Position numbers and translations under genes: made by a program
DNA from: a virus
IMG/VR virus record: IMGVR_UViG_3300042879_002476
Coordinates: 1-64,000 of that record
Length of the DNA: 64,000 nt
Strand: one strand, 5' to 3'
Notes under the pieces: generated by a model
What the model saw: the letters and a program-made list of their open reading frames with translations, nothing else
What the model was told of the DNA's origin: nothing
Databases searched by the model: none
Shown: one piece after another, positions 1 to 64,000 of the stretch
Layout of the letters: every line of letters begins with the position of its first letter
How positions within the stretch are numbered: the first letter of the stretch is position 1

Positions 1-6893: not shown

Positions 6894-7068
6894 TACTAAA
6901 TCATTAAATTGCGAAAGATGCGATGATCTAGTATCCGATGTAAGTAAAGAGGCAGTAAGTGTCTTATGTTGGAAATGCACAATTAAATTATTAAGTAGAA
7001 ATATAGATGAAACAATTGACAGAACAACAAATACAACAGAATTACCAGAATCTTCTGAACACGATTGA
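6883..7068 (+). CDS. Small CxxC...CxxC zinc-finger protein
   Basis: A 61-residue protein with CERC (residues 10-13) and CWKC (residues 28-31), separated by LVSDVSKEAVSVL. A similar short protein with CxxC-LVSDVS...VLCWxC is familiar from marine T4-like phages, where it is uncharacterised. The 3' end overlaps the HD-domain gene by 62 bases; the last 20 residues may therefore be of low constraint. Confidence 0.75.
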   Translation: MPTNTKSLNCERCDDLVSDVSKEAVSVLCWKCTIKLLSRNIDETIDRTTNTTELPESSEHD

Positions 7069-7774
7069 TAAATACATTGAGTCTCCCAGAAAAGAAAAAA
7101 TACTAAAACTCTATTCGGATTATGATGAAACGATAGCATTAGCCCCGGCATCAGGTAAAGAATCGTATCATAATTGTTTTATCGGAGGGTATGTAGATCA
7201 CGTACTTAATGTAATTAAATGTGGGTTGCTAGTACATGAAGGATGGCAACGTATGGGTCAAATTGATGATTATACTACAGAAGAATTAGTATTTGCATTG
7301 ATACACCATGATTTAGGTAAAATAGGTATCGATGGCGAACCGTATTATATACCAAATCCTTCAGAATGGCATAAGAAGAATCAAGGTGCTATTTATACTC
7401 AGAACCCTAAATTAAATTTTATGACGGTGCCTGACAGAGGATTGTTTTTATTGCAGCAGTATGGTATTGAATGTACATTTAATGAGTGGGTTGCGATTAA
7501 AACACATGACGGTTTGTATGATGAAGCCAATAAAGCATATTTAATTTCGTATTCTGATGATGGTAAACTTCGTAGTAACTTGCCCTATATAGTACAGCAA
7601 GCCGATACCATGGCGGCTAGAATTGAATGGCAACAATGGAGAGAAAATCAGGAAGGTCGCGACACTAAGATAGTGAAGGGAGATTCATCTTTGAAAAGTA
7701 AAATGAATATTTTATCATCAGCACCTAAAAGCGAATCAGCAGCAAAATTATTTGATCAATTATTTAATTCATGA
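7007..7774 (+). CDS. HD-domain phosphohydrolase
   Basis: A 255-residue protein with the HD metal-binding residues: H65 in GGYVDHVLNV, H101-D102 in LIHHDLGKIG, and a later aspartate in VQQADTMAARIEW. HD proteins hydrolyse phosphate esters, commonly nucleotides. LAPASGKESYHN before the first histidine and KTHDGLYDEANK in the middle match a family I know from marine T4-like phages. A role in nucleotide turnover or in removing a host signalling nucleotide is plausible but unproven. The start at 7007 keeps an N-terminal helical segment typical of that family. It overlaps the following gene by 4 bases. Confidence 0.85.
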   Translation: MKQLTEQQIQQNYQNLLNTIDKYIESPRKEKILKLYSDYDETIALAPASGKESYHNCFIGGYVDHVLNVIKCGLLVHEGWQRMGQIDDYTTEELVFALIHHDLGKIGIDGEPYYIPNPSEWHKKNQGAIYTQNPKLNFMTVPDRGLFLLQQYGIECTFNEWVAIKTHDGLYDEANKAYLISYSDDGKLRSNLPYIVQQADTMAARIEWQQWRENQEGRDTKIVKGDSSLKSKMNILSSAPKSESAAKLFDQLFNS

Positions 7775-8064
7775 TAACAACTATTATATTAATATTACCA
7801 TCGGTATTACTACTAATTTCGATATATGTAAATTGGAACTTGTATAGAAAAGTAGGTATATTAGAAAAATATTCTACAGATTTTTTAACTGAGTTGACCA
7901 CTTTAAAAGAAAAAATTTCATTAGCTAATAAAATAATGAACGATGCAGATACTAAAGGAGGATTTAGTTCAGACGATGAAATCGGATCCGTATTTAAACT
8001 AATAAAAGGCTGTATTGAATATTTGGATGGCGATAATACGGAGATAGAAGATTATGGCAAGTAA
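7771..8064 (+). CDS. Conserved membrane-anchored phage protein
   Basis: A 97-residue protein with one N-terminal transmembrane segment (residues about 2-22) and a cytoplasmic helical part. The segment DADTKGGFSSDDEIGSVFK followed by IK-CIEYLD is typical of a small conserved protein of T4-like marine phages that lies close to the late sigma gene. Function is unknown. It overlaps the sigma gene by 11 bases. Confidence 0.75.
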   Translation: MITTIILILPSVLLLISIYVNWNLYRKVGILEKYSTDFLTELTTLKEKISLANKIMNDADTKGGFSSDDEIGSVFKLIKGCIEYLDGDNTEIEDYGK

Positions 8065-8737
8065 CATATATTTCTCAAAAGACACGGAAGCTGCTATTGT
8101 AGAATACGTTTTAGAATCCGATCAAACGGTACGTGATAGATTATATAAAACTAGAATTGATCGAGCATTTAATAAATTAGTAGAAAATTTGATTCATAAA
8201 TATAAATTTTATAATTATGAAGTTTCATATGAAGATGCTAAACATGAGGTAATTAGTTTTTTAATTGAAAAATTACATAAGTTTAAAGCTGAAAAAGGCA
8301 AGGCATATTCATATTTTACTGTAATCGGTAGAAATTATTTAATCGCTAAAAATAAGAGTCATTACAATAAAATAAAAACTAAAGAAGAACTTTCGGTCAT
8401 TGATGATACTAGGGACCTTTTAAATGAAATTTCTAATTCTGAAAAACAATCAGAGCTTAAAGATTTTCTCGATATATATGTCACTTATTGTGATGCTAAT
8501 TTGAGTTCATTGTTTTCTAAACTACGCGATATACAGATCGCTAATGCAGTTTTAGAATTGTTTAGGCGTAGAGAAAATATTGAAGAATTTAATAAAAAAG
8601 CTTTATATATTATGATACGTGAAATGACGGATTCAAGTACACATGATATATCAAAAGTAGTTAATGTTCTAAGAAAGAAATATCAAGAAATGTATATAGA
8701 ATACCAAAAAAATTCTGAATTTTTAGAAACCCCTTAA
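8054..8737 (+). CDS. 55: Late-transcription sigma factor, T4 gp55-like
   Basis: A 227-residue protein (T4 gp55 is 185). The region around residues 35-110, with FNKLVENLIHKYKF, YEDAKHEVISFLIEKLHKF and KGKAYSYFTVIGRNYLI, matches sigma region 2 as it appears in gp55-like factors. It would direct host RNA polymerase to late promoters and, in T4, act with the sliding clamp and co-activator gp33. No full region 4 is evident, again as in gp55. The repeated TATTTATA elements in this window are its natural candidate targets. The stop codon lies inside the stem of the following terminator. Assignment rests on pattern and length, not on an alignment. Confidence 0.78.
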   Translation: MASNIYFSKDTEAAIVEYVLESDQTVRDRLYKTRIDRAFNKLVENLIHKYKFYNYEVSYEDAKHEVISFLIEKLHKFKAEKGKAYSYFTVIGRNYLIAKNKSHYNKIKTKEELSVIDDTRDLLNEISNSEKQSELKDFLDIYVTYCDANLSSLFSKLRDIQIANAVLELFRRRENIEEFNKKALYIMIREMTDSSTHDISKVVNVLRKKYQEMYIEYQKNSEFLETP

Positions 8738-8751
8738 TTAAGGGGTTTTTT
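8727..8751 (+). terminator. Intrinsic terminator after the sigma gene
   Basis: A perfect inverted repeat from 8727 to 8748 with arms AAACCCCTT/AAGGGGTTT around a central AATT, followed by further Ts. The sigma stop codon (8735-8737) is within the hairpin. Confidence 0.85.
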
Positions 8752-8758
8752 TACATCC

Positions 8759-8777
8759 TATATTTATATTAAATATA
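8759..8777 (+). promoter_or_regulatory. Putative late promoter within an inverted repeat
   Basis: TATTTATA at 8761-8768, 14 bases before the ATG at 8783. TATATTTA and TAAATATA form an 8-bp inverted repeat around it. Confidence 0.6.
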
Positions 8778-8782
8778 AACAT

Positions 8783-9142
8783 ATGTCAATAGATAAAAAT
8801 ACGCCTATATTTGACGATGTATCTTTTTCAGATATAGCCAAGGAAATTTATTCAAAGAAAAAAGAAAAAGATAATCAGTTGCAAGTTCTAATACAGGAAT
8901 TAAAACCGTATGTTAAAAATATATCGGATGCTGCAATATTAGTGCCTTTAATTAAAGAATACATGGAAATCGGCGTTAAAAACGATGAAATTTTAGTTAA
9001 ACTTTCTTCTATTATACAAAAACTAATCGTTGCGGATTCTAATAATAGCGATTCTGGAGGTGAATTTGGATTATCTGATGAAGAGAAAAAACAGTTATTG
9101 GCCGAAGCAAACTCGTTAAAATCTGAATTAAAGATAATATAA
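8783..9142 (+). CDS. Conserved helical phage protein
   Basis: A 119-residue protein, mainly helical, with SDIAKEIYSKKKEKDNQLQ at the N-terminus and ILVKLSSIIQKL centrally, ending in an acidic helix. Marine T4-like phages encode similar proteins next to baseplate hub genes. Its position directly before the hub gene, and behind a late promoter, suggests a tail assembly or chaperone function. This is inference from context. Confidence 0.65.
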   Translation: MSIDKNTPIFDDVSFSDIAKEIYSKKKEKDNQLQVLIQELKPYVKNISDAAILVPLIKEYMEIGVKNDEILVKLSSIIQKLIVADSNNSDSGGEFGLSDEEKKQLLAEANSLKSELKII

Positions 9143-9143
9143 G

Positions 9144-10616
9144 ATGGCATACATAAATCCGTTATCCAAGAGTGTAGTAAAAACAGAACCTGGTAGATTA
9201 AAACAGGGCTCTGACTTTAGTAGCATTATTTTTGGGGAAGTTATAGAAACTATACTTTCAGGACCGGATGCAGGCATTGTAAAGTTTAGGCATTATAAAA
9301 GTTCTAATGAAGATGTAAATACAATTAATAATGCAGCGCTGCCTTTATTTGCTAATATTAAAGTATATCCGTTAGCAGGTGAATATGTAATGATATTTAA
9401 TTTGGGTAAACCGTATTATATACCTTTAAATTATTGGAATAATCCGGTTACTAATATAGGTGCTCCCATATTAAATACTACATTAGGTAACCAAGTACAA
9501 GATATATCTAAAATTGCAGGTGCCAATAAAACATTTTCATCTACTGATAGAGTACATATTATAACCGGAAATCAAGAAGGCGATGTTGTATTCGAAGGCA
9601 GGTTTGGGCAATCTATAAAACTTGGGAGTACGGTTAAATTAAATGGTGCTTCCCAGAATTCATGGTCTACTTCCGATTTAACTAATAACGGAGATCCCAT
9701 AACAATTATTAGGAATGGAATCCGAAATCCTTTAGAAAATATAACCGATGATGATTCTTCTATATATCTATGTTCCACTCAAAAAATTAGAGTAGATAAC
9801 GGCGATAATGGGTTTGAAGGTATAACGGGTACGTGGAGTACGATTAATGTATCGAGCGCAGCCGTAGAAATCGAAGAAGATTCTTATAAATTGAGTCCAG
9901 AAGAAATTCAAGCATTAATAGATAGTCGCAATCAGGCTCAACAGGATTTAAATAATGCTCAGGCAACTGGTAATATAGCTGGGGCAGCTGCTGCACAAGA
10001 AAGAATATCATATGTAGATAGGCAGATACAATCCGGGGAAGCAGCTGCAGTACCATATACCGATACGCCACCACCTCAAATAGATCCCAGTGTAACTGAA
10101 TTGTGTAAAAAGATTATTGCATATGCACAAAAAGATATTGGCGTAACAGAACAACCGCCTAATTCAAATAGCGGACCTAGAGTAAATCAAATGCTTTCCG
10201 GTACTGGATTAGGCCCTGGAAATTATTGGTGTGCAGCAGCCGTAACATCTTGGTATAAAGCCGCTGGTGCTGATACTCCGCCTTCCGGCTTGGCATCTTG
10301 CGATGTTTGGATGCGTTGGGCACAACAAAAAGGATTGTTTTCTAAAGTACCTGTACCGGGCGCTGCGGTTTTATACGGTACTTTAGCAGACGCACATCAC
10401 ATAGGTATAGTAGAGTCTGTAGATACGAATACGTACCCAGCAAGGGGGTCAGTAGTAACAATTGAAGGTAATACTTCTGCAGGTAAAGCTGACAGGAACG
10501 GTGGGGGTATATTTAGAAAACGTCCCAATTTAAATGCTACTAATTTTGCAGTTGTAGGTTATATATTACCGGCAGCCTCCGGTAAATTAGCCGCGTGTGC
10601 ACAAATAAAAAGATAA
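9144..10616 (+). CDS. 5: Baseplate hub/spike protein with CHAP-type cell-wall hydrolase
   Basis: A 490-residue protein equivalent in position to T4 gp5 (hub with lysozyme). The first 110 residues resemble the OB-fold N-terminus of gp5-like hub proteins (PGRLKQGSDFSSIIFGEVIE...). An Ala/Gln-rich linker (about 255-300) leads to a C-terminal hydrolase with cysteine C363 in NYWCAAAV, histidine H419 in DAHHIGIV and an EGN motif: the Cys-His-Asn/Glu set of CHAP/NlpC-P60 amidases. The enzyme presumably cuts peptidoglycan while the tail penetrates the periplasm. T4 uses a lysozyme fold at this place, so the catalytic module has been exchanged. The beta-helical needle is in the next gene. Confidence 0.8.
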   Translation: MAYINPLSKSVVKTEPGRLKQGSDFSSIIFGEVIETILSGPDAGIVKFRHYKSSNEDVNTINNAALPLFANIKVYPLAGEYVMIFNLGKPYYIPLNYWNNPVTNIGAPILNTTLGNQVQDISKIAGANKTFSSTDRVHIITGNQEGDVVFEGRFGQSIKLGSTVKLNGASQNSWSTSDLTNNGDPITIIRNGIRNPLENITDDDSSIYLCSTQKIRVDNGDNGFEGITGTWSTINVSSAAVEIEEDSYKLSPEEIQALIDSRNQAQQDLNNAQATGNIAGAAAAQERISYVDRQIQSGEAAAVPYTDTPPPQIDPSVTELCKKIIAYAQKDIGVTEQPPNSNSGPRVNQMLSGTGLGPGNYWCAAAVTSWYKAAGADTPPSGLASCDVWMRWAQQKGLFSKVPVPGAAVLYGTLADAHHIGIVESVDTNTYPARGSVVTIEGNTSAGKADRNGGGIFRKRPNLNATNFAVVGYILPAASGKLAACAQIKR

Positions 10617-10617
10617 C

Positions 10618-11076
10618 ATGGCTGAAGCGGTATTACATATACAATTGCCCAATGAATTTTCGGGTAAACAAGTATTAATTAAATCAGATAGATTGGTATT
10701 TAATGCAGCTACTAATGATATTATTTTAGCCGCTAAAGGTACTATTGCATTAGCTGCAAACGATCAAATTCATATAAATTCTAAAAGTAATTTATATTTG
10801 AATGTGGAAGATGGAGCTAAAATAGTAGTTGGTAAATCTGGATCTAAAACTAGAAAATCAGAACAGCCGGCAGTTATGGGTACTAGTTTGCAAACTTTTT
10901 TAGAAGATTTAATGCAATTATTAGTTACATTCGGAGTTACTACGCCTAGCGGCGAAGGTCAGGCAAGTCCTAGAGTAAATACCGAAATTCAAAAATTTAA
11001 GAGGAAATATTTTAGTAAAAATTCTAAAGATTACATATTATCTGATTTACTTTTTATAGCAGACAACAAAAAATAA
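10618..11076 (+). CDS. Central spike needle protein (gp5 C-terminus-like)
   Basis: A 152-residue protein whose middle part repeats short beta strands: VLIKSDRLVFN, DIILAAKGTIALAAN, DQIHINSKSNLYLN, AKIVVGK. This is the pattern of the triple-stranded beta-helix of gp5 and VgrG spikes. The C-terminal third is helical (LQTFLEDLMQLLVTF) and may mediate trimerisation or attachment. It begins 1 base after the hub gene stop, so the two are translated together, and probably form one membrane-piercing spike. Confidence 0.7.
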   Translation: MAEAVLHIQLPNEFSGKQVLIKSDRLVFNAATNDIILAAKGTIALAANDQIHINSKSNLYLNVEDGAKIVVGKSGSKTRKSEQPAVMGTSLQTFLEDLMQLLVTFGVTTPSGEGQASPRVNTEIQKFKRKYFSKNSKDYILSDLLFIADNKK

Positions 11077-12750
11077 ATGCCAATAGTTTGGAAAACTTCC
11101 TTTGAAGACCCATTAATACTCTTAATGAAAAGTGGGCAGTTAGGAAATTCATCTAAATTAATTAATGCTATTGTTAATTTATATGATTTATCCATTAAAC
11201 AGGGATTACCTAATACCCCAGGCACTCCTGCAGGACCGGTACTAGCAGGAAATCGTGCTGCATTAGAAGCAGCATTGCGTGCTTTTTTTATTAGTGAAGC
11301 AATACAAGCCCAAGCCGGAATAATAAAAAACTATGCTACTATTGTAACTGGTATTGTTGCAACGATTAAAGAGACTAATAAAGAAATTTTATCATATTCA
11401 AAACAATTAAATAGAGCAACTAGAGACCAAATAAAAACGGCAAATCAAATACAGCGGCTATCAAGACTTAATACGCAAGAGTCTAAAAAACAAATAGCAG
11501 TACTTAAAGTTAAAAATGCACAGAATTTTACTATAATAAAAGACGCCAAAAATTTATTAGTTTCAAAAAAAGAATATTTGATTAATCAAATAAGACCGCA
11601 GATTAAAAAAATAATAGATCTTTTAAAGAAATTAGTAATAAAAATTTTAGCACCCCCTTTACAGGACACTGTATTAAAATCAATCGTAGCATTGCCTAAA
11701 TTAATAAAAGAAACTGTAACAGATTTAAAGAATAAAAAGAAAGAATTTTTAGACGAAATTAAAAATAATGTAACTAAAGTAAGGACCGGAGCTGAGACTT
11801 TAAAGACCGTTCAAAGAATGGTTTCTAAAGAAGATGCTAATTTACTAAAAGGAACTATAGTTAGTTTTATAAAAACTTCTAATGCCGGAGAAATGGTAAA
11901 AAAAGGAAAACAGATAACTAACATTGTAGATAAATATCCTAATAGTCGGATACCTTTAGCTACTAAAGATTCTGTTAGAAAGGCGATTACTACTACAATA
12001 CAGGCTAAAACTCAAATAATTTCCAAAAAAGAATATGCTAGGGAGTTTTTATTAGAAAAATTAAAAGAAAAAAAAGATTCATTATTAGGCACGTTTAAAC
12101 CGAAAATAGGTCCTGGCCTGACGTCTGCACAAGAAATAAAGGCCGATGCTTTAGAAATTAAACAGACTGTTCAAAATTATAAAAATATAATTAAAGAAAA
12201 TTCACAGGTAGCATCGTTATTAATTCAAATAAAACAAGAAATCAAGATTATTAACAACCCTACTTTAAAAAACTACAAGCCTAATATTAAATTAGCAGCT
12301 GCATTAGATAAATACACTCCCGGATTAGGCACCAAATACTCGGCTATAAGAAATCCCAGGGAAGCTAAAACCTTTATTTATTCAAATACGGCATTGTTTA
12401 ATGCTAAGAAAGATGAATTGTTGAATAAAAAAGAAATTGCTAAAGGATATGTAAATGCAGTTAAGAAAAAAATATTAGATAAAAAATTCAATATTAAGGA
12501 AATTAAATTTAATATATTCCTAAGAATAGGTGTATTAGGCTATTTTGCAGGAGCGATAACACCGAATTTAGGAATAGTGACATTTCCAGGAGTATTAACG
12601 TTACCCGTTTCCATGAAACCTTCAGCTGATCCTGCTAATTTTGTAAGAAGTCTATCAAGGACTTTGCAATTACATACAAAAACGATAGCAGGTACATATA
12701 CTATTCCAGGAACACCTCCCGTAGTTTTACCATGGGTTGGATATTCTTAA
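11077..12750 (+). CDS. Coiled-coil tail or baseplate protein
   Basis: A 557-residue, lysine-rich, mostly helical protein that follows the spike gene without a gap. The N-terminus (WKTSFEDPLILLMKSGQLGNS) looks structured. Residues 95-440 are predicted coiled coil, with many Lys, Ile and Glu. The last 70 residues are hydrophobic and Pro/Gly-rich (FPGVLTLPVSMKPSADPANFVRS). Position and composition suggest a hub-associated structural protein. It is too short to be confident of a tape-measure function. I recognise no family. Confidence 0.65.
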   Translation: MPIVWKTSFEDPLILLMKSGQLGNSSKLINAIVNLYDLSIKQGLPNTPGTPAGPVLAGNRAALEAALRAFFISEAIQAQAGIIKNYATIVTGIVATIKETNKEILSYSKQLNRATRDQIKTANQIQRLSRLNTQESKKQIAVLKVKNAQNFTIIKDAKNLLVSKKEYLINQIRPQIKKIIDLLKKLVIKILAPPLQDTVLKSIVALPKLIKETVTDLKNKKKEFLDEIKNNVTKVRTGAETLKTVQRMVSKEDANLLKGTIVSFIKTSNAGEMVKKGKQITNIVDKYPNSRIPLATKDSVRKAITTTIQAKTQIISKKEYAREFLLEKLKEKKDSLLGTFKPKIGPGLTSAQEIKADALEIKQTVQNYKNIIKENSQVASLLIQIKQEIKIINNPTLKNYKPNIKLAAALDKYTPGLGTKYSAIRNPREAKTFIYSNTALFNAKKDELLNKKEIAKGYVNAVKKKILDKKFNIKEIKFNIFLRIGVLGYFAGAITPNLGIVTFPGVLTLPVSMKPSADPANFVRSLSRTLQLHTKTIAGTYTIPGTPPVVLPWVGYS

Positions 12751-12765
12751 AAACCATTTTTCTTA

Positions 12766-12773
12766 TATTTATA
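12766..12773 (+). promoter_or_regulatory. Putative late promoter
   Basis: TATTTATA followed by ATAAAAT, 10 bases before the ATG at 12784. Confidence 0.65.
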
Positions 12774-12783
12774 ATAAAATAAT

Positions 12784-13095
12784 ATGAAAGCTGATAAGTT
12801 TGTACAATTAATGCGCACTATTATTTCGGAAGAAGTTCGTAGAGTAGTACGTGAAGAATTAAAATTGTCGTTGACAGAACAACGCCAATCAGATTCGGCG
12901 CAGTCTTCTTTTATGCCTGGGTCTATGAAAAATAAATATAAAAGTTTATTAGAAGACGATGTGTTTGAAATGGAGTCGCCGAAACAACGCGTATCTAATA
13001 TAACTTCAAACAAAACTGTTAATTCATTATTAGAAGAAACCGCTCAACAAATGAGAACGGATCCTGCTGCTAAATCTTTCTTTGAAGGTCTATAA
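12784..13095 (+). CDS. Small protein with amphipathic N-terminal helix
   Basis: A 103-residue protein. The start MKADKFVQLMRTIISEEVRR is an amphipathic helix like those of several other small proteins in the window (39591, 40088, 46608). The rest is polar and probably disordered. Position before gp25 might make it a baseplate accessory protein; the helix might alternatively be a capsid-targeting signal. Function unknown. Confidence 0.6.
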   Translation: MKADKFVQLMRTIISEEVRRVVREELKLSLTEQRQSDSAQSSFMPGSMKNKYKSLLEDDVFEMESPKQRVSNITSNKTVNSLLEETAQQMRTDPAAKSFFEGL

Positions 13096-13098
13096 TAA

Positions 13099-13524
13099 AT
13101 GGCACGTGAATTAAGTATACATCCTTTAGATCTAGAATTAGATACCGCCATAGGAATTAAATTAAATCCTTCGGAGGTTAAAGGCAATACATTTATTTCT
13201 TCATATACTACATTAGAGCAAGCAAAAACTAATTTACTTTGCTTGGTCTTAACTAATGAAGGTGAACGGGTAATGCACCCTACATTCGGGGTTGGGATAG
13301 CGAAATTGTTATTCGAGCCCATGGATTCCGCGTTACCTAGTAAAATTAAAGAAAGGGTTATATCAAAAATAAATACTTGGCTACCTTATATTGATGTTAA
13401 AAATATTATGGTAAATATAAATACCGATCTGCATTTAATAGAAATACAAATAGATTTTTCTTTAAATGGTAATGAATTTGATACGGACTCCATTGTAATA
13501 GAACTTAGTTTACCCCCTGCTTAA
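13099..13524 (+). CDS. 25: Baseplate wedge protein gp25-like
   Basis: A 141-residue protein of the gp25/GPW family (T4 gp25 is 132). Diagnostic segments are the N-terminal LDLELDTAIGIKL, the central LLCLVLTNEGERVMHPTFGVGI with the conserved GER-M-P-FG, and the closing IEIQIDFSLNG. This protein starts sheath assembly on the baseplate and belongs to the conserved wedge core with gp6. Its order directly before the gp6-like gene matches other contractile tails. Confidence 0.9.
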   Translation: MARELSIHPLDLELDTAIGIKLNPSEVKGNTFISSYTTLEQAKTNLLCLVLTNEGERVMHPTFGVGIAKLLFEPMDSALPSKIKERVISKINTWLPYIDVKNIMVNINTDLHLIEIQIDFSLNGNEFDTDSIVIELSLPPA

Positions 13525-13525
13525 T

Positions 13526-15391
13526 ATGGCTACTAAAAGTAAAGAAATAAAATATTTAAACCGAGACTTCTCGCAATTTAGGGATAACTTAATTAATTTT
13601 GCAAAAAATTATTTTCCTAATACCTATAATGATTTTAATGAGTCGGATCCCGGAATGATGTTTATTGAAATGGCATCATATGTGGGTGATGTACTTTCAT
13701 ATTACGTGGATAGTCAATTAAAAGAATCTCTATTAGCATATGCAGAAGAAAAACCTAACGTGTATGCAATTGCACAATCTCTAGGGTATAAACCTAAAAT
13801 ATCAGTACCTTCAGCAGCTGAGGTATCAATATATCAATTATTACCTGCATCCGGATCTGTAGTTAAAAAGCCTGATTGGAATTATGCTTTGACTATACAG
13901 CCTGGATTACAATTGAAATCAACTCAAAATGATGTAGCATTTATATGTTATGATTATATTGATTTTAGTTATTCTTCTAGTATAGATCCTACGACTGTTA
14001 GTATATATTCGTTTAATGGTTCTGATCCTGAGTATTTTTTAATAGAAAAAAAGATAAAAGTTATATCAGGAGAATTGAACACTTTAGATGTGTCATTTGA
14101 TGCACCTAAAAAGTTTAATAAAGTTCGTATTGATGAGCCCAATGTAATAGGAATCTTTAGTGTTTCTGATTCAGATGGTAATACTTGGACCGAAGTCCCA
14201 TATTTGGCACAAGAAACCATTTTTGAAAAAGTACCTAATACTAGTTATGAAGATCCGGAATTGTCTGAATATGCAGCAACAGTACCGTATTTACTGAGGT
14301 TAAAAAAAGTACCGAAAAGATTTACTACTAGAGTTACTTCAGATGATAAATTAGAACTACAATTTGGTGCGGGTATCTCGGACAATCCAGATGAAATTAT
14401 AGTTCCTAATCCAGATAATGTGGGTCAGGGTATTCCGGCAGATAATAGAAATTTAGATTTAGATTACGATCCTTCTAATTTCATGTATACTAAAACCTAT
14501 GGAGAAGTGCCTACTAACACCACATTAACAATAAAATATTTAACCGGTGGTGGTATTATATCCAATGTACCTGCAAATACGATTACGGGGATTTCTAATT
14601 TAGTAGCTACGACTAAAAATGGTTCCGATGAAGCAGTAAATACGTTCGTCAGAAGCACATTTGCTAGTACTAATCCAAAACCCGCAACCGGAGGTAGATC
14701 CGGCGAAACTGTAGAAGAAATTAGACAGCGTGCTTTAGCAACGTTTTCTACACAAAATAGAAATGTTACTTTAGACGATTATGCGGTTAGAGCATATTCA
14801 ATGCCTACTGTATTAGGAGGCGTATCTAAAGTCCATATCATGCAAGACGATCAATTAAGCCTGTATGATAAGAGGACTAGAGTTTCAAATCCTTTAGGGT
14901 TGAATTTTTATTGTTTAGGATATGATTTAAATAAAAATTTAATTGCATTAAACGATGCTGCTAAACAAAATTTAAAAACGTATTTGAGTGAGTATAAAAT
15001 GCTCACTGATGGTATTAATATTAAAGATGCATATATAATTAATATAGGCGTTCAGTTTGAAGTAATAATTTTATCTAATTATAATTCAAATGAAGTATTG
15101 TTAAATTGTATACAATCTATAAAAAATTATTTTGACATTGATAAATGGCAAATTAATCAACCTATATATAGGTCTGAAATTTATGGGGAATTGTTAAAAG
15201 TTCCCGGTGTTCAATATATATCTGGGTTACGAATTAATAATTTATTCGGAGAATCTAGAGGATATTCCAATAATTACTATGATTTAGCCAGAGCTGAAAG
15301 AAAGGGAATTATATATCCTTCATTAGACCCTTGTATATTTGAAATAAAATATCCGGACATTGATATTATAGGAAGAGTAACTACTACATAA
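13526..15391 (+). CDS. 6: Baseplate wedge protein gp6-like (J family)
   Basis: A 621-residue protein close to T4 gp6 (660). The start KYLNRDFSQFRDNLINFAKNYFP followed by NESDPGMMFIEMASYVGDVLSYY is typical of the gp6/baseplate J family in T4-like phages. The second conserved block is RSGETVEEIRQRALATFSTQNRNVTLDDYAVRA, the J-protein core. In T4 a gp6 dimer ring forms the inner baseplate and undergoes the iris-like switch at contraction. It begins 1 base after the gp25 gene. Confidence 0.9.
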   Translation: MATKSKEIKYLNRDFSQFRDNLINFAKNYFPNTYNDFNESDPGMMFIEMASYVGDVLSYYVDSQLKESLLAYAEEKPNVYAIAQSLGYKPKISVPSAAEVSIYQLLPASGSVVKKPDWNYALTIQPGLQLKSTQNDVAFICYDYIDFSYSSSIDPTTVSIYSFNGSDPEYFLIEKKIKVISGELNTLDVSFDAPKKFNKVRIDEPNVIGIFSVSDSDGNTWTEVPYLAQETIFEKVPNTSYEDPELSEYAATVPYLLRLKKVPKRFTTRVTSDDKLELQFGAGISDNPDEIIVPNPDNVGQGIPADNRNLDLDYDPSNFMYTKTYGEVPTNTTLTIKYLTGGGIISNVPANTITGISNLVATTKNGSDEAVNTFVRSTFASTNPKPATGGRSGETVEEIRQRALATFSTQNRNVTLDDYAVRAYSMPTVLGGVSKVHIMQDDQLSLYDKRTRVSNPLGLNFYCLGYDLNKNLIALNDAAKQNLKTYLSEYKMLTDGINIKDAYIINIGVQFEVIILSNYNSNEVLLNCIQSIKNYFDIDKWQINQPIYRSEIYGELLKVPGVQYISGLRINNLFGESRGYSNNYYDLARAERKGIIYPSLDPCIFEIKYPDIDIIGRVTTT

Positions 15392-15392
15392 T

Positions 15393-16505
15393 ATGATTTA
15401 TAAAATTTATCCAATACAAGATGCTACCATATATGAGCGATATCCTAAATTTAATACGGGATTAGATGCTTTATTGGAAGTAGGAAAAACAATAGTTTCT
15501 TCATCTGCCACAGAGTCTATTTATAGTTCTCGAGCACTTTTAAAATTTGATTACTCCGATTTAACGCCTTTAGTTGACATTGGTGTTAATACCGGATCTA
15601 TACAATACTCTTTAAAACTATACGCAGTACAAGAGAAAGAATTACAGTCTACATATACGATAGAAGTAAATACTATTAGTGGCAGTTGGGTGATGGGCTT
15701 GGGTAGATATGATCATATACCTAAAACTGAAAATGGGGTTTCATGGCAATATAGAGACGGGGTTGTAGCAGGAACTCAATGGAAAACCGCATCATTTACA
15801 AATGCTACTTCTTCATATTTTATGGAACCGGGAGGATGTAATTGGTATACAGCCTCTAATATGATTATTACCAAATCTATAGGATTTAATGCTACTACGG
15901 ATCCGGAAATCAATATATCTAGTATTGTATATGCACACTTGACAGGAGGGTTTAGTAATGATGGTATACTTATACGTCGACCTTCTTCTGAGGAATACAA
16001 TGCAGTAGATTCTAGTGTATTGCAGTATTTTTCTACGGATACCAATACTATTTATTTGCCTCATATCATTATTAAATGGAATGATTGGTCTTTCAATACT
16101 GGTAGCTTATCCGGTATAAATTCTAATGAAGAAAATGTAATTTATTTTCAAAATTTAAGTTCTATTTATACTACTACGGATAGAGCAAGAATTAGATTGG
16201 TAGGAAGACCTAAATATCCGGTAAAAACATTTGCTACTACTAGTATGTATGCAACTCAGTATTACATACCAGCATCGTCTTCTTATGCAGTAGAAGATGT
16301 GTATACTAAAGAAATAGTTATACCTTATGATGATGTGTATACTAGAATAAGTTGTGATCCTTCCGGAAGCTTTTTTAATTTTTGGATGAATAGTTTGCAA
16401 CCAGAAAGGTGGTATAAGTTTACTATTAAATGCAAATATGATAATAATTTAATTCGGGTGTATAATCCGGAATATATGTTTAAAGTAGAAAGGCCTAATG
16501 AATAA
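15393..16505 (+). CDS. Baseplate/tail structural protein (DNRLRE-like domain)
   Basis: A 370-residue protein. The opening IYPIQDATIYERYPKFNTGLDALLEVGK with the later ALLKFDYSDL resembles the DNRLRE beta domain (D-TI...N.G....L.VG....R.LL.FD), found in phage tail and adhesin proteins. The rest is beta-rich with a YxxxWMN-type C-terminus. Its location after gp6 suggests a wedge or peripheral baseplate component. It ends overlapping the next gene by 8 bases. Confidence 0.65.
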   Translation: MIYKIYPIQDATIYERYPKFNTGLDALLEVGKTIVSSSATESIYSSRALLKFDYSDLTPLVDIGVNTGSIQYSLKLYAVQEKELQSTYTIEVNTISGSWVMGLGRYDHIPKTENGVSWQYRDGVVAGTQWKTASFTNATSSYFMEPGGCNWYTASNMIITKSIGFNATTDPEINISSIVYAHLTGGFSNDGILIRRPSSEEYNAVDSSVLQYFSTDTNTIYLPHIIIKWNDWSFNTGSLSGINSNEENVIYFQNLSSIYTTTDRARIRLVGRPKYPVKTFATTSMYATQYYIPASSSYAVEDVYTKEIVIPYDDVYTRISCDPSGSFFNFWMNSLQPERWYKFTIKCKYDNNLIRVYNPEYMFKVERPNE

Positions 16506-18693
16506 TCCCGTAATATTTAATGAAGCGTGGACTGACGGAACGGAACTGTTTGTAAAAAGTACCGGAGAACCTTACATAGGGTGGTATCATATTTTAAATA
16601 CTGGCGCTATAATGACCGGGCCCAATTACGTTTCCGGATCAATGGAATCCGTAGAATTAGAACCTAAATATTCAATCCCTGAAAACAGTGTAGGAGAACT
16701 AATATCAAATTATAAAGATGATACTGAAGAATTTGAAGGAGTATACACCGTATTGCCTATAAAAAATTATAAAAATGATATTGACATTGTAGTTGAAATT
16801 GAAGACTTAAATGTAGAACCTCCTGCTATTACATTGCAGCCTGATCTTTTGTTTAAAAAAAATACTACATTAGATTATGTTCCAGGAGAGGATATTTTAA
16901 TTGATGATAGCAGGACAATACAAGTATATCGTGGAAAGCAGGTAACATTGCAATTTAATTTTAATTCATTTGATACTTTTGAAAATATTAGATTTGAGTG
17001 GTTTGATTCATTTGATAGATTAGTTTCTACAGAATCTTTTTTAGTTGTAGATACTAATACTATAGGATCTGAAAATGAAACTTTTTATTGTACCGTTACA
17101 GACTCGTATGGTACTGATACTACAAATGACGTAACTATTAGTGTTATTGATGATACTAGTCCTTATATTTTTAAAAATTTAATTAAAAATGGATCTGGAA
17201 ATGATTCTACTGCAGATTGGGAAACTATAGGTGATAATCCGGAAGATGTGGGTAAGTTTTTACCTTCATGGCAAGAAAGTGTAGATCCTTTCGTAAATAC
17301 TGCTGGAGGTAAAGGTACATATTTTTATCATAAATTTACTTCCGGTTGGGACGGGGTTCAAAATAAGAATCAATGGTATCCTAGACCTGAAATATTTGAT
17401 TCGCAAAATAACTTTGACGGTTCAGTAGTTTCGGAAATTAAAAGTAATTATTTTAGAGCGGGAGTATTTACGCCTATTGTTAGAAATGGTGAAAATGTAT
17501 ACAGTGGTATTACTAAAACCAGTGTGCATACGGTAGATTTAACTGAATTTGCAGATTCTATTGATGGTAAAACATACGGTTTAGAAGGATTTCATGTTTC
17601 ATTGTTCGGATGGATAGGCACCAGAGCAGACCAAGCCGATTATGGCGATTGTGTATTTGAATTTTTAGATGAAAATGATAATGTAATACCCGTTTTAGGT
17701 AATACTCTTATTTCAAGTTTAAGACATTGGGAACGCACAGTAAATGATTATCCTAGAGACCCATGGTTCCCGTCATTAAACGTTAAACTATTGGCAGGTT
17801 ATTATGACCGTAATATTAATTTTGATCGTAATACTAATTTTGATTATGCAGGAATTATTTTTGATGGTAATGCCGGTGCTGTGTATGATAGATACGAAAA
17901 ATCATTTACCAATCCTGACGGCACGCTTAGAACCATCGGCCCGGAAGTAAAAACTTGTATTATAGGTAGAACATCTGATATGATTCGAGTTCCTGCAGGT
18001 ACTAAAAAAATTAGACTTACTAAAACTTATAATCACGAAGCCGGCGTTTATGATTTAATATGGCAAGGAGCAGAATGGGCAGAAAGAGGAATTGATTATG
18101 TATCCGATTTAATGTTTGTAGGATTAAATTTAAGGTTCTATCCCATAGTAATTGATGATTTGGGAAATAGAATAGAAACCGGATTAGATGCAAATGGAAA
18201 TTCTATTTTAACCGGGATGGATTTCTTAGAAACGGATCCTGCATTTAATGAAGGATCTGTATTAGCCAACAATGCACTATCAAATTCTACTTTAACTTCA
18301 TATTTAGATGGCCAGGAATTGAGAATCGATTCGATAACATACGACGGTGAAGCAGCCCTCGGTGAGAATACATTTAATATGGATATTAATTATGGGGAAT
18401 CAGAGTCCAACTTTAAATCATATCTAGGAACTTATACATCAGATAAAATGAAAAATGTATTAGGAAGGGAATGGGTAGCATACTGCAATGAACCATTGCA
18501 AACCTTTATAAATGATGTAATGCCGTATCCAAATCAACGTCTTTTATTTGCATATCGTAACAACGAGGATGGGTATCAAGGTATTAAGAATTTTAATCAA
18601 CCTGCACAATTACGCGGTTTTAGGTTTAGTATCGGTGATTTAAGGAGTATTTTGTCAGAGACCGGCGATAAAATAATTGATATAACTAGGTAA
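16498..18693 (+). CDS. Large baseplate protein with Ig-like domain
   Basis: A 731-residue protein. Residues about 130-215 form an Ig-like domain (YRGKQVTLQFNFNSF, RFEWFDSFDRLV, ETFYCTVTDSYGTDTTNDVTISV), with the Y-C-V-D-x-G pattern of bacterial PKD/Ig folds. The flanking parts are beta-rich and unrecognised. Peripheral baseplate proteins carry such domains for binding cell-surface sugars. The ATG lies on the overlapping end of the preceding gene. Confidence 0.7.
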   Translation: MNNPVIFNEAWTDGTELFVKSTGEPYIGWYHILNTGAIMTGPNYVSGSMESVELEPKYSIPENSVGELISNYKDDTEEFEGVYTVLPIKNYKNDIDIVVEIEDLNVEPPAITLQPDLLFKKNTTLDYVPGEDILIDDSRTIQVYRGKQVTLQFNFNSFDTFENIRFEWFDSFDRLVSTESFLVVDTNTIGSENETFYCTVTDSYGTDTTNDVTISVIDDTSPYIFKNLIKNGSGNDSTADWETIGDNPEDVGKFLPSWQESVDPFVNTAGGKGTYFYHKFTSGWDGVQNKNQWYPRPEIFDSQNNFDGSVVSEIKSNYFRAGVFTPIVRNGENVYSGITKTSVHTVDLTEFADSIDGKTYGLEGFHVSLFGWIGTRADQADYGDCVFEFLDENDNVIPVLGNTLISSLRHWERTVNDYPRDPWFPSLNVKLLAGYYDRNINFDRNTNFDYAGIIFDGNAGAVYDRYEKSFTNPDGTLRTIGPEVKTCIIGRTSDMIRVPAGTKKIRLTKTYNHEAGVYDLIWQGAEWAERGIDYVSDLMFVGLNLRFYPIVIDDLGNRIETGLDANGNSILTGMDFLETDPAFNEGSVLANNALSNSTLTSYLDGQELRIDSITYDGEAALGENTFNMDINYGESESNFKSYLGTYTSDKMKNVLGREWVAYCNEPLQTFINDVMPYPNQRLLFAYRNNEDGYQGIKNFNQPAQLRGFRFSIGDLRSILSETGDKIIDITR

Positions 18694-18725
18694 TCTGCAT
18701 ACTAATAAGAATAAATCAAATAAAA

Positions 18726-19583
18726 ATGATTTCAAATTTACAAGGATATATAGAAGTATTAAATAATATTGAGTTTTGGAAATATAGTTTTAATATTTTC
18801 TATAAAAAATACAATCTAAAATTTAGGAATACCGGAAATGGCGGGTCTGGACCGGCAACTTTAAAAATATTCGGTGTGACTCCCGAATTTAAACAAATAG
18901 AAATTTCCAGAGACGATTATCTTGAGGGGTTTAATACTATTGACTCGTATGGAAACCGATATTGGCCAGATTTTGTAATAGAAACGTTTCTAAACTCAAC
19001 ACCCGATGCTACTTCATTTAAAGTCGGATTTAATATACCTTCTCGAGAATATCTAGTGTATTCAGAAATACGGTCTTCTAACTTAGAAAATTGGTCAATA
19101 GTTATACCTGAAATTTCTAAAGGATGGGGTAATTTATTGGAAAATAATAATGACGTTACTTCGGATACTAGTTTATATCCTGGATTTGAATATGATAATA
19201 CATACGGAACTAAAACCTGGAATGAAGTTCAAGGACTGCCTAAAGAAATTTCACTTCCTAAATCGGTTCTTACTACCGATAGCGGCACAAAACAAAATTT
19301 TATATTTGGGAAGGCTTCTTTTCCTAGTTCCGTTGATATGCCATACGTGCCTGCAGGCACAATACCTAAACTACCTATTAATTTAAGTCAGAGACTATCA
19401 TCACCAAATGGCATACAGCGTATATATAATTTATACGGGTATCACCCGGCAATACGATTTTATGCTGATTATGATGATCCGTATCGCACTAAATTTTATG
19501 ATTGGCTTCCTTTAGGAGTAGAAAAATATAAAGTAGTATTAGAATTATCTACCGGCGAATCCGTAGCCACTACCTTTTTTTAA
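18726..19583 (+). CDS. Hypothetical tail/baseplate protein
   Basis: A 285-residue protein that continues the structural series. It contains NTGNGGSGPATLKIFGVTPEF, many aromatic residues and PSREYLVYSEIRSS, all consistent with beta-sandwich architecture. I do not recognise it. A 32-base gap precedes it, and the next unit starts at a promoter-like octamer. Confidence 0.6.
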   Translation: MISNLQGYIEVLNNIEFWKYSFNIFYKKYNLKFRNTGNGGSGPATLKIFGVTPEFKQIEISRDDYLEGFNTIDSYGNRYWPDFVIETFLNSTPDATSFKVGFNIPSREYLVYSEIRSSNLENWSIVIPEISKGWGNLLENNNDVTSDTSLYPGFEYDNTYGTKTWNEVQGLPKEISLPKSVLTTDSGTKQNFIFGKASFPSSVDMPYVPAGTIPKLPINLSQRLSSPNGIQRIYNLYGYHPAIRFYADYDDPYRTKFYDWLPLGVEKYKVVLELSTGESVATTFF

Positions 19584-19601
19584 CAAAATAAGGTTTTATT
19601 A

Positions 19602-19609
19602 TATTTATA
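19602..19609 (+). promoter_or_regulatory. Putative late promoter
   Basis: TATTTATA followed by ATAAAAATATA, 15 bases before a GTG start at 19625. Confidence 0.6.
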
Positions 19610-19624
19610 ATAAAAATATAACTA

Positions 19625-22600
19625 GTGGTAGAACCGAGCGCTGAATATGGTATTTTAAATCCTACATATGTTACTGTGGGTACTACGGGGTCTATGATAG
19701 AACCTATACCTGATATTGATGAAATACCGCAAGAATCTGCATTAGTATTATTTGGACAAACTCCGGATGATACTGTTGAATTACATATCATAAATATAAA
19801 TGATATCTTATTAGAATCTTTTTATAAAATACCATTTTCTAATCAAGAAGGATTCGGTACTAGCAAAAATACTATAAACAATGTACGGGTAGAGGTACAA
19901 AAATTATTTAGGCAGTTCGGATATATTTCAGGTAAGTTTAAATTCCAATTAAACTTTCATAGAGGTTATTTAGGAAATTTTAGAAATCCTATTACTATAA
20001 CCTCTATAAACGATGATAGGACACAAATAACAGTGTCGTTTGCTGCCGGTAGTCCTTTTAATAATTTAATTAATGCGCCTTTAGTAGATCAATTAGGAAA
20101 TAGATTAGAATATTATCTAAATTTAGGAAATTTAGAATTATATCGAATAGCATCATTTAGTAGAGATAATACATTATCGACTACTGAATTAGACGTTTTT
20201 ACAGTAAACTTACAACTTCCATTGCCGGATAGTTTTAATGTAAGTTCTGAGAGTTGGATTGATTTGCAACTTTTAGATCCTGCTACCGATACGATTATAA
20301 TTTATCCTAAAAAGAAAAAAGATCCGATTAATGTTTTGCGTTATGCTAATTTTGCCACTAATGTAAACAATAATATAGGACAGTCTACAGGATATAAAAC
20401 TTGGAACACTATATTAGGATCTAATCCTACATCATCACAACAGTTAATAAATACATTTATTAGTAATAGTTTTAACCCTATAGAATTAAATGTAAATTAT
20501 AGAGATTATTCCAATTTTATATTTTATAGTTCAGCCACCGAAAGATTAAAAAATTTTAGATATAAATTACAATTGATAGAATATTATGATGGATTGTTGT
20601 CATCTTTAAATTCTGTCAGTTCACCGGGATCTGAATCATTAAATAATGTCATAGATGTAAATACTAAAAAGAATGCCATACTAGCAGGATTTGATGGATA
20701 CGAAAAATATTTGTATTATCAATCAAGTTCATATGAAACTAGTTCATATGGAGAGTACTGGCCAGATACTTGGCCTAAAAGTAATTCTTCTAAACCATAC
20801 ACATTATATTCAGTATCATCAACCGAAGGACAAGAATGGTATGCAGGTCAACTAGTATCGGCCTCCGATTATGATTCACAAAATGTAAATAGATTAACTG
20901 AGTTAATGCCTTCATTTATGCGTGAAAGTGATTATTATGACGCATTTGAAGTGTACATAAACATGTTAGCTCAGCATTTTGATATTCTTTGGTTATATGT
21001 TACTAGAATGACCGATGTAAATTCTAGAAAAGAATCTGTTTACGAAGGATTATCTAAAGATTTAGTATATCATGTATTACGAAGTTTAGGCGTCGATGCA
21101 GCTGACGGATATTCATTAAGTGAATTATGGTTAAACGAATTAGGCGTTAATGCATCCGGTAGTTTTAGGCAATCAGGATCTTTAGAATCAATACCTAATG
21201 ATAAAATTACCAAAGAAACGTATAAACGTATTTTAAATAATTTGCCGTATCTTTTAAAAACAAAAGGCACTGAACGCGGTATACGAGCTCTATTAAATTG
21301 CTATGGAGTACCTTCTACTATATTAAGAGTAAAAGAATTTTCTGGTCCATATGATTATAAATCTACTAGAATAGACACTAGAAATAAGTATAAACGTATA
21401 AATAAGTTTACTTTAGCAACGTATTTTAGTTCGTCTTTAGATAACTATATAACCGCAACCATTTCACCTGCACCATCAACCGTACAGTTTAGATTTAAAC
21501 CAGAAAATAGCGCAGCATTAACGCAGTCATTGATGGATGGTGCATCGGAACTTAGAATTTGGCCCGATAGTACGACTGCTAGTTGGGGATACATTAAATA
21601 TGGTACCGGTGCTACTATTAAAGGTCCGTTTTATAATGGTAAATGGAATAATGTAACTATTAATGGTTCAAAGTTATATGTAATACAGACTAGTGGCGAT
21701 TCAGTTGCAATGTTTACGGGTAGCGCAACTTTAGGCAGCGCTACTGCATATAGTTTCGGAGAGGCTGTAGGTTCTAATCAATATTTTACTGGGTCTATGC
21801 AAGAAATTCGTGCATGGAATGTAAATTTAGATGATGAGACCGTTAAACTTCATGCACTTAATCCGCAATCAATAGCGGGTACTGGATCCGTGAGTTCTTT
21901 TATTAATGCCGATTGGAGGTCTTTTAATACTTATGATTACCAATCTTCTTGGAACCAATTAATTGCTAGATATCCTTTAGGCACTACGCTGCAGACTTTT
22001 AGCGGTAGTACGTCTACTATACAGTCGATACATCCGAACCAATCGCAATCCAGAACAGCAACGGCATTTGCATTTACTACTAACTCATTTGTAGGTAACG
22101 ATGAATTTTACTATGTATGGTCTCCAAATTTCGGGGATAGTTCTGAACCCAGCAATAAAATTAGAATTGAATCTACAAAAGTCGAAGGACAATTAAATAG
22201 TACTACTAGTGTAGAAAAATCTCAGTATGATTCATATCAATTTGATTCGCCAAAATTGGGAGTATATTTCTCACCTCAAGATGAAATTAATGAGGATATA
22301 GCAGACCAATTCCCCGGATTGCTCTTAGACGATTTCGTAGGCGATCCAAGGGATGATTATGAGCCTAGGTATCGAGATTTGGAAAAACTTAGGAATCATT
22401 ATAATCGAAAATATACTGATAATAATGCGGTATGGAAATACAATAGATTAATAGAAAACTTTGACGCTTCAATGTTTTATCTAATAAAAAAGTTTTTACC
22501 TGCAAGAGCAGTAAAAATGGTAGGGTTGGTAATACAGCCTACATTATTAGATAGACCCAAGGCAGCTGCAAGAAATGTTTTTATAGAGCCCGTAACATAT

Positions 22601-23029
22601 GATGCTACAATAACGCAGTCTTTAGAAGAGCTTGAAGGAGTGTACAATACATATCAAGATGATATTAATAATAGAACTGTATTTGCGAAGGGAGATATAG
22701 ACGCATCTTTAAGTAGTGATATTACTGGATTATCAAATATTAATTTGTTAGGAGATTATGTTGAATATTTAGCGGCAATTCAATTTACCGTAGAATATTT
22801 GCAAACCGACGGTTATCAAGAATCTTCATATATACATGATAATACTCCTACTAGATTTTACGGCGCCGGGCAACGCAATCATTCATTTTTAGGGTGTAGA
22901 ATTAGTAGTCCCGGATTTAATATTCCTAGTCCGGATACGTATGATGGCAAACCTGTAATTGAAATTTGGTCTACTAGTCCTATACAAGCTACTAATTTAA
23001 TTAATCCTAACGGATTAATAAATCTATAA
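19625..23029 (+). CDS. Large baseplate wedge protein with LamG-like domain (gp7-position)
   Basis: A 1134-residue protein, similar in size and order to T4 gp7 (1032). A central block at about residues 435-580 is a conserved tail-protein module: LTELMPSFMRESDYYDAF, DILWLYVTRMTDVNSR, then LPYLLKTKGTERGIRALL and CYGVPSTILRVKEFSGP, which recalls the P2 gpI-type tail module. Residues about 600-760 form a LamG/concanavalin-like sandwich (PSTVQFRFKPE... YNGKWNNVTI... GSMQEIRAWNV). The start is GTG; an upstream ATG in frame was not found and the promoter spacing fits. A gp7 homology cannot be claimed from sequence inspection alone. Confidence 0.7.
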   Translation: MVEPSAEYGILNPTYVTVGTTGSMIEPIPDIDEIPQESALVLFGQTPDDTVELHIININDILLESFYKIPFSNQEGFGTSKNTINNVRVEVQKLFRQFGYISGKFKFQLNFHRGYLGNFRNPITITSINDDRTQITVSFAAGSPFNNLINAPLVDQLGNRLEYYLNLGNLELYRIASFSRDNTLSTTELDVFTVNLQLPLPDSFNVSSESWIDLQLLDPATDTIIIYPKKKKDPINVLRYANFATNVNNNIGQSTGYKTWNTILGSNPTSSQQLINTFISNSFNPIELNVNYRDYSNFIFYSSATERLKNFRYKLQLIEYYDGLLSSLNSVSSPGSESLNNVIDVNTKKNAILAGFDGYEKYLYYQSSSYETSSYGEYWPDTWPKSNSSKPYTLYSVSSTEGQEWYAGQLVSASDYDSQNVNRLTELMPSFMRESDYYDAFEVYINMLAQHFDILWLYVTRMTDVNSRKESVYEGLSKDLVYHVLRSLGVDAADGYSLSELWLNELGVNASGSFRQSGSLESIPNDKITKETYKRILNNLPYLLKTKGTERGIRALLNCYGVPSTILRVKEFSGPYDYKSTRIDTRNKYKRINKFTLATYFSSSLDNYITATISPAPSTVQFRFKPENSAALTQSLMDGASELRIWPDSTTASWGYIKYGTGATIKGPFYNGKWNNVTINGSKLYVIQTSGDSVAMFTGSATLGSATAYSFGEAVGSNQYFTGSMQEIRAWNVNLDDETVKLHALNPQSIAGTGSVSSFINADWRSFNTYDYQSSWNQLIARYPLGTTLQTFSGSTSTIQSIHPNQSQSRTATAFAFTTNSFVGNDEFYYVWSPNFGDSSEPSNKIRIESTKVEGQLNSTTSVEKSQYDSYQFDSPKLGVYFSPQDEINEDIADQFPGLLLDDFVGDPRDDYEPRYRDLEKLRNHYNRKYTDNNAVWKYNRLIENFDASMFYLIKKFLPARAVKMVGLVIQPTLLDRPKAAARNVFIEPVTYDATITQSLEELEGVYNTYQDDINNRTVFAKGDIDASLSSDITGLSNINLLGDYVEYLAAIQFTVEYLQTDGYQESSYIHDNTPTRFYGAGQRNHSFLGCRISSPGFNIPSPDTYDGKPVIEIWSTSPIQATNLINPNGLINL

Positions 23030-23044
23030 TTTTAAAAAATACTA

Positions 23045-23052
23045 TATTTATA
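23045..23052 (+). promoter_or_regulatory. Putative late promoter
   Basis: TATTTATA followed by TTTAAAG, 15 bases before the ATG at 23068. Confidence 0.6.
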
Positions 23053-23067
23053 TTTAAAGAATAAACT

Positions 23068-23748
23068 ATGGGATATTTGAATAATCAAACTATAACTGTT
23101 GATGCTATTTTAACTACTAAAGGCAGAGAACTTTTAGCTAAAGGAGAACAATTTTTTAAAATAACGCAATTTGCTTTAGCAGATGATGAAATCGACTATA
23201 CGTTATATGATTTAACGCATCCTTTAGGTAGTAATTATTATGGGCAAGTAATTGAAAATATGCCTATTATAGAAGCATTTCCGGACACGGATCAATTAAT
23301 GAAATATAAATTGATTACGTTGCCACGTGGTAGTAAATATATACCCATAATCAATGTAGCATCCACCAATATTAATTTAACTAGTACTTCTAAAATCGCC
23401 GTTGTTAGACCTAGTACTTCTAACCCGCCTAACGGAAATGGATTATTAGGGTATACTGCTATACTAAGTGATAGTACGGTAGCTAGATTGAGAGTAGCCC
23501 GCGGCTCAGAGGTAGCCGCTACAGCAGGAGCAACGCCTACATTTATATCAGACGACGGTACTGCTAGAAGTGTAACTGCAGTAGGGTTTGGTTTTGAACT
23601 TGAGTATATATCGCAATTACGAAATCGTGTTGCTAGTTTAATTATCATAGGAAATGAAACTGGCGGTAGAGTTACTATAACGGTTGGGGGTGCAGTGGAT
23701 AATATCTATACAGTACAAGCAGCAGCATCTGATATAGTAATCGATTAA
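23068..23748 (+). CDS. Conserved phage structural protein
   Basis: A 226-residue protein. Its N-terminus GYLNNQTITVDAILTTKGRELLAKG and FKITQFALADDEIDYTLYD form a pattern I know from T4-like phages of marine bacteria, where the protein lies among tail genes (TKGRELLA...FALGDDEIDY). The C-terminal half is beta-rich. Its role in the tail is unassigned. The next gene follows after 18 bases. Confidence 0.7.
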   Translation: MGYLNNQTITVDAILTTKGRELLAKGEQFFKITQFALADDEIDYTLYDLTHPLGSNYYGQVIENMPIIEAFPDTDQLMKYKLITLPRGSKYIPIINVASTNINLTSTSKIAVVRPSTSNPPNGNGLLGYTAILSDSTVARLRVARGSEVAATAGATPTFISDDGTARSVTAVGFGFELEYISQLRNRVASLIIIGNETGGRVTITVGGAVDNIYTVQAAASDIVID

Positions 23749-23766
23749 AATAATTAAATTAAAAAT

Positions 23767-24933
23767 ATGGCAAGAGCATTAGTAAACAGAGGGTCGATAC
23801 CCAATTCTAGTTTGGGGCTAAGAACTGCAGCGCAGGCAGCTGCTGCTGAATCCGCAGCAGCTGAAAGTCAAACTACACAAAATAATATATTAGATAATTC
23901 GTTTCTATCTACTACAGGTACCGTTTTTAAATTTTTCAATATGGCTACCGATGTTATATTACAAACTAAAGAAGCAGTTGCTGAGTCAGTATGGGACGAC
24001 CCCGATGGGTATTTAACGCAGTTCTTTACTAGTTCCACAGAATTGGCTACATCGGCTTCTAATTATTATTGGAATATATACCAAGATGCTACTGAAGCAG
24101 CTTCTGGTTCAGATCCACATTTTGCTATTGCATATGGTAATGTAAACGGTGCGGGATCGGTTACCGGATCAGCCGCATTATATACAGGAAATTTAACTGG
24201 ATCTAGAACTCCATCAAAAGCAATATATTCGCAATATAAAAATTTACTTTTATTACCTACCGATGACAAATTTACCTTCGGAGGTACTTCATCAGATGAT
24301 ATAGTAGTAGTAAATTTTAATCGTGCTAGATATAAAGAAAAATTAGATCCGGGCAACTGGGAATTAAGATTATCCGGATCGGCAGGTAATAGGTCGTTTA
24401 TAGATAATTCAGGAGCGGGGACAAATCCGACCATTGGGCAATCAGGTAGAATATTTAGTATTGTTTCAGGTACTATAACCGGAGGGTCTGCAAGTTCAAC
24501 CGTATACGGGTTAGCATATCCAGATGTAGGTATTTTAGTATTTAATCCTACATTGATATCGCAGAGTGCTGGAATTGCTTTTAGTACAGCATCATCAGTA
24601 GTACCGGGCCTAACTAGTAACAATGGAAGATTTTATACTGCTATTAATTTAGGAGCTTCATTTCAAGCAAGAAGTGAAGAAAATATTACTTCTAATTATT
24701 ATTTTGTGCGTGTAGGACATAGCGAATTTAATTATTCTAATAATCCTACGTTTGTAACTGGATCTTTAGGATTGATTCGTTACGGAGTATTTCATACGGA
24801 TCCTAAAGTATATATTACATCAGTGGGACTGTATAATGATTCCAATGAATTGTTAGCAATAGCTAAATTATCTAAACCAGTATTAAAATCCTTTACTAGG
24901 GAGGCGCTTATCCGGATTAAACTAGATTTCTAA
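23767..24933 (+). CDS. Tail structural protein with shared C-terminal domain
   Basis: A 388-residue protein. The N-terminal 80 residues are Ala-rich and helical (AAQAAAAESAAAESQ), the remainder is beta-rich. The final 60 residues include YITSVGLYNDSNELLAIAKLSKP, which closely matches the C-terminus of the next gene product (YITTVGLYNDAGELLVVGKLSAP). The shared module indicates duplication and a common attachment or folding role. No enzymatic motif is seen. Confidence 0.7.
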   Translation: MARALVNRGSIPNSSLGLRTAAQAAAAESAAAESQTTQNNILDNSFLSTTGTVFKFFNMATDVILQTKEAVAESVWDDPDGYLTQFFTSSTELATSASNYYWNIYQDATEAASGSDPHFAIAYGNVNGAGSVTGSAALYTGNLTGSRTPSKAIYSQYKNLLLLPTDDKFTFGGTSSDDIVVVNFNRARYKEKLDPGNWELRLSGSAGNRSFIDNSGAGTNPTIGQSGRIFSIVSGTITGGSASSTVYGLAYPDVGILVFNPTLISQSAGIAFSTASSVVPGLTSNNGRFYTAINLGASFQARSEENITSNYYFVRVGHSEFNYSNNPTFVTGSLGLIRYGVFHTDPKVYITSVGLYNDSNELLAIAKLSKPVLKSFTREALIRIKLDF

Positions 24934-24958
24934 AAATATTTTAATTTAAAGTAAAAAT

Positions 24959-24990
24959 GAAATCGCTATATTTATTAGTATAGCGATTTC
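24959..24990 (+). promoter_or_regulatory. Promoter-like octamer in a perfect 12-bp hairpin
   Basis: GAAATCGCTATA (24959-24970) and TATAGCGATTTC (24979-24990) are a perfect inverted repeat around the 8-base loop TTTATTAG. TATTTATT (24969-24976) spans the stem-loop boundary, 22 bases before the ATG at 24999. No T-run follows, so it is not an ordinary terminator. Confidence 0.6.
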
Positions 24991-24998
24991 TAACTATT

Positions 24999-26960
24999 AT
25001 GTCATTTGTATTTAAACCCATAGAACCTGCATACGTAACTAAAATACCATATTATGTAAATAAGTTATGGCAGATAAATAATGGTAACATAGCTAATTTA
25101 ACTAGTTCTACGTCTCAGTACGTAGATGCAGATATTAGTATGTCAATTTACTATGGAAAATATTATTCTACACCATGGATAACTACTGCTTCTGAAGTAT
25201 CTACCAACCATGGAGAATATGCTAGGAATATTTGGAATTCTACTTATAATTTATACTATAGAGACTTCCAAAATGCTCCATACAATCACCACCCGCAAGG
25301 AAATATAGGAGTAGAAACAAGAAGAATTACAGATGAAATTCATGTATATTCTATACCTAATAAATTAATAGGTTTAGGTATACAACCCGGGTCATTTGAA
25401 ATGGAATCTGGCAGCTTTTACTTTTTTGATGATGGTAATGGTAATATATTAGGTTATGACACGACCTTAACTTCAGGAGAAATAGATTCATCATCATTCA
25501 ATCCTAAATTAAAAGATTTTTTTTATTGTTCATTTTATTTTGATGATGGGTATCGATACAATAATACTAGAGCTACATTTAAAGAACCTTCATACGGTAC
25601 ATTAGGAAAATTAGTAAATCACAATTATGATTCGGATAAAGGGGTAGCTGCCCCTACTCATATACCTAAAAGTCCGGTAGCTACTGTGAACAATGTATTT
25701 GTTAGAGATCATACAAATGATCCTAATACCGTTATCTCATACATGTCGCAATATCATTTAGATTTTTCCGTATCTTCCGTCGGGTCCATGTATGTTCGGA
25801 TTCCGCATACTAAAGAATTGAATTTTGATACAAATCAAGATTTTGCAGTATCATTTTGGATTCGGCAACCCGATGGCGATGGCATCGCACCCACTCCTGT
25901 TTTAGGTGCGGCTAGCGGTTCTGTAGAATTAATTTCTAAATCCGGATTAGTTAGAAAGTATATAATTCCTGTAGGTAATAGAGCTAGGCAATTAGATCCG
26001 AATACCGATGCATCGTTATATGATCATTATGTTGATACTGTTGATTATGTTCGAGGACCGTACCCCTTTAAAATAGAATTAATACGTAACGGATATAGTG
26101 GCAACGGGAAAATTAGATTTTCTAGAAGTGACGGTACAATTGCCACGGCCGTAACATCATCTAGTACTTTAGACGATGATGTTTGGTCGTTAATCACGTG
26201 TCAAAAATCGGGTAGTGTATTGCAAGTTTGGATAGGAACTACTAATGCGGGAGAAATATCGCAATCATGTTTGACTACGGTTTCAAATTTTTCTGATGTT
26301 CTAATAGGATGTAGAGGTGATTTGCTTACTACTAGTTCGATTTCTATTAGCGACTACGATACTTCCCCGGGAGGATGGAGTACTGATGGATCAACACAAT
26401 TCGGCGGAAAGATGGGCCCGATACATTTTTTTAATAGAGCATTATCAGCTGCTGAGATAGCAGACATGGCTACTATTTCTACGTCTAATAAAAAATATCA
26501 ACGAGGCATCTACAATAATAGGTTCGGTAATATCATTTATGATCAAGGCCAAATAATTTGGACTAACCCCACCTATTTATCCGGTCCTGGAAGAGTATTG
26601 CCGGGCCAGGGAACCTCTGCTAGATTTGATTATTTAAAATTTAGAAGTACTAAATTAATAACCACTAATGAAGCTATTTGTGTTGCTGGGGCTACTGAAT
26701 TAAATATGACCACTAACCCCACAATACTAATCAATAAAAATGGAAAATGTAATCCTGGTATAGGCATTAATGAAACCGGTATAGGAAATGAAGATGGGGA
26801 ATGTTATTCATTTGTTACAGGATCAAATTTTTCTCCTTATATAACTACAGTAGGTTTATATAATGATGCCGGAGAATTATTAGTAGTGGGTAAACTCTCA
26901 GCGCCGTTACGAAAACCTACTAATTGTGATACTATCTTTGTTGTGAAGTGGGATCAATAA
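24999..26960 (+). CDS. Tail fibre/baseplate protein with LamG-like domain
   Basis: A 653-residue structural protein. A LamG/concanavalin-like sandwich spans about residues 265-490 (FAVSFWIRQPDG, ELISKSGLVRKY, WSLITCQKSGSVLQVWIGTTN, FGGKMGPIHFFNRALSAAEIADM). This domain usually binds carbohydrate, suggesting contact with the cell surface. The C-terminus repeats the VGLYNDxxELL module of the previous gene product. The gene overlaps nothing important downstream if the resolvase begins at 26978. Confidence 0.75.
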   Translation: MSFVFKPIEPAYVTKIPYYVNKLWQINNGNIANLTSSTSQYVDADISMSIYYGKYYSTPWITTASEVSTNHGEYARNIWNSTYNLYYRDFQNAPYNHHPQGNIGVETRRITDEIHVYSIPNKLIGLGIQPGSFEMESGSFYFFDDGNGNILGYDTTLTSGEIDSSSFNPKLKDFFYCSFYFDDGYRYNNTRATFKEPSYGTLGKLVNHNYDSDKGVAAPTHIPKSPVATVNNVFVRDHTNDPNTVISYMSQYHLDFSVSSVGSMYVRIPHTKELNFDTNQDFAVSFWIRQPDGDGIAPTPVLGAASGSVELISKSGLVRKYIIPVGNRARQLDPNTDASLYDHYVDTVDYVRGPYPFKIELIRNGYSGNGKIRFSRSDGTIATAVTSSSTLDDDVWSLITCQKSGSVLQVWIGTTNAGEISQSCLTTVSNFSDVLIGCRGDLLTTSSISISDYDTSPGGWSTDGSTQFGGKMGPIHFFNRALSAAEIADMATISTSNKKYQRGIYNNRFGNIIYDQGQIIWTNPTYLSGPGRVLPGQGTSARFDYLKFRSTKLITTNEAICVAGATELNMTTNPTILINKNGKCNPGIGINETGIGNEDGECYSFVTGSNFSPYITTVGLYNDAGELLVVGKLSAPLRKPTNCDTIFVVKWDQ

Positions 26961-26977
26961 TTATAAATAAATATGTT

Positions 26978-27394
26978 ATGAAAAGACGTTTTAAAAATCA
27001 AAAGCAGGCTAGTTTAATATTAGGATATAAGAGTGGTTTAGAAGAAAAAATATCTGAACAACTCACCTCTCTTAATATTGATTTTACTTACGAGACTGAA
27101 AAAATTTATTATATGCAACCTGCTAAAAAAAGGTCATATAAACCCGATTTTATTAAAACTAAAAAAGATGGTAATAAACTGTTTATTGAAACTAAAGGCA
27201 GACTTACTGCTAGCGATAGACAGAAACATGAATGGGTAAAAGATCAATATCCTGCTTTAGATATTAGATTCGTTTTTACTAATTCTAATACTAGAATATC
27301 TAAAAATAGTAAAACTACTTATGCCGATTGGTGTAATAAACGAGGATTTATTTTTGCTGATAAAGAGGTTCCTAAAGAGTGGTTAGAAGAATAG
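26978..27394 (+). CDS. T7 endonuclease I-like Holliday-junction resolvase
   Basis: A 138-residue protein (T7 gp3 is 149) that follows the T7 endonuclease I pattern closely: YKSGLEEKISEQL with E22, YKPDF with D57, and FIETKGRL with E71 and K73, which correspond to T7 E20, D55, E65 and K67. Further matches are LDIRFVFTNSNTRI and the C-terminal ADWCNKRGFIFADK-VPKEW. The enzyme cuts branched DNA before packaging. I chose the ATG at 26978, because the longer frame from 26948 overlaps the upstream gene and adds only ten residues without counterpart. T4 itself uses the unrelated gp49, so this is a non-orthologous replacement. Confidence 0.92.
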   Translation: MKRRFKNQKQASLILGYKSGLEEKISEQLTSLNIDFTYETEKIYYMQPAKKRSYKPDFIKTKKDGNKLFIETKGRLTASDRQKHEWVKDQYPALDIRFVFTNSNTRISKNSKTTYADWCNKRGFIFADKEVPKEWLEE

Positions 27395-27435
27395 GTTTGT
27401 ATCCTATTATCTTTTTACTTATACTTTAGTAATCC

Positions 27436-28365
27436 ATGATATCAGAACAAAAATCTATATTAAATACTTTATTAGGAGCTCCCAAATTAGTTTCCGGAGG
27501 TTCTGAGGGACTGTATAAATGTCCTTTTTGTAATCACCACAAAAAGAAACTACAAATACATTATGAATTAGGACAATTTAATTGTTGGGTTTGTAATACC
27601 AAAGGAAGATCTTTAATTACTTTGTTAAAGAAACTAAAGGTTACAGATCCGAATATATATGCAAAATTCAAATCTAATAAAAATAATGTTTTAATCCGTA
27701 AGGATGGATACCCCCAAGATATACCCGATAAAGAGCTTGTATCACTACCTAAAGAATTTAAACCTCTATATATTAAAAGGGACGATCCTGACTACAAACA
27801 CGCAATTAGGTATTTATTTAAGAGAGGATTAACGGTACAAGATATATTAAAATATCGAATAGGATATTGTGATAAAGGCCCGTATTCGGGTATGGTAATC
27901 ATACCATCATATGATGCGAATAACCAATTGAATTTTTTTGTTGGTAGGTCATATTATAAAGACGCCACTATGAAGCATAAAAATCCAAACGTGAGTAAAA
28001 ATATAATTGGATTTGAAAATTTAATTAATTGGAAATTACCAATAGTGTTAGTTGAGGGTGCATTTGATGCAATTTCAATTAAAAGAAATGTGATACCGTT
28101 ATTTGGTAAAAAAATATTACGTAATTTGCGAGATAAAATTTTATTAGAAAAAGTTAAAGAATTATATTTGTGTTTAGATAATGATGCTAAACAAGACGCA
28201 TTAAAATTAGCAGATTATTTTTCTAAATTTGGAGTTGCAGTATATTTTGTAAATTTAAAAGAAAAAGATCCTAATGAAATAGGATTCCATAAAATACATA
28301 CTATCATGAATGAGACCGAAACTTTTGGGTTTGAAGACATGATTAAAATGAAATTAGCATTATGA
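27436..28365 (+). CDS. 61: DNA primase, T4 gp61-like (CHC2 zinc finger plus TOPRIM)
   Basis: A 309-residue primase (T4 gp61 is 342). The N-terminal zinc finger has C29-C32 and C50-C53 (CPFC...CWVC), the TOPRIM domain has the glutamate of VLVEGAFDA and the aspartates of LCLDNDAKQDA. It would make RNA primers for lagging-strand synthesis together with a gp41-like helicase, which is not in this window. TTTG at 27396 and TACTTTAG at 27422 upstream resemble a Bacteroidetes host-type promoter, consistent with earlier expression than the flanking tail genes; this is tentative. It overlaps the next gene by 4 bases. Confidence 0.88.
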   Translation: MISEQKSILNTLLGAPKLVSGGSEGLYKCPFCNHHKKKLQIHYELGQFNCWVCNTKGRSLITLLKKLKVTDPNIYAKFKSNKNNVLIRKDGYPQDIPDKELVSLPKEFKPLYIKRDDPDYKHAIRYLFKRGLTVQDILKYRIGYCDKGPYSGMVIIPSYDANNQLNFFVGRSYYKDATMKHKNPNVSKNIIGFENLINWKLPIVLVEGAFDAISIKRNVIPLFGKKILRNLRDKILLEKVKELYLCLDNDAKQDALKLADYFSKFGVAVYFVNLKEKDPNEIGFHKIHTIMNETETFGFEDMIKMKLAL

Positions 28366-31300
28366 TTAAATTAAATTCGAGTATAAACACGGTTTCTAAA
28401 ATTATACACGCAGGCGATATTCATATTAGAAATTTAAAACGACATACTGAGTATAAAATACAATTTCAAAAGTTTTATGAAAAAATAAAACAAATTAAAG
28501 ATGATAGTACGATCATCTACATTGCTGGCGACGTAGTTCATACTAAAACGGATATGAGTCCGGAATTAATTGATATGGTTAGTGATTTTTTCATATCATT
28601 AGCCGATATAGCACCCACGGTTGTAATTGCAGGAAATCATGATGCTAATCTAAACAACCCAGATAGATTGGATGCTCTATCGCCTATTATAGCCAATTTA
28701 CAACATCCTAATATTTTTTATTTAAAGGATACCGGTTTATATGAATTGGGTGATATTGTATTCTCAGTAATGTCTGTTTTTGATGAAAAAGAAAAATATA
28801 TTTTAGCGTCTGATATACAGACTAATAAAAAGAAAATAGCTTTGTTTCACGGACCCATAACTAATTCAGTAACCGGAGTAGGATTTCAAATACAAGGGCA
28901 CGTCGATATTGATTTATTTACTGGATTTGATTATGCATTAGCAGGTGATATACATCAACTACAGTATTTAAATGCAGAAAAGACTATTGCATATTGTTCA
29001 TCGTTAATACAACAAAATTACGGTGAAACGTATGATAACCATGGATTTTTATTGTGGGATTTAATTAATAAGACCAGTAGTTTTTATCATCTAGATAACG
29101 AATACGGATTTCATACTTTGCATATTCATAAAGATGAATTAGTGCCGTACAATAGAGGAATAATTACACAAAATTCTAGAGTACGGTTAAAAGTTACGGA
29201 TTCCACAGATGTCTATATTAGGGATGAGTCTGCTAAAATTAAAAAAGAATTAGGGATTTCTGATTTGCCTATTAACAAAGCAGAAACGGTTTCAATAAAT
29301 TCCAATATCGATTTAATAAAGTCGAATACCATTAATGTTAGAAATATTGAAACGCAAAATAGTTTAATTAGAGATTTTTTAAATTTAACTTTAAATTTAT
29401 CTTTGCCCGATGGTATATTAGATAAAGTGTATGAAATAAATAAAAAGACTAATTTATTGTTATCGGATAAAGATGAAATAATTAGAAATGTTATTTGGAA
29501 ACCTAAAAAGTTTGAATTTTCAAATATGTTTTCATATGGAGAAAACAACTTAATAGATTTTTCTAGTTTGCGAGGAATACAAGGTTTATTTGGTCCCAAC
29601 GCATCCGGTAAAAGCAGTTTATTAGATGCTCTATGTTTTTGTTTATTTGATACGACATCCAGAGCTTATAAAGCAGATCAAATCATTAATACTAAAAAAG
29701 ATTGGTTTTCATGTAAATTTAATTTTGAAATTGCAGGTACCGATTATTTTATTGAAAAGCGAGGTACAAAAACATCGTCAGGTAAAGTCAAAGTAAATAT
29801 AGATTTTTGGTGTGAGGGTGATAACGGAGACCGTAAAAACTTAAACGGTGAACAGCGTAGAGACACTAATTCCATTATTAAATCCTATATAGGAAGTTAT
29901 GAAGATTTCACATTAATGTGTTTATCAATGCAAAATAACAATACTAATTTTGTAGATAAATCACAAACGGAAAGAAAAGAAATATTAGCTAAGTTCTTAG
30001 ATTTAAATATTTTTGAATCGTTATATGCATTGGCCAATACTGAATATAGACGTATACAGGCTATTTTAGAAAATGCTAATTCAAAAGAAATAGAATTACA
30101 AATAAACGATTTAAAAGACTCAATTTCTAAAAAAACTTTTGATTATGATACTTTGAATAGTAATATTATTTTATTAGATACTGAAATTGCAAGTAAAAAT
30201 AATGATGTTTTAGAATTATCAAAACAAATTCAAAATGTTAAGACAATTGATATTGATGCTGCTAAAAAAATGGAAGTTCAAATACAAGATAATATATCTA
30301 AATTAGAAGAATCCGTTAAATTTAATAACCAATTGTTTTCTAAAACTAAAAAAGAATTACAGCAAATTGACTTACAACTTTCTAATATTGATGTTAATAA
30401 AATGTTAGAAGCTGAAAAAGAATTTGAATTTAATAAAAGTAAATTAAAGTCTCTCAATTCTAAATTAGAAAAATTAAAAATAATTACAGCTAATAAAAGT
30501 GATAAACTAAAAAAATTGGAAGAGCATGAATATGATCCTAATTGTACATACTGCATTAATAATGTATTTGTAAAAGACGCTTTACAGACTAAAAAGGAAT
30601 TGGAATCGGATTTAAAGGAATTGACTATTTGCCAAGAAGATTTGAGACTCACTGAAAATATTGTAAATTCATTTAATTCTTATCATGAAACTAAACGCAA
30701 ATATGAAACTTTAAATTCTAAAAGGAATCTAGTTTTTATTGATTCGCAAGGTACCAATATTAAAGTGTTATCCGAAGATAAAGAACTATCGGCAACTAAA
30801 ATTGAATTACAAAAAATACAATTACTCATACGTGAATACTATGAAAATGAATCTATAATTTTAAATAACAATACCATTACCGAACAAATAGAATCCGTAA
30901 AATCTAAAATTAAAAGTTTACAATCGGAAACTCGATTATTAAATGCTGATCTATTGCAGTTGTATTCAGATATTAAAGTAGCTGAATCTAAAATAGACAA
31001 TTTAACTGAGAAATTAGAAAAAACCAATGCACTTCTAAAAGAGAAAGCTGCATATGAATATTATCTTATGGCTATGGAAAAAGATGGTATTTCATATCAA
31101 TTGATGTCTAGAATTTTACCTAAAATAGAAAATGAAATAAATAGTATTTTATCTAACTTGGTAGATTTTAAAATCATATTAAATACAGACGGAAAAAATA
31201 TTAATGCTTATATAGTATATGATAATTTATATTGGCCATTAGAACTTTCATCAGGGATGGAACGGTTTATATCGTCTATTGCAATACGAGTCGGATTAAT

Positions 31301-31523
31301 CAATATATCTAGTTTGCCTAAACCTACTTTCTTTGCTATTGATGAAGGGTTAGGAGTATTGGATTCTAATAATTTAAATCAAATTTATTTACTATTTAAT
31401 TACATTAGAGATATATTTAATTTTACTTTAATAATTTCGCATATTGATATGGTCCGTGACATGGTCGACCACAATATTACTATAGAGTCCAAAAACGGAT
31501 TTAGTAAAATTGATTTAACATAA
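28362..31523 (+). CDS. 47-46: Fused Mre11/Rad50-type nuclease-ATPase (T4 gp47-gp46 in one chain)
   Basis: A single 1053-residue frame holds both subunits of the recombination nuclease that in T4 are separate gp47 (339) and gp46 (560). Residues about 1-330 are the calcineurin-like phosphodiesterase with all expected motifs: AGDIH (D19, H21), IAGDVVHT, AGNHDAN, FHGPI and LAGDIHQ. From about residue 380 follows the SMC-like ATPase: Walker A GPNASGKSS near 410, a long coiled coil with a CTYC zinc hook near 728, signature LSSGMERF near 962 and Walker B TFFAIDEGLGVLD near 990. The complex resects double-strand ends for recombination-dependent replication. The frame is uninterrupted, so the fusion does not depend on a frameshift. 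Confidence 0.93.
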   Translation: MIKLNSSINTVSKIIHAGDIHIRNLKRHTEYKIQFQKFYEKIKQIKDDSTIIYIAGDVVHTKTDMSPELIDMVSDFFISLADIAPTVVIAGNHDANLNNPDRLDALSPIIANLQHPNIFYLKDTGLYELGDIVFSVMSVFDEKEKYILASDIQTNKKKIALFHGPITNSVTGVGFQIQGHVDIDLFTGFDYALAGDIHQLQYLNAEKTIAYCSSLIQQNYGETYDNHGFLLWDLINKTSSFYHLDNEYGFHTLHIHKDELVPYNRGIITQNSRVRLKVTDSTDVYIRDESAKIKKELGISDLPINKAETVSINSNIDLIKSNTINVRNIETQNSLIRDFLNLTLNLSLPDGILDKVYEINKKTNLLLSDKDEIIRNVIWKPKKFEFSNMFSYGENNLIDFSSLRGIQGLFGPNASGKSSLLDALCFCLFDTTSRAYKADQIINTKKDWFSCKFNFEIAGTDYFIEKRGTKTSSGKVKVNIDFWCEGDNGDRKNLNGEQRRDTNSIIKSYIGSYEDFTLMCLSMQNNNTNFVDKSQTERKEILAKFLDLNIFESLYALANTEYRRIQAILENANSKEIELQINDLKDSISKKTFDYDTLNSNIILLDTEIASKNNDVLELSKQIQNVKTIDIDAAKKMEVQIQDNISKLEESVKFNNQLFSKTKKELQQIDLQLSNIDVNKMLEAEKEFEFNKSKLKSLNSKLEKLKIITANKSDKLKKLEEHEYDPNCTYCINNVFVKDALQTKKELESDLKELTICQEDLRLTENIVNSFNSYHETKRKYETLNSKRNLVFIDSQGTNIKVLSEDKELSATKIELQKIQLLIREYYENESIILNNNTITEQIESVKSKIKSLQSETRLLNADLLQLYSDIKVAESKIDNLTEKLEKTNALLKEKAAYEYYLMAMEKDGISYQLMSRILPKIENEINSILSNLVDFKIILNTDGKNINAYIVYDNLYWPLELSSGMERFISSIAIRVGLINISSLPKPTFFAIDEGLGVLDSNNLNQIYLLFNYIRDIFNFTLIISHIDMVRDMVDHNITIESKNGFSKIDLT

Positions 31524-31531
31524 ACATTTGG

Positions 31532-31560
31532 ATTATCATATATTTATAGTATATGATAAT
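31532..31560 (+). promoter_or_regulatory. Putative late promoter in a perfect 11-bp inverted repeat
   Basis: TATTTATA at 31541-31548 ends 4 bases before the ATG at 31553. ATTATCATATA (31532-31542) and TATATGATAAT (31550-31560) are exact inverted repeats around TTTATAG, so the start codon itself lies in the right arm. Confidence 0.6.
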
Positions 31561-34500
31561 TAAGAAACAGCGCACGTATTTAGGATTAGATATATACCCG
31601 TCGTATATAACTGATACATCCCCGACCTCCGTAGATTATCTAAAACTAGATAGCATGCCTTCAGAATTAACTGCGGGCAAAAACGTGTTAAAAATATTAG
31701 GAAATACTAACGTTTTCAAACAAGGTTCTCCTATTTTAGTGGAAGTATTAGACAGTCGCCGAAATACCATTTATGTAGAATTTCCTAATTATTTCGATTC
31801 TTTAAAAAGAAGGTTGATAGTAATTAACATAACTGAAGACACGGCTCCCGGTCCTGCATTAATTACTATTTGTTCGGTACTAAACGAAAATTTAGTACCT
31901 TTAGAATTCAACAATACGTTTAACTTTAAGTGGCAAGCTATTATTAATGTAGCGCCTTTTAAATCTAATACAACCGAAATTGTTTATATAGACCCTCCTA
32001 CAGTTGAATTACGAACTCGAGTTCGACCGTATGTTACTACTTCGTTTCGTAATAACGAGCAAATGATAACTAAGGAATATGGGGACTATGAATATTTAGA
32101 TTTTAATTTTGACGATTACGTTGGCAGCAATGATGGTGCGAGTAGTATATTTCAAACACAAGATGCGAATACGGTTTTAAATTCATTTACTAATGCATCT
32201 ATAACATCTTTTGATAGGGATAATGTTTTTTATTTAAAGCCAGAAAATTATTCTGCTAAAACAATAAATAGAAATTATCCGATAATCGAGCCTAGTAAAG
32301 ATTTTTATGTTTCATTAGGTTCGAATATAATAGGAAATTACAATTCGTTTGGCACTTGGGATCAATCCGGAAATACGATAGGCACTGATGCTAATCGAGG
32401 CAATATATTAATACGAGGAATTGCAGGGTCTTATGTAGGACGTCCCGTAAATACGATGCCAGGCAATTATTATTTAGTTGCCGTTGATGTGAGTCAAAGT
32501 TTAAGCACGTCATATGATATTTCGGCTGCATTGGGATATAATGAATCTAGAAATTCCGGTAGTATATCGGAAAATGTACGCGTTTCTATAAATGAAAATG
32601 CGAGTACTAATACTTGGGAAACTTGTTATGCAGTAGTCAGAGCCAGCGATGCTGGGAATTATTTGTGGTTATTTTTCGGTGGTACTGCTGGTAGTATAGA
32701 TAACGTACGCGTGTTTCCTATAAACGGTATAGGCACTCCGGATTTTAAATTAGAAACGGATTTAATTGGAGGGTTAATAAAAGTAAACCGTCCTAATATT
32801 AGTCCGCAAACAGCATCCGGATTAACATTGTATAACACGGATACTGCATATAGATCGTATATAAATTTTTTATTGCGAGATAAAAATGCAGCTGCCAACG
32901 GTGCATTTACATATAATTTAGTAAAAGAATCGGAACTATCAAATCCTACCACATTTACAATAAATAGGCATAAAATAGAAAGATTTACTTCTAGAGCACA
33001 GATATCTCAAACGAATTTAAATAATACATTCGTAGATTCATACGTACAGGCAGCTTCTTTTGTAGATCCGTACGGAGCTAGTGTGCTATTAACCATTGTC
33101 GAAGGGCCTAATAATACGTTTTATGGTCCTATATTCGCTGGAGGAGCGGGGAACGGCGGTGGTATTTTTAGTTATAATACAGACACTAACGTATTAAACA
33201 CTGAACATTATTTTAATACCAGTAAATTTTCAGGAAAAGAGCCTTCAACAAAGTTTTTATATTTAAAAGGCGGGTCAAACCCTGGAATGTATGGTACTAC
33301 TAATTTTGGAGGTAGGTTTAATTCCGGATCTTTATTTAGATTCGATCCGCAATCTAAAATTGTAACTAAATTACATGACTTTGGATTAACCAGCGGATCT
33401 AGTACATTTACTACTAATAGTGGTTGGTTTCCATATGGCAGTTTAATGCAGGCTTCTAATGGTTTATTATATGGCACCACCGCAAATCCGTCACCTGGAG
33501 GGCCATATGGCACCGTATATAGTTTTAATACTAGTTCTAATGAACATAAAGTATTCCTTTTAAATGGAGGAGTTGATGCTGCAAGATTAATTGAATCCGG
33601 AGGATTTTTGTTTGGAGTTAAGGGATATCAAACTGCACAGGGCGATATTGTTAAAATAAATCTATCTACGGGTACCACTTCTAGTTTTGCACTTAATGTC
33701 ACTCAAGGTAAAATACCTTCCGGGTTAATAATGGGAAGTGATGGTTATTTATATGCTACGACCTTTACCGGGTCCGCTTCATCCGGTACTGGGGGAACTA
33801 TACTTAAAGTAGATTCCGGAACCGGTGTTATAACTAAATTATTTGATTTAGATACTGTATTATCCGGATCGGAAGCGGAACGAGAGTTATATGAGGATTC
33901 CGGGCATTTTTATGGAATGTGTAATGCCGGAGGTCAGTTTTCTAAAGGTACTGTGTTTAGATTTACCACCGGGTCTGGAGGAACGTTTGAGGTGTTACAT
34001 CATTTCTCAGGAGGCAGTGATGGTATCGGAGCAAAATCTAATTTTATTAGATTAGGAAATTCTTTATACGCAAACACTACGAATGGCGGTACCTCGAATG
34101 CCGGTACTATTTTTAGATTAGATAGAATTGGATTGAATAGGCCTTTCGTGTTTCAAGAAGCCGGGACTATTTATCATCATAACGCAATATTACCCAAACC
34201 CATACCAGCAACTAGTTCCTTATTAATAGATTATCCTAGATGGACCGGACCGGTTAAATTGAACGAAAATGATTTATATTCTATTGTAGAGTTAGAAATT
34301 AAAGATTTAGACCCCGTGACCGGAGATGTATCTAAATTAAAATTGTCTGCTAAACCTCAAGGATTGAAAGGAGAATTTGTAGATTTAGGTGTATACTCTA
34401 CAAAACCGGTAGATATATTAATAGATAATAATTTTGTTAATCACGTACATTATTCAGATTCTCCCTATAGATTGGCAGGATATTTTAAGCCAGTTATATC

Positions 34501-36502
34501 CTCGTTTTCCGATTCATCATTAGAAAAAAATTCATTTAAACAACTATCATTTGCGACCGGATGGGCAACGGCGTCTGTAACGGAATCAAACTATTTTAAA
34601 GGAAATCAAACTTTTGCGCCTAGTATGTCTATAAAAGATGCTCCTGAATTAAACTTAAATAGAGGAGCATGTTTTAGAATTGAATTGCAGAATACTCCTA
34701 CTGAAAATATGTTAGGATGCATTATTTATACTGCGAGCGCCATACCTCCTGGATTAACTAATTTAAATTTATGGGAACAGTTTAGTTATAATTTATATTC
34801 AGCTGCACCGTTTCCGATTGGAATGGATATTACTGCAAGTGATTGGTATACTAGCAGTTTAGGCTATAACATTAATAAATTTAATTCTATTTTAGTGTAT
34901 TCTGGATTAGTAACTAAAACCGGATCTATATTAGCTCCTGAAGATATTTACGCGATTAGCGATAAAATATCAAACGCATGGGCTATTAGCGGTTCTGGTA
35001 ATACTGCTTCTATTGCAATAGGACACCCATTAACTTTTAATAATAAACTAGGATGGATCACTGATACATATTTTATAACTAGTTCAGTAGCATCAACCCA
35101 ACCACTATATCCTGCAATATTTTTTGAGTATAATACTATACATGACTCTATATTTAGTAGCAGCATTAGTACTACCCGGCCGCATATTGTAGAAGTTTCT
35201 AATGTTAGTTGTCGTGAAATAGGCGATAGAGATTATATGATAGATACATATTGGGATTCGGAAATTGGAAATTATGGATACAATACGCAAATAGCAGGAG
35301 TGCCGTATACTCCTAGTAACACTGATAAATTAGCAGATTCAGTTAAACTAACAGTATATGACGGAGTTACCGGTATTACTAGTAGTTTAGGTTCAGCATA
35401 TAAAAATAAAAATGCGGTGTTATTTAAAACTGCTGATTCATATAAATTTTATAAAAACGTTCCTTATATAATAAGTTTTAATGCGTTTAGTCAGATAAAT
35501 GAAATACGAGGCGTAGACCCTGCCCCGGTAGTAAGTAATCTAGGATTCCCCTTTGTTGGCGCTCCCGGATGGGGCAACAACGGATCTGGATGGACTGAAA
35601 ATACCGGACAAAAATGGAAAGCATATAACTTTGGCAGTTCGACCTCAGGATATATACGACTTAATGATATTGATTTCTTTGCTAATACCAGATATCAAGT
35701 TAAAGTAACTACAGGAGCGTTTACCTATTTACCTGAATATAATATAACTACATTATCCGTTATATCCGGATCCGTGACTTCGTCTATATCTAATATTCGA
35801 CCTAATACCACGTATACGTTTTATTATACCCATGGTACCACAGATACTACCGGACCAAAAATACAATTAGATTCTACATTCACAGATTCAAATCACACAA
35901 TTTATTTAACTGGAGTAGATATTAGAAGATATGATTACGATTTTAAATCTAATACCAATTTAAGTTCGGTACTACCTTCAAGTTCAAAATTAAAAGTGTA
36001 TGGTATTAATACAAATTTTGGAGTACCTTTTGCAGATCAATTAACAACTGCAGATCCTGGAGAGTTTATAGGTGAATTGGAACAGACGTTAACATACGGG
36101 CAATCCGGTGAGACTAAATACTTCGGTCGTGTAGAAATGGAATTCGCTCCGGAAACTGAAGGATTCGGTAATATAGGATTTGAAACAGATTTAGGAGCGG
36201 AATGGTATATCAGTGATATTTCAATTAGACCTAAAGATAGAGTAGGATTAACTCCGGCATCTACTAGATTATTTATTAAAATACCTAATGATTTAGTAAA
36301 TAAAAAGTTAACTTTTAAAATTGAATATTTGAATGATTCAAACTCTAAAGCCGTGTACAATACATTATTAAACGATGTAATGTTTTCTAATAAAGACGAA
36401 TCAATATCAGGAATAAAAGGAGTTTTAGATTCTTCTATGAATTCAGTTACGGAAGATGACACTACTAGCACCGGACCTAACTCAGACCCACCGACTACTT
36501 AA
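31553..36502 (+). CDS. Giant tail fibre protein with beta-propeller repeats
   Basis: A 1649-residue structural protein, the longest in the window. Residues about 520-860 hold roughly six repeats of the type LYGTT..GG....GT(V/I)F.(F/Y)(D/N)...G....L..F (for example YGTTNFGGRFNSGSLFRFD and YANTTNGGTSNAGTIFRLD). This matches the TIGR03803-like repeat, which I expect to form a beta-propeller. The parts before and after are beta-rich sandwiches, some with carbohydrate-binding-like features (SWETCYAVVRASDAGNYLWLFFGG, YFGRVEMEFAPETEGFG). Position next to other fibre genes suggests a host-recognition fibre. There is no chaperone or protease domain at the C-terminus. Confidence 0.75.
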   Translation: MIIKKQRTYLGLDIYPSYITDTSPTSVDYLKLDSMPSELTAGKNVLKILGNTNVFKQGSPILVEVLDSRRNTIYVEFPNYFDSLKRRLIVINITEDTAPGPALITICSVLNENLVPLEFNNTFNFKWQAIINVAPFKSNTTEIVYIDPPTVELRTRVRPYVTTSFRNNEQMITKEYGDYEYLDFNFDDYVGSNDGASSIFQTQDANTVLNSFTNASITSFDRDNVFYLKPENYSAKTINRNYPIIEPSKDFYVSLGSNIIGNYNSFGTWDQSGNTIGTDANRGNILIRGIAGSYVGRPVNTMPGNYYLVAVDVSQSLSTSYDISAALGYNESRNSGSISENVRVSINENASTNTWETCYAVVRASDAGNYLWLFFGGTAGSIDNVRVFPINGIGTPDFKLETDLIGGLIKVNRPNISPQTASGLTLYNTDTAYRSYINFLLRDKNAAANGAFTYNLVKESELSNPTTFTINRHKIERFTSRAQISQTNLNNTFVDSYVQAASFVDPYGASVLLTIVEGPNNTFYGPIFAGGAGNGGGIFSYNTDTNVLNTEHYFNTSKFSGKEPSTKFLYLKGGSNPGMYGTTNFGGRFNSGSLFRFDPQSKIVTKLHDFGLTSGSSTFTTNSGWFPYGSLMQASNGLLYGTTANPSPGGPYGTVYSFNTSSNEHKVFLLNGGVDAARLIESGGFLFGVKGYQTAQGDIVKINLSTGTTSSFALNVTQGKIPSGLIMGSDGYLYATTFTGSASSGTGGTILKVDSGTGVITKLFDLDTVLSGSEAERELYEDSGHFYGMCNAGGQFSKGTVFRFTTGSGGTFEVLHHFSGGSDGIGAKSNFIRLGNSLYANTTNGGTSNAGTIFRLDRIGLNRPFVFQEAGTIYHHNAILPKPIPATSSLLIDYPRWTGPVKLNENDLYSIVELEIKDLDPVTGDVSKLKLSAKPQGLKGEFVDLGVYSTKPVDILIDNNFVNHVHYSDSPYRLAGYFKPVISSFSDSSLEKNSFKQLSFATGWATASVTESNYFKGNQTFAPSMSIKDAPELNLNRGACFRIELQNTPTENMLGCIIYTASAIPPGLTNLNLWEQFSYNLYSAAPFPIGMDITASDWYTSSLGYNINKFNSILVYSGLVTKTGSILAPEDIYAISDKISNAWAISGSGNTASIAIGHPLTFNNKLGWITDTYFITSSVASTQPLYPAIFFEYNTIHDSIFSSSISTTRPHIVEVSNVSCREIGDRDYMIDTYWDSEIGNYGYNTQIAGVPYTPSNTDKLADSVKLTVYDGVTGITSSLGSAYKNKNAVLFKTADSYKFYKNVPYIISFNAFSQINEIRGVDPAPVVSNLGFPFVGAPGWGNNGSGWTENTGQKWKAYNFGSSTSGYIRLNDIDFFANTRYQVKVTTGAFTYLPEYNITTLSVISGSVTSSISNIRPNTTYTFYYTHGTTDTTGPKIQLDSTFTDSNHTIYLTGVDIRRYDYDFKSNTNLSSVLPSSSKLKVYGINTNFGVPFADQLTTADPGEFIGELEQTLTYGQSGETKYFGRVEMEFAPETEGFGNIGFETDLGAEWYISDISIRPKDRVGLTPASTRLFIKIPNDLVNKKLTFKIEYLNDSNSKAVYNTLLNDVMFSNKDESISGIKGVLDSSMNSVTEDDTTSTGPNSDPPTT

Positions 36503-36526
36503 TAAATAAAAACATTATTAATTACA

Positions 36527-36534
36527 TATTTATA
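36527..36534 (+). promoter_or_regulatory. Putative late promoter, leaderless spacing
   Basis: TATTTATA ending only 4 bases before the ATG at 36539, whose start is fixed by the protein family. Confidence 0.6.
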
Positions 36535-36538
36535 ATAG

Positions 36539-38233
36539 ATGAAAACTATTGCTATATATCCGGGTAGATTCCAACCTTTTGGAAAACACCACGCCGCTAC
36601 TTTTTTATGGGTACAAAATAAATTTGGTAAAAATAATTCATTTATAGCTACGAGTGATATTGTAGATCCTATGCAAAATCCTTTTTCTTTTAATGAAAAA
36701 AAAGCGATTATATCTGCATACGGTCTAGGCAATAGAGTTAAAAAAGTACGAGATCCTTATAAATCAGAAGAGATAACTAAAATGTTTAATCCTAATGAAA
36801 CTGCAGCAGTATTTGTTGTAGGAAAAAAAGATTTAGACCGATTACGAGTTGATTCTGGAGGATACTTTTTAACATACCCGGGCCCGAATAAAGAACTAAA
36901 ACCTTTTTCAGAAAACGGATATGTATTAATTGCCCCTCATATTAGTTTAAACGTTCCCGGTTATGGGGAAATGAGCGGTACTCAAATTAGAAAAGCATTA
37001 GGCGATACTTCAAAATCTAGAAAAGAAAAAGAGGCACTCTTTAATAATGTATTTGGTTGGTATTCGCCAAAAATGGCAGAATTTATTTTTACTGTTTTAG
37101 AAGATATGTATGATTCACAAATAAATGAAAATAAGTTATTTAGTAAAGAATGGTGGAGATTTATTTTAACTGAAACTCAGAAATTAGAAGAAGGAGGAGC
37201 CGCAGGACACATGGCCCACCCTTTTGACTTACCACAAGTAAAGACAGGTACGGATTTAGTTAAAGTGTTTGCAGATGCAGCTAAGTCATTACAAGAAACT
37301 CCGGCAGCAGTTAAAATCGACGGTGTAAACACCACATTAAAAATAGTTAAAAAAGGAGGTAAAACGCAGTTTGCCTTAGATAGAGGATCTATGAATCCTT
37401 TAGATGTAGAGGGCATAACTGTAAACGATTTAAGTTCTAGATTTGCAGAAGGTCATGGAATGCTTACTTTAGGAAAAAAAGTTTTAGAAGCCTTTAATGC
37501 GTGTCTTCCAAAAATAACTGCGGAATTATCTGCCTTAGGAATGTTAAAAGATCCTACTATTTTACTTAACGTAGAAACCGTAATTGGCGATACTTCCGGA
37601 AAAACTAATGTCATTTCATATCAAGAGAACTTTTTTGTAATACACGGTCTATTAAAATCTGAACAAGCTACACCTAAACGCAGACAACAAAAAGAAATTA
37701 GTGGAAGTGCGGTGGCTATTCAGAAATTGGTAGATAAATGCAAACCTATAATGAAAGATTTGGGTTATGGAATATACGGTATGATACCTACTGCAGTTAA
37801 AAAGTCTATTACGTTTACCTCTCCTATCAACACCCAATTAACGGTGAAATATACTAAAAAGAAAAAAGAAACTAAATCATTAAAAGATTGGTTAAAAACT
37901 GCTAAAAATCCTATTAACGATAAAGTAGTAATTAATGGGAAAGCAGAACCGGCAATGACCAGAAAAAATTATTTGAATATTTTAAATCAAACTATTCCAT
38001 TAGATGAATTAACTACGGATCCTAAAGAACAGAAAAAATTAATAGACGGTGCAGTAATGTATCATGCCACTCGGTTATTAGGAAATGAAGTCATCAATAA
38101 TTTAGGTTCTGATGTGGGGGACGTTTCTTCACACGAAGGCATAGTGATTCGAGACCCTAAAATATCTACTACACCTTTTAAAATTACAGGTGAATTTATC
38201 GTTAAAGGATTAGAAAGTAGTTTTGGTAAATAA
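36539..38233 (+). CDS. Nucleotidyltransferase fused to a ligase-like domain
   Basis: A 564-residue two-part enzyme. Residues 1-190 follow the NMN/pantetheine-phosphate adenylyltransferase fold: IAIYPGRFQPFGKHH at the start and MSGTQIRKAL near 145. The usual HxGH is altered to GKHH (residues 15-18), losing the first histidine. Residues about 225-564 look like a covalent nucleotidyltransferase (DNA/RNA ligase superfamily): K259 in VKIDG (KxDG motif I), LLNVETVIGD as a candidate motif III, HEGIVIRD as motif IV and FKITGEFIVK as motif V. Similar ligase-like proteins with a GHMxHPxD lead-in are common in marine T4-like phages. Activities are predicted, not shown; it could act in NAD metabolism coupled to RNA end joining or capping. 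Confidence 0.75.
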   Translation: MKTIAIYPGRFQPFGKHHAATFLWVQNKFGKNNSFIATSDIVDPMQNPFSFNEKKAIISAYGLGNRVKKVRDPYKSEEITKMFNPNETAAVFVVGKKDLDRLRVDSGGYFLTYPGPNKELKPFSENGYVLIAPHISLNVPGYGEMSGTQIRKALGDTSKSRKEKEALFNNVFGWYSPKMAEFIFTVLEDMYDSQINENKLFSKEWWRFILTETQKLEEGGAAGHMAHPFDLPQVKTGTDLVKVFADAAKSLQETPAAVKIDGVNTTLKIVKKGGKTQFALDRGSMNPLDVEGITVNDLSSRFAEGHGMLTLGKKVLEAFNACLPKITAELSALGMLKDPTILLNVETVIGDTSGKTNVISYQENFFVIHGLLKSEQATPKRRQQKEISGSAVAIQKLVDKCKPIMKDLGYGIYGMIPTAVKKSITFTSPINTQLTVKYTKKKKETKSLKDWLKTAKNPINDKVVINGKAEPAMTRKNYLNILNQTIPLDELTTDPKEQKKLIDGAVMYHATRLLGNEVINNLGSDVGDVSSHEGIVIRDPKISTTPFKITGEFIVKGLESSFGK

Positions 38234-38236
38234 CTA

Positions 38237-38244
38237 TATTTATA
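38237..38244 (+). promoter_or_regulatory. Putative late promoter, leaderless spacing
   Basis: TATTTATA followed by ATAAAAC; it ends 7 bases before the ATG at 38252 and starts 3 bases after the preceding stop codon. Confidence 0.6.
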
Positions 38245-38251
38245 ATAAAAC

Positions 38252-38560
38252 ATGGATAAAATTAAATTAAAAGAATTAATTAAAAAGGCTATTGCTTTAA
38301 ACGAAAAGAAAAATGCAGTAGGCAAAGTTCCTGGTATTGGACTTACTGTCCATGTAGATTCTACTTATGATGAAGGTACTAAGCAATTAACTATATCAGT
38401 ATCTAATCAATCTGCTAAAGCTCCGGAATATATAGTACCCGATGTAGCAGATGAAGGCAGTGTTCAGGAAATCGTTTCTGGATTAGAATCTGAATTAGGT
38501 GCTGCGGTTAAAGCATTTTCCAGATCGGTAGATAAAATTCTTTCAAAATATCAACAATAA
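38252..38560 (+). CDS. Small hypothetical protein with N-terminal helix
   Basis: A 102-residue protein beginning MDKIKLKELIKKAIALNEKK, an amphipathic helix similar to those of the small proteins that follow. The remainder is a compact alpha/beta region (GLTVHVDSTYDEGTKQLTISVSN). Function unknown; it may be a packaged head protein if the helix is a targeting signal. Confidence 0.6.
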   Translation: MDKIKLKELIKKAIALNEKKNAVGKVPGIGLTVHVDSTYDEGTKQLTISVSNQSAKAPEYIVPDVADEGSVQEIVSGLESELGAAVKAFSRSVDKILSKYQQ

Positions 38561-38566
38561 TATAAT

Positions 38567-39130
38567 ATGTCGGTTTTAGGATCAAATTTAGATCGTATAA
38601 AAAATATTTTAGCTGGTAACCCAACTGCTAAAAGCAAATCATCAGTGGGATATGAAAAGACCACTAAAAAACACGTAGAAGGAGACGTTTGGGAAGAAAA
38701 TGGTCGTATGTGGACTATTAAAAATGGTATTAAACAAAACGTAACTAAATTGGATTCTGCGAGAAAACAATTGCTAGTGCCATTTAAATGTCCTGAATGT
38801 GAAAATCAATTAAAACATCCTTTGCATAAACATTCATATAAAACCACAGGTAAATGTTATGATTGCGTAATTAAAGAAGAAACTGCTATGCGTATAAATG
38901 GCACGTATCAAAACTATGCAAATGAATTATATAGAAAAAACGCTTTAGCGTGGTTAGAAGAGAAGCGAATACAATTCGAGGACTTTATAAATAACCCGGA
39001 AACTTTACGCGGATTCGTGACCGAAAGGGGTGATGTGGAAGATTGGTATGGCGGTATCGACCGTGAAAAAATCCGAGAGCAATTTGAAAAAGAATATGCT
39101 CAAATTAAAGAAGAAATAGAAAAACTTTAG
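38567..39130 (+). CDS. Zinc-ribbon protein
   Basis: A 187-residue protein. CPEC (near residue 75) and CYDC (near 99), with intervening LKHPLHKHSYKTTGK, form a zinc ribbon. Before it is EGDVWEENGRMWTIKNGIKQNVTK, a short segment I know from T4-like phage proteins near the terminase. The C-terminus is a charged helix. A DNA-related or head-assembly role is possible; the family is uncharacterised to my knowledge. Confidence 0.7.
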   Translation: MSVLGSNLDRIKNILAGNPTAKSKSSVGYEKTTKKHVEGDVWEENGRMWTIKNGIKQNVTKLDSARKQLLVPFKCPECENQLKHPLHKHSYKTTGKCYDCVIKEETAMRINGTYQNYANELYRKNALAWLEEKRIQFEDFINNPETLRGFVTERGDVEDWYGGIDREKIREQFEKEYAQIKEEIEKL

Positions 39131-39142
39131 ATATATATTAAT

Positions 39143-39448
39143 ATGAATAATGTACAATTATTAGAAAACCTCCAAAAATTAATTGAAACGGCGGAGATTT
39201 TAGCTCAAGCTATTCCGGAAGATGCCATGGATGATAATTGGCTACAAGAAACCGTAGATACTGCACTAGATGAACTCTCAAAAACAGCAAACTATTTAAA
39301 AGATAAATATGATTTAGACATTTCAGATTTTACTGATGCTGAGTATCTTTCTAATATGGAGTTTGAAGAATTTGATGATGCTACTTTATTAGAAGGGTTA
39401 GAAGATGAAGAATTTGATACTTTTGATTTTGAAGAAGAAGACGAATAA
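39143..39448 (+). CDS. Acidic small protein
   Basis: A 101-residue acidic protein: helical first half (NNVQLLENLQKLIETAEILAQ) and an Asp/Glu/Phe-rich tail ending DFEEEDE. It overlaps the following short basic protein by 1 base (TAATG). An acidic and a basic partner adjacent to one another might interact. Function unknown. Confidence 0.6.
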   Translation: MNNVQLLENLQKLIETAEILAQAIPEDAMDDNWLQETVDTALDELSKTANYLKDKYDLDISDFTDAEYLSNMEFEEFDDATLLEGLEDEEFDTFDFEEEDE

Positions 39449-39594
39449 TGGCAGCAAAAACTAAAACCAATACTATAACCAAATATAGAAAACGCGCTAA
39501 AAGAAAAAGGCCTGGCGTTCATTCTAAAAAAAGATCATCTACACTTAAATCATCTAAAAACTACCTTAAACGGTACAAAGGACAAGGAAAATGA
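39448..39594 (+). CDS. Very basic 48-residue protein
   Basis: A short frame of 48 residues, about 40% Lys plus Arg, for example ITKYRKRAKRKRPG and KKRSSTLKSSKNYLKRY. It overlaps both neighbours (TAATG at the start, ATGA at the end), which is strong evidence for translation. The composition suggests nucleic-acid binding, perhaps DNA condensation in the head or an RNA-binding protein. It sits between the acidic protein and a putative head-packaged protein. Confidence 0.7.
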   Translation: MAAKTKTNTITKYRKRAKRKRPGVHSKKRSSTLKSSKNYLKRYKGQGK

Positions 39595-39839
39595 AAAAAT
39601 CTCAATTAAGAAAATTAGTTCGTGAATGTGTTCTCGAAGTAATTAAAGAAGAGGAAGCTGCAACTGATATTCCAAAGGCAGTATCCGATGCTGATTCAGA
39701 AATGACTAAATTAGCTAAATTGGTTAAGAAACTCCCGGACGACTTAAAAGCTAAGTTAGCTAAAAAAGTTAAAAATGCTCAAGGAGATGTAAATTCTTAT
39801 ATTGATGATTTAAAATCTGAAAAAGAGGAGGAAAAATAA
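39591..39839 (+). CDS. Small protein with candidate capsid-targeting helix
   Basis: An 82-residue protein. Its N-terminus MKKSQLRKLVRECVLEVIKE is almost the same as that of the protein at 40088 and ends in I-K-E at residues 18-20, which fits the (I/L)xE rule of T4 gp21 cleavage. The rest is charged and helical (LAKLVKKLPDDLKAKLAKKV). I infer a processed internal head protein. No family is recognised. Confidence 0.65.
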   Translation: MKKSQLRKLVRECVLEVIKEEEAATDIPKAVSDADSEMTKLAKLVKKLPDDLKAKLAKKVKNAQGDVNSYIDDLKSEKEEEK

Positions 39840-39840
39840 T

Positions 39841-40071
39841 ATGTTTAAAAACTTCATTTCAACTATTAAAAAAGCGTTTTCATTTTTTGATACTCCTAAA
39901 ATAGAAGAATATCAAGTAGAACATACTTTAGATGCTTTACACGGTATTAAAAAAGAAGAGCCGGTACAAGAAAATTTGGAAGCTGAAAAAACTTTAATTG
40001 AAGCTAAATCTAAGCTTAGAGAAAGAAGAAAAGCTCCTAAAAAGATTAAAACTCCTAAAGACGTAGAATAA
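39841..40071 (+). CDS. Small basic hypothetical protein
   Basis: A 76-residue protein starting 1 base after the preceding stop. The N-terminus MFKNFISTIKKAFSFFD is an amphipathic helix and the C-terminus is Lys/Arg-rich (SKLRERRKAPKKIKTPKD). It may bind nucleic acid or membranes. Function unknown. Confidence 0.6.
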   Translation: MFKNFISTIKKAFSFFDTPKIEEYQVEHTLDALHGIKKEEPVQENLEAEKTLIEAKSKLRERRKAPKKIKTPKDVE

Positions 40072-40087
40072 CCTTTTAATAAAAAAA

Positions 40088-40381
40088 ATGAAAAAATCAG
40101 AATTAAAAAAACTTCTAAGAGAAGAAATACGTAAAGTATTAAAAGAAATGAAAATGCCTAAATCAGGGCAAAAATTAGATGATTATGATTTAACGGATAA
40201 TGGTTATATCAAAGAAGATGACATGGATAGTTGGTTAGAGTTATTTACCGATGAGACGTGGAATGTATCTAAATATGTGAAATTAGCTAATAATTGGTTA
40301 AAATCAAACGGATATAAATGGCAAGTTAAAAGTTGCTCATCTACCGATGACGGCGAAACCATTACTTGGACAATCGCGTAA
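40088..40381 (+). CDS. Small protein with candidate capsid-targeting helix
   Basis: A 97-residue protein beginning MKKSELKKLLREEIRKVLKE, with L-K-E at residues 18-20 as a possible gp21-type cleavage site. After it comes a compact domain ending in SCSSTDDGETITWTI. The same leader occurs in the protein at 39591. It is the last gene before a terminator. Confidence 0.65.
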   Translation: MKKSELKKLLREEIRKVLKEMKMPKSGQKLDDYDLTDNGYIKEDDMDSWLELFTDETWNVSKYVKLANNWLKSNGYKWQVKSCSSTDDGETITWTIA

Positions 40382-40400
40382 AATAAACCACTTAAAAACT

Positions 40401-40430
40401 AAATAGGCACCCTAAAAAGTGCCTATTTTT
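40401..40430 (+). terminator. Intrinsic terminator
   Basis: A 10-bp stem, AAATAGGCAC with GTGCCTATTT, around CCTAAAAA, with Ts at the 3' side. It separates the small-protein cluster from the head operon. Confidence 0.88.
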
Positions 40431-40439
40431 ATATCAATA

Positions 40440-40447
40440 TATTTATA
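40440..40447 (+). promoter_or_regulatory. Putative late promoter
   Basis: TATTTATA within the palindrome TATATTTATAAATATA, 19 bases before the ATG at 40467 and just behind the terminator. Confidence 0.6.
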
Positions 40448-40466
40448 AATATAAACTTTTAAAAAG

Positions 40467-42182
40467 ATGATTAATTCAGAATTACTAGATACTATATTAT
40501 TAGAATGGTCTTACCGATTAAAAGATGGTATTCCAGATGTTAATGATGCATCAAAGGTTAAGATATTGAATGAAGTATTAATCGAATTTAACTTACCTAC
40601 TTTAGAGTCTTTATTGTTGGAAGATAAAACGGCTGAAGAATCGGAAGGTATGACAATTTATTTTAGTGGATTGACAGCTGATCAATTGAAATTGGTAGAT
40701 GAGTCATTGATATCTAAAAAACCTAAAATAAAACTTCCTACTACAGGATTATTAGTTCCAATTGATATTACTTATTATGGTAACGCAGCAACTCCGGTTA
40801 AAGATTTAATCAAAAAATTTAATACTAGCAAACAATTAGATGAAAAAATAATATCTAGATTTGCTAATTCAGTATCAATGGCTAAATATATACATTCTAC
40901 TATTAATACTTCCGGAAATGTAATTTGCGATCGAGGGACCTTTTTCAAAACTGTAAAAGATCGAGCACATGATATAGGAAAAACAGCTGATATTGGAGAT
41001 TTGAGATCCGATAAATGGTGCCCAGCAGATATTTTTATTTACGCTGGAGGAGGGCCACCGGATTTATCTGAGAGTGATATCAATGAAATAACATTTATTA
41101 ACGTTAACGTAGAAGATTCTACTTGCTTGAATGAATTGTTTGTAGAATCGTTTACGCCACCACCTTCAAAGAAAATATTAGGCATATCACTGAAAGAAGC
41201 ATTAGCTCAAGGAGGAAAAGCTAAATCATTTACGTCTACATTGGAACGGAAAGATTTCCCACCTGACGTAGCTAAACTCACTGATGAACAAAATTTTGCA
41301 AAAAATATATCTTTTTATTTAGATTTTGTACTAAATAAATTCGATTCAAATAATGATTCCGATAGAGCTAGTACATTTTTATATGCGGCCGCTGCTCGAG
41401 ATGAGATAAATAAATCAAAAAAAGCATCCGCGGCTTTAAACAAAATAGCTATTGATTTAGAATCTTATATAAATACTAACTTAGGAAAATCAAATATATC
41501 GGGTAAGCAGGCCAAAGATTTATATAAACAAAATCCTAAAAAAATAAAAGTTCCTAATACATTAGCATCTAACGTTCAAACGTATTATGAATCTGCACTA
41601 GACGATGCATACGACTTTTATATTAGTGCTAGAGAAAATTTATTTGCTGAATTAGAAAGCACGGGTAATTATGATTTAGATTCACGCACAACACCTATTG
41701 CTAAATCAGATGTACAAGTACCGCCTTTAGAAAAAGACGACGCCCCGACTATACAATCACTACTAAAAAAAGGCGGATGTTATCAAGTAGCACAGGAATT
41801 AATTTTAGGACTGAGCTTAGAAGAATTCGGAATACCTGAACTATACAGTAACATATCTAAAGATACTAATGCGTTTGTTGCATTAACTGCTTTTGCTATT
41901 GGATATGCAGGTATTTCTCCTACATTTTTTAAATTGAACGGTACGAGCTCTGTACCAGGCATAGGTAAAAAAGAAAAGTTCGAAGGATCCGGGATTCTAA
42001 CTCTGCCTGAAGATTCCGTGATTAAAATAATAGATACTCCTACATATAAAGGGTTCCGAGCTGTATTTACTGTAGACGTTAATGTCGACGGTAAAACTGA
42101 AAAAACGTATGAAATATCTTTAACTTTTAGATATTCTGAAATAACAATTAGCATTGAGAGCGCTGCTCCTAAAGAAAAATAA
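40467..42182 (+). CDS. Large conserved phage protein upstream of terminase
   Basis: A 571-residue protein. The N-terminal ILLEWSYRLKDGIPDVNDASKVKILNEVL is a module that opens several uncharacterised proteins of marine T4-like phages (LxEWxYRvxdGmPdpxN). The central segment DIGDLRSDKWCPADIFIYAGG has the look of a nuclease-type motif, but I cannot support a catalytic call. It immediately precedes the terminase gene and shares its promoter, so a packaging or head-related role is inferred. Confidence 0.65.
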   Translation: MINSELLDTILLEWSYRLKDGIPDVNDASKVKILNEVLIEFNLPTLESLLLEDKTAEESEGMTIYFSGLTADQLKLVDESLISKKPKIKLPTTGLLVPIDITYYGNAATPVKDLIKKFNTSKQLDEKIISRFANSVSMAKYIHSTINTSGNVICDRGTFFKTVKDRAHDIGKTADIGDLRSDKWCPADIFIYAGGGPPDLSESDINEITFINVNVEDSTCLNELFVESFTPPPSKKILGISLKEALAQGGKAKSFTSTLERKDFPPDVAKLTDEQNFAKNISFYLDFVLNKFDSNNDSDRASTFLYAAAARDEINKSKKASAALNKIAIDLESYINTNLGKSNISGKQAKDLYKQNPKKIKVPNTLASNVQTYYESALDDAYDFYISARENLFAELESTGNYDLDSRTTPIAKSDVQVPPLEKDDAPTIQSLLKKGGCYQVAQELILGLSLEEFGIPELYSNISKDTNAFVALTAFAIGYAGISPTFFKLNGTSSVPGIGKKEKFEGSGILTLPEDSVIKIIDTPTYKGFRAVFTVDVNVDGKTEKTYEISLTFRYSEITISIESAAPKEK

Positions 42183-42185
42183 AAT

Positions 42186-43778
42186 ATGTCAACTCAGTTA
42201 CGTGAAATAATCAAAGAAGAATACAAAAAGTGTGCCGCATCTCCGGTATACTTTATGAAAAAGTATTGTTACATTCAACACCCAACACGTGGTAAACTAC
42301 TTTTTAATCTATATCCATTCCAAGAAAAAACATTAGAGCAATTTGATTTACATGATTATAATATCATTCTTAAATCGAGACAATTAGGTATATCTACATT
42401 GACTGCTGGATATGCGTTATGGCTAATGTTATTTAAGGCCGATACAAACGTATTGGTAATTGCTACTAAACAAGATGTAGCTAAAAACTTGGTAACCAAA
42501 GTTAGGGTAATGTATGATAACTTACCTTCTTGGTTACGAGGTAATGAAAGACCGACAGCAAATAATAAATTAAGTCTTGAATTAGAAAACGGTTCTAAGA
42601 TTAAAGCAGTATCCTCAGCAGCTGACTCCGGTCGTTCCGAGGCATTGTCTCTTTTGATTATTGATGAGGTTGCGTTTATTGATGATAATAAAGTAGTTCC
42701 AATTTGGGCATCATCTCAACAGACGTTAGCAACTGGAGGTAAAGCAATCCTCCTTTCTACTCCTAATGGCACTGGTAACTTTTTCCATAAGACGTGGATA
42801 GACTCAGAAGCAGGTACTAACAAATTTAATACTATTAGATTGCCGTGGACAGTACATCCGGATAGAGATTTAAATTGGAGAAAGGAACAAGATGAACTAT
42901 TGGGACCTAGACTTGCAGCACAAGAATGTGATTGTGATTTTTCAACATCAGGAAACACTGTTATTCCTATTGATGCTATCGATTGGTATGAACAAACCTA
43001 CGGTAGAGATCCTATAGAAAAAAGAGGTATAGACGGAAATTTCTGGGTTTGGGAATCTGCAGATTACTCTAAAAACTATATAGTATCTTGCGACGTTGCA
43101 CGTGGCGACAGTACTGACAATTCCACTATTCAAGTATTTGAAACCACTACTTTAGGACAGGTTGCCGAATATAAAGGACAATTAGGTACTAAAGATTTCG
43201 GTAATATGGCAGTAGCCATTGCCACCGAATACAATGATGCATTATTAGTAATTGAAAATGCTAATATTGGATGGGCAGCAATTCAACCTGCTATTGATAG
43301 AGGATATAAAAATCTTTATTATTCACATAAATCAGAAGATGTATTAAATGATCCTTTAAAACATTTGAAACGTGGATTTGATTTACGCGATACTGCTGAT
43401 ATGGTTGCCGGATTTACCACTTCTACTAAAATACGTCCTATGATGATTAGTAAAGTAGAATTGTATATCCGAGAAAAAGGATTGATAATTAGAAGTAGGC
43501 GCACGTTAGATGAGTTACGCGTTTTTATTTGGAAAAACGGTAAACCTCAAGCACAATCCGGATATAATGATGACTTGGTAATGTCATTGTGTATTGGAGT
43601 GTGGGTACGTGATACTGCTTTACAATTGAGACAAATGGGATTGGAATTAAATAAGTCAATGTTAAATTCATTCACCAGAGTTGGAGGAGTATATAGTCAT
43701 CAAAACGGTACTCAATCAGATCCATGGAAATGGAAAGTGGACGGTAAAGATGAAAGTCTTGATTGGTTAATCCGATAA
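42186..43778 (+). CDS. 17: Terminase large subunit, T4 gp17-like
   Basis: A 530-residue packaging motor (T4 gp17 is 610). The ATPase part has the degenerate Walker A KSRQLGIS near residue 62 (T4: SRQLGKT, so the usual lysine is isoleucine), Walker B LLIIDEVAF and coupling motif STPNGTG. The RNase H-like nuclease has acidic residues in SCDVARGDSTD, VIENANIG and YNDDLVMSL. It translocates DNA into the prohead at the portal and cuts the concatemer. No obvious small terminase gene is adjacent. The portal gene follows after a promoter-like octamer. Confidence 0.93.
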   Translation: MSTQLREIIKEEYKKCAASPVYFMKKYCYIQHPTRGKLLFNLYPFQEKTLEQFDLHDYNIILKSRQLGISTLTAGYALWLMLFKADTNVLVIATKQDVAKNLVTKVRVMYDNLPSWLRGNERPTANNKLSLELENGSKIKAVSSAADSGRSEALSLLIIDEVAFIDDNKVVPIWASSQQTLATGGKAILLSTPNGTGNFFHKTWIDSEAGTNKFNTIRLPWTVHPDRDLNWRKEQDELLGPRLAAQECDCDFSTSGNTVIPIDAIDWYEQTYGRDPIEKRGIDGNFWVWESADYSKNYIVSCDVARGDSTDNSTIQVFETTTLGQVAEYKGQLGTKDFGNMAVAIATEYNDALLVIENANIGWAAIQPAIDRGYKNLYYSHKSEDVLNDPLKHLKRGFDLRDTADMVAGFTTSTKIRPMMISKVELYIREKGLIIRSRRTLDELRVFIWKNGKPQAQSGYNDDLVMSLCIGVWVRDTALQLRQMGLELNKSMLNSFTRVGGVYSHQNGTQSDPWKWKVDGKDESLDWLIR

Positions 43779-43782
43779 TCTA

Positions 43783-43790
43783 TATTTATA
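43783..43790 (+). promoter_or_regulatory. Putative late promoter
   Basis: TATTTATA followed by ATAAAATAAC, 15 bases before the ATG of the portal gene and 4 bases after the terminase stop codon. Confidence 0.65.
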
Positions 43791-43805
43791 ATAAAATAAC
43801 ATATA

Positions 43806-45695
43806 ATGGCTGATCAAACTTTATTTAAAAGGTTAAAACGATTATTTTCTACTGATGTCATCATACGAAATGTAGGCGGTAACCAGATAAAAGTAGCTGA
43901 TACCAATAGAATACAATCTATGGGTAATTTAGCTACCAATAATTTAATAGACAGATATACAAAACTATATAATACTAGAGTTCCAGTTTCCGGGTTTGCA
44001 CCCGGAGAAGCTACTATGATTTACCGTAAAGAATTATTTACGGATTATGAAGCAATGGAAACTGATAGTATTATTGCTTCATATTTAGATATAGTAGCAG
44101 ATGAATCAACGGTCCGTGATGAGTTTGGTGATACGTTGACTATTAGAAGTGATAATCCTAAAATAGCAAAAATATTACATAACCTATTTTATGATATATT
44201 AAATATTGAATTTAATATGTGGCCATGGGTTAGAAATTTAGCTAAATATGGCGATTTCTTTTTACGTTTAAAATTAGTTGAAAAATTCGGTGTAATAGGA
44301 GTGGATCCGATTACAGCATTTCAAATGATTCGAGAAGAAGGTATCGATCCTAATAATGGCGATTATGTTAGATTTAAATGGGATCCTTCTGCAATGGGTA
44401 GTAGGCAATTTGTAAGTCATACTAGTCAGCAAGAAATTTATGAAAATTACGAGATAGCACATTTTAGATTGTTATCCGATACTAACTTTTTACCGTACGG
44501 TAAATCGATGTTAGAACCGGCTCGTAAAGTGTGGAAACAATTAACATTGATGGAAGACGCAATGTTAATTCATCGAGTAATGCGGTCACCTGAAAAACGA
44601 GTTTTTAAGATTGATGTTGGAAATATACCTCCGCACGAAGTGGATGCGTATATGCAAAAAATAATTAACAATACTAAAAAAATTCCATATGTAGACCCGG
44701 TTACTGGAGATTATAATCTTAAGTTTAATATGATGAATATGACTGAAGATTTTTATGTGCCGGTAAGAGGTGGTGAAAGTGGTACTTCTATTGATACTAC
44801 AAAAGGATTAGATTATGATGGTATTACCGATGTAGAATATCTTAAGAATAGAATGTTAGCCGCTTTACGTGTACCTAAAGCATTTTTAAATTATGAAGAA
44901 GGGGTATCCGGTAAAGCTACATTAGCAGCAGAAGACATTAGATTTTCAAGAACCATTGAAAGATTACAACGTATCGTAATATCAGAATTATATAAAATTG
45001 CTATTGTGCATTTATATGTACAAGGATTCGAAGATGCAGAATTATTAGATTTTGAAATTTCAATGACAGCTCCTTCTACTATATATGAAAGAGAAAAAAT
45101 TGAATTGTGGCAATCAAAAGTCAATCTAGCTAAAGATATGATAGAAAACGGATTAGCTTCTAAAGAATGGCTCTATAAAAATATCTTTAATATGTCAGAA
45201 GATGCTTTAGCAGAACAAAACGAGAAAATACTTGATGATGCTAGATACATTTATAGACGTGAACAGATTAAATCCGAAGGTAATGATCCTATAAAAACGG
45301 GTAAGTCATTCGGCACTGCTCATGATATCGCATCTATGTATAAAGGAGATGGTGGCATACCCGATGAATACAATGAAAAAATTCCTAAAAAGGGAGAAAA
45401 TGATGTTAAATCCTCTGTTACTTCAGGACCAAAATTAGGTAGACCTGAAAAACATAGTACTTATGGCACACATTCGCACCCTTTGGGATATGATCCTATA
45501 GGTGCTAAAGAAGTTAATAAAGTAACAAAAAGAATATCAGATGGGGTAGTAAAAAAGATGGTTAAAAACATTAATAGAAACATTAAAACTAAAAGCGTTT
45601 TAACTGAATCTATACAAACTCTTCCATCAAGTTCTAATGATTCTAAGCAAGAAAGTAACTTATTAAACGAAAATAATATTATTGATTTAGATTAA
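43806..45695 (+). CDS. 20: Portal protein, T4 gp20-like
   Basis: A 629-residue protein (T4 gp20 is 524). Typical gp20 segments are GFAPGEATMIYRKELF-DYE-ME, YLDIVADESTVRDEFGD, VRNLAKYGDFFLRL, HFRLLSDTNFLPYGKSMLEPARKVWKQL, MEDAMLIHRVMRSPEKRVFKID and YFL-like NRMLAALRVPKAFLNYEEGVSGKATLA. Twelve copies form the DNA channel and nucleate head assembly. The C-terminal 100 residues (GLP-poor, Lys/Ser/Asn-rich) are longer than in T4 and probably flexible. Confidence 0.93.
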   Translation: MADQTLFKRLKRLFSTDVIIRNVGGNQIKVADTNRIQSMGNLATNNLIDRYTKLYNTRVPVSGFAPGEATMIYRKELFTDYEAMETDSIIASYLDIVADESTVRDEFGDTLTIRSDNPKIAKILHNLFYDILNIEFNMWPWVRNLAKYGDFFLRLKLVEKFGVIGVDPITAFQMIREEGIDPNNGDYVRFKWDPSAMGSRQFVSHTSQQEIYENYEIAHFRLLSDTNFLPYGKSMLEPARKVWKQLTLMEDAMLIHRVMRSPEKRVFKIDVGNIPPHEVDAYMQKIINNTKKIPYVDPVTGDYNLKFNMMNMTEDFYVPVRGGESGTSIDTTKGLDYDGITDVEYLKNRMLAALRVPKAFLNYEEGVSGKATLAAEDIRFSRTIERLQRIVISELYKIAIVHLYVQGFEDAELLDFEISMTAPSTIYEREKIELWQSKVNLAKDMIENGLASKEWLYKNIFNMSEDALAEQNEKILDDARYIYRREQIKSEGNDPIKTGKSFGTAHDIASMYKGDGGIPDEYNEKIPKKGENDVKSSVTSGPKLGRPEKHSTYGTHSHPLGYDPIGAKEVNKVTKRISDGVVKKMVKNINRNIKTKSVLTESIQTLPSSSNDSKQESNLLNENNIIDLD

Positions 45696-45719
45696 GTATA
45701 TATAATTAAAAATTTGGTA

Positions 45720-45727
45720 TATTTATT
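45720..45727 (+). promoter_or_regulatory. Putative late promoter (variant)
   Basis: TATTTATT, 15 bases before a possible TTG start at 45743 and 27 bases before the ATG at 45755. Confidence 0.5.
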
Positions 45728-45754
45728 ATAGATTAGATATGTTTGTATCTTTAT

Positions 45755-46606
45755 ATGAAAAAAATTAAGCACAGTAAAATAAAAAATACAGGAATCCTGT
45801 TTGAGTTATTGTCTACGCAGATAACCTCGGACATGATTAACAATAAAAAATCACCTGCTATCGATATTCTTAAGGAATATTTTAAGAAAGGTACAAACTT
45901 AAATAAAGAATTATCGTTATATCAAACTTTACTTAAAGAAAAGTTTTCTAATGAAGACAGGGCTAACCGCTTAATAGACGAAGTACTTAAACTTAATAGA
46001 GAAATCAATAAAAGCTTACTAAAAAAAGAAAAATATAATTTAATACGGGAAATTAAAGCGCATTATGCGTTAGAAGATTTTGTTAAAAATAAAATCAATA
46101 ACTACAAAGTATATGCGTCGGTATATAAATTGTTAGAAAATAAAGATTTTACTTTTAGTCCTTCCGAAATAGTCACTTCCAGATTTACTTTAGTAGAGTT
46201 TATTACTTCTAAACCATCCGACGGTAAAACAGTAAGATCACATATTGTAGAAGAATTTTCTAAACATGATACTGAAGTTAGAAAACTAGCATATAAAATT
46301 ATTATTGATAAGTTTAATCAAAAATACCAAAAGTTAGGTATACGTGAAAAAACTTTATTGCGTGAATATATTAATACTATTTCGGATTCACCTAAAATGA
46401 AGGAATATATTAATACTGAATTGTTGAATTCAAAAAAAGCAATAATTAAATTAAACAAATCGGTTTCAGATTCAGCAGTCAAAATTAAATTAAACGAAGT
46501 TTCTAATATTATTGATTCTATAGTTTCTAAAAAGAAATTCGATGAATCTACTTTATTAACTGTACTTCATATCTATAAATTAGAAAACGAGTTAAAAACT
46601 TTATAA
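45755..46606 (+). CDS. Conserved head-operon protein
   Basis: A 283-residue, highly helical, Lys-rich protein between portal and protease genes. The start KKIKHSKIKNTGILFELLSTQITSDMI and the middle REIKAHYALEDFVKNKINNYKVYASVYKL are features of a conserved protein I know from marine T4-like phages in the same place. A prohead core or portal-associated role is inferred from position. I chose the ATG at 45755; an in-frame TTG at 45743 would add four residues. Confidence 0.7.
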   Translation: MKKIKHSKIKNTGILFELLSTQITSDMINNKKSPAIDILKEYFKKGTNLNKELSLYQTLLKEKFSNEDRANRLIDEVLKLNREINKSLLKKEKYNLIREIKAHYALEDFVKNKINNYKVYASVYKLLENKDFTFSPSEIVTSRFTLVEFITSKPSDGKTVRSHIVEEFSKHDTEVRKLAYKIIIDKFNQKYQKLGIREKTLLREYINTISDSPKMKEYINTELLNSKKAIIKLNKSVSDSAVKIKLNEVSNIIDSIVSKKKFDESTLLTVLHIYKLENELKTL

Positions 46607-46607
46607 A

Positions 46608-47216
46608 ATGAAAACTTCCGAATTAAGAGAAATAATTAGAAACTTTATTCATACGGAAATTAAACGGATGAAAGAAGCATCAACAACTGCTGGAGTACCT
46701 GGATACCTAACTCCTAAAGCATTTTCAAAAGATCCGGATGATAAATCGAATAGAGGTACTGAAATCGCAAAAAAGTTTGGATATAGCAACGCAAAAGAAA
46801 CTCATAAAAACTTTAAAGAGATTTGGGAAGCCAATCCTTTAAATGAAATTACTTATAAGGAGTATAAGAAAGCTCCTGGTATGAGTTCTAAGCATAAATT
46901 AAACAATGCTATTAAAGAGTGTAACCGTGCTTTATTTGAAATTGAAAGATATCTTAAACAAAATAAAAAATTAAGAGAAGAAGAGGGCCTTGGATTAAAT
47001 GAATATTGGAAATCGACTGCTGTTAAACTAGTTAAAATGAATGAAAGATTAAAGAGTTTGCAGAAAGAAATTAAAAAGTTCGGATTAAAGGAGATTTTAA
47101 ATCAAATTCAAGAAGATGAAAAGGCTAAAAAGGATTTTGATGGTGACGGCAAAGTAGAATCGCCTGAACAAGAGTATAAAGGATCAAAGGATAAAGCCAT
47201 TAAAAAAAATAAATAA
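46608..47216 (+). CDS. Head-operon protein with EF-hand-like loop
   Basis: A 202-residue protein beginning MKTSELREIIRNFIHTEIK, an amphipathic helix like those at 39591 and 40088. AGVPGYLTPKAF follows, a segment seen in related phages. The C-terminus has DFDGDGKVESPEQEYKGS, a D-x-D-G-D-G-x-x-(E/S) loop resembling a calcium-binding EF-hand or dockerin half-site, then KDKAIKKNK. It overlaps the protease gene by 1 base. Probably a prohead core component. Confidence 0.7.
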   Translation: MKTSELREIIRNFIHTEIKRMKEASTTAGVPGYLTPKAFSKDPDDKSNRGTEIAKKFGYSNAKETHKNFKEIWEANPLNEITYKEYKKAPGMSSKHKLNNAIKECNRALFEIERYLKQNKKLREEEGLGLNEYWKSTAVKLVKMNERLKSLQKEIKKFGLKEILNQIQEDEKAKKDFDGDGKVESPEQEYKGSKDKAIKKNK

Positions 47217-47830
47217 TGAAACAAATAATTGTAGATTATATCCCATTTAAGGTTACTCCGCAACAAATTAATGAGTCTTTAAAAGAAAACAACGGAAGAG
47301 TCATTGTAAAAGGAGTATTACAAAGAGCGGAATCTAAAAACCAAAATGGAAGGGTTTACCCCAAGCCTATCTTGGAAAGGGAAATTAAAAAATATTCTTC
47401 TACTAATATAGCACAGCGTAGAGCCTTAGGAGAATTAGACCATCCGGATAGTTCGGTAGTTAACTTAAATAATGTATCTCACAATATATTAGAAGTTCAT
47501 TGGTCCGGTGATGATGTAATCGGCACTGTAGAAGTATTAAATACTCCTGCAGGCAAAATATTAAAAGAATTATTTGAGGCTGGTATTACTTTAGGAATCT
47601 CTTCTAGGGGTATGGGTAGTGTTAAAAACCTAGGTGAGAACACCGTAGAAGTCCAAGATGATTTCGAATTAATTGCATGGGACTTTGTATCTAATCCAAG
47701 TACACAAGGTGCTTTCATGAATCCTGTGAATGAATCATTATCCCTAATGGATATGATGTACACCAATAAATATGATAAAGTAAATAAGATTATAACCGAT
47801 ATTATCATATCACAGAATACTAAATTTTAA
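47216..47830 (+). CDS. 21: Prohead protease, T4 gp21-like
   Basis: A 204-residue serine protease (T4 gp21 is 212) of the herpesvirus-assemblin fold. Conserved parts are KGVLQRAESKNQNGRVYPK, the catalytic histidine H76 in LGELDHPDS, and the catalytic serine in GISSRGMGS (S129 or S130). It cleaves scaffold and capsid proteins, typically after (I/L)xE, during head maturation. Candidate sites are present in the capsid protein (IAE, residues 60-62) and in several small proteins here. Confidence 0.92.
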   Translation: MKQIIVDYIPFKVTPQQINESLKENNGRVIVKGVLQRAESKNQNGRVYPKPILEREIKKYSSTNIAQRRALGELDHPDSSVVNLNNVSHNILEVHWSGDDVIGTVEVLNTPAGKILKELFEAGITLGISSRGMGSVKNLGENTVEVQDDFELIAWDFVSNPSTQGAFMNPVNESLSLMDMMYTNKYDKVNKIITDIIISQNTKF

Positions 47831-47831
47831 T

Positions 47832-48176
47832 ATGAAACTCATTAATTTATTAAAAGAAGCTAAAGCTGTAAAGGAAGGAGCTAGTAAAAATCCTAGAGTA
47901 AATAAATTTTTGGAAACTCTTAGAAATGCTCCCGGAACATTTGTTATGAATGAGTTATCGAAATTTGTAGACGATGGTATGCTATCTAAAGAAATAGAAA
48001 AAATTTATTCTAAGGCTGATAAGAGCGCAGCTAAATTAATCGAGGATCATATTACGGATATGGAACAAGCTCAAGTAGAAGAAAAACTTACTAAATTAGA
48101 GACCATTAAAAAGAAAGCATCGGATATTCAGGATTCATTGACTTTAGAAACCAAAAAAAGCAAAAAGAAAAAATAA
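47832..48176 (+). CDS. Small head-operon protein
   Basis: A 114-residue helical protein. The start MKLINLLKEAKAVKEG resembles T4 internal-protein leaders (MKTYxEFIxEA), with L-K-E at residues 7-9 as a possible protease site. The C-terminus is Lys-rich. Located between protease and ParB-like genes; probably part of the prohead core or an internal head protein. Confidence 0.65.
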   Translation: MKLINLLKEAKAVKEGASKNPRVNKFLETLRNAPGTFVMNELSKFVDDGMLSKEIEKIYSKADKSAAKLIEDHITDMEQAQVEEKLTKLETIKKKASDIQDSLTLETKKSKKKK

Positions 48177-48177
48177 T

Positions 48178-49104
48178 ATGAAAAAGATTTTTTTAAACGA
48201 ACAATCTATTAGATTCCAAAAATTAGCTAACTTAATTACTGAATCTGAATATTTGTCTTTACTTGAAGATGATGCTGCAGACCAAAAGGTTAAAGATATT
48301 TTGGGAGCTAGCTATCCTGAATTCGTACAAAAATTAGGAGATAACATTAAAGATCCTAAGTTTGTAGCTGCTATTGAAAAATTTTCAAAAGAAAATCCAG
48401 TACAGACATCAGATAAAAATGTTCCAGTTACGGAATTGCAGCCTACACAAAATGAAATTGATGTTAATAAATCGTTGATTTATCCTTTAACCAATCCAAA
48501 ATCTGCTTCTGAGTTATTAAAGGGTGGAGATGTGGCCATTGCAAGAAAAAAGATAGTAACTGCAGGTGGTGGTAAGTTTATCATCGACGGTCACCATAGA
48601 TGGTCTCAAGCATATGTTATAAATCCTGAAATTTCAATAGCGGCATTGGATATTACTAATATTGATGATGGTATTGATGGTTTAAAAGCAACACAAATGG
48701 GTATTGCCGCTTCCATTAAAAAAGTTCCCACCGCTAGTGTAAAGGGGTCTAACTTACTTAAGATGGGTGAGAATGAGTTAAAAGCATATGTTAAAGATAC
48801 TATCACTAAAGAAGTGATGAAAGAATTTGTGAAAGCAGGAAAAGTTAAAGTTAATAGCAATAAAGATGCTGATAATTTAAGTGATAAAAATTTAAATCAA
48901 GTTGCTAATTATATTTGGAATAATGTCAAGAAAATGCAAGGTAGTAATAAACCTGTGGACGGAGCTCCTAAAAGAGATATTATGCCTCAAACTGACGATG
49001 CTCCTAAGTGGAAAGACAAAGCTCCTGCATTAGAGTCATATAAAAAAATAGATGGTTTATTAGCAGAATTAGTTAAAAAGAGCACTATTAAAAACAAAAA
49101 ATAA
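48178..49104 (+). CDS. ParB/sulfiredoxin-fold domain protein in the head operon
   Basis: A 308-residue protein. Around residues 125-145 it has GGKFIIDGHHRWSQAYVINP, the IDGHHRx signature of ParB-N/sulfiredoxin-like nucleotide-binding domains. In ParB itself this fold binds CTP; related phage proteins can be nucleases or ATPases. The N-terminus contains several LxE-type tripeptides (LNE, ITE, LLE), as expected for a protein delivered into the head. A role in the prohead core or as an injected DNA-modifying or DNA-cutting protein is inferred. Confidence 0.75.
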   Translation: MKKIFLNEQSIRFQKLANLITESEYLSLLEDDAADQKVKDILGASYPEFVQKLGDNIKDPKFVAAIEKFSKENPVQTSDKNVPVTELQPTQNEIDVNKSLIYPLTNPKSASELLKGGDVAIARKKIVTAGGGKFIIDGHHRWSQAYVINPEISIAALDITNIDDGIDGLKATQMGIAASIKKVPTASVKGSNLLKMGENELKAYVKDTITKEVMKEFVKAGKVKVNSNKDADNLSDKNLNQVANYIWNNVKKMQGSNKPVDGAPKRDIMPQTDDAPKWKDKAPALESYKKIDGLLAELVKKSTIKNKK

Positions 49105-49679
49105 TGCCGTATTCATATAAAAAAGTCGGAGATAAATACTGCGTCTATAAAAAAGACAGCGGTGCTAAAGTAGGATGTACTTCTGGAAACAAAGAAGCTT
49201 TAAAAAAATATTTAGCTGCTTTGCATATTCACGGTGAAAGTATATCTGAAGCCGATATTATGGATCCTAAAGAAAAAGAAGCTACTAAATCTGCTATACA
49301 AAAAGATATTGAAGCTAAAAAATTGGCATTAAAAAACGCAGAAGATAAACTAAAGAATTTAAAAGAATTTAGTTTAGCTAAATATGTAAAAAGTATTTTA
49401 GAGGCAGATGATGAAGCCGCAACCACAGGAGAAGATCCGGAAGAAGCTCCAGATACTCCAGCTCCCGCGGATGATGCACAATCAGACAAAGATACTGAAA
49501 AAAAATCTTCTAAACAAGATTCTTTAGACGTAAAATTTAATATGGCAAAAGTAAAAAAATATAACAATTATCCTGTGATTGACAACACCGGTACTGTTAC
49601 CGGCGTATCTAAAAACGGATTAATGGTTAAGGTAGGAGACAATATTATTTTAGTAAATTTTGAAGATTTATTGGACTAA
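49104..49679 (+). CDS. Head-operon protein with short conserved N-terminal module
   Basis: A 191-residue protein. The first 45 residues (YKKVGDKYCVYKKDSGAKVGCTSG...ALKKYLAALHIHGE) are a small module known from many T4-like and other phages and found alone or fused to others. A lysine/alanine-rich helix and an acidic, Pro-rich linker follow, then a final beta domain (YNNYPVIDNTGTVTGVSKNGLMVKVGDNIILVNFEDL) that looks SH3-like. The start overlaps the previous stop by 1 base. Function unknown. Confidence 0.7.
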   Translation: MPYSYKKVGDKYCVYKKDSGAKVGCTSGNKEALKKYLAALHIHGESISEADIMDPKEKEATKSAIQKDIEAKKLALKNAEDKLKNLKEFSLAKYVKSILEADDEAATTGEDPEEAPDTPAPADDAQSDKDTEKKSSKQDSLDVKFNMAKVKKYNNYPVIDNTGTVTGVSKNGLMVKVGDNIILVNFEDLLD

Positions 49680-49699
49680 TTAAAACCAATATTTTGTAT

Positions 49700-49725
49700 A
49701 AGGCCCTTCTTTAGGGCCTTTTTTA
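49700..49725 (+). terminator. Intrinsic terminator
   Basis: Stem AAGGCCC with GGGCCTT around TTCTTTA, followed by a T-run. It isolates the scaffold and capsid genes from the upstream head genes. Confidence 0.88.
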
Positions 49726-49746
49726 CATACTTTCAATTATTTGGTA

Positions 49747-49754
49747 TATTTATA
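49747..49754 (+). promoter_or_regulatory. Putative late promoter with long leader
   Basis: TATTTATA followed by GTAAATAC, 110 bases before the scaffold gene ATG. It is the only octamer here with a long untranslated leader (49755-49864), which contains a C-rich/G-rich patch near 49770-49786. Confidence 0.6.
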
Positions 49755-49864
49755 GTAAATACATTATTACCCCCTCGTAGCGGGTCTTATAGATATAATG
49801 TAATTATTTTTAACGACTATTATAGTTTCCAATAACTATATTTCCAAAAAACTTAAAAAAAATT

Positions 49865-50746
49865 ATGGACAAACTCTTAAAAGAGGCTATTGCCGATGCT
49901 AAAGCTGTACGTGAAACTGCTTTAGCAAATGCGAGACTTGCTTTAGAAGAAGCATTCGCACCAAAATTGCAGTCTATGTTAACTGCTAAAATTAATGAAG
50001 AAGAAGATGAAATGGAAGATGAAGAAGAAACTACTGATGAAGTAATGTACGAAAAAGAAGATGCTGAAACCGAAGAAGAAATGGATGAAGCTAAGGGAGA
50101 AGGTGAAGAAGAAACCGAAGATGAAATGGATGAAACTTTAGATTTAGATTCTATTATTGCTGAATTAGAAAATGAAGCTAAAGGTGAAGATGAAGAAGCA
50201 AAAGAAGAAGAAATGGACGAAGCTAAAGATTCAGATGATGACGAAGAAGTTGATCTTGCAGAATTATTATCCGTATTAGAAGGCGAAGACGAAGATGAAT
50301 CCGAAGAAAAAATGGATGAAGCAAAAGACGAAGAAGAAGAAAAAGAGAAAATGGATGAAATCCGCAGACTCCGTGCTGAATTACGTGAGTATCGTCAAGC
50401 AGTAACTTTCTTAAAAGATAAGATCAATGAAATTAATCTTTTAAATGCTAAATTACTTTATACTAATAAATTATTTAAGAACAATTCTTTGACAGAGTCT
50501 CAGAAAGTTAAAATTCTTGAATCATTAGATAGAACTAAATCAGTTCGTGAAGTTAAATTAGTATATTCCACTTTGGCTGAATCTTTAAATGAACTTAAAG
50601 GCTCTACTAAGAAAAAAATTACTGAGTCCTTAGGATTTGCTTCTAAAAAGAGTGGTAGTACCAACAAAACTATTTTAGAAGAAGGATCTACATTAGCCTC
50701 TAGATTCCAAACTTTGGCTAATATTAATGTTAAAAAGAATAAATAA
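49865..50746 (+). CDS. 22: Prohead scaffold protein, T4 gp22-like
   Basis: A 293-residue protein (T4 gp22 is 269). The N-terminal helix (DKLLKEAIADAKAVRETAL) is followed by a very acidic region, about residues 42-165, with recurring EEMDEAK units. A basic coiled-coil C-terminus follows (LRAELREYRQAVTFLKDKINEINLLNAKLLYTNKLF). This is the layout of gp22 scaffolds, which build the prohead core and are degraded by the gp21 protease. Its location directly before the capsid gene confirms it. Confidence 0.88.
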   Translation: MDKLLKEAIADAKAVRETALANARLALEEAFAPKLQSMLTAKINEEEDEMEDEEETTDEVMYEKEDAETEEEMDEAKGEGEEETEDEMDETLDLDSIIAELENEAKGEDEEAKEEEMDEAKDSDDDEEVDLAELLSVLEGEDEDESEEKMDEAKDEEEEKEKMDEIRRLRAELREYRQAVTFLKDKINEINLLNAKLLYTNKLFKNNSLTESQKVKILESLDRTKSVREVKLVYSTLAESLNELKGSTKKKITESLGFASKKSGSTNKTILEEGSTLASRFQTLANINVKKNK

Positions 50747-50778
50747 GTTAAACCGTTTAAACACAACATAAAAAAATT

Positions 50779-52437
50779 ATGTCACAAAATTCAATTCAAG
50801 CATTAATGAGTCAGAATACTGATTATCTCGTAATGCAAAATCAAACCAAACCGCTTATTAATAAGTGGAAAAAGTCTGGCCTCTTAGAAGGTTTAGATAC
50901 TAGTTATGATGTAGCAGGCATGGCCGTGCTATTAGAAAACCAAGCTAAGCGTCTTATTGCTGAGGCTACCACTACTGGTACTTCAACCAATTCTGAAGCT
51001 TGGTCTGGCGTAGCTCTTCCTTTAGTACGTCGTATTTTCGGTGAAATCGCTGCTAAAGATTTCGTTAGCGTTCAACCGATGAACCTCCCTTCAGGTCTTG
51101 TGTTCTTCCTTGATTTTAAATATTCAGGAACTGGTGCTCAGCCTGGATTTGCTGCTAATTCATCACTCTTTGGAGGTAGTGGTAATTTATTTGGTCGTAC
51201 CGACGTTAATGCCGTTACTGGTCAACCAACTAACGGTCTCTACGGTGCAGGTCGTTTTGGATTTACTAGCAATGAAACTTCTAGTTTAGTTAGATCCGTA
51301 CTCACCGGGTCTGTAAGTCAGGCTGATGTTAATTACGATTCTAGAACGTATACGTACACCGGCTCTTATAAGACATACATCGTTCCTACTTCATCTTTGA
51401 GTGGTATTGATTTAGAAGCTTTGCGTGCTATCGTTCCTCAGACATCCGGTGCTTTAGCTGTAAACGGATTTTTACCTGAATTTACTAAAATTACTGGTAG
51501 TAACATTATGTTAGTAGTGTCTGCTTCCGGTTACATTTCTGGATCTGGGTTGACTGACGGTTTAAAAATCAATTACTTAGTTACTCCGACTCAAGATTCC
51601 CGCGGTGATTTCGAAGATTTGAAACAGCCTTGGAACTCTGCCGGTACTAACAGTGGTGATATTAATACATCTCCGAATATTATTCCGCAAGTAGAATTGC
51701 AGATGAAGTCAGAAGCTATTATTGCTAAGACTAAAAAGTTAAAAGCACAATGGACTCCTGAAATGGCGCAAGACTTAAACGCGTATCACTCCATCGATGC
51801 TGAAGCTGAATTAACATCAATGCTTTCCGAGTATATTTCTATGGAAATTGATCTCGAAATACTTGATATGTTAATTATTAATGCTTTAACTACCGATAAA
51901 TGGTCTGCAATTAATAACCGTTATTGGACCGGCACCGCATGGGAAGGTACTGGAGCTTCTGGTGGTTTAGGATTTTATAACCAGCAAGGCACTTGGTTTG
52001 CTACTCTCGGCACTAAGATGCGTAAGATTAGCAACAAGATTCACCAATTAACTATGCGCGGTGGTGCTAATTTCGTAGTAGTATCTCCTGATGTTGCAAC
52101 TATCCTTGATTCTATTCCCGGATATGCTGCTTCTGATCGTGGTGAGAAGATGAAATTCGCAATGGGTGTACAGAAAGTAGGATCGATGGCTAGTCAGTAT
52201 GATGTATATGTTAACCCATACATGACTGAAAACCTTATCCTTTTAGGATTCCGTGGATCTCAGTTCCTTGAGACTGGTGCTGTATATGCTCCATATATTC
52301 CGTTGATGATGACACCACTTGTATATGATCCGAATACATATACTCCTAACCGTGGAGTTATGACTCGATATGCAAAGAAAATGTTGCGTCCGGAATTCTT
52401 TGGTCTTATTCAAGTTGAGGGTCTCGGTACTCTTTAA
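50779..52437 (+). CDS. 23: Major capsid protein, T4 gp23-like
   Basis: A 552-residue capsid protein (T4 gp23 is 521). Diagnostic parts are the N-terminal LINKWKKSGLLEGL, GVALPLVRRIFGEIAAKDFVSVQPM, LPSGLVFFLDFKY, KLKAQWTPEMAQDLNAYHSIDAEAELT and the C-terminal YDPNTYTPNRGVMTRYAKKMLRPEFFG. A gp21-type site IAE occurs at residues 60-62 in LIAEATTTG, close to T4's cleavage at residue 65, so the mature protein probably begins at A63. The gene uses more C-ending codons than its neighbours, as expected for the most highly expressed phage protein. A terminator follows directly. Confidence 0.96.
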   Translation: MSQNSIQALMSQNTDYLVMQNQTKPLINKWKKSGLLEGLDTSYDVAGMAVLLENQAKRLIAEATTTGTSTNSEAWSGVALPLVRRIFGEIAAKDFVSVQPMNLPSGLVFFLDFKYSGTGAQPGFAANSSLFGGSGNLFGRTDVNAVTGQPTNGLYGAGRFGFTSNETSSLVRSVLTGSVSQADVNYDSRTYTYTGSYKTYIVPTSSLSGIDLEALRAIVPQTSGALAVNGFLPEFTKITGSNIMLVVSASGYISGSGLTDGLKINYLVTPTQDSRGDFEDLKQPWNSAGTNSGDINTSPNIIPQVELQMKSEAIIAKTKKLKAQWTPEMAQDLNAYHSIDAEAELTSMLSEYISMEIDLEILDMLIINALTTDKWSAINNRYWTGTAWEGTGASGGLGFYNQQGTWFATLGTKMRKISNKIHQLTMRGGANFVVVSPDVATILDSIPGYAASDRGEKMKFAMGVQKVGSMASQYDVYVNPYMTENLILLGFRGSQFLETGAVYAPYIPLMMTPLVYDPNTYTPNRGVMTRYAKKMLRPEFFGLIQVEGLGTL

Positions 52438-52460
52438 AATTTTAATCTTTTTTCTTAAGA

Positions 52461-52490
52461 AAGCGGGTAGTAATACCCGCTTTTCTTTTT
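52461..52490 (+). terminator. Intrinsic terminator after the capsid gene
   Basis: Stem AAGCGGGTA with TACCCGCTT around GTAA, followed by TTCTTTTT. It ends the scaffold-capsid unit. Confidence 0.9.
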
Positions 52491-52627
52491 ATAGATACGT
52501 TTATTAATATAGACGTCGATCCTAATATTAGGTATGAAATATTTAAAATATGATAGAATTTGGGATTTGGGTAATATTAAATTTGAATTGTGTTTATAAA
52601 CTTTTAATTTTTTCTTTTTTTACTTCA

Positions 52628-52635
52628 TATTTATT
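52628..52635 (+). promoter_or_regulatory. Putative late promoter (variant)
   Basis: TATTTATT, 10 bases before the in-frame ATG at 52646. It supports this internal start over the far upstream ATG at 52550. Confidence 0.5.
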
Positions 52636-52645
52636 GATATATGGA

Positions 52646-52882
52646 ATGAAAATGATAATGATAGATAAATGCTTTGGTGGAAATTGTCCTCTTAAGCATT
52701 CGTGTAAAAGATATACGGATCCTAAGGTAAGTTCCGTACAAAATATTTTGTATCCCCCATATTTTATTAATACAGAATTTTCCTGCGACCGTTATTGGGG
52801 CGATCCTACTAATATTATTATTTTCAATTTAGAAATGTATTTTAATAATCAAGAAAAAATCAATACAAATAATGCATACTAA
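52646..52882 (+). CDS. Small cysteine-containing protein
   Basis: A 78-residue protein with C-x5-C-x5-C (CFGGNCPLKHSC) and a later FSCDRYW, giving four cysteines that could bind a metal. The open frame extends back to 52550, but this would add a hydrophobic stretch encoded by the promoter region, so I prefer the start at 52646 (52652 or 52658 are also possible). Function unknown. Confidence 0.6.
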   Translation: MKMIMIDKCFGGNCPLKHSCKRYTDPKVSSVQNILYPPYFINTEFSCDRYWGDPTNIIIFNLEMYFNNQEKINTNNAY

Positions 52883-52943
52883 AATCAAACAAATCATATC
52901 ATTGCTTCTTTGTTTATTGACCTGGGCCTTAGTAGTTTTATAA
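52872..52943 (+). CDS. Possible 23-residue membrane peptide
   Basis: MHTKIKQ followed by a hydrophobic segment (IISLLLCLLTWALVVL) and a stop. It overlaps the preceding gene and ends just before the next promoter-like octamer. Size and single-helix nature make it a tentative gene only. Confidence 0.3.
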   Translation: MHTKIKQIISLLLCLLTWALVVL

Positions 52944-52956
52944 TTTCTACTTAAGG

Positions 52957-52964
52957 TATTTATA
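52957..52964 (+). promoter_or_regulatory. Putative late promoter
   Basis: TATTTATA followed by ATAAAATTG, 11 bases before the ATG at 52976. Confidence 0.65.
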
Positions 52965-52975
52965 ATAAAATTGTT

Positions 52976-53662
52976 ATGGACAATAACGTAAACACGCAGA
53001 AGTTTCAAGATAAGAAGAAACCTAAAAATCCTATTAAGTTTAATATCGTATTAAATGAGGAACAGAAGGATGCCAAGAAACATATTTTAGATAATACTAT
53101 AACCATTTTAAAAGGAATGGCAGGAAGTGGTAAATCTATGGTGGCAGCACAGGTTGCATTAGATTTACTATTTAAAAAAGAAATAGAAAAAATAGTTATT
53201 ACTAGGCCTACCGTTACTTCTGGAGAAGACGTAGGATTTTTACCTGGAGGTATTGATGATAAACTAGCTCCTTTTACTGCACCTGTATATGATAACATGT
53301 ATAGGATTTATAACAAAGAAAAAATAGATAAATGTTTACAAGAAGGATTAATTGAAGTAATTCCTTTAGCATTTATGAGAGGTAGAAATTTATCTAATTG
53401 TTGCGTTATAGTGGATGAAGCACAAAATATCACACATAGGCAAATGGAATTGCTTTTGGGTAGATTGTGTAATGGTAGTAAAATGATAATTTGTGGTGAT
53501 ATTGCTCAAATTGATTTAAAAGATAAAAAAAGTTCTGGGTTTGACTTTATATGTAAACACTTAAAAGATGTACCTGGGTTTGAAGTATATACATTAAAAA
53601 CAAATCACAGACATCCCATAGTTGAAAATATAGTTACTATATACCAAGAATATAGAGATTAA
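52976..53662 (+). CDS. phoH: PhoH-like ATPase
   Basis: A 228-residue P-loop ATPase with Walker A GMAGSGKS near residue 47, ITRPTV-SGEDVGFLPGG, a Walker B CVIVDEAQN, and CGDIAQIDL then LKTNHRHPIV. This matches PhoH/PhoL proteins, helicase-like ATPases common in marine phages and often used as a phage marker gene. Function in phages is unclear; RNA metabolism is the likeliest. It has its own promoter-like octamer. Confidence 0.92.
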   Translation: MDNNVNTQKFQDKKKPKNPIKFNIVLNEEQKDAKKHILDNTITILKGMAGSGKSMVAAQVALDLLFKKEIEKIVITRPTVTSGEDVGFLPGGIDDKLAPFTAPVYDNMYRIYNKEKIDKCLQEGLIEVIPLAFMRGRNLSNCCVIVDEAQNITHRQMELLLGRLCNGSKMIICGDIAQIDLKDKKSSGFDFICKHLKDVPGFEVYTLKTNHRHPIVENIVTIYQEYRD

Positions 53663-53714
53663 TTAATTCTTGAGCTTGTATGAATCTAGAATTGTAGTAA
53701 TTAATCTTTTAACA

Positions 53715-53722
53715 TATTTATA
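53715..53722 (+). promoter_or_regulatory. Putative late promoter
   Basis: TATTTATA followed by TAAAAATA, 23 bases before the ATG at 53746. Confidence 0.55.
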
Positions 53723-53745
53723 TAAAAATACCGTAGATTAAACCA

Positions 53746-54063
53746 ATGCTAGAAATAACCATTTGTGACGAAGCTGCTATTATTTTGTTAGAAGACATAA
53801 AAGCAGGAAAATATATGTTGGAAGAGGCGGAATATAGAGGTAGAAAAGTACCTTTGGGAAAGCCTATGCGTGGTGATACAAAAAAATTCAAAGTGTATGT
53901 TAAGAACCCAAAGGGAAATGTAGTTAAAGTTAACTTTGGTGATCCTAATATGAGGATTAAAAAATCAAATCCAGCAAGGCGTAGATCTTTTAGAGCCAGG
54001 CATAGATGCCATTCACCAGGGCCTCGTTGGAAAGCAAGATATTGGAGTTGTAGAAAATGGTAA
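53746..54063 (+). CDS. Conserved basic phage protein (RARH...YWSC)
   Basis: A 105-residue protein. GRKVPLGKPMRGDTKKFKVYVKN leads to FGDPNMRIKKSNPARRRSFRARH and a C-terminus GPRWKARYWSCRKW. This highly conserved signature is common in T4-like phages of marine bacteria; the family is uncharacterised. Late promoter and position near head genes suggest a virion or assembly protein. It overlaps the next gene by 7 bases. Confidence 0.8.
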   Translation: MLEITICDEAAIILLEDIKAGKYMLEEAEYRGRKVPLGKPMRGDTKKFKVYVKNPKGNVVKVNFGDPNMRIKKSNPARRRSFRARHRCHSPGPRWKARYWSCRKW

Positions 54064-54884
54064 ATTCGCAAATTGAAAATATTTTAAATGAAATTTTAGA
54101 TGAAGACCTTAGAAAGTGGCTTAAACAACGATGGGTTGACATATCTAGAAAAAAGAAAGGTGGGGGGCATCCTCCTTGTGGATCTTCAGCAGGAAGTAAA
54201 TCTAGAAAAGGAGGTAAGCGTGCCTACCCAAAATGCGTACCAGCTTCAAAAGCATCTTCAATGAGTAAAAAAGAAAAAGCTTCTGCGGTTAGAAGGAAAA
54301 GATCTAAATATAAAGGATCCGGAACTCCACCTAAAAAGGCTATACACGTTAAAACTAAAACCAACGAAGGAAAAAAAGATGCTTGTTATAATAAAGTAAA
54401 ATCTAGATATAAAGTATGGCCTTCTGCATATGGCTCTTTAGCTTTGAGTAAATGTAGAAAAGTCGGTGCCGCCAATTGGGGCAATAAATCAAATGAAACT
54501 AAAAATGACCTAGACATGGAAAAGGAAAAATTAAAAGAACTCATTAAAATGATGGTTATACAAGAAATGGGATATCCTGAACTTGATTATGAACCGGAAG
54601 AAGAAATGGATTATGATGATTCCGCAGATTGGGATTATGATGATTATTTTCCAGAAGAAGATGATGATTGCGGATGCGATCATGATGAAGAAGATGAAGA
54701 AAATGAAGATGATCATGAAGGCTCTATGGCAAAATCAGATTTAGATTCTATTGCTGCAATGGCAGCTGAAATTAATAGTATGGTAGGTGTAGATGATGAA
54801 TTAGAAGGTTGGGTACAGGCTAAAATTACTTTAGCAGCTGATTATATTGAAGCTGTACATAGATATTTAAAACACGAATATTAA
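54057..54884 (+). CDS. Composite conserved phage protein (three modules)
   Basis: A 275-residue protein that seems to join three small modules usually found separately in marine T4-like phages. Residues about 18-95 are basic (KGGGHPPCGSSAG, RAYPKCVPASKAS: DUF5872-like); about 100-140 contain KKDACYNKVKSRYKVWPSAYGS and KCRKVGAANWG; the end has ELEGWVQAKITLAADYIEAVHRYL. A very acidic stretch with DDDCGCDHDEE separates the second and third, and an internal MEKEKLKELIKMM recalls the small-protein leaders. Function unknown; both charged segments suggest interaction with DNA or head proteins. Confidence 0.75.
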   Translation: MVNSQIENILNEILDEDLRKWLKQRWVDISRKKKGGGHPPCGSSAGSKSRKGGKRAYPKCVPASKASSMSKKEKASAVRRKRSKYKGSGTPPKKAIHVKTKTNEGKKDACYNKVKSRYKVWPSAYGSLALSKCRKVGAANWGNKSNETKNDLDMEKEKLKELIKMMVIQEMGYPELDYEPEEEMDYDDSADWDYDDYFPEEDDDCGCDHDEEDEENEDDHEGSMAKSDLDSIAAMAAEINSMVGVDDELEGWVQAKITLAADYIEAVHRYLKHEY

Positions 54885-54893
54885 AAATACATT

Positions 54894-55559
54894 ATGGCAC
54901 ATTTAATAGCTAACGTGCCTTCGGTTTTATGTTATATTCGAAAAGAGTTTTTATATAATTTTGAAAAGGATACTAACGGCAAGCTCAAAGGACTTGGAGA
55001 ATTTGAAGAATGTTATTGGGTTTCTATAAAATCTATAAAAAGTAGAGCTCTATATTTCGAATCATTTATAACTAAATACGGGGCAGTATACGATAAATTA
55101 CCTTTATCTGCGTATGTTTGGAAAACGGACATAAAAGAATCGGAACAGCTTCCTTTAGATTATTTACAAATTTGGGATTGCTTCTCATATAACATTACTA
55201 TTTTAGAAAAAGATTTTTTAAAAAATATGACCTGTAAAGTATTGATGAAAGATAAAAAACATCAATCAGGTACTTATATGTTTACTATTGATTCATATCA
55301 TGAAGATCCTAATATAGTCAATACTACTTTATCTGAAACTCCTAATGAACATAAATCGTTTAATATAATTAAATTGGATAATGGGCAATTTGCCGCACAG
55401 CCTAACAATAGAATAATTTATCATAATGCAAGTTTTACTCCGCATCAAACGGAAATGCCTTATTTTAAATTGAGCACTAAAGTATGGACTTGCGAAAATT
55501 CCGATAAATGGACCGCAGCAGACGATTCTAATTATTTTTATCAGTTCACTCAGAAGTAA
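54894..55559 (+). CDS. Hypothetical protein
   Basis: A 221-residue protein with many Trp, Tyr and Phe residues (FEECYWVSIKSIKSRALYFESFI, LQIWDCFSYNITILEKDFL), probably a compact beta protein. No catalytic motif is obvious. It lies between the conserved small proteins and the fibre genes. I recognise no family with certainty. Confidence 0.65.
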   Translation: MAHLIANVPSVLCYIRKEFLYNFEKDTNGKLKGLGEFEECYWVSIKSIKSRALYFESFITKYGAVYDKLPLSAYVWKTDIKESEQLPLDYLQIWDCFSYNITILEKDFLKNMTCKVLMKDKKHQSGTYMFTIDSYHEDPNIVNTTLSETPNEHKSFNIIKLDNGQFAAQPNNRIIYHNASFTPHQTEMPYFKLSTKVWTCENSDKWTAADDSNYFYQFTQK

Positions 55560-55584
55560 TCTTTTTTAGTATTTTTATTTTAGA

Positions 55585-55592
55585 TATTTATA
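55585..55592 (+). promoter_or_regulatory. Putative late promoter
   Basis: TATTTATA followed by ATAAAAGT, 16 bases before a GTG start at 55609. Confidence 0.6.
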
Positions 55593-55608
55593 ATAAAAGT
55601 ACTGCACC

Positions 55609-58600
55609 GTGGCAATAAATAATTTAGCTGGTAGATATTTACAAGATTCTTATAAATTTGTAACACAAAACTCGCAATCAGCTGTAAGTCCCGATATTTG
55701 GGATCTTGCGGATGGTGAAGCAGTACCTATTACATGGATTAATGCAACGGCTTCTTGGGCAGCGACTGCTACATTTGCTTTAAATGCCGGTGGCACCCCC
55801 GGCCCTCCTAGTTGGTCTATACAATTTAATTCTGCAAGTACATTTGCAGGCAGCAACAATTTTATTTATTCTGGTAGTGCTCTTTATTACACAGGTTCTT
55901 TTTACGTAAGCGGGGCTATTTCAGCATCCTTTGGACCTAATACAGTCGGGTTTTTTGGCACGGCATCTTGGGCAGTAAGTTCAAGCCAAGCAATTAGTGC
56001 ATCGTATAGTGTATCTGCATCGTTTGCTACGAGTGCAAGTTATAGCTTGTCTGCCTCGTTTGCTACTACAGCAAGCTATGTTACAACATTAAGAGCCGCA
56101 GATCCAAATAAATCAATTCAATTTAATAGTAATGGATTGTTAAGTGGTTCAAGTAATTTTACTTTTGATAGTTCTAGTAATAAACTAGTATTAAGTGGTT
56201 CATCTGATATAGTAATATCTGGATCTGATGCTGGGTTGCAAATATTCGGCGTTGGAGGATTACGGTCAATATTAACTGGTGTTCCTTTTTTACCTAGTAA
56301 TATTGGTTCAGCTTGGAGACAAACGCAAAATGTTTTTGTACCATCAGGAAGTTATGGACAAATATGGTCTTTAATTACTGCGCAAGGTTCCTTACCTGCT
56401 ATCTTTATATACAATATTACAAGTAGTAATGGTGATTTACAATTTAAAGGTAGTATAGGAGGATCACCAGGCAATGGCGGTAAATATAAAGGTTATGGTA
56501 TATATGCCTCTAACTTAGATAAATTATTAGTCGGTAGTGCTTCTCCATCCGATTTAATATATGCTTTCTCAGCGTCAGTTATAAATAATGAACCAAATGG
56601 GTTTACAGCATCATTAGGAAGTGCTCAAGAATTAGCATTAATATCATATTCTAGTTCTATGAGACTTAATGGTGGAACAGGTGAAGGGATACAACCCGAT
56701 TCATTTGGCTACGCTTGGTATCCTAATCCAATTACATATGCTCCTAGCGCATCAATAAATTATTATACTATTTGTGGCCCAGTTACTAGTTCAAATGGCC
56801 GTACGCTATCACCACACACGGGTATTAATTCTCCTTTAAGTGCATCAATATATGCATTATCTGCTAGTAATCAGCCTATATCAGGTGCAGCTAATTTATA
56901 TCCGGTAGGATTTTTAATGAGTACATTTGATAGTAATACCCCATCAAACGAACTTTTTGTTGATCTAACCCCAGCATTAACTTCTTCTTTTAACGTACCA
57001 TTAAGTAAAATATTCAACGGATCATTTGTCGGAAATACATTAAACGCAACGTATGCTGAAACTATATGTGGAGCATATAACCCAGATCTAAATACAATAT
57101 ACATTGCAACTAGATTTGCTTCGAATGAAATAGGAATTGTTGAATTAAATAATAATGTTACTCCCCCAACAATTGTTAGTGTAGTAACTAGTAGCGGAAT
57201 ATATTCAAATTTTGAATCGCAATTAGTTTATAATTCATTAAATAAAGATTTAATAATACTAAACACGTTCGGGCCTCCCAGTAACCCCACAACTACGTAT
57301 AAAATTATAGATGCCTCTACCACATCTTTAACTACAACAAATTTTACAACACCAAAAGCTACAATTTCAGTATTAGGTTATAATAGTATTAGTTCTAGAA
57401 CATTACCAATATCAAATAGTTTTTATGGAGTTAGTACAGTTAGAGGAGGGTCGGCACCGTTAATCACGCCCGCTAGTAGTAGTATTTATTATGCTTATAA
57501 AATAGAATCAGGATCCGGAGGGTATGTAACCTCATCACAACAGATAGCAGTTTCATATGAAGATCCTCAACAAGGTTCATATTGGTTATTTGAACCAACG
57601 TATGCAAGTGGATCAAATATAAATAAAATAATAGCCGCAGATAGAAGTAATATCGGTCCTATAGGAAACTCAAGTACATATCCAGAAAACCTTACAACAA
57701 CCTTTGCTCGAGCAGGATATGTTTATGCTATTGATACAGCTAGTTTAACAACTAGTAGTTTTTATACACCATATACTTTAATAGATGCTAATGGTCCAAA
57801 TAACTTAGTAGAGTTTAGATCAAAGACCGGATCATTATTATCATATGTAGATCCCGACGGTAAATTTATAGGTACTGCAAGTTTAGCGAATAGCTATTTA
57901 ACTTCTAGTTTATCAATTTACAGCGGAAGTGCTACTCCAATTTTAATGACCCCATCAGCTTCATCCATTTGGTTTAAAGGATCGGCAGTTACAGCTTCTA
58001 TAGTTGGTACGGCGGTTACTATATCAATTGATGGTGGCGGAGGATCCAGTGGGCCAGAATCCGACCCAATATTCGTAGCAAAATCAGCTTCATTAGCAAC
58101 AACAGGTTCCAATACTTTTATTGGAAATCAAACTATAACCGGATGGGTAAGTGCATCAGCAGGATTTACCGGTTCATTATTTGGTACTGCAAGTCGAGCA
58201 ATTAGTGCATTAACTGCAAGTTTTGTAGCTGTATCAACTACTAACACAAATGAAACGCATTATTTACATTTTGGTAATTTAGCATCTGGCGTGGATAATG
58301 TTGAGGTAGATACAAATTTAACATACAATCCGGGTACAAATAGGTTAGCCTTAGGACCCGGATCAACGCAAAGTTTCGCTGATACATCCAGGTTTGACAT
58401 GGATTCAAGCTGCACTATGACATTGGGTAAAAGTAATGTTTTGCGGGTAGGTGATACCGCCGATGTAAATCGCGGACAAGTCTTTATATCTGGTAGTACC
58501 AATTTATACAGAAGCGGATCAACTATATTATCCGTATCCGGGTCGTTCGGATCTATAATGGAAGTAACGGACGCACTTAAACAAAATATATTTCAAGTTG

Positions 58601-59232
58601 ATAGTGGCAGTAATACTTTATTGGCTGTAACTACTGCAGCTCCAGGAGGCGTCTCTTTATCCGGAAGCATAAAACTTTTTGGATTAACTAATCCAACAAA
58701 AACTAACGTATTAACATATGATACCTCCACAGGCGAAGTTTTTTATACTGCATCATCAGCAGTAGGCGGTGGAGGTAGTGCAACTCCAGGAGGTGCTAAC
58801 ACTACAATTCAATTTAATGATAGCAGCGTATTTAGCGGGTCGGCGAACTATACATTTACAAAAGCATCTAATTTAGTTCAGTTAACTGGCTCGTTTGTTG
58901 TTTCCGGCTCAACACCAATGCAGGTTATCGGAACCTCGGTGGTTACTGGATCGCTTGGGGTTACAGGATCCATACTACTTAATGGATCGCCTATATCACA
59001 ACCTAAAGCAGGGTCTGGATCAGCAGCTTCGTTTAGCGGAACGCCTTTAACGTCTTCTATATCATTCGGAACTGCTTTTAGTAACAATAATTATGCAGTA
59101 ACAGTTACAGGTGAAGATGCTCGAAGCTGGACGCTGCAGTCTAAAACGTCAGCTAGTTTCACTATTAATTCTAATTCATCAGTAGCATTAACAGGTCCGG
59201 TTTATTGGATTGCTACGCCTTTTAATTCGTAA
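55609..59232 (+). CDS. Tail fibre protein with Ala/Ser repeats
   Basis: A 1207-residue fibre protein with a GTG start. Near residues 120-160 it has short repeats of the form SAS(Y/F)(S/A)xSASFAT, and similar FGTAS and GSLFGTASRAISALTASF segments occur later; such repeats form extended trimeric shafts in many phage fibres of Bacteroidetes. Long Ser/Thr/Gly-rich beta regions follow. The last 75 residues (GTAFSNNNYAVTVTGEDARSW...SFTINSN...VYWIATPF) look like a receptor-binding tip. Codon choice (more ACA, TCA and CCA) differs from the upstream tail genes, which may indicate later acquisition. Confidence 0.78.
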   Translation: MAINNLAGRYLQDSYKFVTQNSQSAVSPDIWDLADGEAVPITWINATASWAATATFALNAGGTPGPPSWSIQFNSASTFAGSNNFIYSGSALYYTGSFYVSGAISASFGPNTVGFFGTASWAVSSSQAISASYSVSASFATSASYSLSASFATTASYVTTLRAADPNKSIQFNSNGLLSGSSNFTFDSSSNKLVLSGSSDIVISGSDAGLQIFGVGGLRSILTGVPFLPSNIGSAWRQTQNVFVPSGSYGQIWSLITAQGSLPAIFIYNITSSNGDLQFKGSIGGSPGNGGKYKGYGIYASNLDKLLVGSASPSDLIYAFSASVINNEPNGFTASLGSAQELALISYSSSMRLNGGTGEGIQPDSFGYAWYPNPITYAPSASINYYTICGPVTSSNGRTLSPHTGINSPLSASIYALSASNQPISGAANLYPVGFLMSTFDSNTPSNELFVDLTPALTSSFNVPLSKIFNGSFVGNTLNATYAETICGAYNPDLNTIYIATRFASNEIGIVELNNNVTPPTIVSVVTSSGIYSNFESQLVYNSLNKDLIILNTFGPPSNPTTTYKIIDASTTSLTTTNFTTPKATISVLGYNSISSRTLPISNSFYGVSTVRGGSAPLITPASSSIYYAYKIESGSGGYVTSSQQIAVSYEDPQQGSYWLFEPTYASGSNINKIIAADRSNIGPIGNSSTYPENLTTTFARAGYVYAIDTASLTTSSFYTPYTLIDANGPNNLVEFRSKTGSLLSYVDPDGKFIGTASLANSYLTSSLSIYSGSATPILMTPSASSIWFKGSAVTASIVGTAVTISIDGGGGSSGPESDPIFVAKSASLATTGSNTFIGNQTITGWVSASAGFTGSLFGTASRAISALTASFVAVSTTNTNETHYLHFGNLASGVDNVEVDTNLTYNPGTNRLALGPGSTQSFADTSRFDMDSSCTMTLGKSNVLRVGDTADVNRGQVFISGSTNLYRSGSTILSVSGSFGSIMEVTDALKQNIFQVDSGSNTLLAVTTAAPGGVSLSGSIKLFGLTNPTKTNVLTYDTSTGEVFYTASSAVGGGGSATPGGANTTIQFNDSSVFSGSANYTFTKASNLVQLTGSFVVSGSTPMQVIGTSVVTGSLGVTGSILLNGSPISQPKAGSGSAASFSGTPLTSSISFGTAFSNNNYAVTVTGEDARSWTLQSKTSASFTINSNSSVALTGPVYWIATPFNS

Positions 59233-59238
59233 TTCATT

Positions 59239-59706
59239 ATGGCAGTAATAATCACAGGTTATGTAGATGCGATAAGATTGGAATCACCATCCGTTATTAT
59301 TAAAAATAATGGATTTACAAGAATTGCACTACCGACCGTTGTTGACTATAGGATTAACGTTTATGGTAGATATTATAGCGTACAGCCTCCGGCGTTGCGA
59401 TTCATCGATGTTAGTTTAGATAATATAACTTACACTACTTCAGCCAAAATAAATGTCAGGGAACTCGACGATCCTACATATGATCTATTGTTTACATTCA
59501 CGGGCCCGTATACAGATATTTGGGTAAGACCTACCGATAATACGTTTGACGTAATGTTAGGGGATACGAAATCGCAAACTCCTGATACCGATCCATATAA
59601 CGACTATCCATACAACTACAGTACCCCATATCAATATTCTATACATAATGGAGTTCCTATTAGTGGTAATGTTGATTTATATTTCCAGATATCCAGTGCC
59701 CCATAA
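59239..59706 (+). CDS. Hypothetical protein between fibre genes
   Basis: A 155-residue beta-rich protein (YVDAIRLESPSVIIKNNGFTRIALP..., RFIDVSLDNITYTTSAKI). It starts 6 bases after the fibre stop and may be a fibre chaperone, connector or small virion protein. I recognise no family. Confidence 0.6.
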   Translation: MAVIITGYVDAIRLESPSVIIKNNGFTRIALPTVVDYRINVYGRYYSVQPPALRFIDVSLDNITYTTSAKINVRELDDPTYDLLFTFTGPYTDIWVRPTDNTFDVMLGDTKSQTPDTDPYNDYPYNYSTPYQYSIHNGVPISGNVDLYFQISSAP

Positions 59707-59722
59707 AAACACAAAAACATAA

Positions 59723-59730
59723 TATTTATA
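59723..59730 (+). promoter_or_regulatory. Putative late promoter, leaderless spacing
   Basis: TATTTATA followed by AAAAGAA; 7 bases before a short frame starting at 59738. Confidence 0.5.
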
Positions 59731-59737
59731 AAAAGAA

Positions 59738-59818
59738 ATGGAAATAACAATTGGTAATGTAACATTAAATGGTAGTATTGTATTAGATACATTCACAATC
59801 ACATACGATAATACTTAA
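59738..59818 (+). CDS. Possible 26-residue peptide
   Basis: MEITIGNVTLNGSIVLDTF and seven more residues. It is placed right behind a promoter-like octamer and before the next fibre gene. It may be a real small protein or a remnant of a fibre segment. Confidence 0.35.
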   Translation: MEITIGNVTLNGSIVLDTFTITYDNT

Positions 59819-59832
59819 TAAAAATAATTAAT

Positions 59833-61854
59833 ATGCCAATATTCTATATAGACTCAGGCAGTTTTAATAATTTGCAAGTAACTGGTAGCTTACTAGTAAC
59901 GGGTGAAATATTTGGTACCTCGAGTTTGGCAACTACAAGTAGTCATGCTTTAACAGCATCATTTGCTCCAAATTATGTTTTAACCAGTGCAACGAGTTCG
60001 TTTATACAAAATAATCAAACTAGTTCTTTTTACACAGGATCTTTTACTGGTTCATTTACAGGAAGTCTACAAGGTACCTCAAGTTGGGCAACCAACGCTA
60101 TATCATCATCAAGACCAATAGCTGTAACTGGATCAACTATATATTCAACAGCACCGTTATCAACAGCAACCCCTAGTACTGATAATAATATATTTTTAGG
60201 TGATGGCGCTGGTAATAATGCATCAGGCTCTTCATATTCAAACTTTATAGGTTACAATGCTGGTCTTAATGCTACTAACGCAGGCGGTTCTAACTTTTTA
60301 GGTCGAGGTGCTGGTTATGGTGCAACAAATGCCAACGATTCTAACTTTTTAGGTTATAACGCTGGTTTAGATGCTACTGACGCAAACATTTCTAACTTTT
60401 TAGGTTATAGAGCTGGTTATGCTGCAACAAACGCATTTGGTTCTAACTTTTTAGGTTATAGTGCCGGTGATGGTGCAACTAATGCATACGAATCAAACTT
60501 TATAGGCCCAAGTGCTGGTGCGTCTGCAACTAATGCCAACGATTCTAACTTTATAGGCCTAAGTGCTGGTGCATCTGCAACTAATGCCAACAATTCTAAC
60601 TTTTTAGGTTTATATGTCGGTACCGGAGCAACAAATGCAAACAATTCAAACTTTTTAGGTTTCTATGCCGGCAACGCAGCAACTGATGCATACGAATCAA
60701 ACTTTATAGGTTTATCTGCCGGCTACGAGGCATTGAACGCCAACAATTCTAACTTTTTAGGTAGTAGTGTCGGTGTGTCTGCAACTAATGCCAACAATTC
60801 TAACTTTTTAGGAAAGAACGCTGGTTTTAATGCTACTAACGCAGGCAATTCTAACTTTTTAGGTAATAATGCTGGTAGTGATGCAACAGAGGCAAATACA
60901 TCAAACTTTTTAGGTCCAAATGCTGGAAATGGTGCAGTGAGTGCATCTTATTCTACATTAATTGGATATCAAGCAGGATACACACCAACAGCCGGTACTA
61001 GTGTCAAAAGCAATAATATTATAATAGGTACAAATATTACTTTGCCTACCAATACTCAAGACTCAATCAATTTAGGTGCAATTATATTTGCAACTGGTTC
61101 ATATAGTACACTTGCCGGAAATCCATTTTCCGGATCAATGTCCAATGGTAGGGTTGGTATTAATAAAGTAACCCCATCATACACTTTAGATGTATCTGGA
61201 TCTGGAAATTATAGTAATGGATTAAACGTAACTGGCTCATTAAGGACTTCAGGATCTATAGAAGCAACTGTAGGATTAGGTGTAGAAAATTATAAATCAC
61301 CTAATAGATGGGCATTATTATCAACGACGGGATGTCCTTCTGTAACAGGACAATCTCTTACCTCAGGATCAGCAAATAGTATAACAACAATATTGGTACC
61401 TTTTATAACTAATAAAACTATTACTGTATCATCAATGTCATTTGAATCTACAACTACCCCATCACCTTCTACTGCTTCTGTAGGAATATATGCAGCTGAT
61501 CAAGTAACTTGTAGACCTACAACATTAATCACTTCCATGAGTAATATTCCTATACCATCAAATAGCGTTTACTCAGGATCATTAACAACCGGGCCAGTAA
61601 CTCTATCTCCAGGTTTATATTATACAGCTTTTCAGCATAGCGGTAGCGCAACTATAACATTTCGAAGCATACCAACAGCAAATACTATGAATATTATAGG
61701 ATTAACTACTCCCGGAAATTCAACTGTACCTAACTATTATGCTGGTGTTAGAGCAGGTGGACCGGCATCATTACCTGCTTCAACATCATCATTCAGCACA
61801 ATGAATCCTTTAGGCGGACTTAACCCTCCATGTATATGGATGTTAATTAGCTAA
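59833..61854 (+). CDS. Tail fibre/adhesin with 17-residue tandem repeats
   Basis: A 673-residue fibre protein. After an N-terminal shaft segment (SFTGSFTGSLQGTSSWATNA) come 14 exact-length tandem repeats of 17 residues with consensus SNFLGxxAGxxATNAxx, residues 136-373, then a partial copy STLIGYQAG. The periodic small and hydrophobic residues resemble the left-handed beta-roll of YadA-like heads. The following NGRVGINKVTPSYTLDVSG is a typical linker in phage fibres, often before a chaperone, but the C-terminal 200 residues do not show the S74 peptidase signature. It is probably a receptor-binding fibre. Confidence 0.82.
   Translation: MPIFYIDSGSFNNLQVTGSLLVTGEIFGTSSLATTSSHALTASFAPNYVLTSATSSFIQNNQTSSFYTGSFTGSFTGSLQGTSSWATNAISSSRPIAVTGSTIYSTAPLSTATPSTDNNIFLGDGAGNNASGSSYSNFIGYNAGLNATNAGGSNFLGRGAGYGATNANDSNFLGYNAGLDATDANISNFLGYRAGYAATNAFGSNFLGYSAGDGATNAYESNFIGPSAGASATNANDSNFIGLSAGASATNANNSNFLGLYVGTGATNANNSNFLGFYAGNAATDAYESNFIGLSAGYEALNANNSNFLGSSVGVSATNANNSNFLGKNAGFNATNAGNSNFLGNNAGSDATEANTSNFLGPNAGNGAVSASYSTLIGYQAGYTPTAGTSVKSNNIIIGTNITLPTNTQDSINLGAIIFATGSYSTLAGNPFSGSMSNGRVGINKVTPSYTLDVSGSGNYSNGLNVTGSLRTSGSIEATVGLGVENYKSPNRWALLSTTGCPSVTGQSLTSGSANSITTILVPFITNKTITVSSMSFESTTTPSPSTASVGIYAADQVTCRPTTLITSMSNIPIPSNSVYSGSLTTGPVTLSPGLYYTAFQHSGSATITFRSIPTANTMNIIGLTTPGNSTVPNYYAGVRAGGPASLPASTSSFSTMNPLGGLNPPCIWMLIS
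60238..60951 (+). repeat. Fourteen 51-base in-frame tandem repeats
   Basis: Fourteen units of exactly 51 bases encode SNFLGxxAGxxATNAxx. Units vary in sequence (for example SNFIG or SNFLG, ATN or ATD), so the array is old or diversifying rather than a recent expansion. Confidence 0.92.
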
Positions 61855-61915
61855 TACCGGATACAATTAATTGTTTTTTGCGGTCAATTAAATTGCCCCA
61901 AACTTAAATTTAGGA

Positions 61916-61923
61916 TATTTATT
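61916..61923 (+). promoter_or_regulatory. Putative late promoter (variant) in a palindrome
   Basis: TATTTATT within GATATTTATTATAAATATC (9-bp arms with a 1-base centre), 14 bases before the ATG at 61938. Confidence 0.55.
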
Positions 61924-61937
61924 ATAAATATCATTAC

Positions 61938-62360
61938 ATGGCCGATCTAACAATATACATAAATGAGAAAATTACTTTAGATGGTACTGAAAGGGGAGTA
62001 TTAACTACTCAAACTATAACAGGTATTAATAATATTGATAATAGAATAATGACCTGTCCTAGCGGATCAACCACTACTATTTTTACAGTATCGGATACTC
62101 CAACATCTGCAGGGTCATTTGCTACGAGTAGCATTCAATATGCTAGAGTAACTAATAAGTCAATAGTTCCGATACAATTATCTATAGCATCTAGTAATCA
62201 GAATTTTTGGTTTACTGTAAACACGGGTAATTCGTTTTTAGTATCTACTAAAGCATCGGGTAGTAACTCAACAGATTTTATATTACCGAATATTACAAAT
62301 GTTAGTATAACACCTTCTGGATCATCTGCAACGATTGAATACTTTATAGCGACAACATAA
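61938..62360 (+). CDS. Small virion-like hypothetical protein
   Basis: A 140-residue beta-rich protein (LTIYINEKITLDGTERG, IFTVSDTPTSAGSF, NQNFWFTV, TIEYFIA). Its position between fibre and neck genes and its own promoter suggest a virion component, perhaps a decoration or fibre-tip subunit. No known family recognised. Confidence 0.6.
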   Translation: MADLTIYINEKITLDGTERGVLTTQTITGINNIDNRIMTCPSGSTTTIFTVSDTPTSAGSFATSSIQYARVTNKSIVPIQLSIASSNQNFWFTVNTGNSFLVSTKASGSNSTDFILPNITNVSITPSGSSATIEYFIATT

Positions 62361-62371
62361 TATAAAAATAC

Positions 62372-63511
62372 ATGAATATTCCTATATACCCTGGCTCATC
62401 ATCATTCCAACCTGGAGATACTCCGTTCGGTCTTTATGATTATGATAATCAGTTTCAAACTGATGCCGATAAAGTAGTTACGTTTTGTGCTAGAAGATTG
62501 GGATATCCTATCATGGATGTAGAACTACAAGATGTAAATTTTTACGCTTGCTTTGAGGAAGCCGTTACAGAGTATACAACCCAGGTAAATCAATTTAATA
62601 TTAGAGATCATCTCTTAAGTTTGAGGGGCAACAGTGTATCCTCAGACGTTTCTCAGCGTGTTATTTCTAATAATCTAGGAGCTATAATTGATATAGCTGA
62701 AAACTATGGAACCGAGGCGGGCAGCGGGGGTAAAATACCATATCGTACCGGTAGCATTCAGGTTAAAGCCGATCAACAAACGTATAATTTACAATCGTTA
62801 ATAGGCGATCAATTACATAACGGTCAAACTATTGAAATTAAAAAGGTATTTCATGAAGGCCCTCCTGCGATAATTAGATATTTTGATCCGTTCGTAGGTA
62901 CCGGTATGGGCACGCAGCAATTATTGGATTCATTCGGATGGGGCAATTACACTCCGGCAGTAAATTTTATTATGATGCCTATATATGCAGATTTGCTCAG
63001 ACTTCAAGCAATTGAAATGAATGACCAGATAAGAAAATCTGCATACTCATTTGATTTAATAGGTAATGAATTAAGAATATTTCCTATACCCAGGCAAGAC
63101 TACACTATGTGGTTGCATTATATAGTAAAAAATGATAGAAATAATGTATTACAGAGTGCGTCCGGTTCAATGTCAGATTATTCAAATGTTAGTTATAACA
63201 ATATACAATATTCTAAAATTAATGATATAGGAAAACATTGGATTAGGGAATATGCTGCGGCGTGTTGCAAAGAAGTATTGGGCAATGTAAGAAATAAATA
63301 CTCTACAATACCAGCGCCCGGTGCTGAAGTAACTCTTAACGGTGCTGATTTAATTTCACAGGCGCAAGCTGAAAAAGAAAAATTAATAACTCAATTAAGA
63401 GAAAATTTAGAACAACTATCTAGAAAAACTTTAATGGCTAATGAGCAAGAGATAGCCGCATCTTTGCAAAATACTATTAAAAACGTACCTCTTAAAATCT
63501 ACATTGGATAA
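62372..63511 (+). CDS. 13: Neck protein, T4 gp13-like
   Basis: A 379-residue protein. ADKVVTFCARRLGYPIMDVELQDVNFYACFEEAVTEYTTQVNQF is the characteristic N-terminal part of the head-completion/neck family in T4-like phages, and ELRIFPIPRQDYTMWLHYIVKNDR with KHWIREYAAACCKEVLGNVRNKY follows. It is longer than T4 gp13 (309). It would seal the filled head and connect it to the tail with gp14. The stop overlaps the next start (TAATG), matching the gp13-gp14 order. Confidence 0.75.
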   Translation: MNIPIYPGSSSFQPGDTPFGLYDYDNQFQTDADKVVTFCARRLGYPIMDVELQDVNFYACFEEAVTEYTTQVNQFNIRDHLLSLRGNSVSSDVSQRVISNNLGAIIDIAENYGTEAGSGGKIPYRTGSIQVKADQQTYNLQSLIGDQLHNGQTIEIKKVFHEGPPAIIRYFDPFVGTGMGTQQLLDSFGWGNYTPAVNFIMMPIYADLLRLQAIEMNDQIRKSAYSFDLIGNELRIFPIPRQDYTMWLHYIVKNDRNNVLQSASGSMSDYSNVSYNNIQYSKINDIGKHWIREYAAACCKEVLGNVRNKYSTIPAPGAEVTLNGADLISQAQAEKEKLITQLRENLEQLSRKTLMANEQEIAASLQNTIKNVPLKIYIG

Positions 63512-64000
63512 TGGCTTTATTTGGCTCCGCTCGCGATATTAGTATGTTTAGACATATCAATAAAGAATTGATAAATGATATCATACAAACAGAAGTAGAT
63601 TTATATGAGTTAAATTTAAGTGAAACCAAATCCAATATCTATGGAGAAAGTTCAAGCAAGAAATCGTACTATGCACCTGTAAGACTTGCTGCTCTAATAT
63701 CTAGAGATCCTAACGTAGACGTATCTAGTGAAATGGGCATGGATTCAGAACAGTCTGTTATTTTTGGATTTTTACGTGATGGTACTTTAGATGAGCTTAA
63801 ATTGGTTCCTGAAATAGGTGATATTATAGCATGGGATGAAAGGTATTGGGAAATCGATGCTATTGAAATTAATCAATACGTTATGGGTAGAAATAATTTA
63901 ACTAATAAAACTATAGGCACTGAATTTGGCGCTAATTGGAGTTATTTATGTAAAACGCATTTAACTAGAAGAGATAAAATTAATCTTGAAGAGATTAGAT
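63511..64000 (+). CDS. 14: Neck protein, T4 gp14-like (partial, runs off the end)
   Basis: The first 163 residues are present and no stop occurs before the window edge. The start ALFGSARDISMFRHINKEL, KSNIYGESSSKKSYYAPVRLAALI, FGFLRDGTLDELKLVPEIGD and IIAWDERYWEID agree with gp14 neck proteins of T4-like phages (T4 gp14 is 256 residues). It works with gp13 in the neck. It shares one base with the gp13 stop, so translation is coupled. Confidence 0.8.
   Translation, partial: MALFGSARDISMFRHINKELINDIIQTEVDLYELNLSETKSNIYGESSSKKSYYAPVRLAALISRDPNVDVSSEMGMDSEQSVIFGFLRDGTLDELKLVPEIGDIIAWDERYWEIDAIEINQYVMGRNNLTNKTIGTEFGANWSYLCKTHLTRRDKINLEEIR

Follow-up and report, generated by a model that had tools for sequence, protein, structure and literature searches.

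Proteins in which Mre11 and Rad50 are fused were described by Yoshida, Claverie and Ogata in 2011, in Mimivirus (i.e., R555), a Bacillus phage, plasmids, bacteria and eukaryotes (PMC3175470). Besides R555, twelve more fusions were listed, one of which belongs to Bacillus phage 0305phi8-36 (PMC3175470). In R555, the GDxxD motif is changed to GDxxH, and an Asp residue is found instead of His206 (P. furiosus Mre11 numbering) (PMC3175470). Environmental homologues of R555 were enriched in viral fractions, and their scaffolds also carried genes for phage primase and T7-gp3-type endonuclease; the inference made at the time was that R555-like fusions are carried by aquatic phages near genes of these two types (PMC3175470). 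Within those environmental data, the fusion was confirmed only for a few long sequences (PMC3175470). The same study proposed that fusion had been recurrent and argued that the order of the fused parts fits the known complex (PMC3175470).

The first-pass annotation of the sequence analyzed here set a single-chain protein against the separate subunits of other systems. The subunits are indeed encoded by separate genes in T4 and in the T5-like, SPO1-like and cyano-T4-like phages that we examined. The fusion itself is not new, given the 2011 report of Mre11/Rad50 fusions, including a phage one (PMC3175470), and dozens of relatives in IMG/VR. Judged by the published description of R555, the protein very likely belongs to the Mimivirus-R555-like fusions that aquatic viruses carry. 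It shares with R555 the domain order (i.e., nuclease N-terminal to ATPase) and has the primase and T7-gp3-type endonuclease neighbors found on the R555-homologue scaffolds, while R555 is longer (1351 aa compared with 1053 aa) and its coiled coil is as long as those of cellular proteins, compared with a short coil here.

Reading frame and domain organization

The stretch of DNA that we analyzed (here, the window) comprises bases 1-64000 of a 66,390-base IMG/VR virus record, which is probably a fragment. The features of the locus are as follows.

26948..27394, + strand: phage endonuclease I (T7 gp3 family, Holliday-junction resolvase; PF05367, E 1.3e-45)
27436..28365, + strand: DnaG-type primase, 309 aa (phrog_47, E 3.8e-45)
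28362..31523, + strand: Mre11/Rad50 (SbcD/SbcC; gp47/gp46) single-chain fusion, 1053 aa (one open frame; Pfam and PHROGs matches; same single-frame fusion in IMG/VR relatives and Mel-JY01)
28362..29351, + strand: Mre11/SbcD/gp47-like nuclease and capping region of the fusion, residues 1 to ~330 (Metallophos; hhalign to the gp47/D12 alignment; invariant residues)
29352..29516, + strand: helix-loop-helix-like stretch (residues ~331-370) and joint (residues ~371-385, RNVIWKPKKFEF) (hhalign to the C-terminal end of T4 gp47; conserved joint motif)
29496..31520, + strand: Rad50/SbcC/gp46-like ATPase with a short coiled coil and a CxxC zinc hook, residues 379-1053 (AAA_23; phrog_77; hhalign to gp46/D13)

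The fusion ORF begins with ATG and continues without interruption to its end, and the description of one uninterrupted Mre11-like and Rad50-like frame was borne out by matches to both halves. The N-terminal half carries a Pfam Metallophos domain (residues 13-199; E 2.3e-12, above the cut-off) and aligns with the gp47/D12 alignment in hhalign (E 8.8e-24). The C-terminal half carries AAA_23 (residues 387-591; E 1.6e-15, above the cut-off), matches the SbcC-like subunit phrog_77 of PHROGs (residues 276-1051; E 1.6e-50) and aligns with the gp46/D13 alignment (E 1.2e-39). The SbcC, Rad50 and SbcD families of NCBIfam also matched the fusion, all under their curated cut-offs. A profile search of the PDB also matched E. 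coli SbcC (E 2.5e-28) and SbcD (E 6e-06; both from 6s6v), Thermotoga Mre11/SbcD (E about 1e-15) and archaeal Rad50. The E. coli proteins differ from the fusion in being separate subunits with much longer coils. The homologues from T4 (gp47/gp46), T5 (D12/D13) and SPO1-like phages share with it full-length profile homology of both halves, the CxxC hook and the short coil, but are encoded by two separate genes.

The window is a viral contig of metagenomic origin that comes without reads for checking, so the joined frame might be taken for an assembly or sequencing error in a phage that really has two adjacent genes. We give this explanation a negligible probability. A stop or frameshift hidden at residues 330-380 is excluded because independent contigs of IMG/VR relatives, Mel-JY01, more distant phages and ten further contigs all read the same joint through in one frame; in addition, the residues of the joint are themselves conserved when 33 fusions are aligned (mean identity per column, 56%). 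The observation of a genuine single-chain Mre11-like and Rad50-like protein is confirmed.

Conserved residues of the two halves and of the joint

All five phosphodiesterase motifs reported for the nuclease half are present (I, GDIHIRN at residue 18; II, GDVVH at 56; III, GNHD at 91; IV, FHG at 162; V, GDIH at 195), but only motifs I, III and IV are canonical. Motif II reads GDxxH instead of GDxxD, and motif V reads GDIH instead of GHxH, with an aspartate replacing one metal-ligand histidine; both are the substitutions described for R555, and both retain plausible metal ligands. The nuclease residues D19, H21, D57, H60, N92, H93, D94, H163, D196 and H198 are invariant in the 33 aligned fusions. 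Given GDIH and GDxxH, the nuclease specificity could differ from that of canonical Mre11.

The altered motifs II and V could also mark an active site that has changed so far that canonical end-processing activity is lost, which would leave the fusion to act chiefly as a DNA tether driven by ATP, or to fill some other role. This is rather improbable in our estimate. Every altered position is still a plausible metal ligand and is invariant, and the substitutions are not specific to fusions because some separate phage homologues have them too (i.e., GDxxH in SPO1-like and Staphylococcus phages and GDLH in T5-like D12 homologues).

The ATPase half contains all of the motifs of its class (Walker A, GPNASGKSS at residue 411; Q-loop, Q524; zinc hook, CTYC at 728; signature, SSGMER at 963; Walker B, AIDEG at 992; H-loop, H1027), and K417, Q524, C728, C731, S964, G965, D994, E995 and H1027 are invariant in the same alignment. 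The initial description of a full Rad50-type ATPase with a zinc hook thus holds for the motifs and the hook, but "full" overstates the length, as each arm of the short coiled coil has about 130-160 residues, the size seen in phage gp46.

Between the two halves, residues 331-363 or so align with the end of T4 gp47 in the gp47/D12 comparison, and the stretch before the joint (up to about residue 370) may correspond to the helix-loop-helix by which Mre11 docks on the base of the Rad50 coil. The conserved joint sequence (RNVIWKPKKFEF) starts at residue 375 and includes invariant W379 and P381 (33 fusions). It follows the helix-loop-helix-like stretch and carries a conserved RN-x-x-W-K-P motif.

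Relatives and evolutionary history of the fusion

A tblastn search yielded 173 relatives in IMG/VR, of which the best 80 were kept. Both halves lie in one frame in all of these best 80 of 173 relatives, save one that is cut by the end of its contig (L071). The search for the same fusion in other phages was also successful outside IMG/VR. Microcystis phage Mel-JY01 encodes it in a single frame, downstream of a primase gene; its protein (WWT39521.1) bears the annotation "AAA domain containing protein" and has a full-length identity of 39.8% to the window fusion. Identity between the window fusion and the untruncated single-frame copies (from the best 80 of 173 IMG/VR contigs and Mel-JY01) is 38-44%. 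Single-frame fusions were also found in the 735-kb uncultured phage LR756501, in Tenacibaculum phage PTm1 and in all of the ten further distant contigs. The fusion is widespread in aquatic phages. Six short peptide patterns, which reach close relatives only, confirmed none in bacterial genomes, and no plasmid relatives were found at E 1e-10. Besides its fusion, the 735-kb record (L083) encodes an AAA_23 protein of 566 aa as a separate product, and Metallophos has three further matches there.

The lone exception to the single frame is LR756508 (L082, a 484-kb uncultured phage), in which an insertion of about 0.9 kb splits the gene. This insertion (L082 5692-6609) lies just after motif V. It contains an ORF of 305 aa, in which some cysteines resemble those of a zinc ribbon and a TnsA-like endonuclease domain was matched (PF08722, E 5.8e-06). 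An intein was rejected, as the frame is broken; the insertion is perhaps a mobile intron, and no Rfam intron matched it.

We built one tree for the Rad50 halves, with 22 rows, and one for the Mre11 halves, with 21 rows. In both, the fused proteins all fall on one side of a supported branch (100/99 and 98/96, respectively), with eight separate phage homologues, among them those of T4, T5 and SPO1-like phages, on the other. Both trees sampled phages, with cellular SbcCD and R555 outside the sample, and in the Rad50-half tree the program flagged long branches for the three distant fusions. Within this small sample, the sequence trees of both halves are consistent with a single fusion event in the phages covered. 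Because of the flagged long branches and a sample that has neither cellular SbcCD nor R555, they are not at odds with the 2011 proposal of recurrent fusion (PMC3175470). It is conceivable, although we lean against it, that all of the sampled tailed-phage fusions descend from one ancient event and that the joint, conserved (as RN-x-x-W-K-P in the main group) and structurally engaged, fixes the coupling of nuclease and ATPase in the chain, rather than being a loose, repeatedly formed tether. Full-length phage sequences and genome context are now given for this family of fusions.

Gene neighborhood and predicted function

The stop codon of the primase gene overlaps the start codon of the fusion gene (ATGA), and a primase gene is located directly upstream of the fusion in nearly all of the related loci with enough flank. 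The endonuclease I gene occupies the same slot in many related loci. Mel-JY01 differs in two respects: a small ORF lies between its primase and fusion genes, and its resolvase slot holds a gene for a GIY-YIG protein (L081 6265-6777), where the window has T7-type endonuclease I. This suggests that nucleases are exchanged beside the primase-fusion pair.

Metallophos and AAA_23 each match the 190-kb Mel-JY01 record, titled as a complete genome, just once, in both cases within the fusion; no separate gp46/47 or other SbcC/SbcD match was found elsewhere in it. The genome also encodes RecA, PolB, a gp41-type helicase and clamp-loader proteins, in addition to terminase and T4-like capsid proteins. 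Since the 66-kb record of the window gave no RecA match, we took the recombination context from the relatives.

We rely on several lines of evidence in predicting, with considerable confidence, that the gene encodes a fused SbcD-SbcC (gp47-gp46) enzyme of the R555-like kind that would act in end resection for recombination-dependent replication and repair. The single frame, the conserved active-site and ATPase residues, the profile homology to gp47 and then gp46, and the linkage to primase and resolvase genes all support an SbcCD-type enzyme. The proposed role in recombination is supported by Mel-JY01, in which the fusion is the only match to SbcC and SbcD and accompanies RecA, PolB and the gp41-type helicase. 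By homology with SbcCD and gp46/47, two chains would form a dimer held together by their N-terminal nuclease domains. On ATP, the ATPase lobes would close and take hold of a DNA end, and the coils would be linked at their tips through the zinc hook. The DNA-end nuclease activity of Mre11-Rad50 complexes is ATP-regulated and Mn2+-dependent; under such ATP control, the nuclease would then nick or resect the end to produce a 3' single strand for a RecA-type recombinase of the phage, and resection would feed recombination-dependent replication and repair. We infer catalysis, the dimer geometry, the resection role and the pairing of each nuclease domain with the ATPase of its own chain or of its partner.

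The enzyme may further participate in the degradation of host DNA. T4 gp46/47 is annotated as required for this process as well as for recombination, and on that basis the fusion might be dedicated to attack on host DNA or to counter-defense, not to phage replication. We consider such a dedicated role improbable, as primase and resolvase genes are conserved partners of the fusion, which indicates a part in replication and recombination; one role need not preclude the other. The resection enzyme that we favor leaves the understanding of what Mre11-Rad50 does unchanged. According to the first-pass annotation, a fixed 1:1 fusion constrains the architecture of the complex and could give a model enzyme. 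This suggestion is reasonable; a compact single-chain Mre11-Rad50 of 1053 aa could ease structural work because the stoichiometry of the subunits is fixed.

The window also carries terminase, portal, major head protein and baseplate wedge genes, and its source is likely a large myovirus-like phage. Two large ORFs flank the operon (24999-26960, 653 aa; 31553-36502, 1649 aa), and in many IMG/VR loci the fusion is bordered by stretches related to them. Neither ORF had a confident PHROG match, and the longer one also had no Pfam match; they are possibly tail or fibre proteins. A tandem repeat array with a basic unit of 51 bases (60236-60926) lies inside a 673-aa ORF (59833-61854) that had no PHROG match. 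At 4196-5170, a tmRNA gene (RF00023, 94 bits; tag GEEKSSFTFEDAMSFVGADYAVAA) is located between genes for tRNA-Arg and tRNA-Glu.

What the first reader, a model, noticed from the sequence alone, without database searches (positions are those of the whole stretch)
36539..38233. Adenylyltransferase fused to a ligase-like nucleotidyltransferase
The N-terminal part looks like an NMN or phosphopantetheine adenylyltransferase, the C-terminal part has KxDG, EGxVxR-like and a motif V-like segment of polynucleotide ligases. Fusing a potential NAD-making domain to a ligase-like domain suggests a cofactor-coupled reaction on RNA or DNA ends, such as NAD-dependent joining or capping. It is transcribed from a late promoter, so it might be a virion protein.
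Basis: partly seen in the sequence, partly recalled or inferred. Interest (0 to 1): 0.78.

Follow-up and report, generated by a model that had tools for sequence, protein, structure and literature searches.

The report
Phage adenylyltransferase fused to ligase-type enzyme
A phage gene joins two enzyme parts, one resembling the enzyme that makes NAD and one resembling RNA ligases; hundreds of uncultured viruses keep the same two parts side by side, so the pair very probably works together, although its exact reaction still has to be measured.

Summary
The 564-aa ORF has two well-predicted domains (AF2 mean pLDDT 91.6) joined by a disordered linker. Aa 1-198 has the NMN/phosphopantetheine adenylyltransferase fold, but its HxGH signature reads GxHH. 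Aa 212-564, called "KxDG" here, has the RNA-ligase nucleotidyltransferase fold (best match T4 Rnl1, Z 9.3). The residues that serve motifs I, Ia, III, IIIa, IV and V in ligases all have near-invariant counterparts: K259, D261, R282, E346, H369, E533, K548.

No tested Pfam, PHROG or NCBIfam model recognises the KxDG domain. It occurs in 1 named isolate and 2 uncultured records of 50,697 phage records, and in 2 contigs from a collection of 84,980 prokaryote species.

Searching with the KxDG domain alone, 74 of 80 loci have an HxGH-type adenylyltransferase fused (66) or in the next gene (8). On a tree the order changes at least 12 times and the HxGH subfamily 7 times, yet the pairing persists. 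This is the strongest evidence that the two activities are coupled.

Best reading: a nucleic-acid 5'-end activating or sealing enzyme coupled to a nucleotide-cofactor adenylyltransferase. Substrate, AMP donor and virion location are not shown.

The parts
36539..38233 (+). ORF, 564 aa: HxGH-type adenylyltransferase fused to KxDG ligase-type nucleotidyltransferase
36539..37132 (+). aa 1-198, NMNAT/PPAT-fold domain
   Evidence: pLDDT mostly 85-98; VIA Z 12.8 to NMNAT 1m8j; phrog_395
36563..36592 (+). aa 9-18 GRFQPFGKHH, GxHH form of the HxGH signature; H18 invariant
   Evidence: GxHH 23, HxGH 14, SxHH 1 of 38 rows
36974..36991 (+). aa 146-151 SGTQIR, second signature (SxTxxR type)
   Evidence: S146 38/39, R151 39/39
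37133..37201 (+). aa 199-221 low-confidence linker; in relatives the interval between the two model hits spans 13-973 aa and can hold whole cargo enzymes
37172..38230 (+). aa 212-564, KxDG domain with RNA-ligase-type fold
   Evidence: pLDDT 91.5, pTM 0.88; VIA 5tt6 T4 Rnl1 Z 9.3
37208..37225 (+). aa 224-229 HMAHPF, family hallmark about 30 aa before the lysine
   Evidence: H224 61/61, H227, P228 and F229 63/63
37313..37324 (+). motif I, K259-I-D-G; K259 predicted to carry AMP
   Evidence: 63/63
37382..37384 (+). motif Ia, R282
   Evidence: 63/63
37574..37576 (+). motif III, E346
   Evidence: 63 E; 8 other letters in a column that also holds adenylyltransferase-only rows; invariant in A3
37643..37645 (+). 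motif IIIa, H369
   Evidence: 62/63; His in the same motif of viral RLIG1
37709..38098 (+). aa 391-520, long insertion between motifs IIIa and IV
   Evidence: alignment A3, model elements
38135..38152 (+). motif IV, E533-G-I-V-I-R
   Evidence: E533 and G534 62/62
38180..38191 (+). motif V, K548-I-T-G (KxT, not KxK); protein ends 16 aa later
   Evidence: K548 and T550 62/62
36527..36534 (+). TATTTATA promoter-like element, 4 bases before the ATG
   Evidence: 13 of 22 + strand copies lie within 45 nt upstream of 54 listed starts
38567..39130 (+). neighbouring zinc-ribbon protein gene
   Evidence: relatives in 52 of 80 loci, nearly all within 1.2 kb downstream of the KxDG gene
42186..43778 (+). 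large terminase gene, places the ORF in the virion-gene region

Best explanation
The gene encodes a two-domain enzyme. The C-terminal domain takes AMP onto K259 and passes it to a 5'-phosphate end of a nucleic acid, more likely RNA, activating the end for sealing as RNA ligases do. The N-terminal HxGH-superfamily domain transfers AMP from ATP to a small phosphate compound, most likely NMN or a similar nucleotide, and works in the same pathway: it either makes or recycles the nucleotide donor, or repairs the cofactor pool while the ends are repaired. The likely setting is repair or protection of nucleic-acid ends during infection, possibly against host defence. Shown (by sequence and structure prediction): both folds, complete ligase catalytic residues, retained adenylyltransferase catalytic residues except the first His, and near-obligate linkage of the two. 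Inferred: enzyme-AMP formation, RNA as substrate, NMN as substrate, and the defence-related role.
For: N-domain. C-domain: AF2 model pLDDT 91.5, pTM 0.88; VIA top rows T4 Rnl1 5tt6 Z 9.3 (rmsd 4.1, 184 aa), 2c5u 9.1 and 9do4 8.8, then other RNA ligases at 7.4 and below, and all 50 rows listed are ligases; Foldseek's first 11 rows are RNA or DNA ligases although none reaches E 1e-3 (best 0.012). Motif order, spacing and His in motif IIIa match viral RLIG1, whose residues K73, D75, R89, E174, H195, E240 and K253 are given in PMC11494293 (passages): III to IIIa is 21 residues there and 23 here; IV to V is 13 there and 15 here. Catalytic residues invariant. Linkage: 66 fused and 8 adjacent of 80; among 905 ORFs of 100 aa or more in those loci every one of the 74 HxGH hits is in the KxDG ORF or beside it. 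Arrangement changed at least 17 times over 86 labelled tips: order/fusion 12, HxGH subfamily 7. P-loop kinase domains (AAA_33/Zeta) sit in some long relatives, as kinases do in RNA-repair and NadR-type proteins (recalled).
Against: No activity was measured. Foldseek finds no PDB match at E 1e-3 for the KxDG domain, and a profile of it finds no ligase among PDB sequences, so the relationship rests on fold and motifs. Z 9.3 is only moderately above the level that unrelated folds can reach (note). Motif V is KxT instead of KxK, and there is no domain after motif V for RNA or DNA binding. The first His of HxGH is Gly. The adenylyltransferase's substrate is open (PPAT ties with NMNAT). None of 25 records has NAPRTase/NadV. 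In relatives whole unrelated enzymes (SOD, plastocyanin) lie between the two domains, which a tight channelling model does not explain.
Confidence: 0.45

Rival explanations
1. Modular counter-defence or virion-delivered protein: the two enzymes are separate weapons carried on one chain. The HxGH domain refills NAD+ after host NADase attack, the KxDG domain rejoins cleaved tRNAs, and other cargo is added in the linker, as in polyvalent phage proteins.
For: Linker interval of 13-973 aa in 131 rows with the HxGH domain first, with SOD, plastocyanin, DUF192, SET and GNAT domains in relatives. The gene lies in the region with tail-fibre, terminase and portal genes. ParB, kinase and PAP2 domains in other relatives. 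Pol-beta NTases, GNATs and metallopeptidases are listed for polyvalent proteins in PMC5512222 (passages).
Against: The same two domains persist while cargo varies, and they stay adjacent even when split into two genes, which independent weapons would not need. No NAPRTase in 25 records. No virion proteomics.
Confidence: 0.25
2. Post-transcriptional 5'-end capping: the KxDG domain makes AppRNA from p-RNA, or the NMNAT-like domain joins NMN to pppA-RNA, giving NAD-capped or ADP-capped phage RNA.
For: PMC8131947 (passages) lists RNA ligases as potential ADP-capping enzymes and NMNATs as speculative NAD-capping enzymes, and states that no post-transcriptional NAD-capping enzyme was known when it was written. 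This protein fuses exactly those two enzyme classes.
Against: E. coli NadD and NadR showed no RNA capping in that review's unpublished tests. HxGH subfamilies other than the NMNAT-like one occur with KxDG. No RNA-binding domain recognised.
Confidence: 0.12
3. The phage's own DNA nick-sealing ligase, replacing the usual one.
For: 24 of 25 records that carry the pair lack a match to ATP-dependent DNA ligase, 25 of 25 lack NAD-dependent ligase, and 24 of 25 lack PF09414 RNA ligase, while a replicative helicase family is found in 13 of 25.
Against: No OB-fold or motif VI after motif V. Closest structures are RNA ligases, with DNA ligases further down the same list. Records may be fragments. Position beside virion genes rather than replication genes in several loci.
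Confidence: 0.08
4. Non-enzymatic role: a pair of inherited folds used as a scaffold or assembly factor, for example in tail-fibre attachment.
For: Location among virion genes and whole enzymes as inserts.
Against: Catalytic residues of both domains are invariant across 38-63 rows, which a scaffold would not need.
Confidence: 0.06

Closest known systems
T4 RNA ligase 1 (Rnl1), PDB 5tt6/2c5u
   Same: Nucleotidyltransferase core, order of motifs I to V
   Different: Undetectable by sequence profile; KxT in motif V; long insertion between IIIa and IV; no C-terminal tRNA-specificity domain; fused to or beside an adenylyltransferase
RLIG1 of human and Yasminevirus (PMC11494293)
   Same: KxDG, Arg in Ia, Glu in III, His in IIIa, Glu in IV and single Lys in V with near-equal spacing of III-IIIa and IV-V (passages)
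   Different: No fused adenylyltransferase described in the passages seen; not among the 50 VIA rows listed, so structural closeness untested
NadM/NadR-type NMN adenylyltransferase (2qjo, 1m8j)
   Same: Fold and SxTxxR signature, invariant second His
   Different: GxHH instead of HxGH; fused to KxDG rather than Nudix or kinase; below curated cut-offs; no NadV partner in 25 records
Polyvalent phage proteins (PMC5512222)
   Same: Large, shuffled multidomain chains near virion genes
   Different: In the passages shown for my terms neither HxGH adenylyltransferases nor RNA ligases are described as polyvalent domains; here a fixed pair is conserved
Cytidylyltransferase-like protein of Microcystis phage Mel-JY01 (PP395634.1)
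   Same: Same two-domain layout, 34% identity over query 2-370
   Different: Other KxDG branch (HMNHPFDD, KLDGxN), 639 aa; annotated only for its N-terminal half

Membership tests
Covalent (lysine-AMP) nucleotidyltransferase superfamily of ligases | ATP-grasp ligase-type fold | tested here: met
   AF2 model; all 50 VIA rows listed are ligases, best Z 9.3; Foldseek alone reached only E 0.012
Covalent (lysine-AMP) nucleotidyltransferase superfamily of ligases | Motifs I, Ia, III, IIIa, IV, V in order | tested here: met
   K259xDG, R282, E346, H369, E533GxV, K548 conserved
Covalent (lysine-AMP) nucleotidyltransferase superfamily of ligases | Enzyme-lysyl-NMP intermediate | not testable with these tools
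   needs biochemistry
RNA ligase families Rnl1 and Rnl2 (PF09511, PF09414) | Detectable sequence membership | tested here: not met
   no hit in Pfam scan at E 1; no PF09414 match in the record; PF09511 control silent, so uninformative; no ligase in PDB profile search
RNA ligase families Rnl1 and Rnl2 (PF09511, PF09414) | Second lysine in motif V (KxK; recalled) | tested here: not met
   K548-I-T550, Thr in 62/62
NAD+-dependent DNA ligase (LigA) | PF01653 adenylation domain with NMN-binding Ia | tested here: not met
   no match in the window's record or 24 others; control rings in 11 of 14 genomes
NMN adenylyltransferase (NadM/NadR) | HxGH nucleotidyltransferase fold | tested here: met
   VIA Z 12.8, rmsd 2.7, 147 aa
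NMN adenylyltransferase (NadM/NadR) | HxGH signature | tested here: inconclusive
   GxHH here; HxGH in 14 of 38 rows, GxHH in 23
NMN adenylyltransferase (NadM/NadR) | Curated family cut-off | tested here: not met
   best 18.4 bits against cut-off 355
NMN adenylyltransferase (NadM/NadR) | Makes NAD+ from NMN and ATP | not testable with these tools
   needs assay
Polyvalent proteins | Injected with the genome or packaged in the virion | not testable with these tools
   needs virion proteomics

The most novel reading that the evidence does not exclude
A phage enzyme family that couples an NMN-type adenylyltransferase to a lysine-nucleotidyltransferase so that RNA 5' ends are capped or activated after transcription with a nucleotide cofactor made on the same protein, or so that NMN released by an NAD+-using ligase is recharged on the spot. 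Either would be the first dedicated enzyme of its kind as far as the literature I saw goes; my evidence excludes neither.
Probability: 0.17. Interest if true: 0.93.

Novelty: new variant of a known kind. Interest (0 to 1): 0.7.

Why it matters
A ligase-type domain without a family in the libraries searched is common in uncultured phages and is found fused to, or next door to, an adenylyltransferase in more than nine of ten complete cases. That points to a reaction needing both activities, and no such pairing came up in my literature searches. It makes an open question directly testable: whether dedicated enzymes link nucleotide-cofactor synthesis to RNA 5'-end chemistry. The relatives that carry SOD or plastocyanin between the two domains also raise a separate question of how phages deliver or process such polyprotein cargo.

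Tried and rejected
First-pass P0001 scan of viral contigs used poorly chosen peptides and found nothing; a scan seeded with the Mel-JY01 relative and then with alignment A1 opened the family. A PDB sequence search with P0001 gave only a weak NMNAT hit, and with the KxDG profile no ligase. The idea that this is an NAD-salvage gene of the usual phage kind was weakened: no NAPRTase in 25 records. T4 Rnl1 family search (PF09511) is uninformative because its control was silent. A divergent KxDG domain in the syntenic Flavobacterium phage immuto protein was looked for and not found. Four insert searches against PDB: L118 gave SOD, L136 only weak hits to an uncharacterized fold, L210 and L232 nothing. 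The survey (163 other loci) agrees but is biased because its loci were ranked with two-domain queries, so one search is the count I rely on. In one search the six loci without a pair are: 3 with the KxDG ORF cut by the contig end, 1 with under 1.5 kb of flank (L202), and 2 with full flanks (L199, L207), which with L202 form one branch. One search was meant to look for a missed HxGH gene in those three but its motif filter did not recognise their KxDG ORF, so they stay unexplained; L160 (outside the 80) also shows none. The tree is a quick one without bootstraps, and 9 long branches were flagged. Rows dropped: 147 KxDG domains were thinned to 89 by similarity, and 3 unlabelled rows were not counted.

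Full report
What is there. The ORF at 36539-38233 is real, uninterrupted and 564 aa long. The window is part of a 66,390-base virus record, probably a T4-like myovirus: terminase, portal, major head, baseplate wedge, primase and SbcC-like genes are recognised. Its terminase is closest, at 54% identity, to Flavobacterium phage immuto and Microcystis phage Mel-JY01. The host is not known.

N-terminal domain. Aa 1-198 are predicted with high confidence. Foldseek's best PDB hits are the bifunctional NMN adenylyltransferases 2qjo and 2qjt (E 1e-6 and 6e-6). VIA gives Z 12.8 for archaeal NMNAT 1m8j, with PPAT 3pxu tied at 12.3, so the fold does not settle NMN against other substrates. In 38 aligned rows R10 and H18 are invariant, and in 39 rows K97, D98 and R151 are. 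The signature is GxHH in 23 rows, HxGH in 14 and SxHH in 1. The window has GxHH. Curated NMNAT models are the best-named relatives but all score far below cut-off.

C-terminal domain. No Pfam family reaches its cut-off and no PHROG or NCBIfam model recognises it. Two weak Pfam hits below cut-off (LysM_OapA, E 0.0028, aa 233-291; Herpes_gQ2, E 0.21) and a weak NCBIfam transposase hit (E 0.12) are not supported by the model. The domain's own AF2 model (pLDDT 91.5, pTM 0.88) gives Foldseek E of 0.012-0.022 for DNA and RNA ligases, with nothing under 1e-3. VIA gives T4 Rnl1 at Z 9.3, rmsd 4.1 over 184 residues, then 9.1 and 8.8 for the same enzyme, then Naegleria, tRNA, archaeal and trypanosome RNA ligases; all 50 listed rows are RNA or DNA ligases. 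The residues that serve the ligase motifs are conserved: K259, D261, G262, R282 in 63/63; E346 invariant in A3; H369 in 62/63; E533 and K548 in 62/62. The paper on viral and human RLIG1 (PMC11494293, passages seen) names K73, D75, R89, E174, H195, E240 and K253 for the same roles. The III-to-IIIa distance is 21 there and 23 here; IV-to-V is 13 there and 15 here. Differences: motif V is KxT, about 160 residues lie between IIIa and IV, and the chain stops 16 residues after motif V, so there is no OB-fold or Rnl1-type C-terminal domain. The residue-level superposition could not be inspected; equivalence of positions rests on order, spacing and conservation.

How widespread. Of 50,697 phage records only Mel-JY01 and two uncultured phage records matched. 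Of the collection of 84,980 prokaryote species, two contigs matched. The family thus belongs almost wholly to uncultured phages.

Linkage. The KxDG-only query gives the least biased sample. Of its best 80 loci, 58 have an HxGH-type domain N-terminal in the same ORF, 8 have it C-terminal, 7 have it in the next gene on the same strand, 1 in the next gene on the opposite strand, 3 have a KxDG ORF cut by the contig end, and 3 show none, one of them with a short flank. Of 905 ORFs of at least 100 aa in those loci, 74 match the HxGH models: 66 are the KxDG ORF itself and 8 lie beside it; none lies elsewhere. The HxGH models were built from relatives found in earlier scans. In 58 of the 66 fused ORFs the motif is present. 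The other 8 are 5 ORFs cut at the contig start and 3 ORFs listed from an internal ATG. Read upstream, L086, L094 and L087 (same contig as L186) are open to the motif. On a tree of 89 KxDG domains (86 labelled) at least 17 architecture changes are needed, 12 of order or fusion and 7 of HxGH subfamily; shuffled labels need 50 on average. The pairing is kept while its form keeps changing. That is the main argument that the two domains serve one process.

Other parts. In 131 rows with the HxGH domain first, the interval between the two model hits spans 13-973 aa; in the window the low-confidence linker is about 20 aa. Some relatives hold complete unrelated domains there: Mn/Fe superoxide dismutase (L118, 1.5e-44 to 3tjt) and plastocyanin (L118, L225), DUF192 (L136, L225) and SET (L114). 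Long relatives of the Mel-JY01 branch carry AAA_33/Zeta-type kinase domains before the adenylyltransferase; a huge-phage relative has ParB; one split relative has PAP2. This recalls polyvalent proteins (PMC5512222, passages), but there the listed nucleotidyltransferases are of Pol-beta type.

Genome context. In 25 records carrying the pair (54-235 kb, window included), NAPRTase/NadV is found in 0, ATP-dependent DNA ligase in 1, NAD-dependent ligase in 0, PF09414 RNA ligase in 1, the same record, and a DnaB-type helicase in 13. Records may be incomplete. PMC9503650 (passages and section 3.7.3 read) states that every phage with NadM also has NadV. These phages do not fit that rule, which speaks against ordinary NAD salvage. 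Downstream a zinc-ribbon gene recurs in 52 of 80 loci and the terminase in 23 of 80.

Promoter claim. No TATAAATA lies upstream on the + strand. TATTTATA ends 4 bases before the ATG. That 8-mer is among the two most frequent in the 45-nt stretches before 54 listed starts (13 of 54; ATATTTAT 15 of 54), and 13 of its 22 + strand copies lie in such stretches. A recurrent promoter-like element is therefore likely; its timing is unknown.

Mechanism. Best-supported reading: an RNA-ligase-type enzyme that adenylylates K259 and then a nucleic-acid 5' end, working with an adenylyltransferase that makes or renews a nucleotide compound needed in the same process. Steps shown by prediction: folds and catalytic residues. 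Steps inferred: everything about substrates. PMC8131947 (passages) discusses RNA ligases and NMNATs as possible post-transcriptional capping enzymes and reports that E. coli NadD and NadR did not cap RNA in unpublished tests; a fused pair is a natural candidate to test next. My literature searches returned no report of an NMNAT fused to a ligase-type domain; subscription papers and preprints were not searched.

Noticed in passing
window 4712-5096 (+), with tRNA-Arg at 4196-4268 and tRNA-Glu at 5098-5170: Phage-encoded tmRNA gene, Rfam RF00023 at 94 bits, between two tRNA genes.
   Followed up: partly
L118 1431-5660; L225 1099-4935; L136 5650-10095; L114 1256-3568: Whole superoxide dismutase, plastocyanin, DUF192 or SET domains lie between the adenylyltransferase and the KxDG domain in one ORF, like cargo in a fixed frame.
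   Followed up: partly
L165 7125-9848 (Flavobacterium phage immuto, locus tag immuto26A_183): At the syntenic place (between primase and terminase) a 907-aa protein has an HxGH domain (1.5e-30) but no KxDG domain; its N-terminus shows a Pol-beta-like motif that I recognised by eye, and a weak metallopeptidase hit lies in the C-terminal half.
   Followed up: partly
window, + strand, e.g. 5188, 8761, 12766, 36527, 38237: TATTTATA recurs 4-28 nt before start codons, 13 of 22 + strand copies; a promoter-like element.
   Followed up: partly
alignment A2, columns of P0001 G15 and H17: The adenylyltransferase signature is swapped from HxGH to GxHH in 23 of 38 rows, with 14 HxGH and one SxHH.
   Followed up: no
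window 31553-36502: 1649-aa protein with GloVer-type repeats (TIGR03803, 1.2e-40), likely a tail-fibre-like protein, directly upstream.
   Followed up: no
L187 (132 kb record, G013): The only one of 25 records with a recognisable DNA ligase and PF09414 RNA ligase besides the pair.
   Followed up: no
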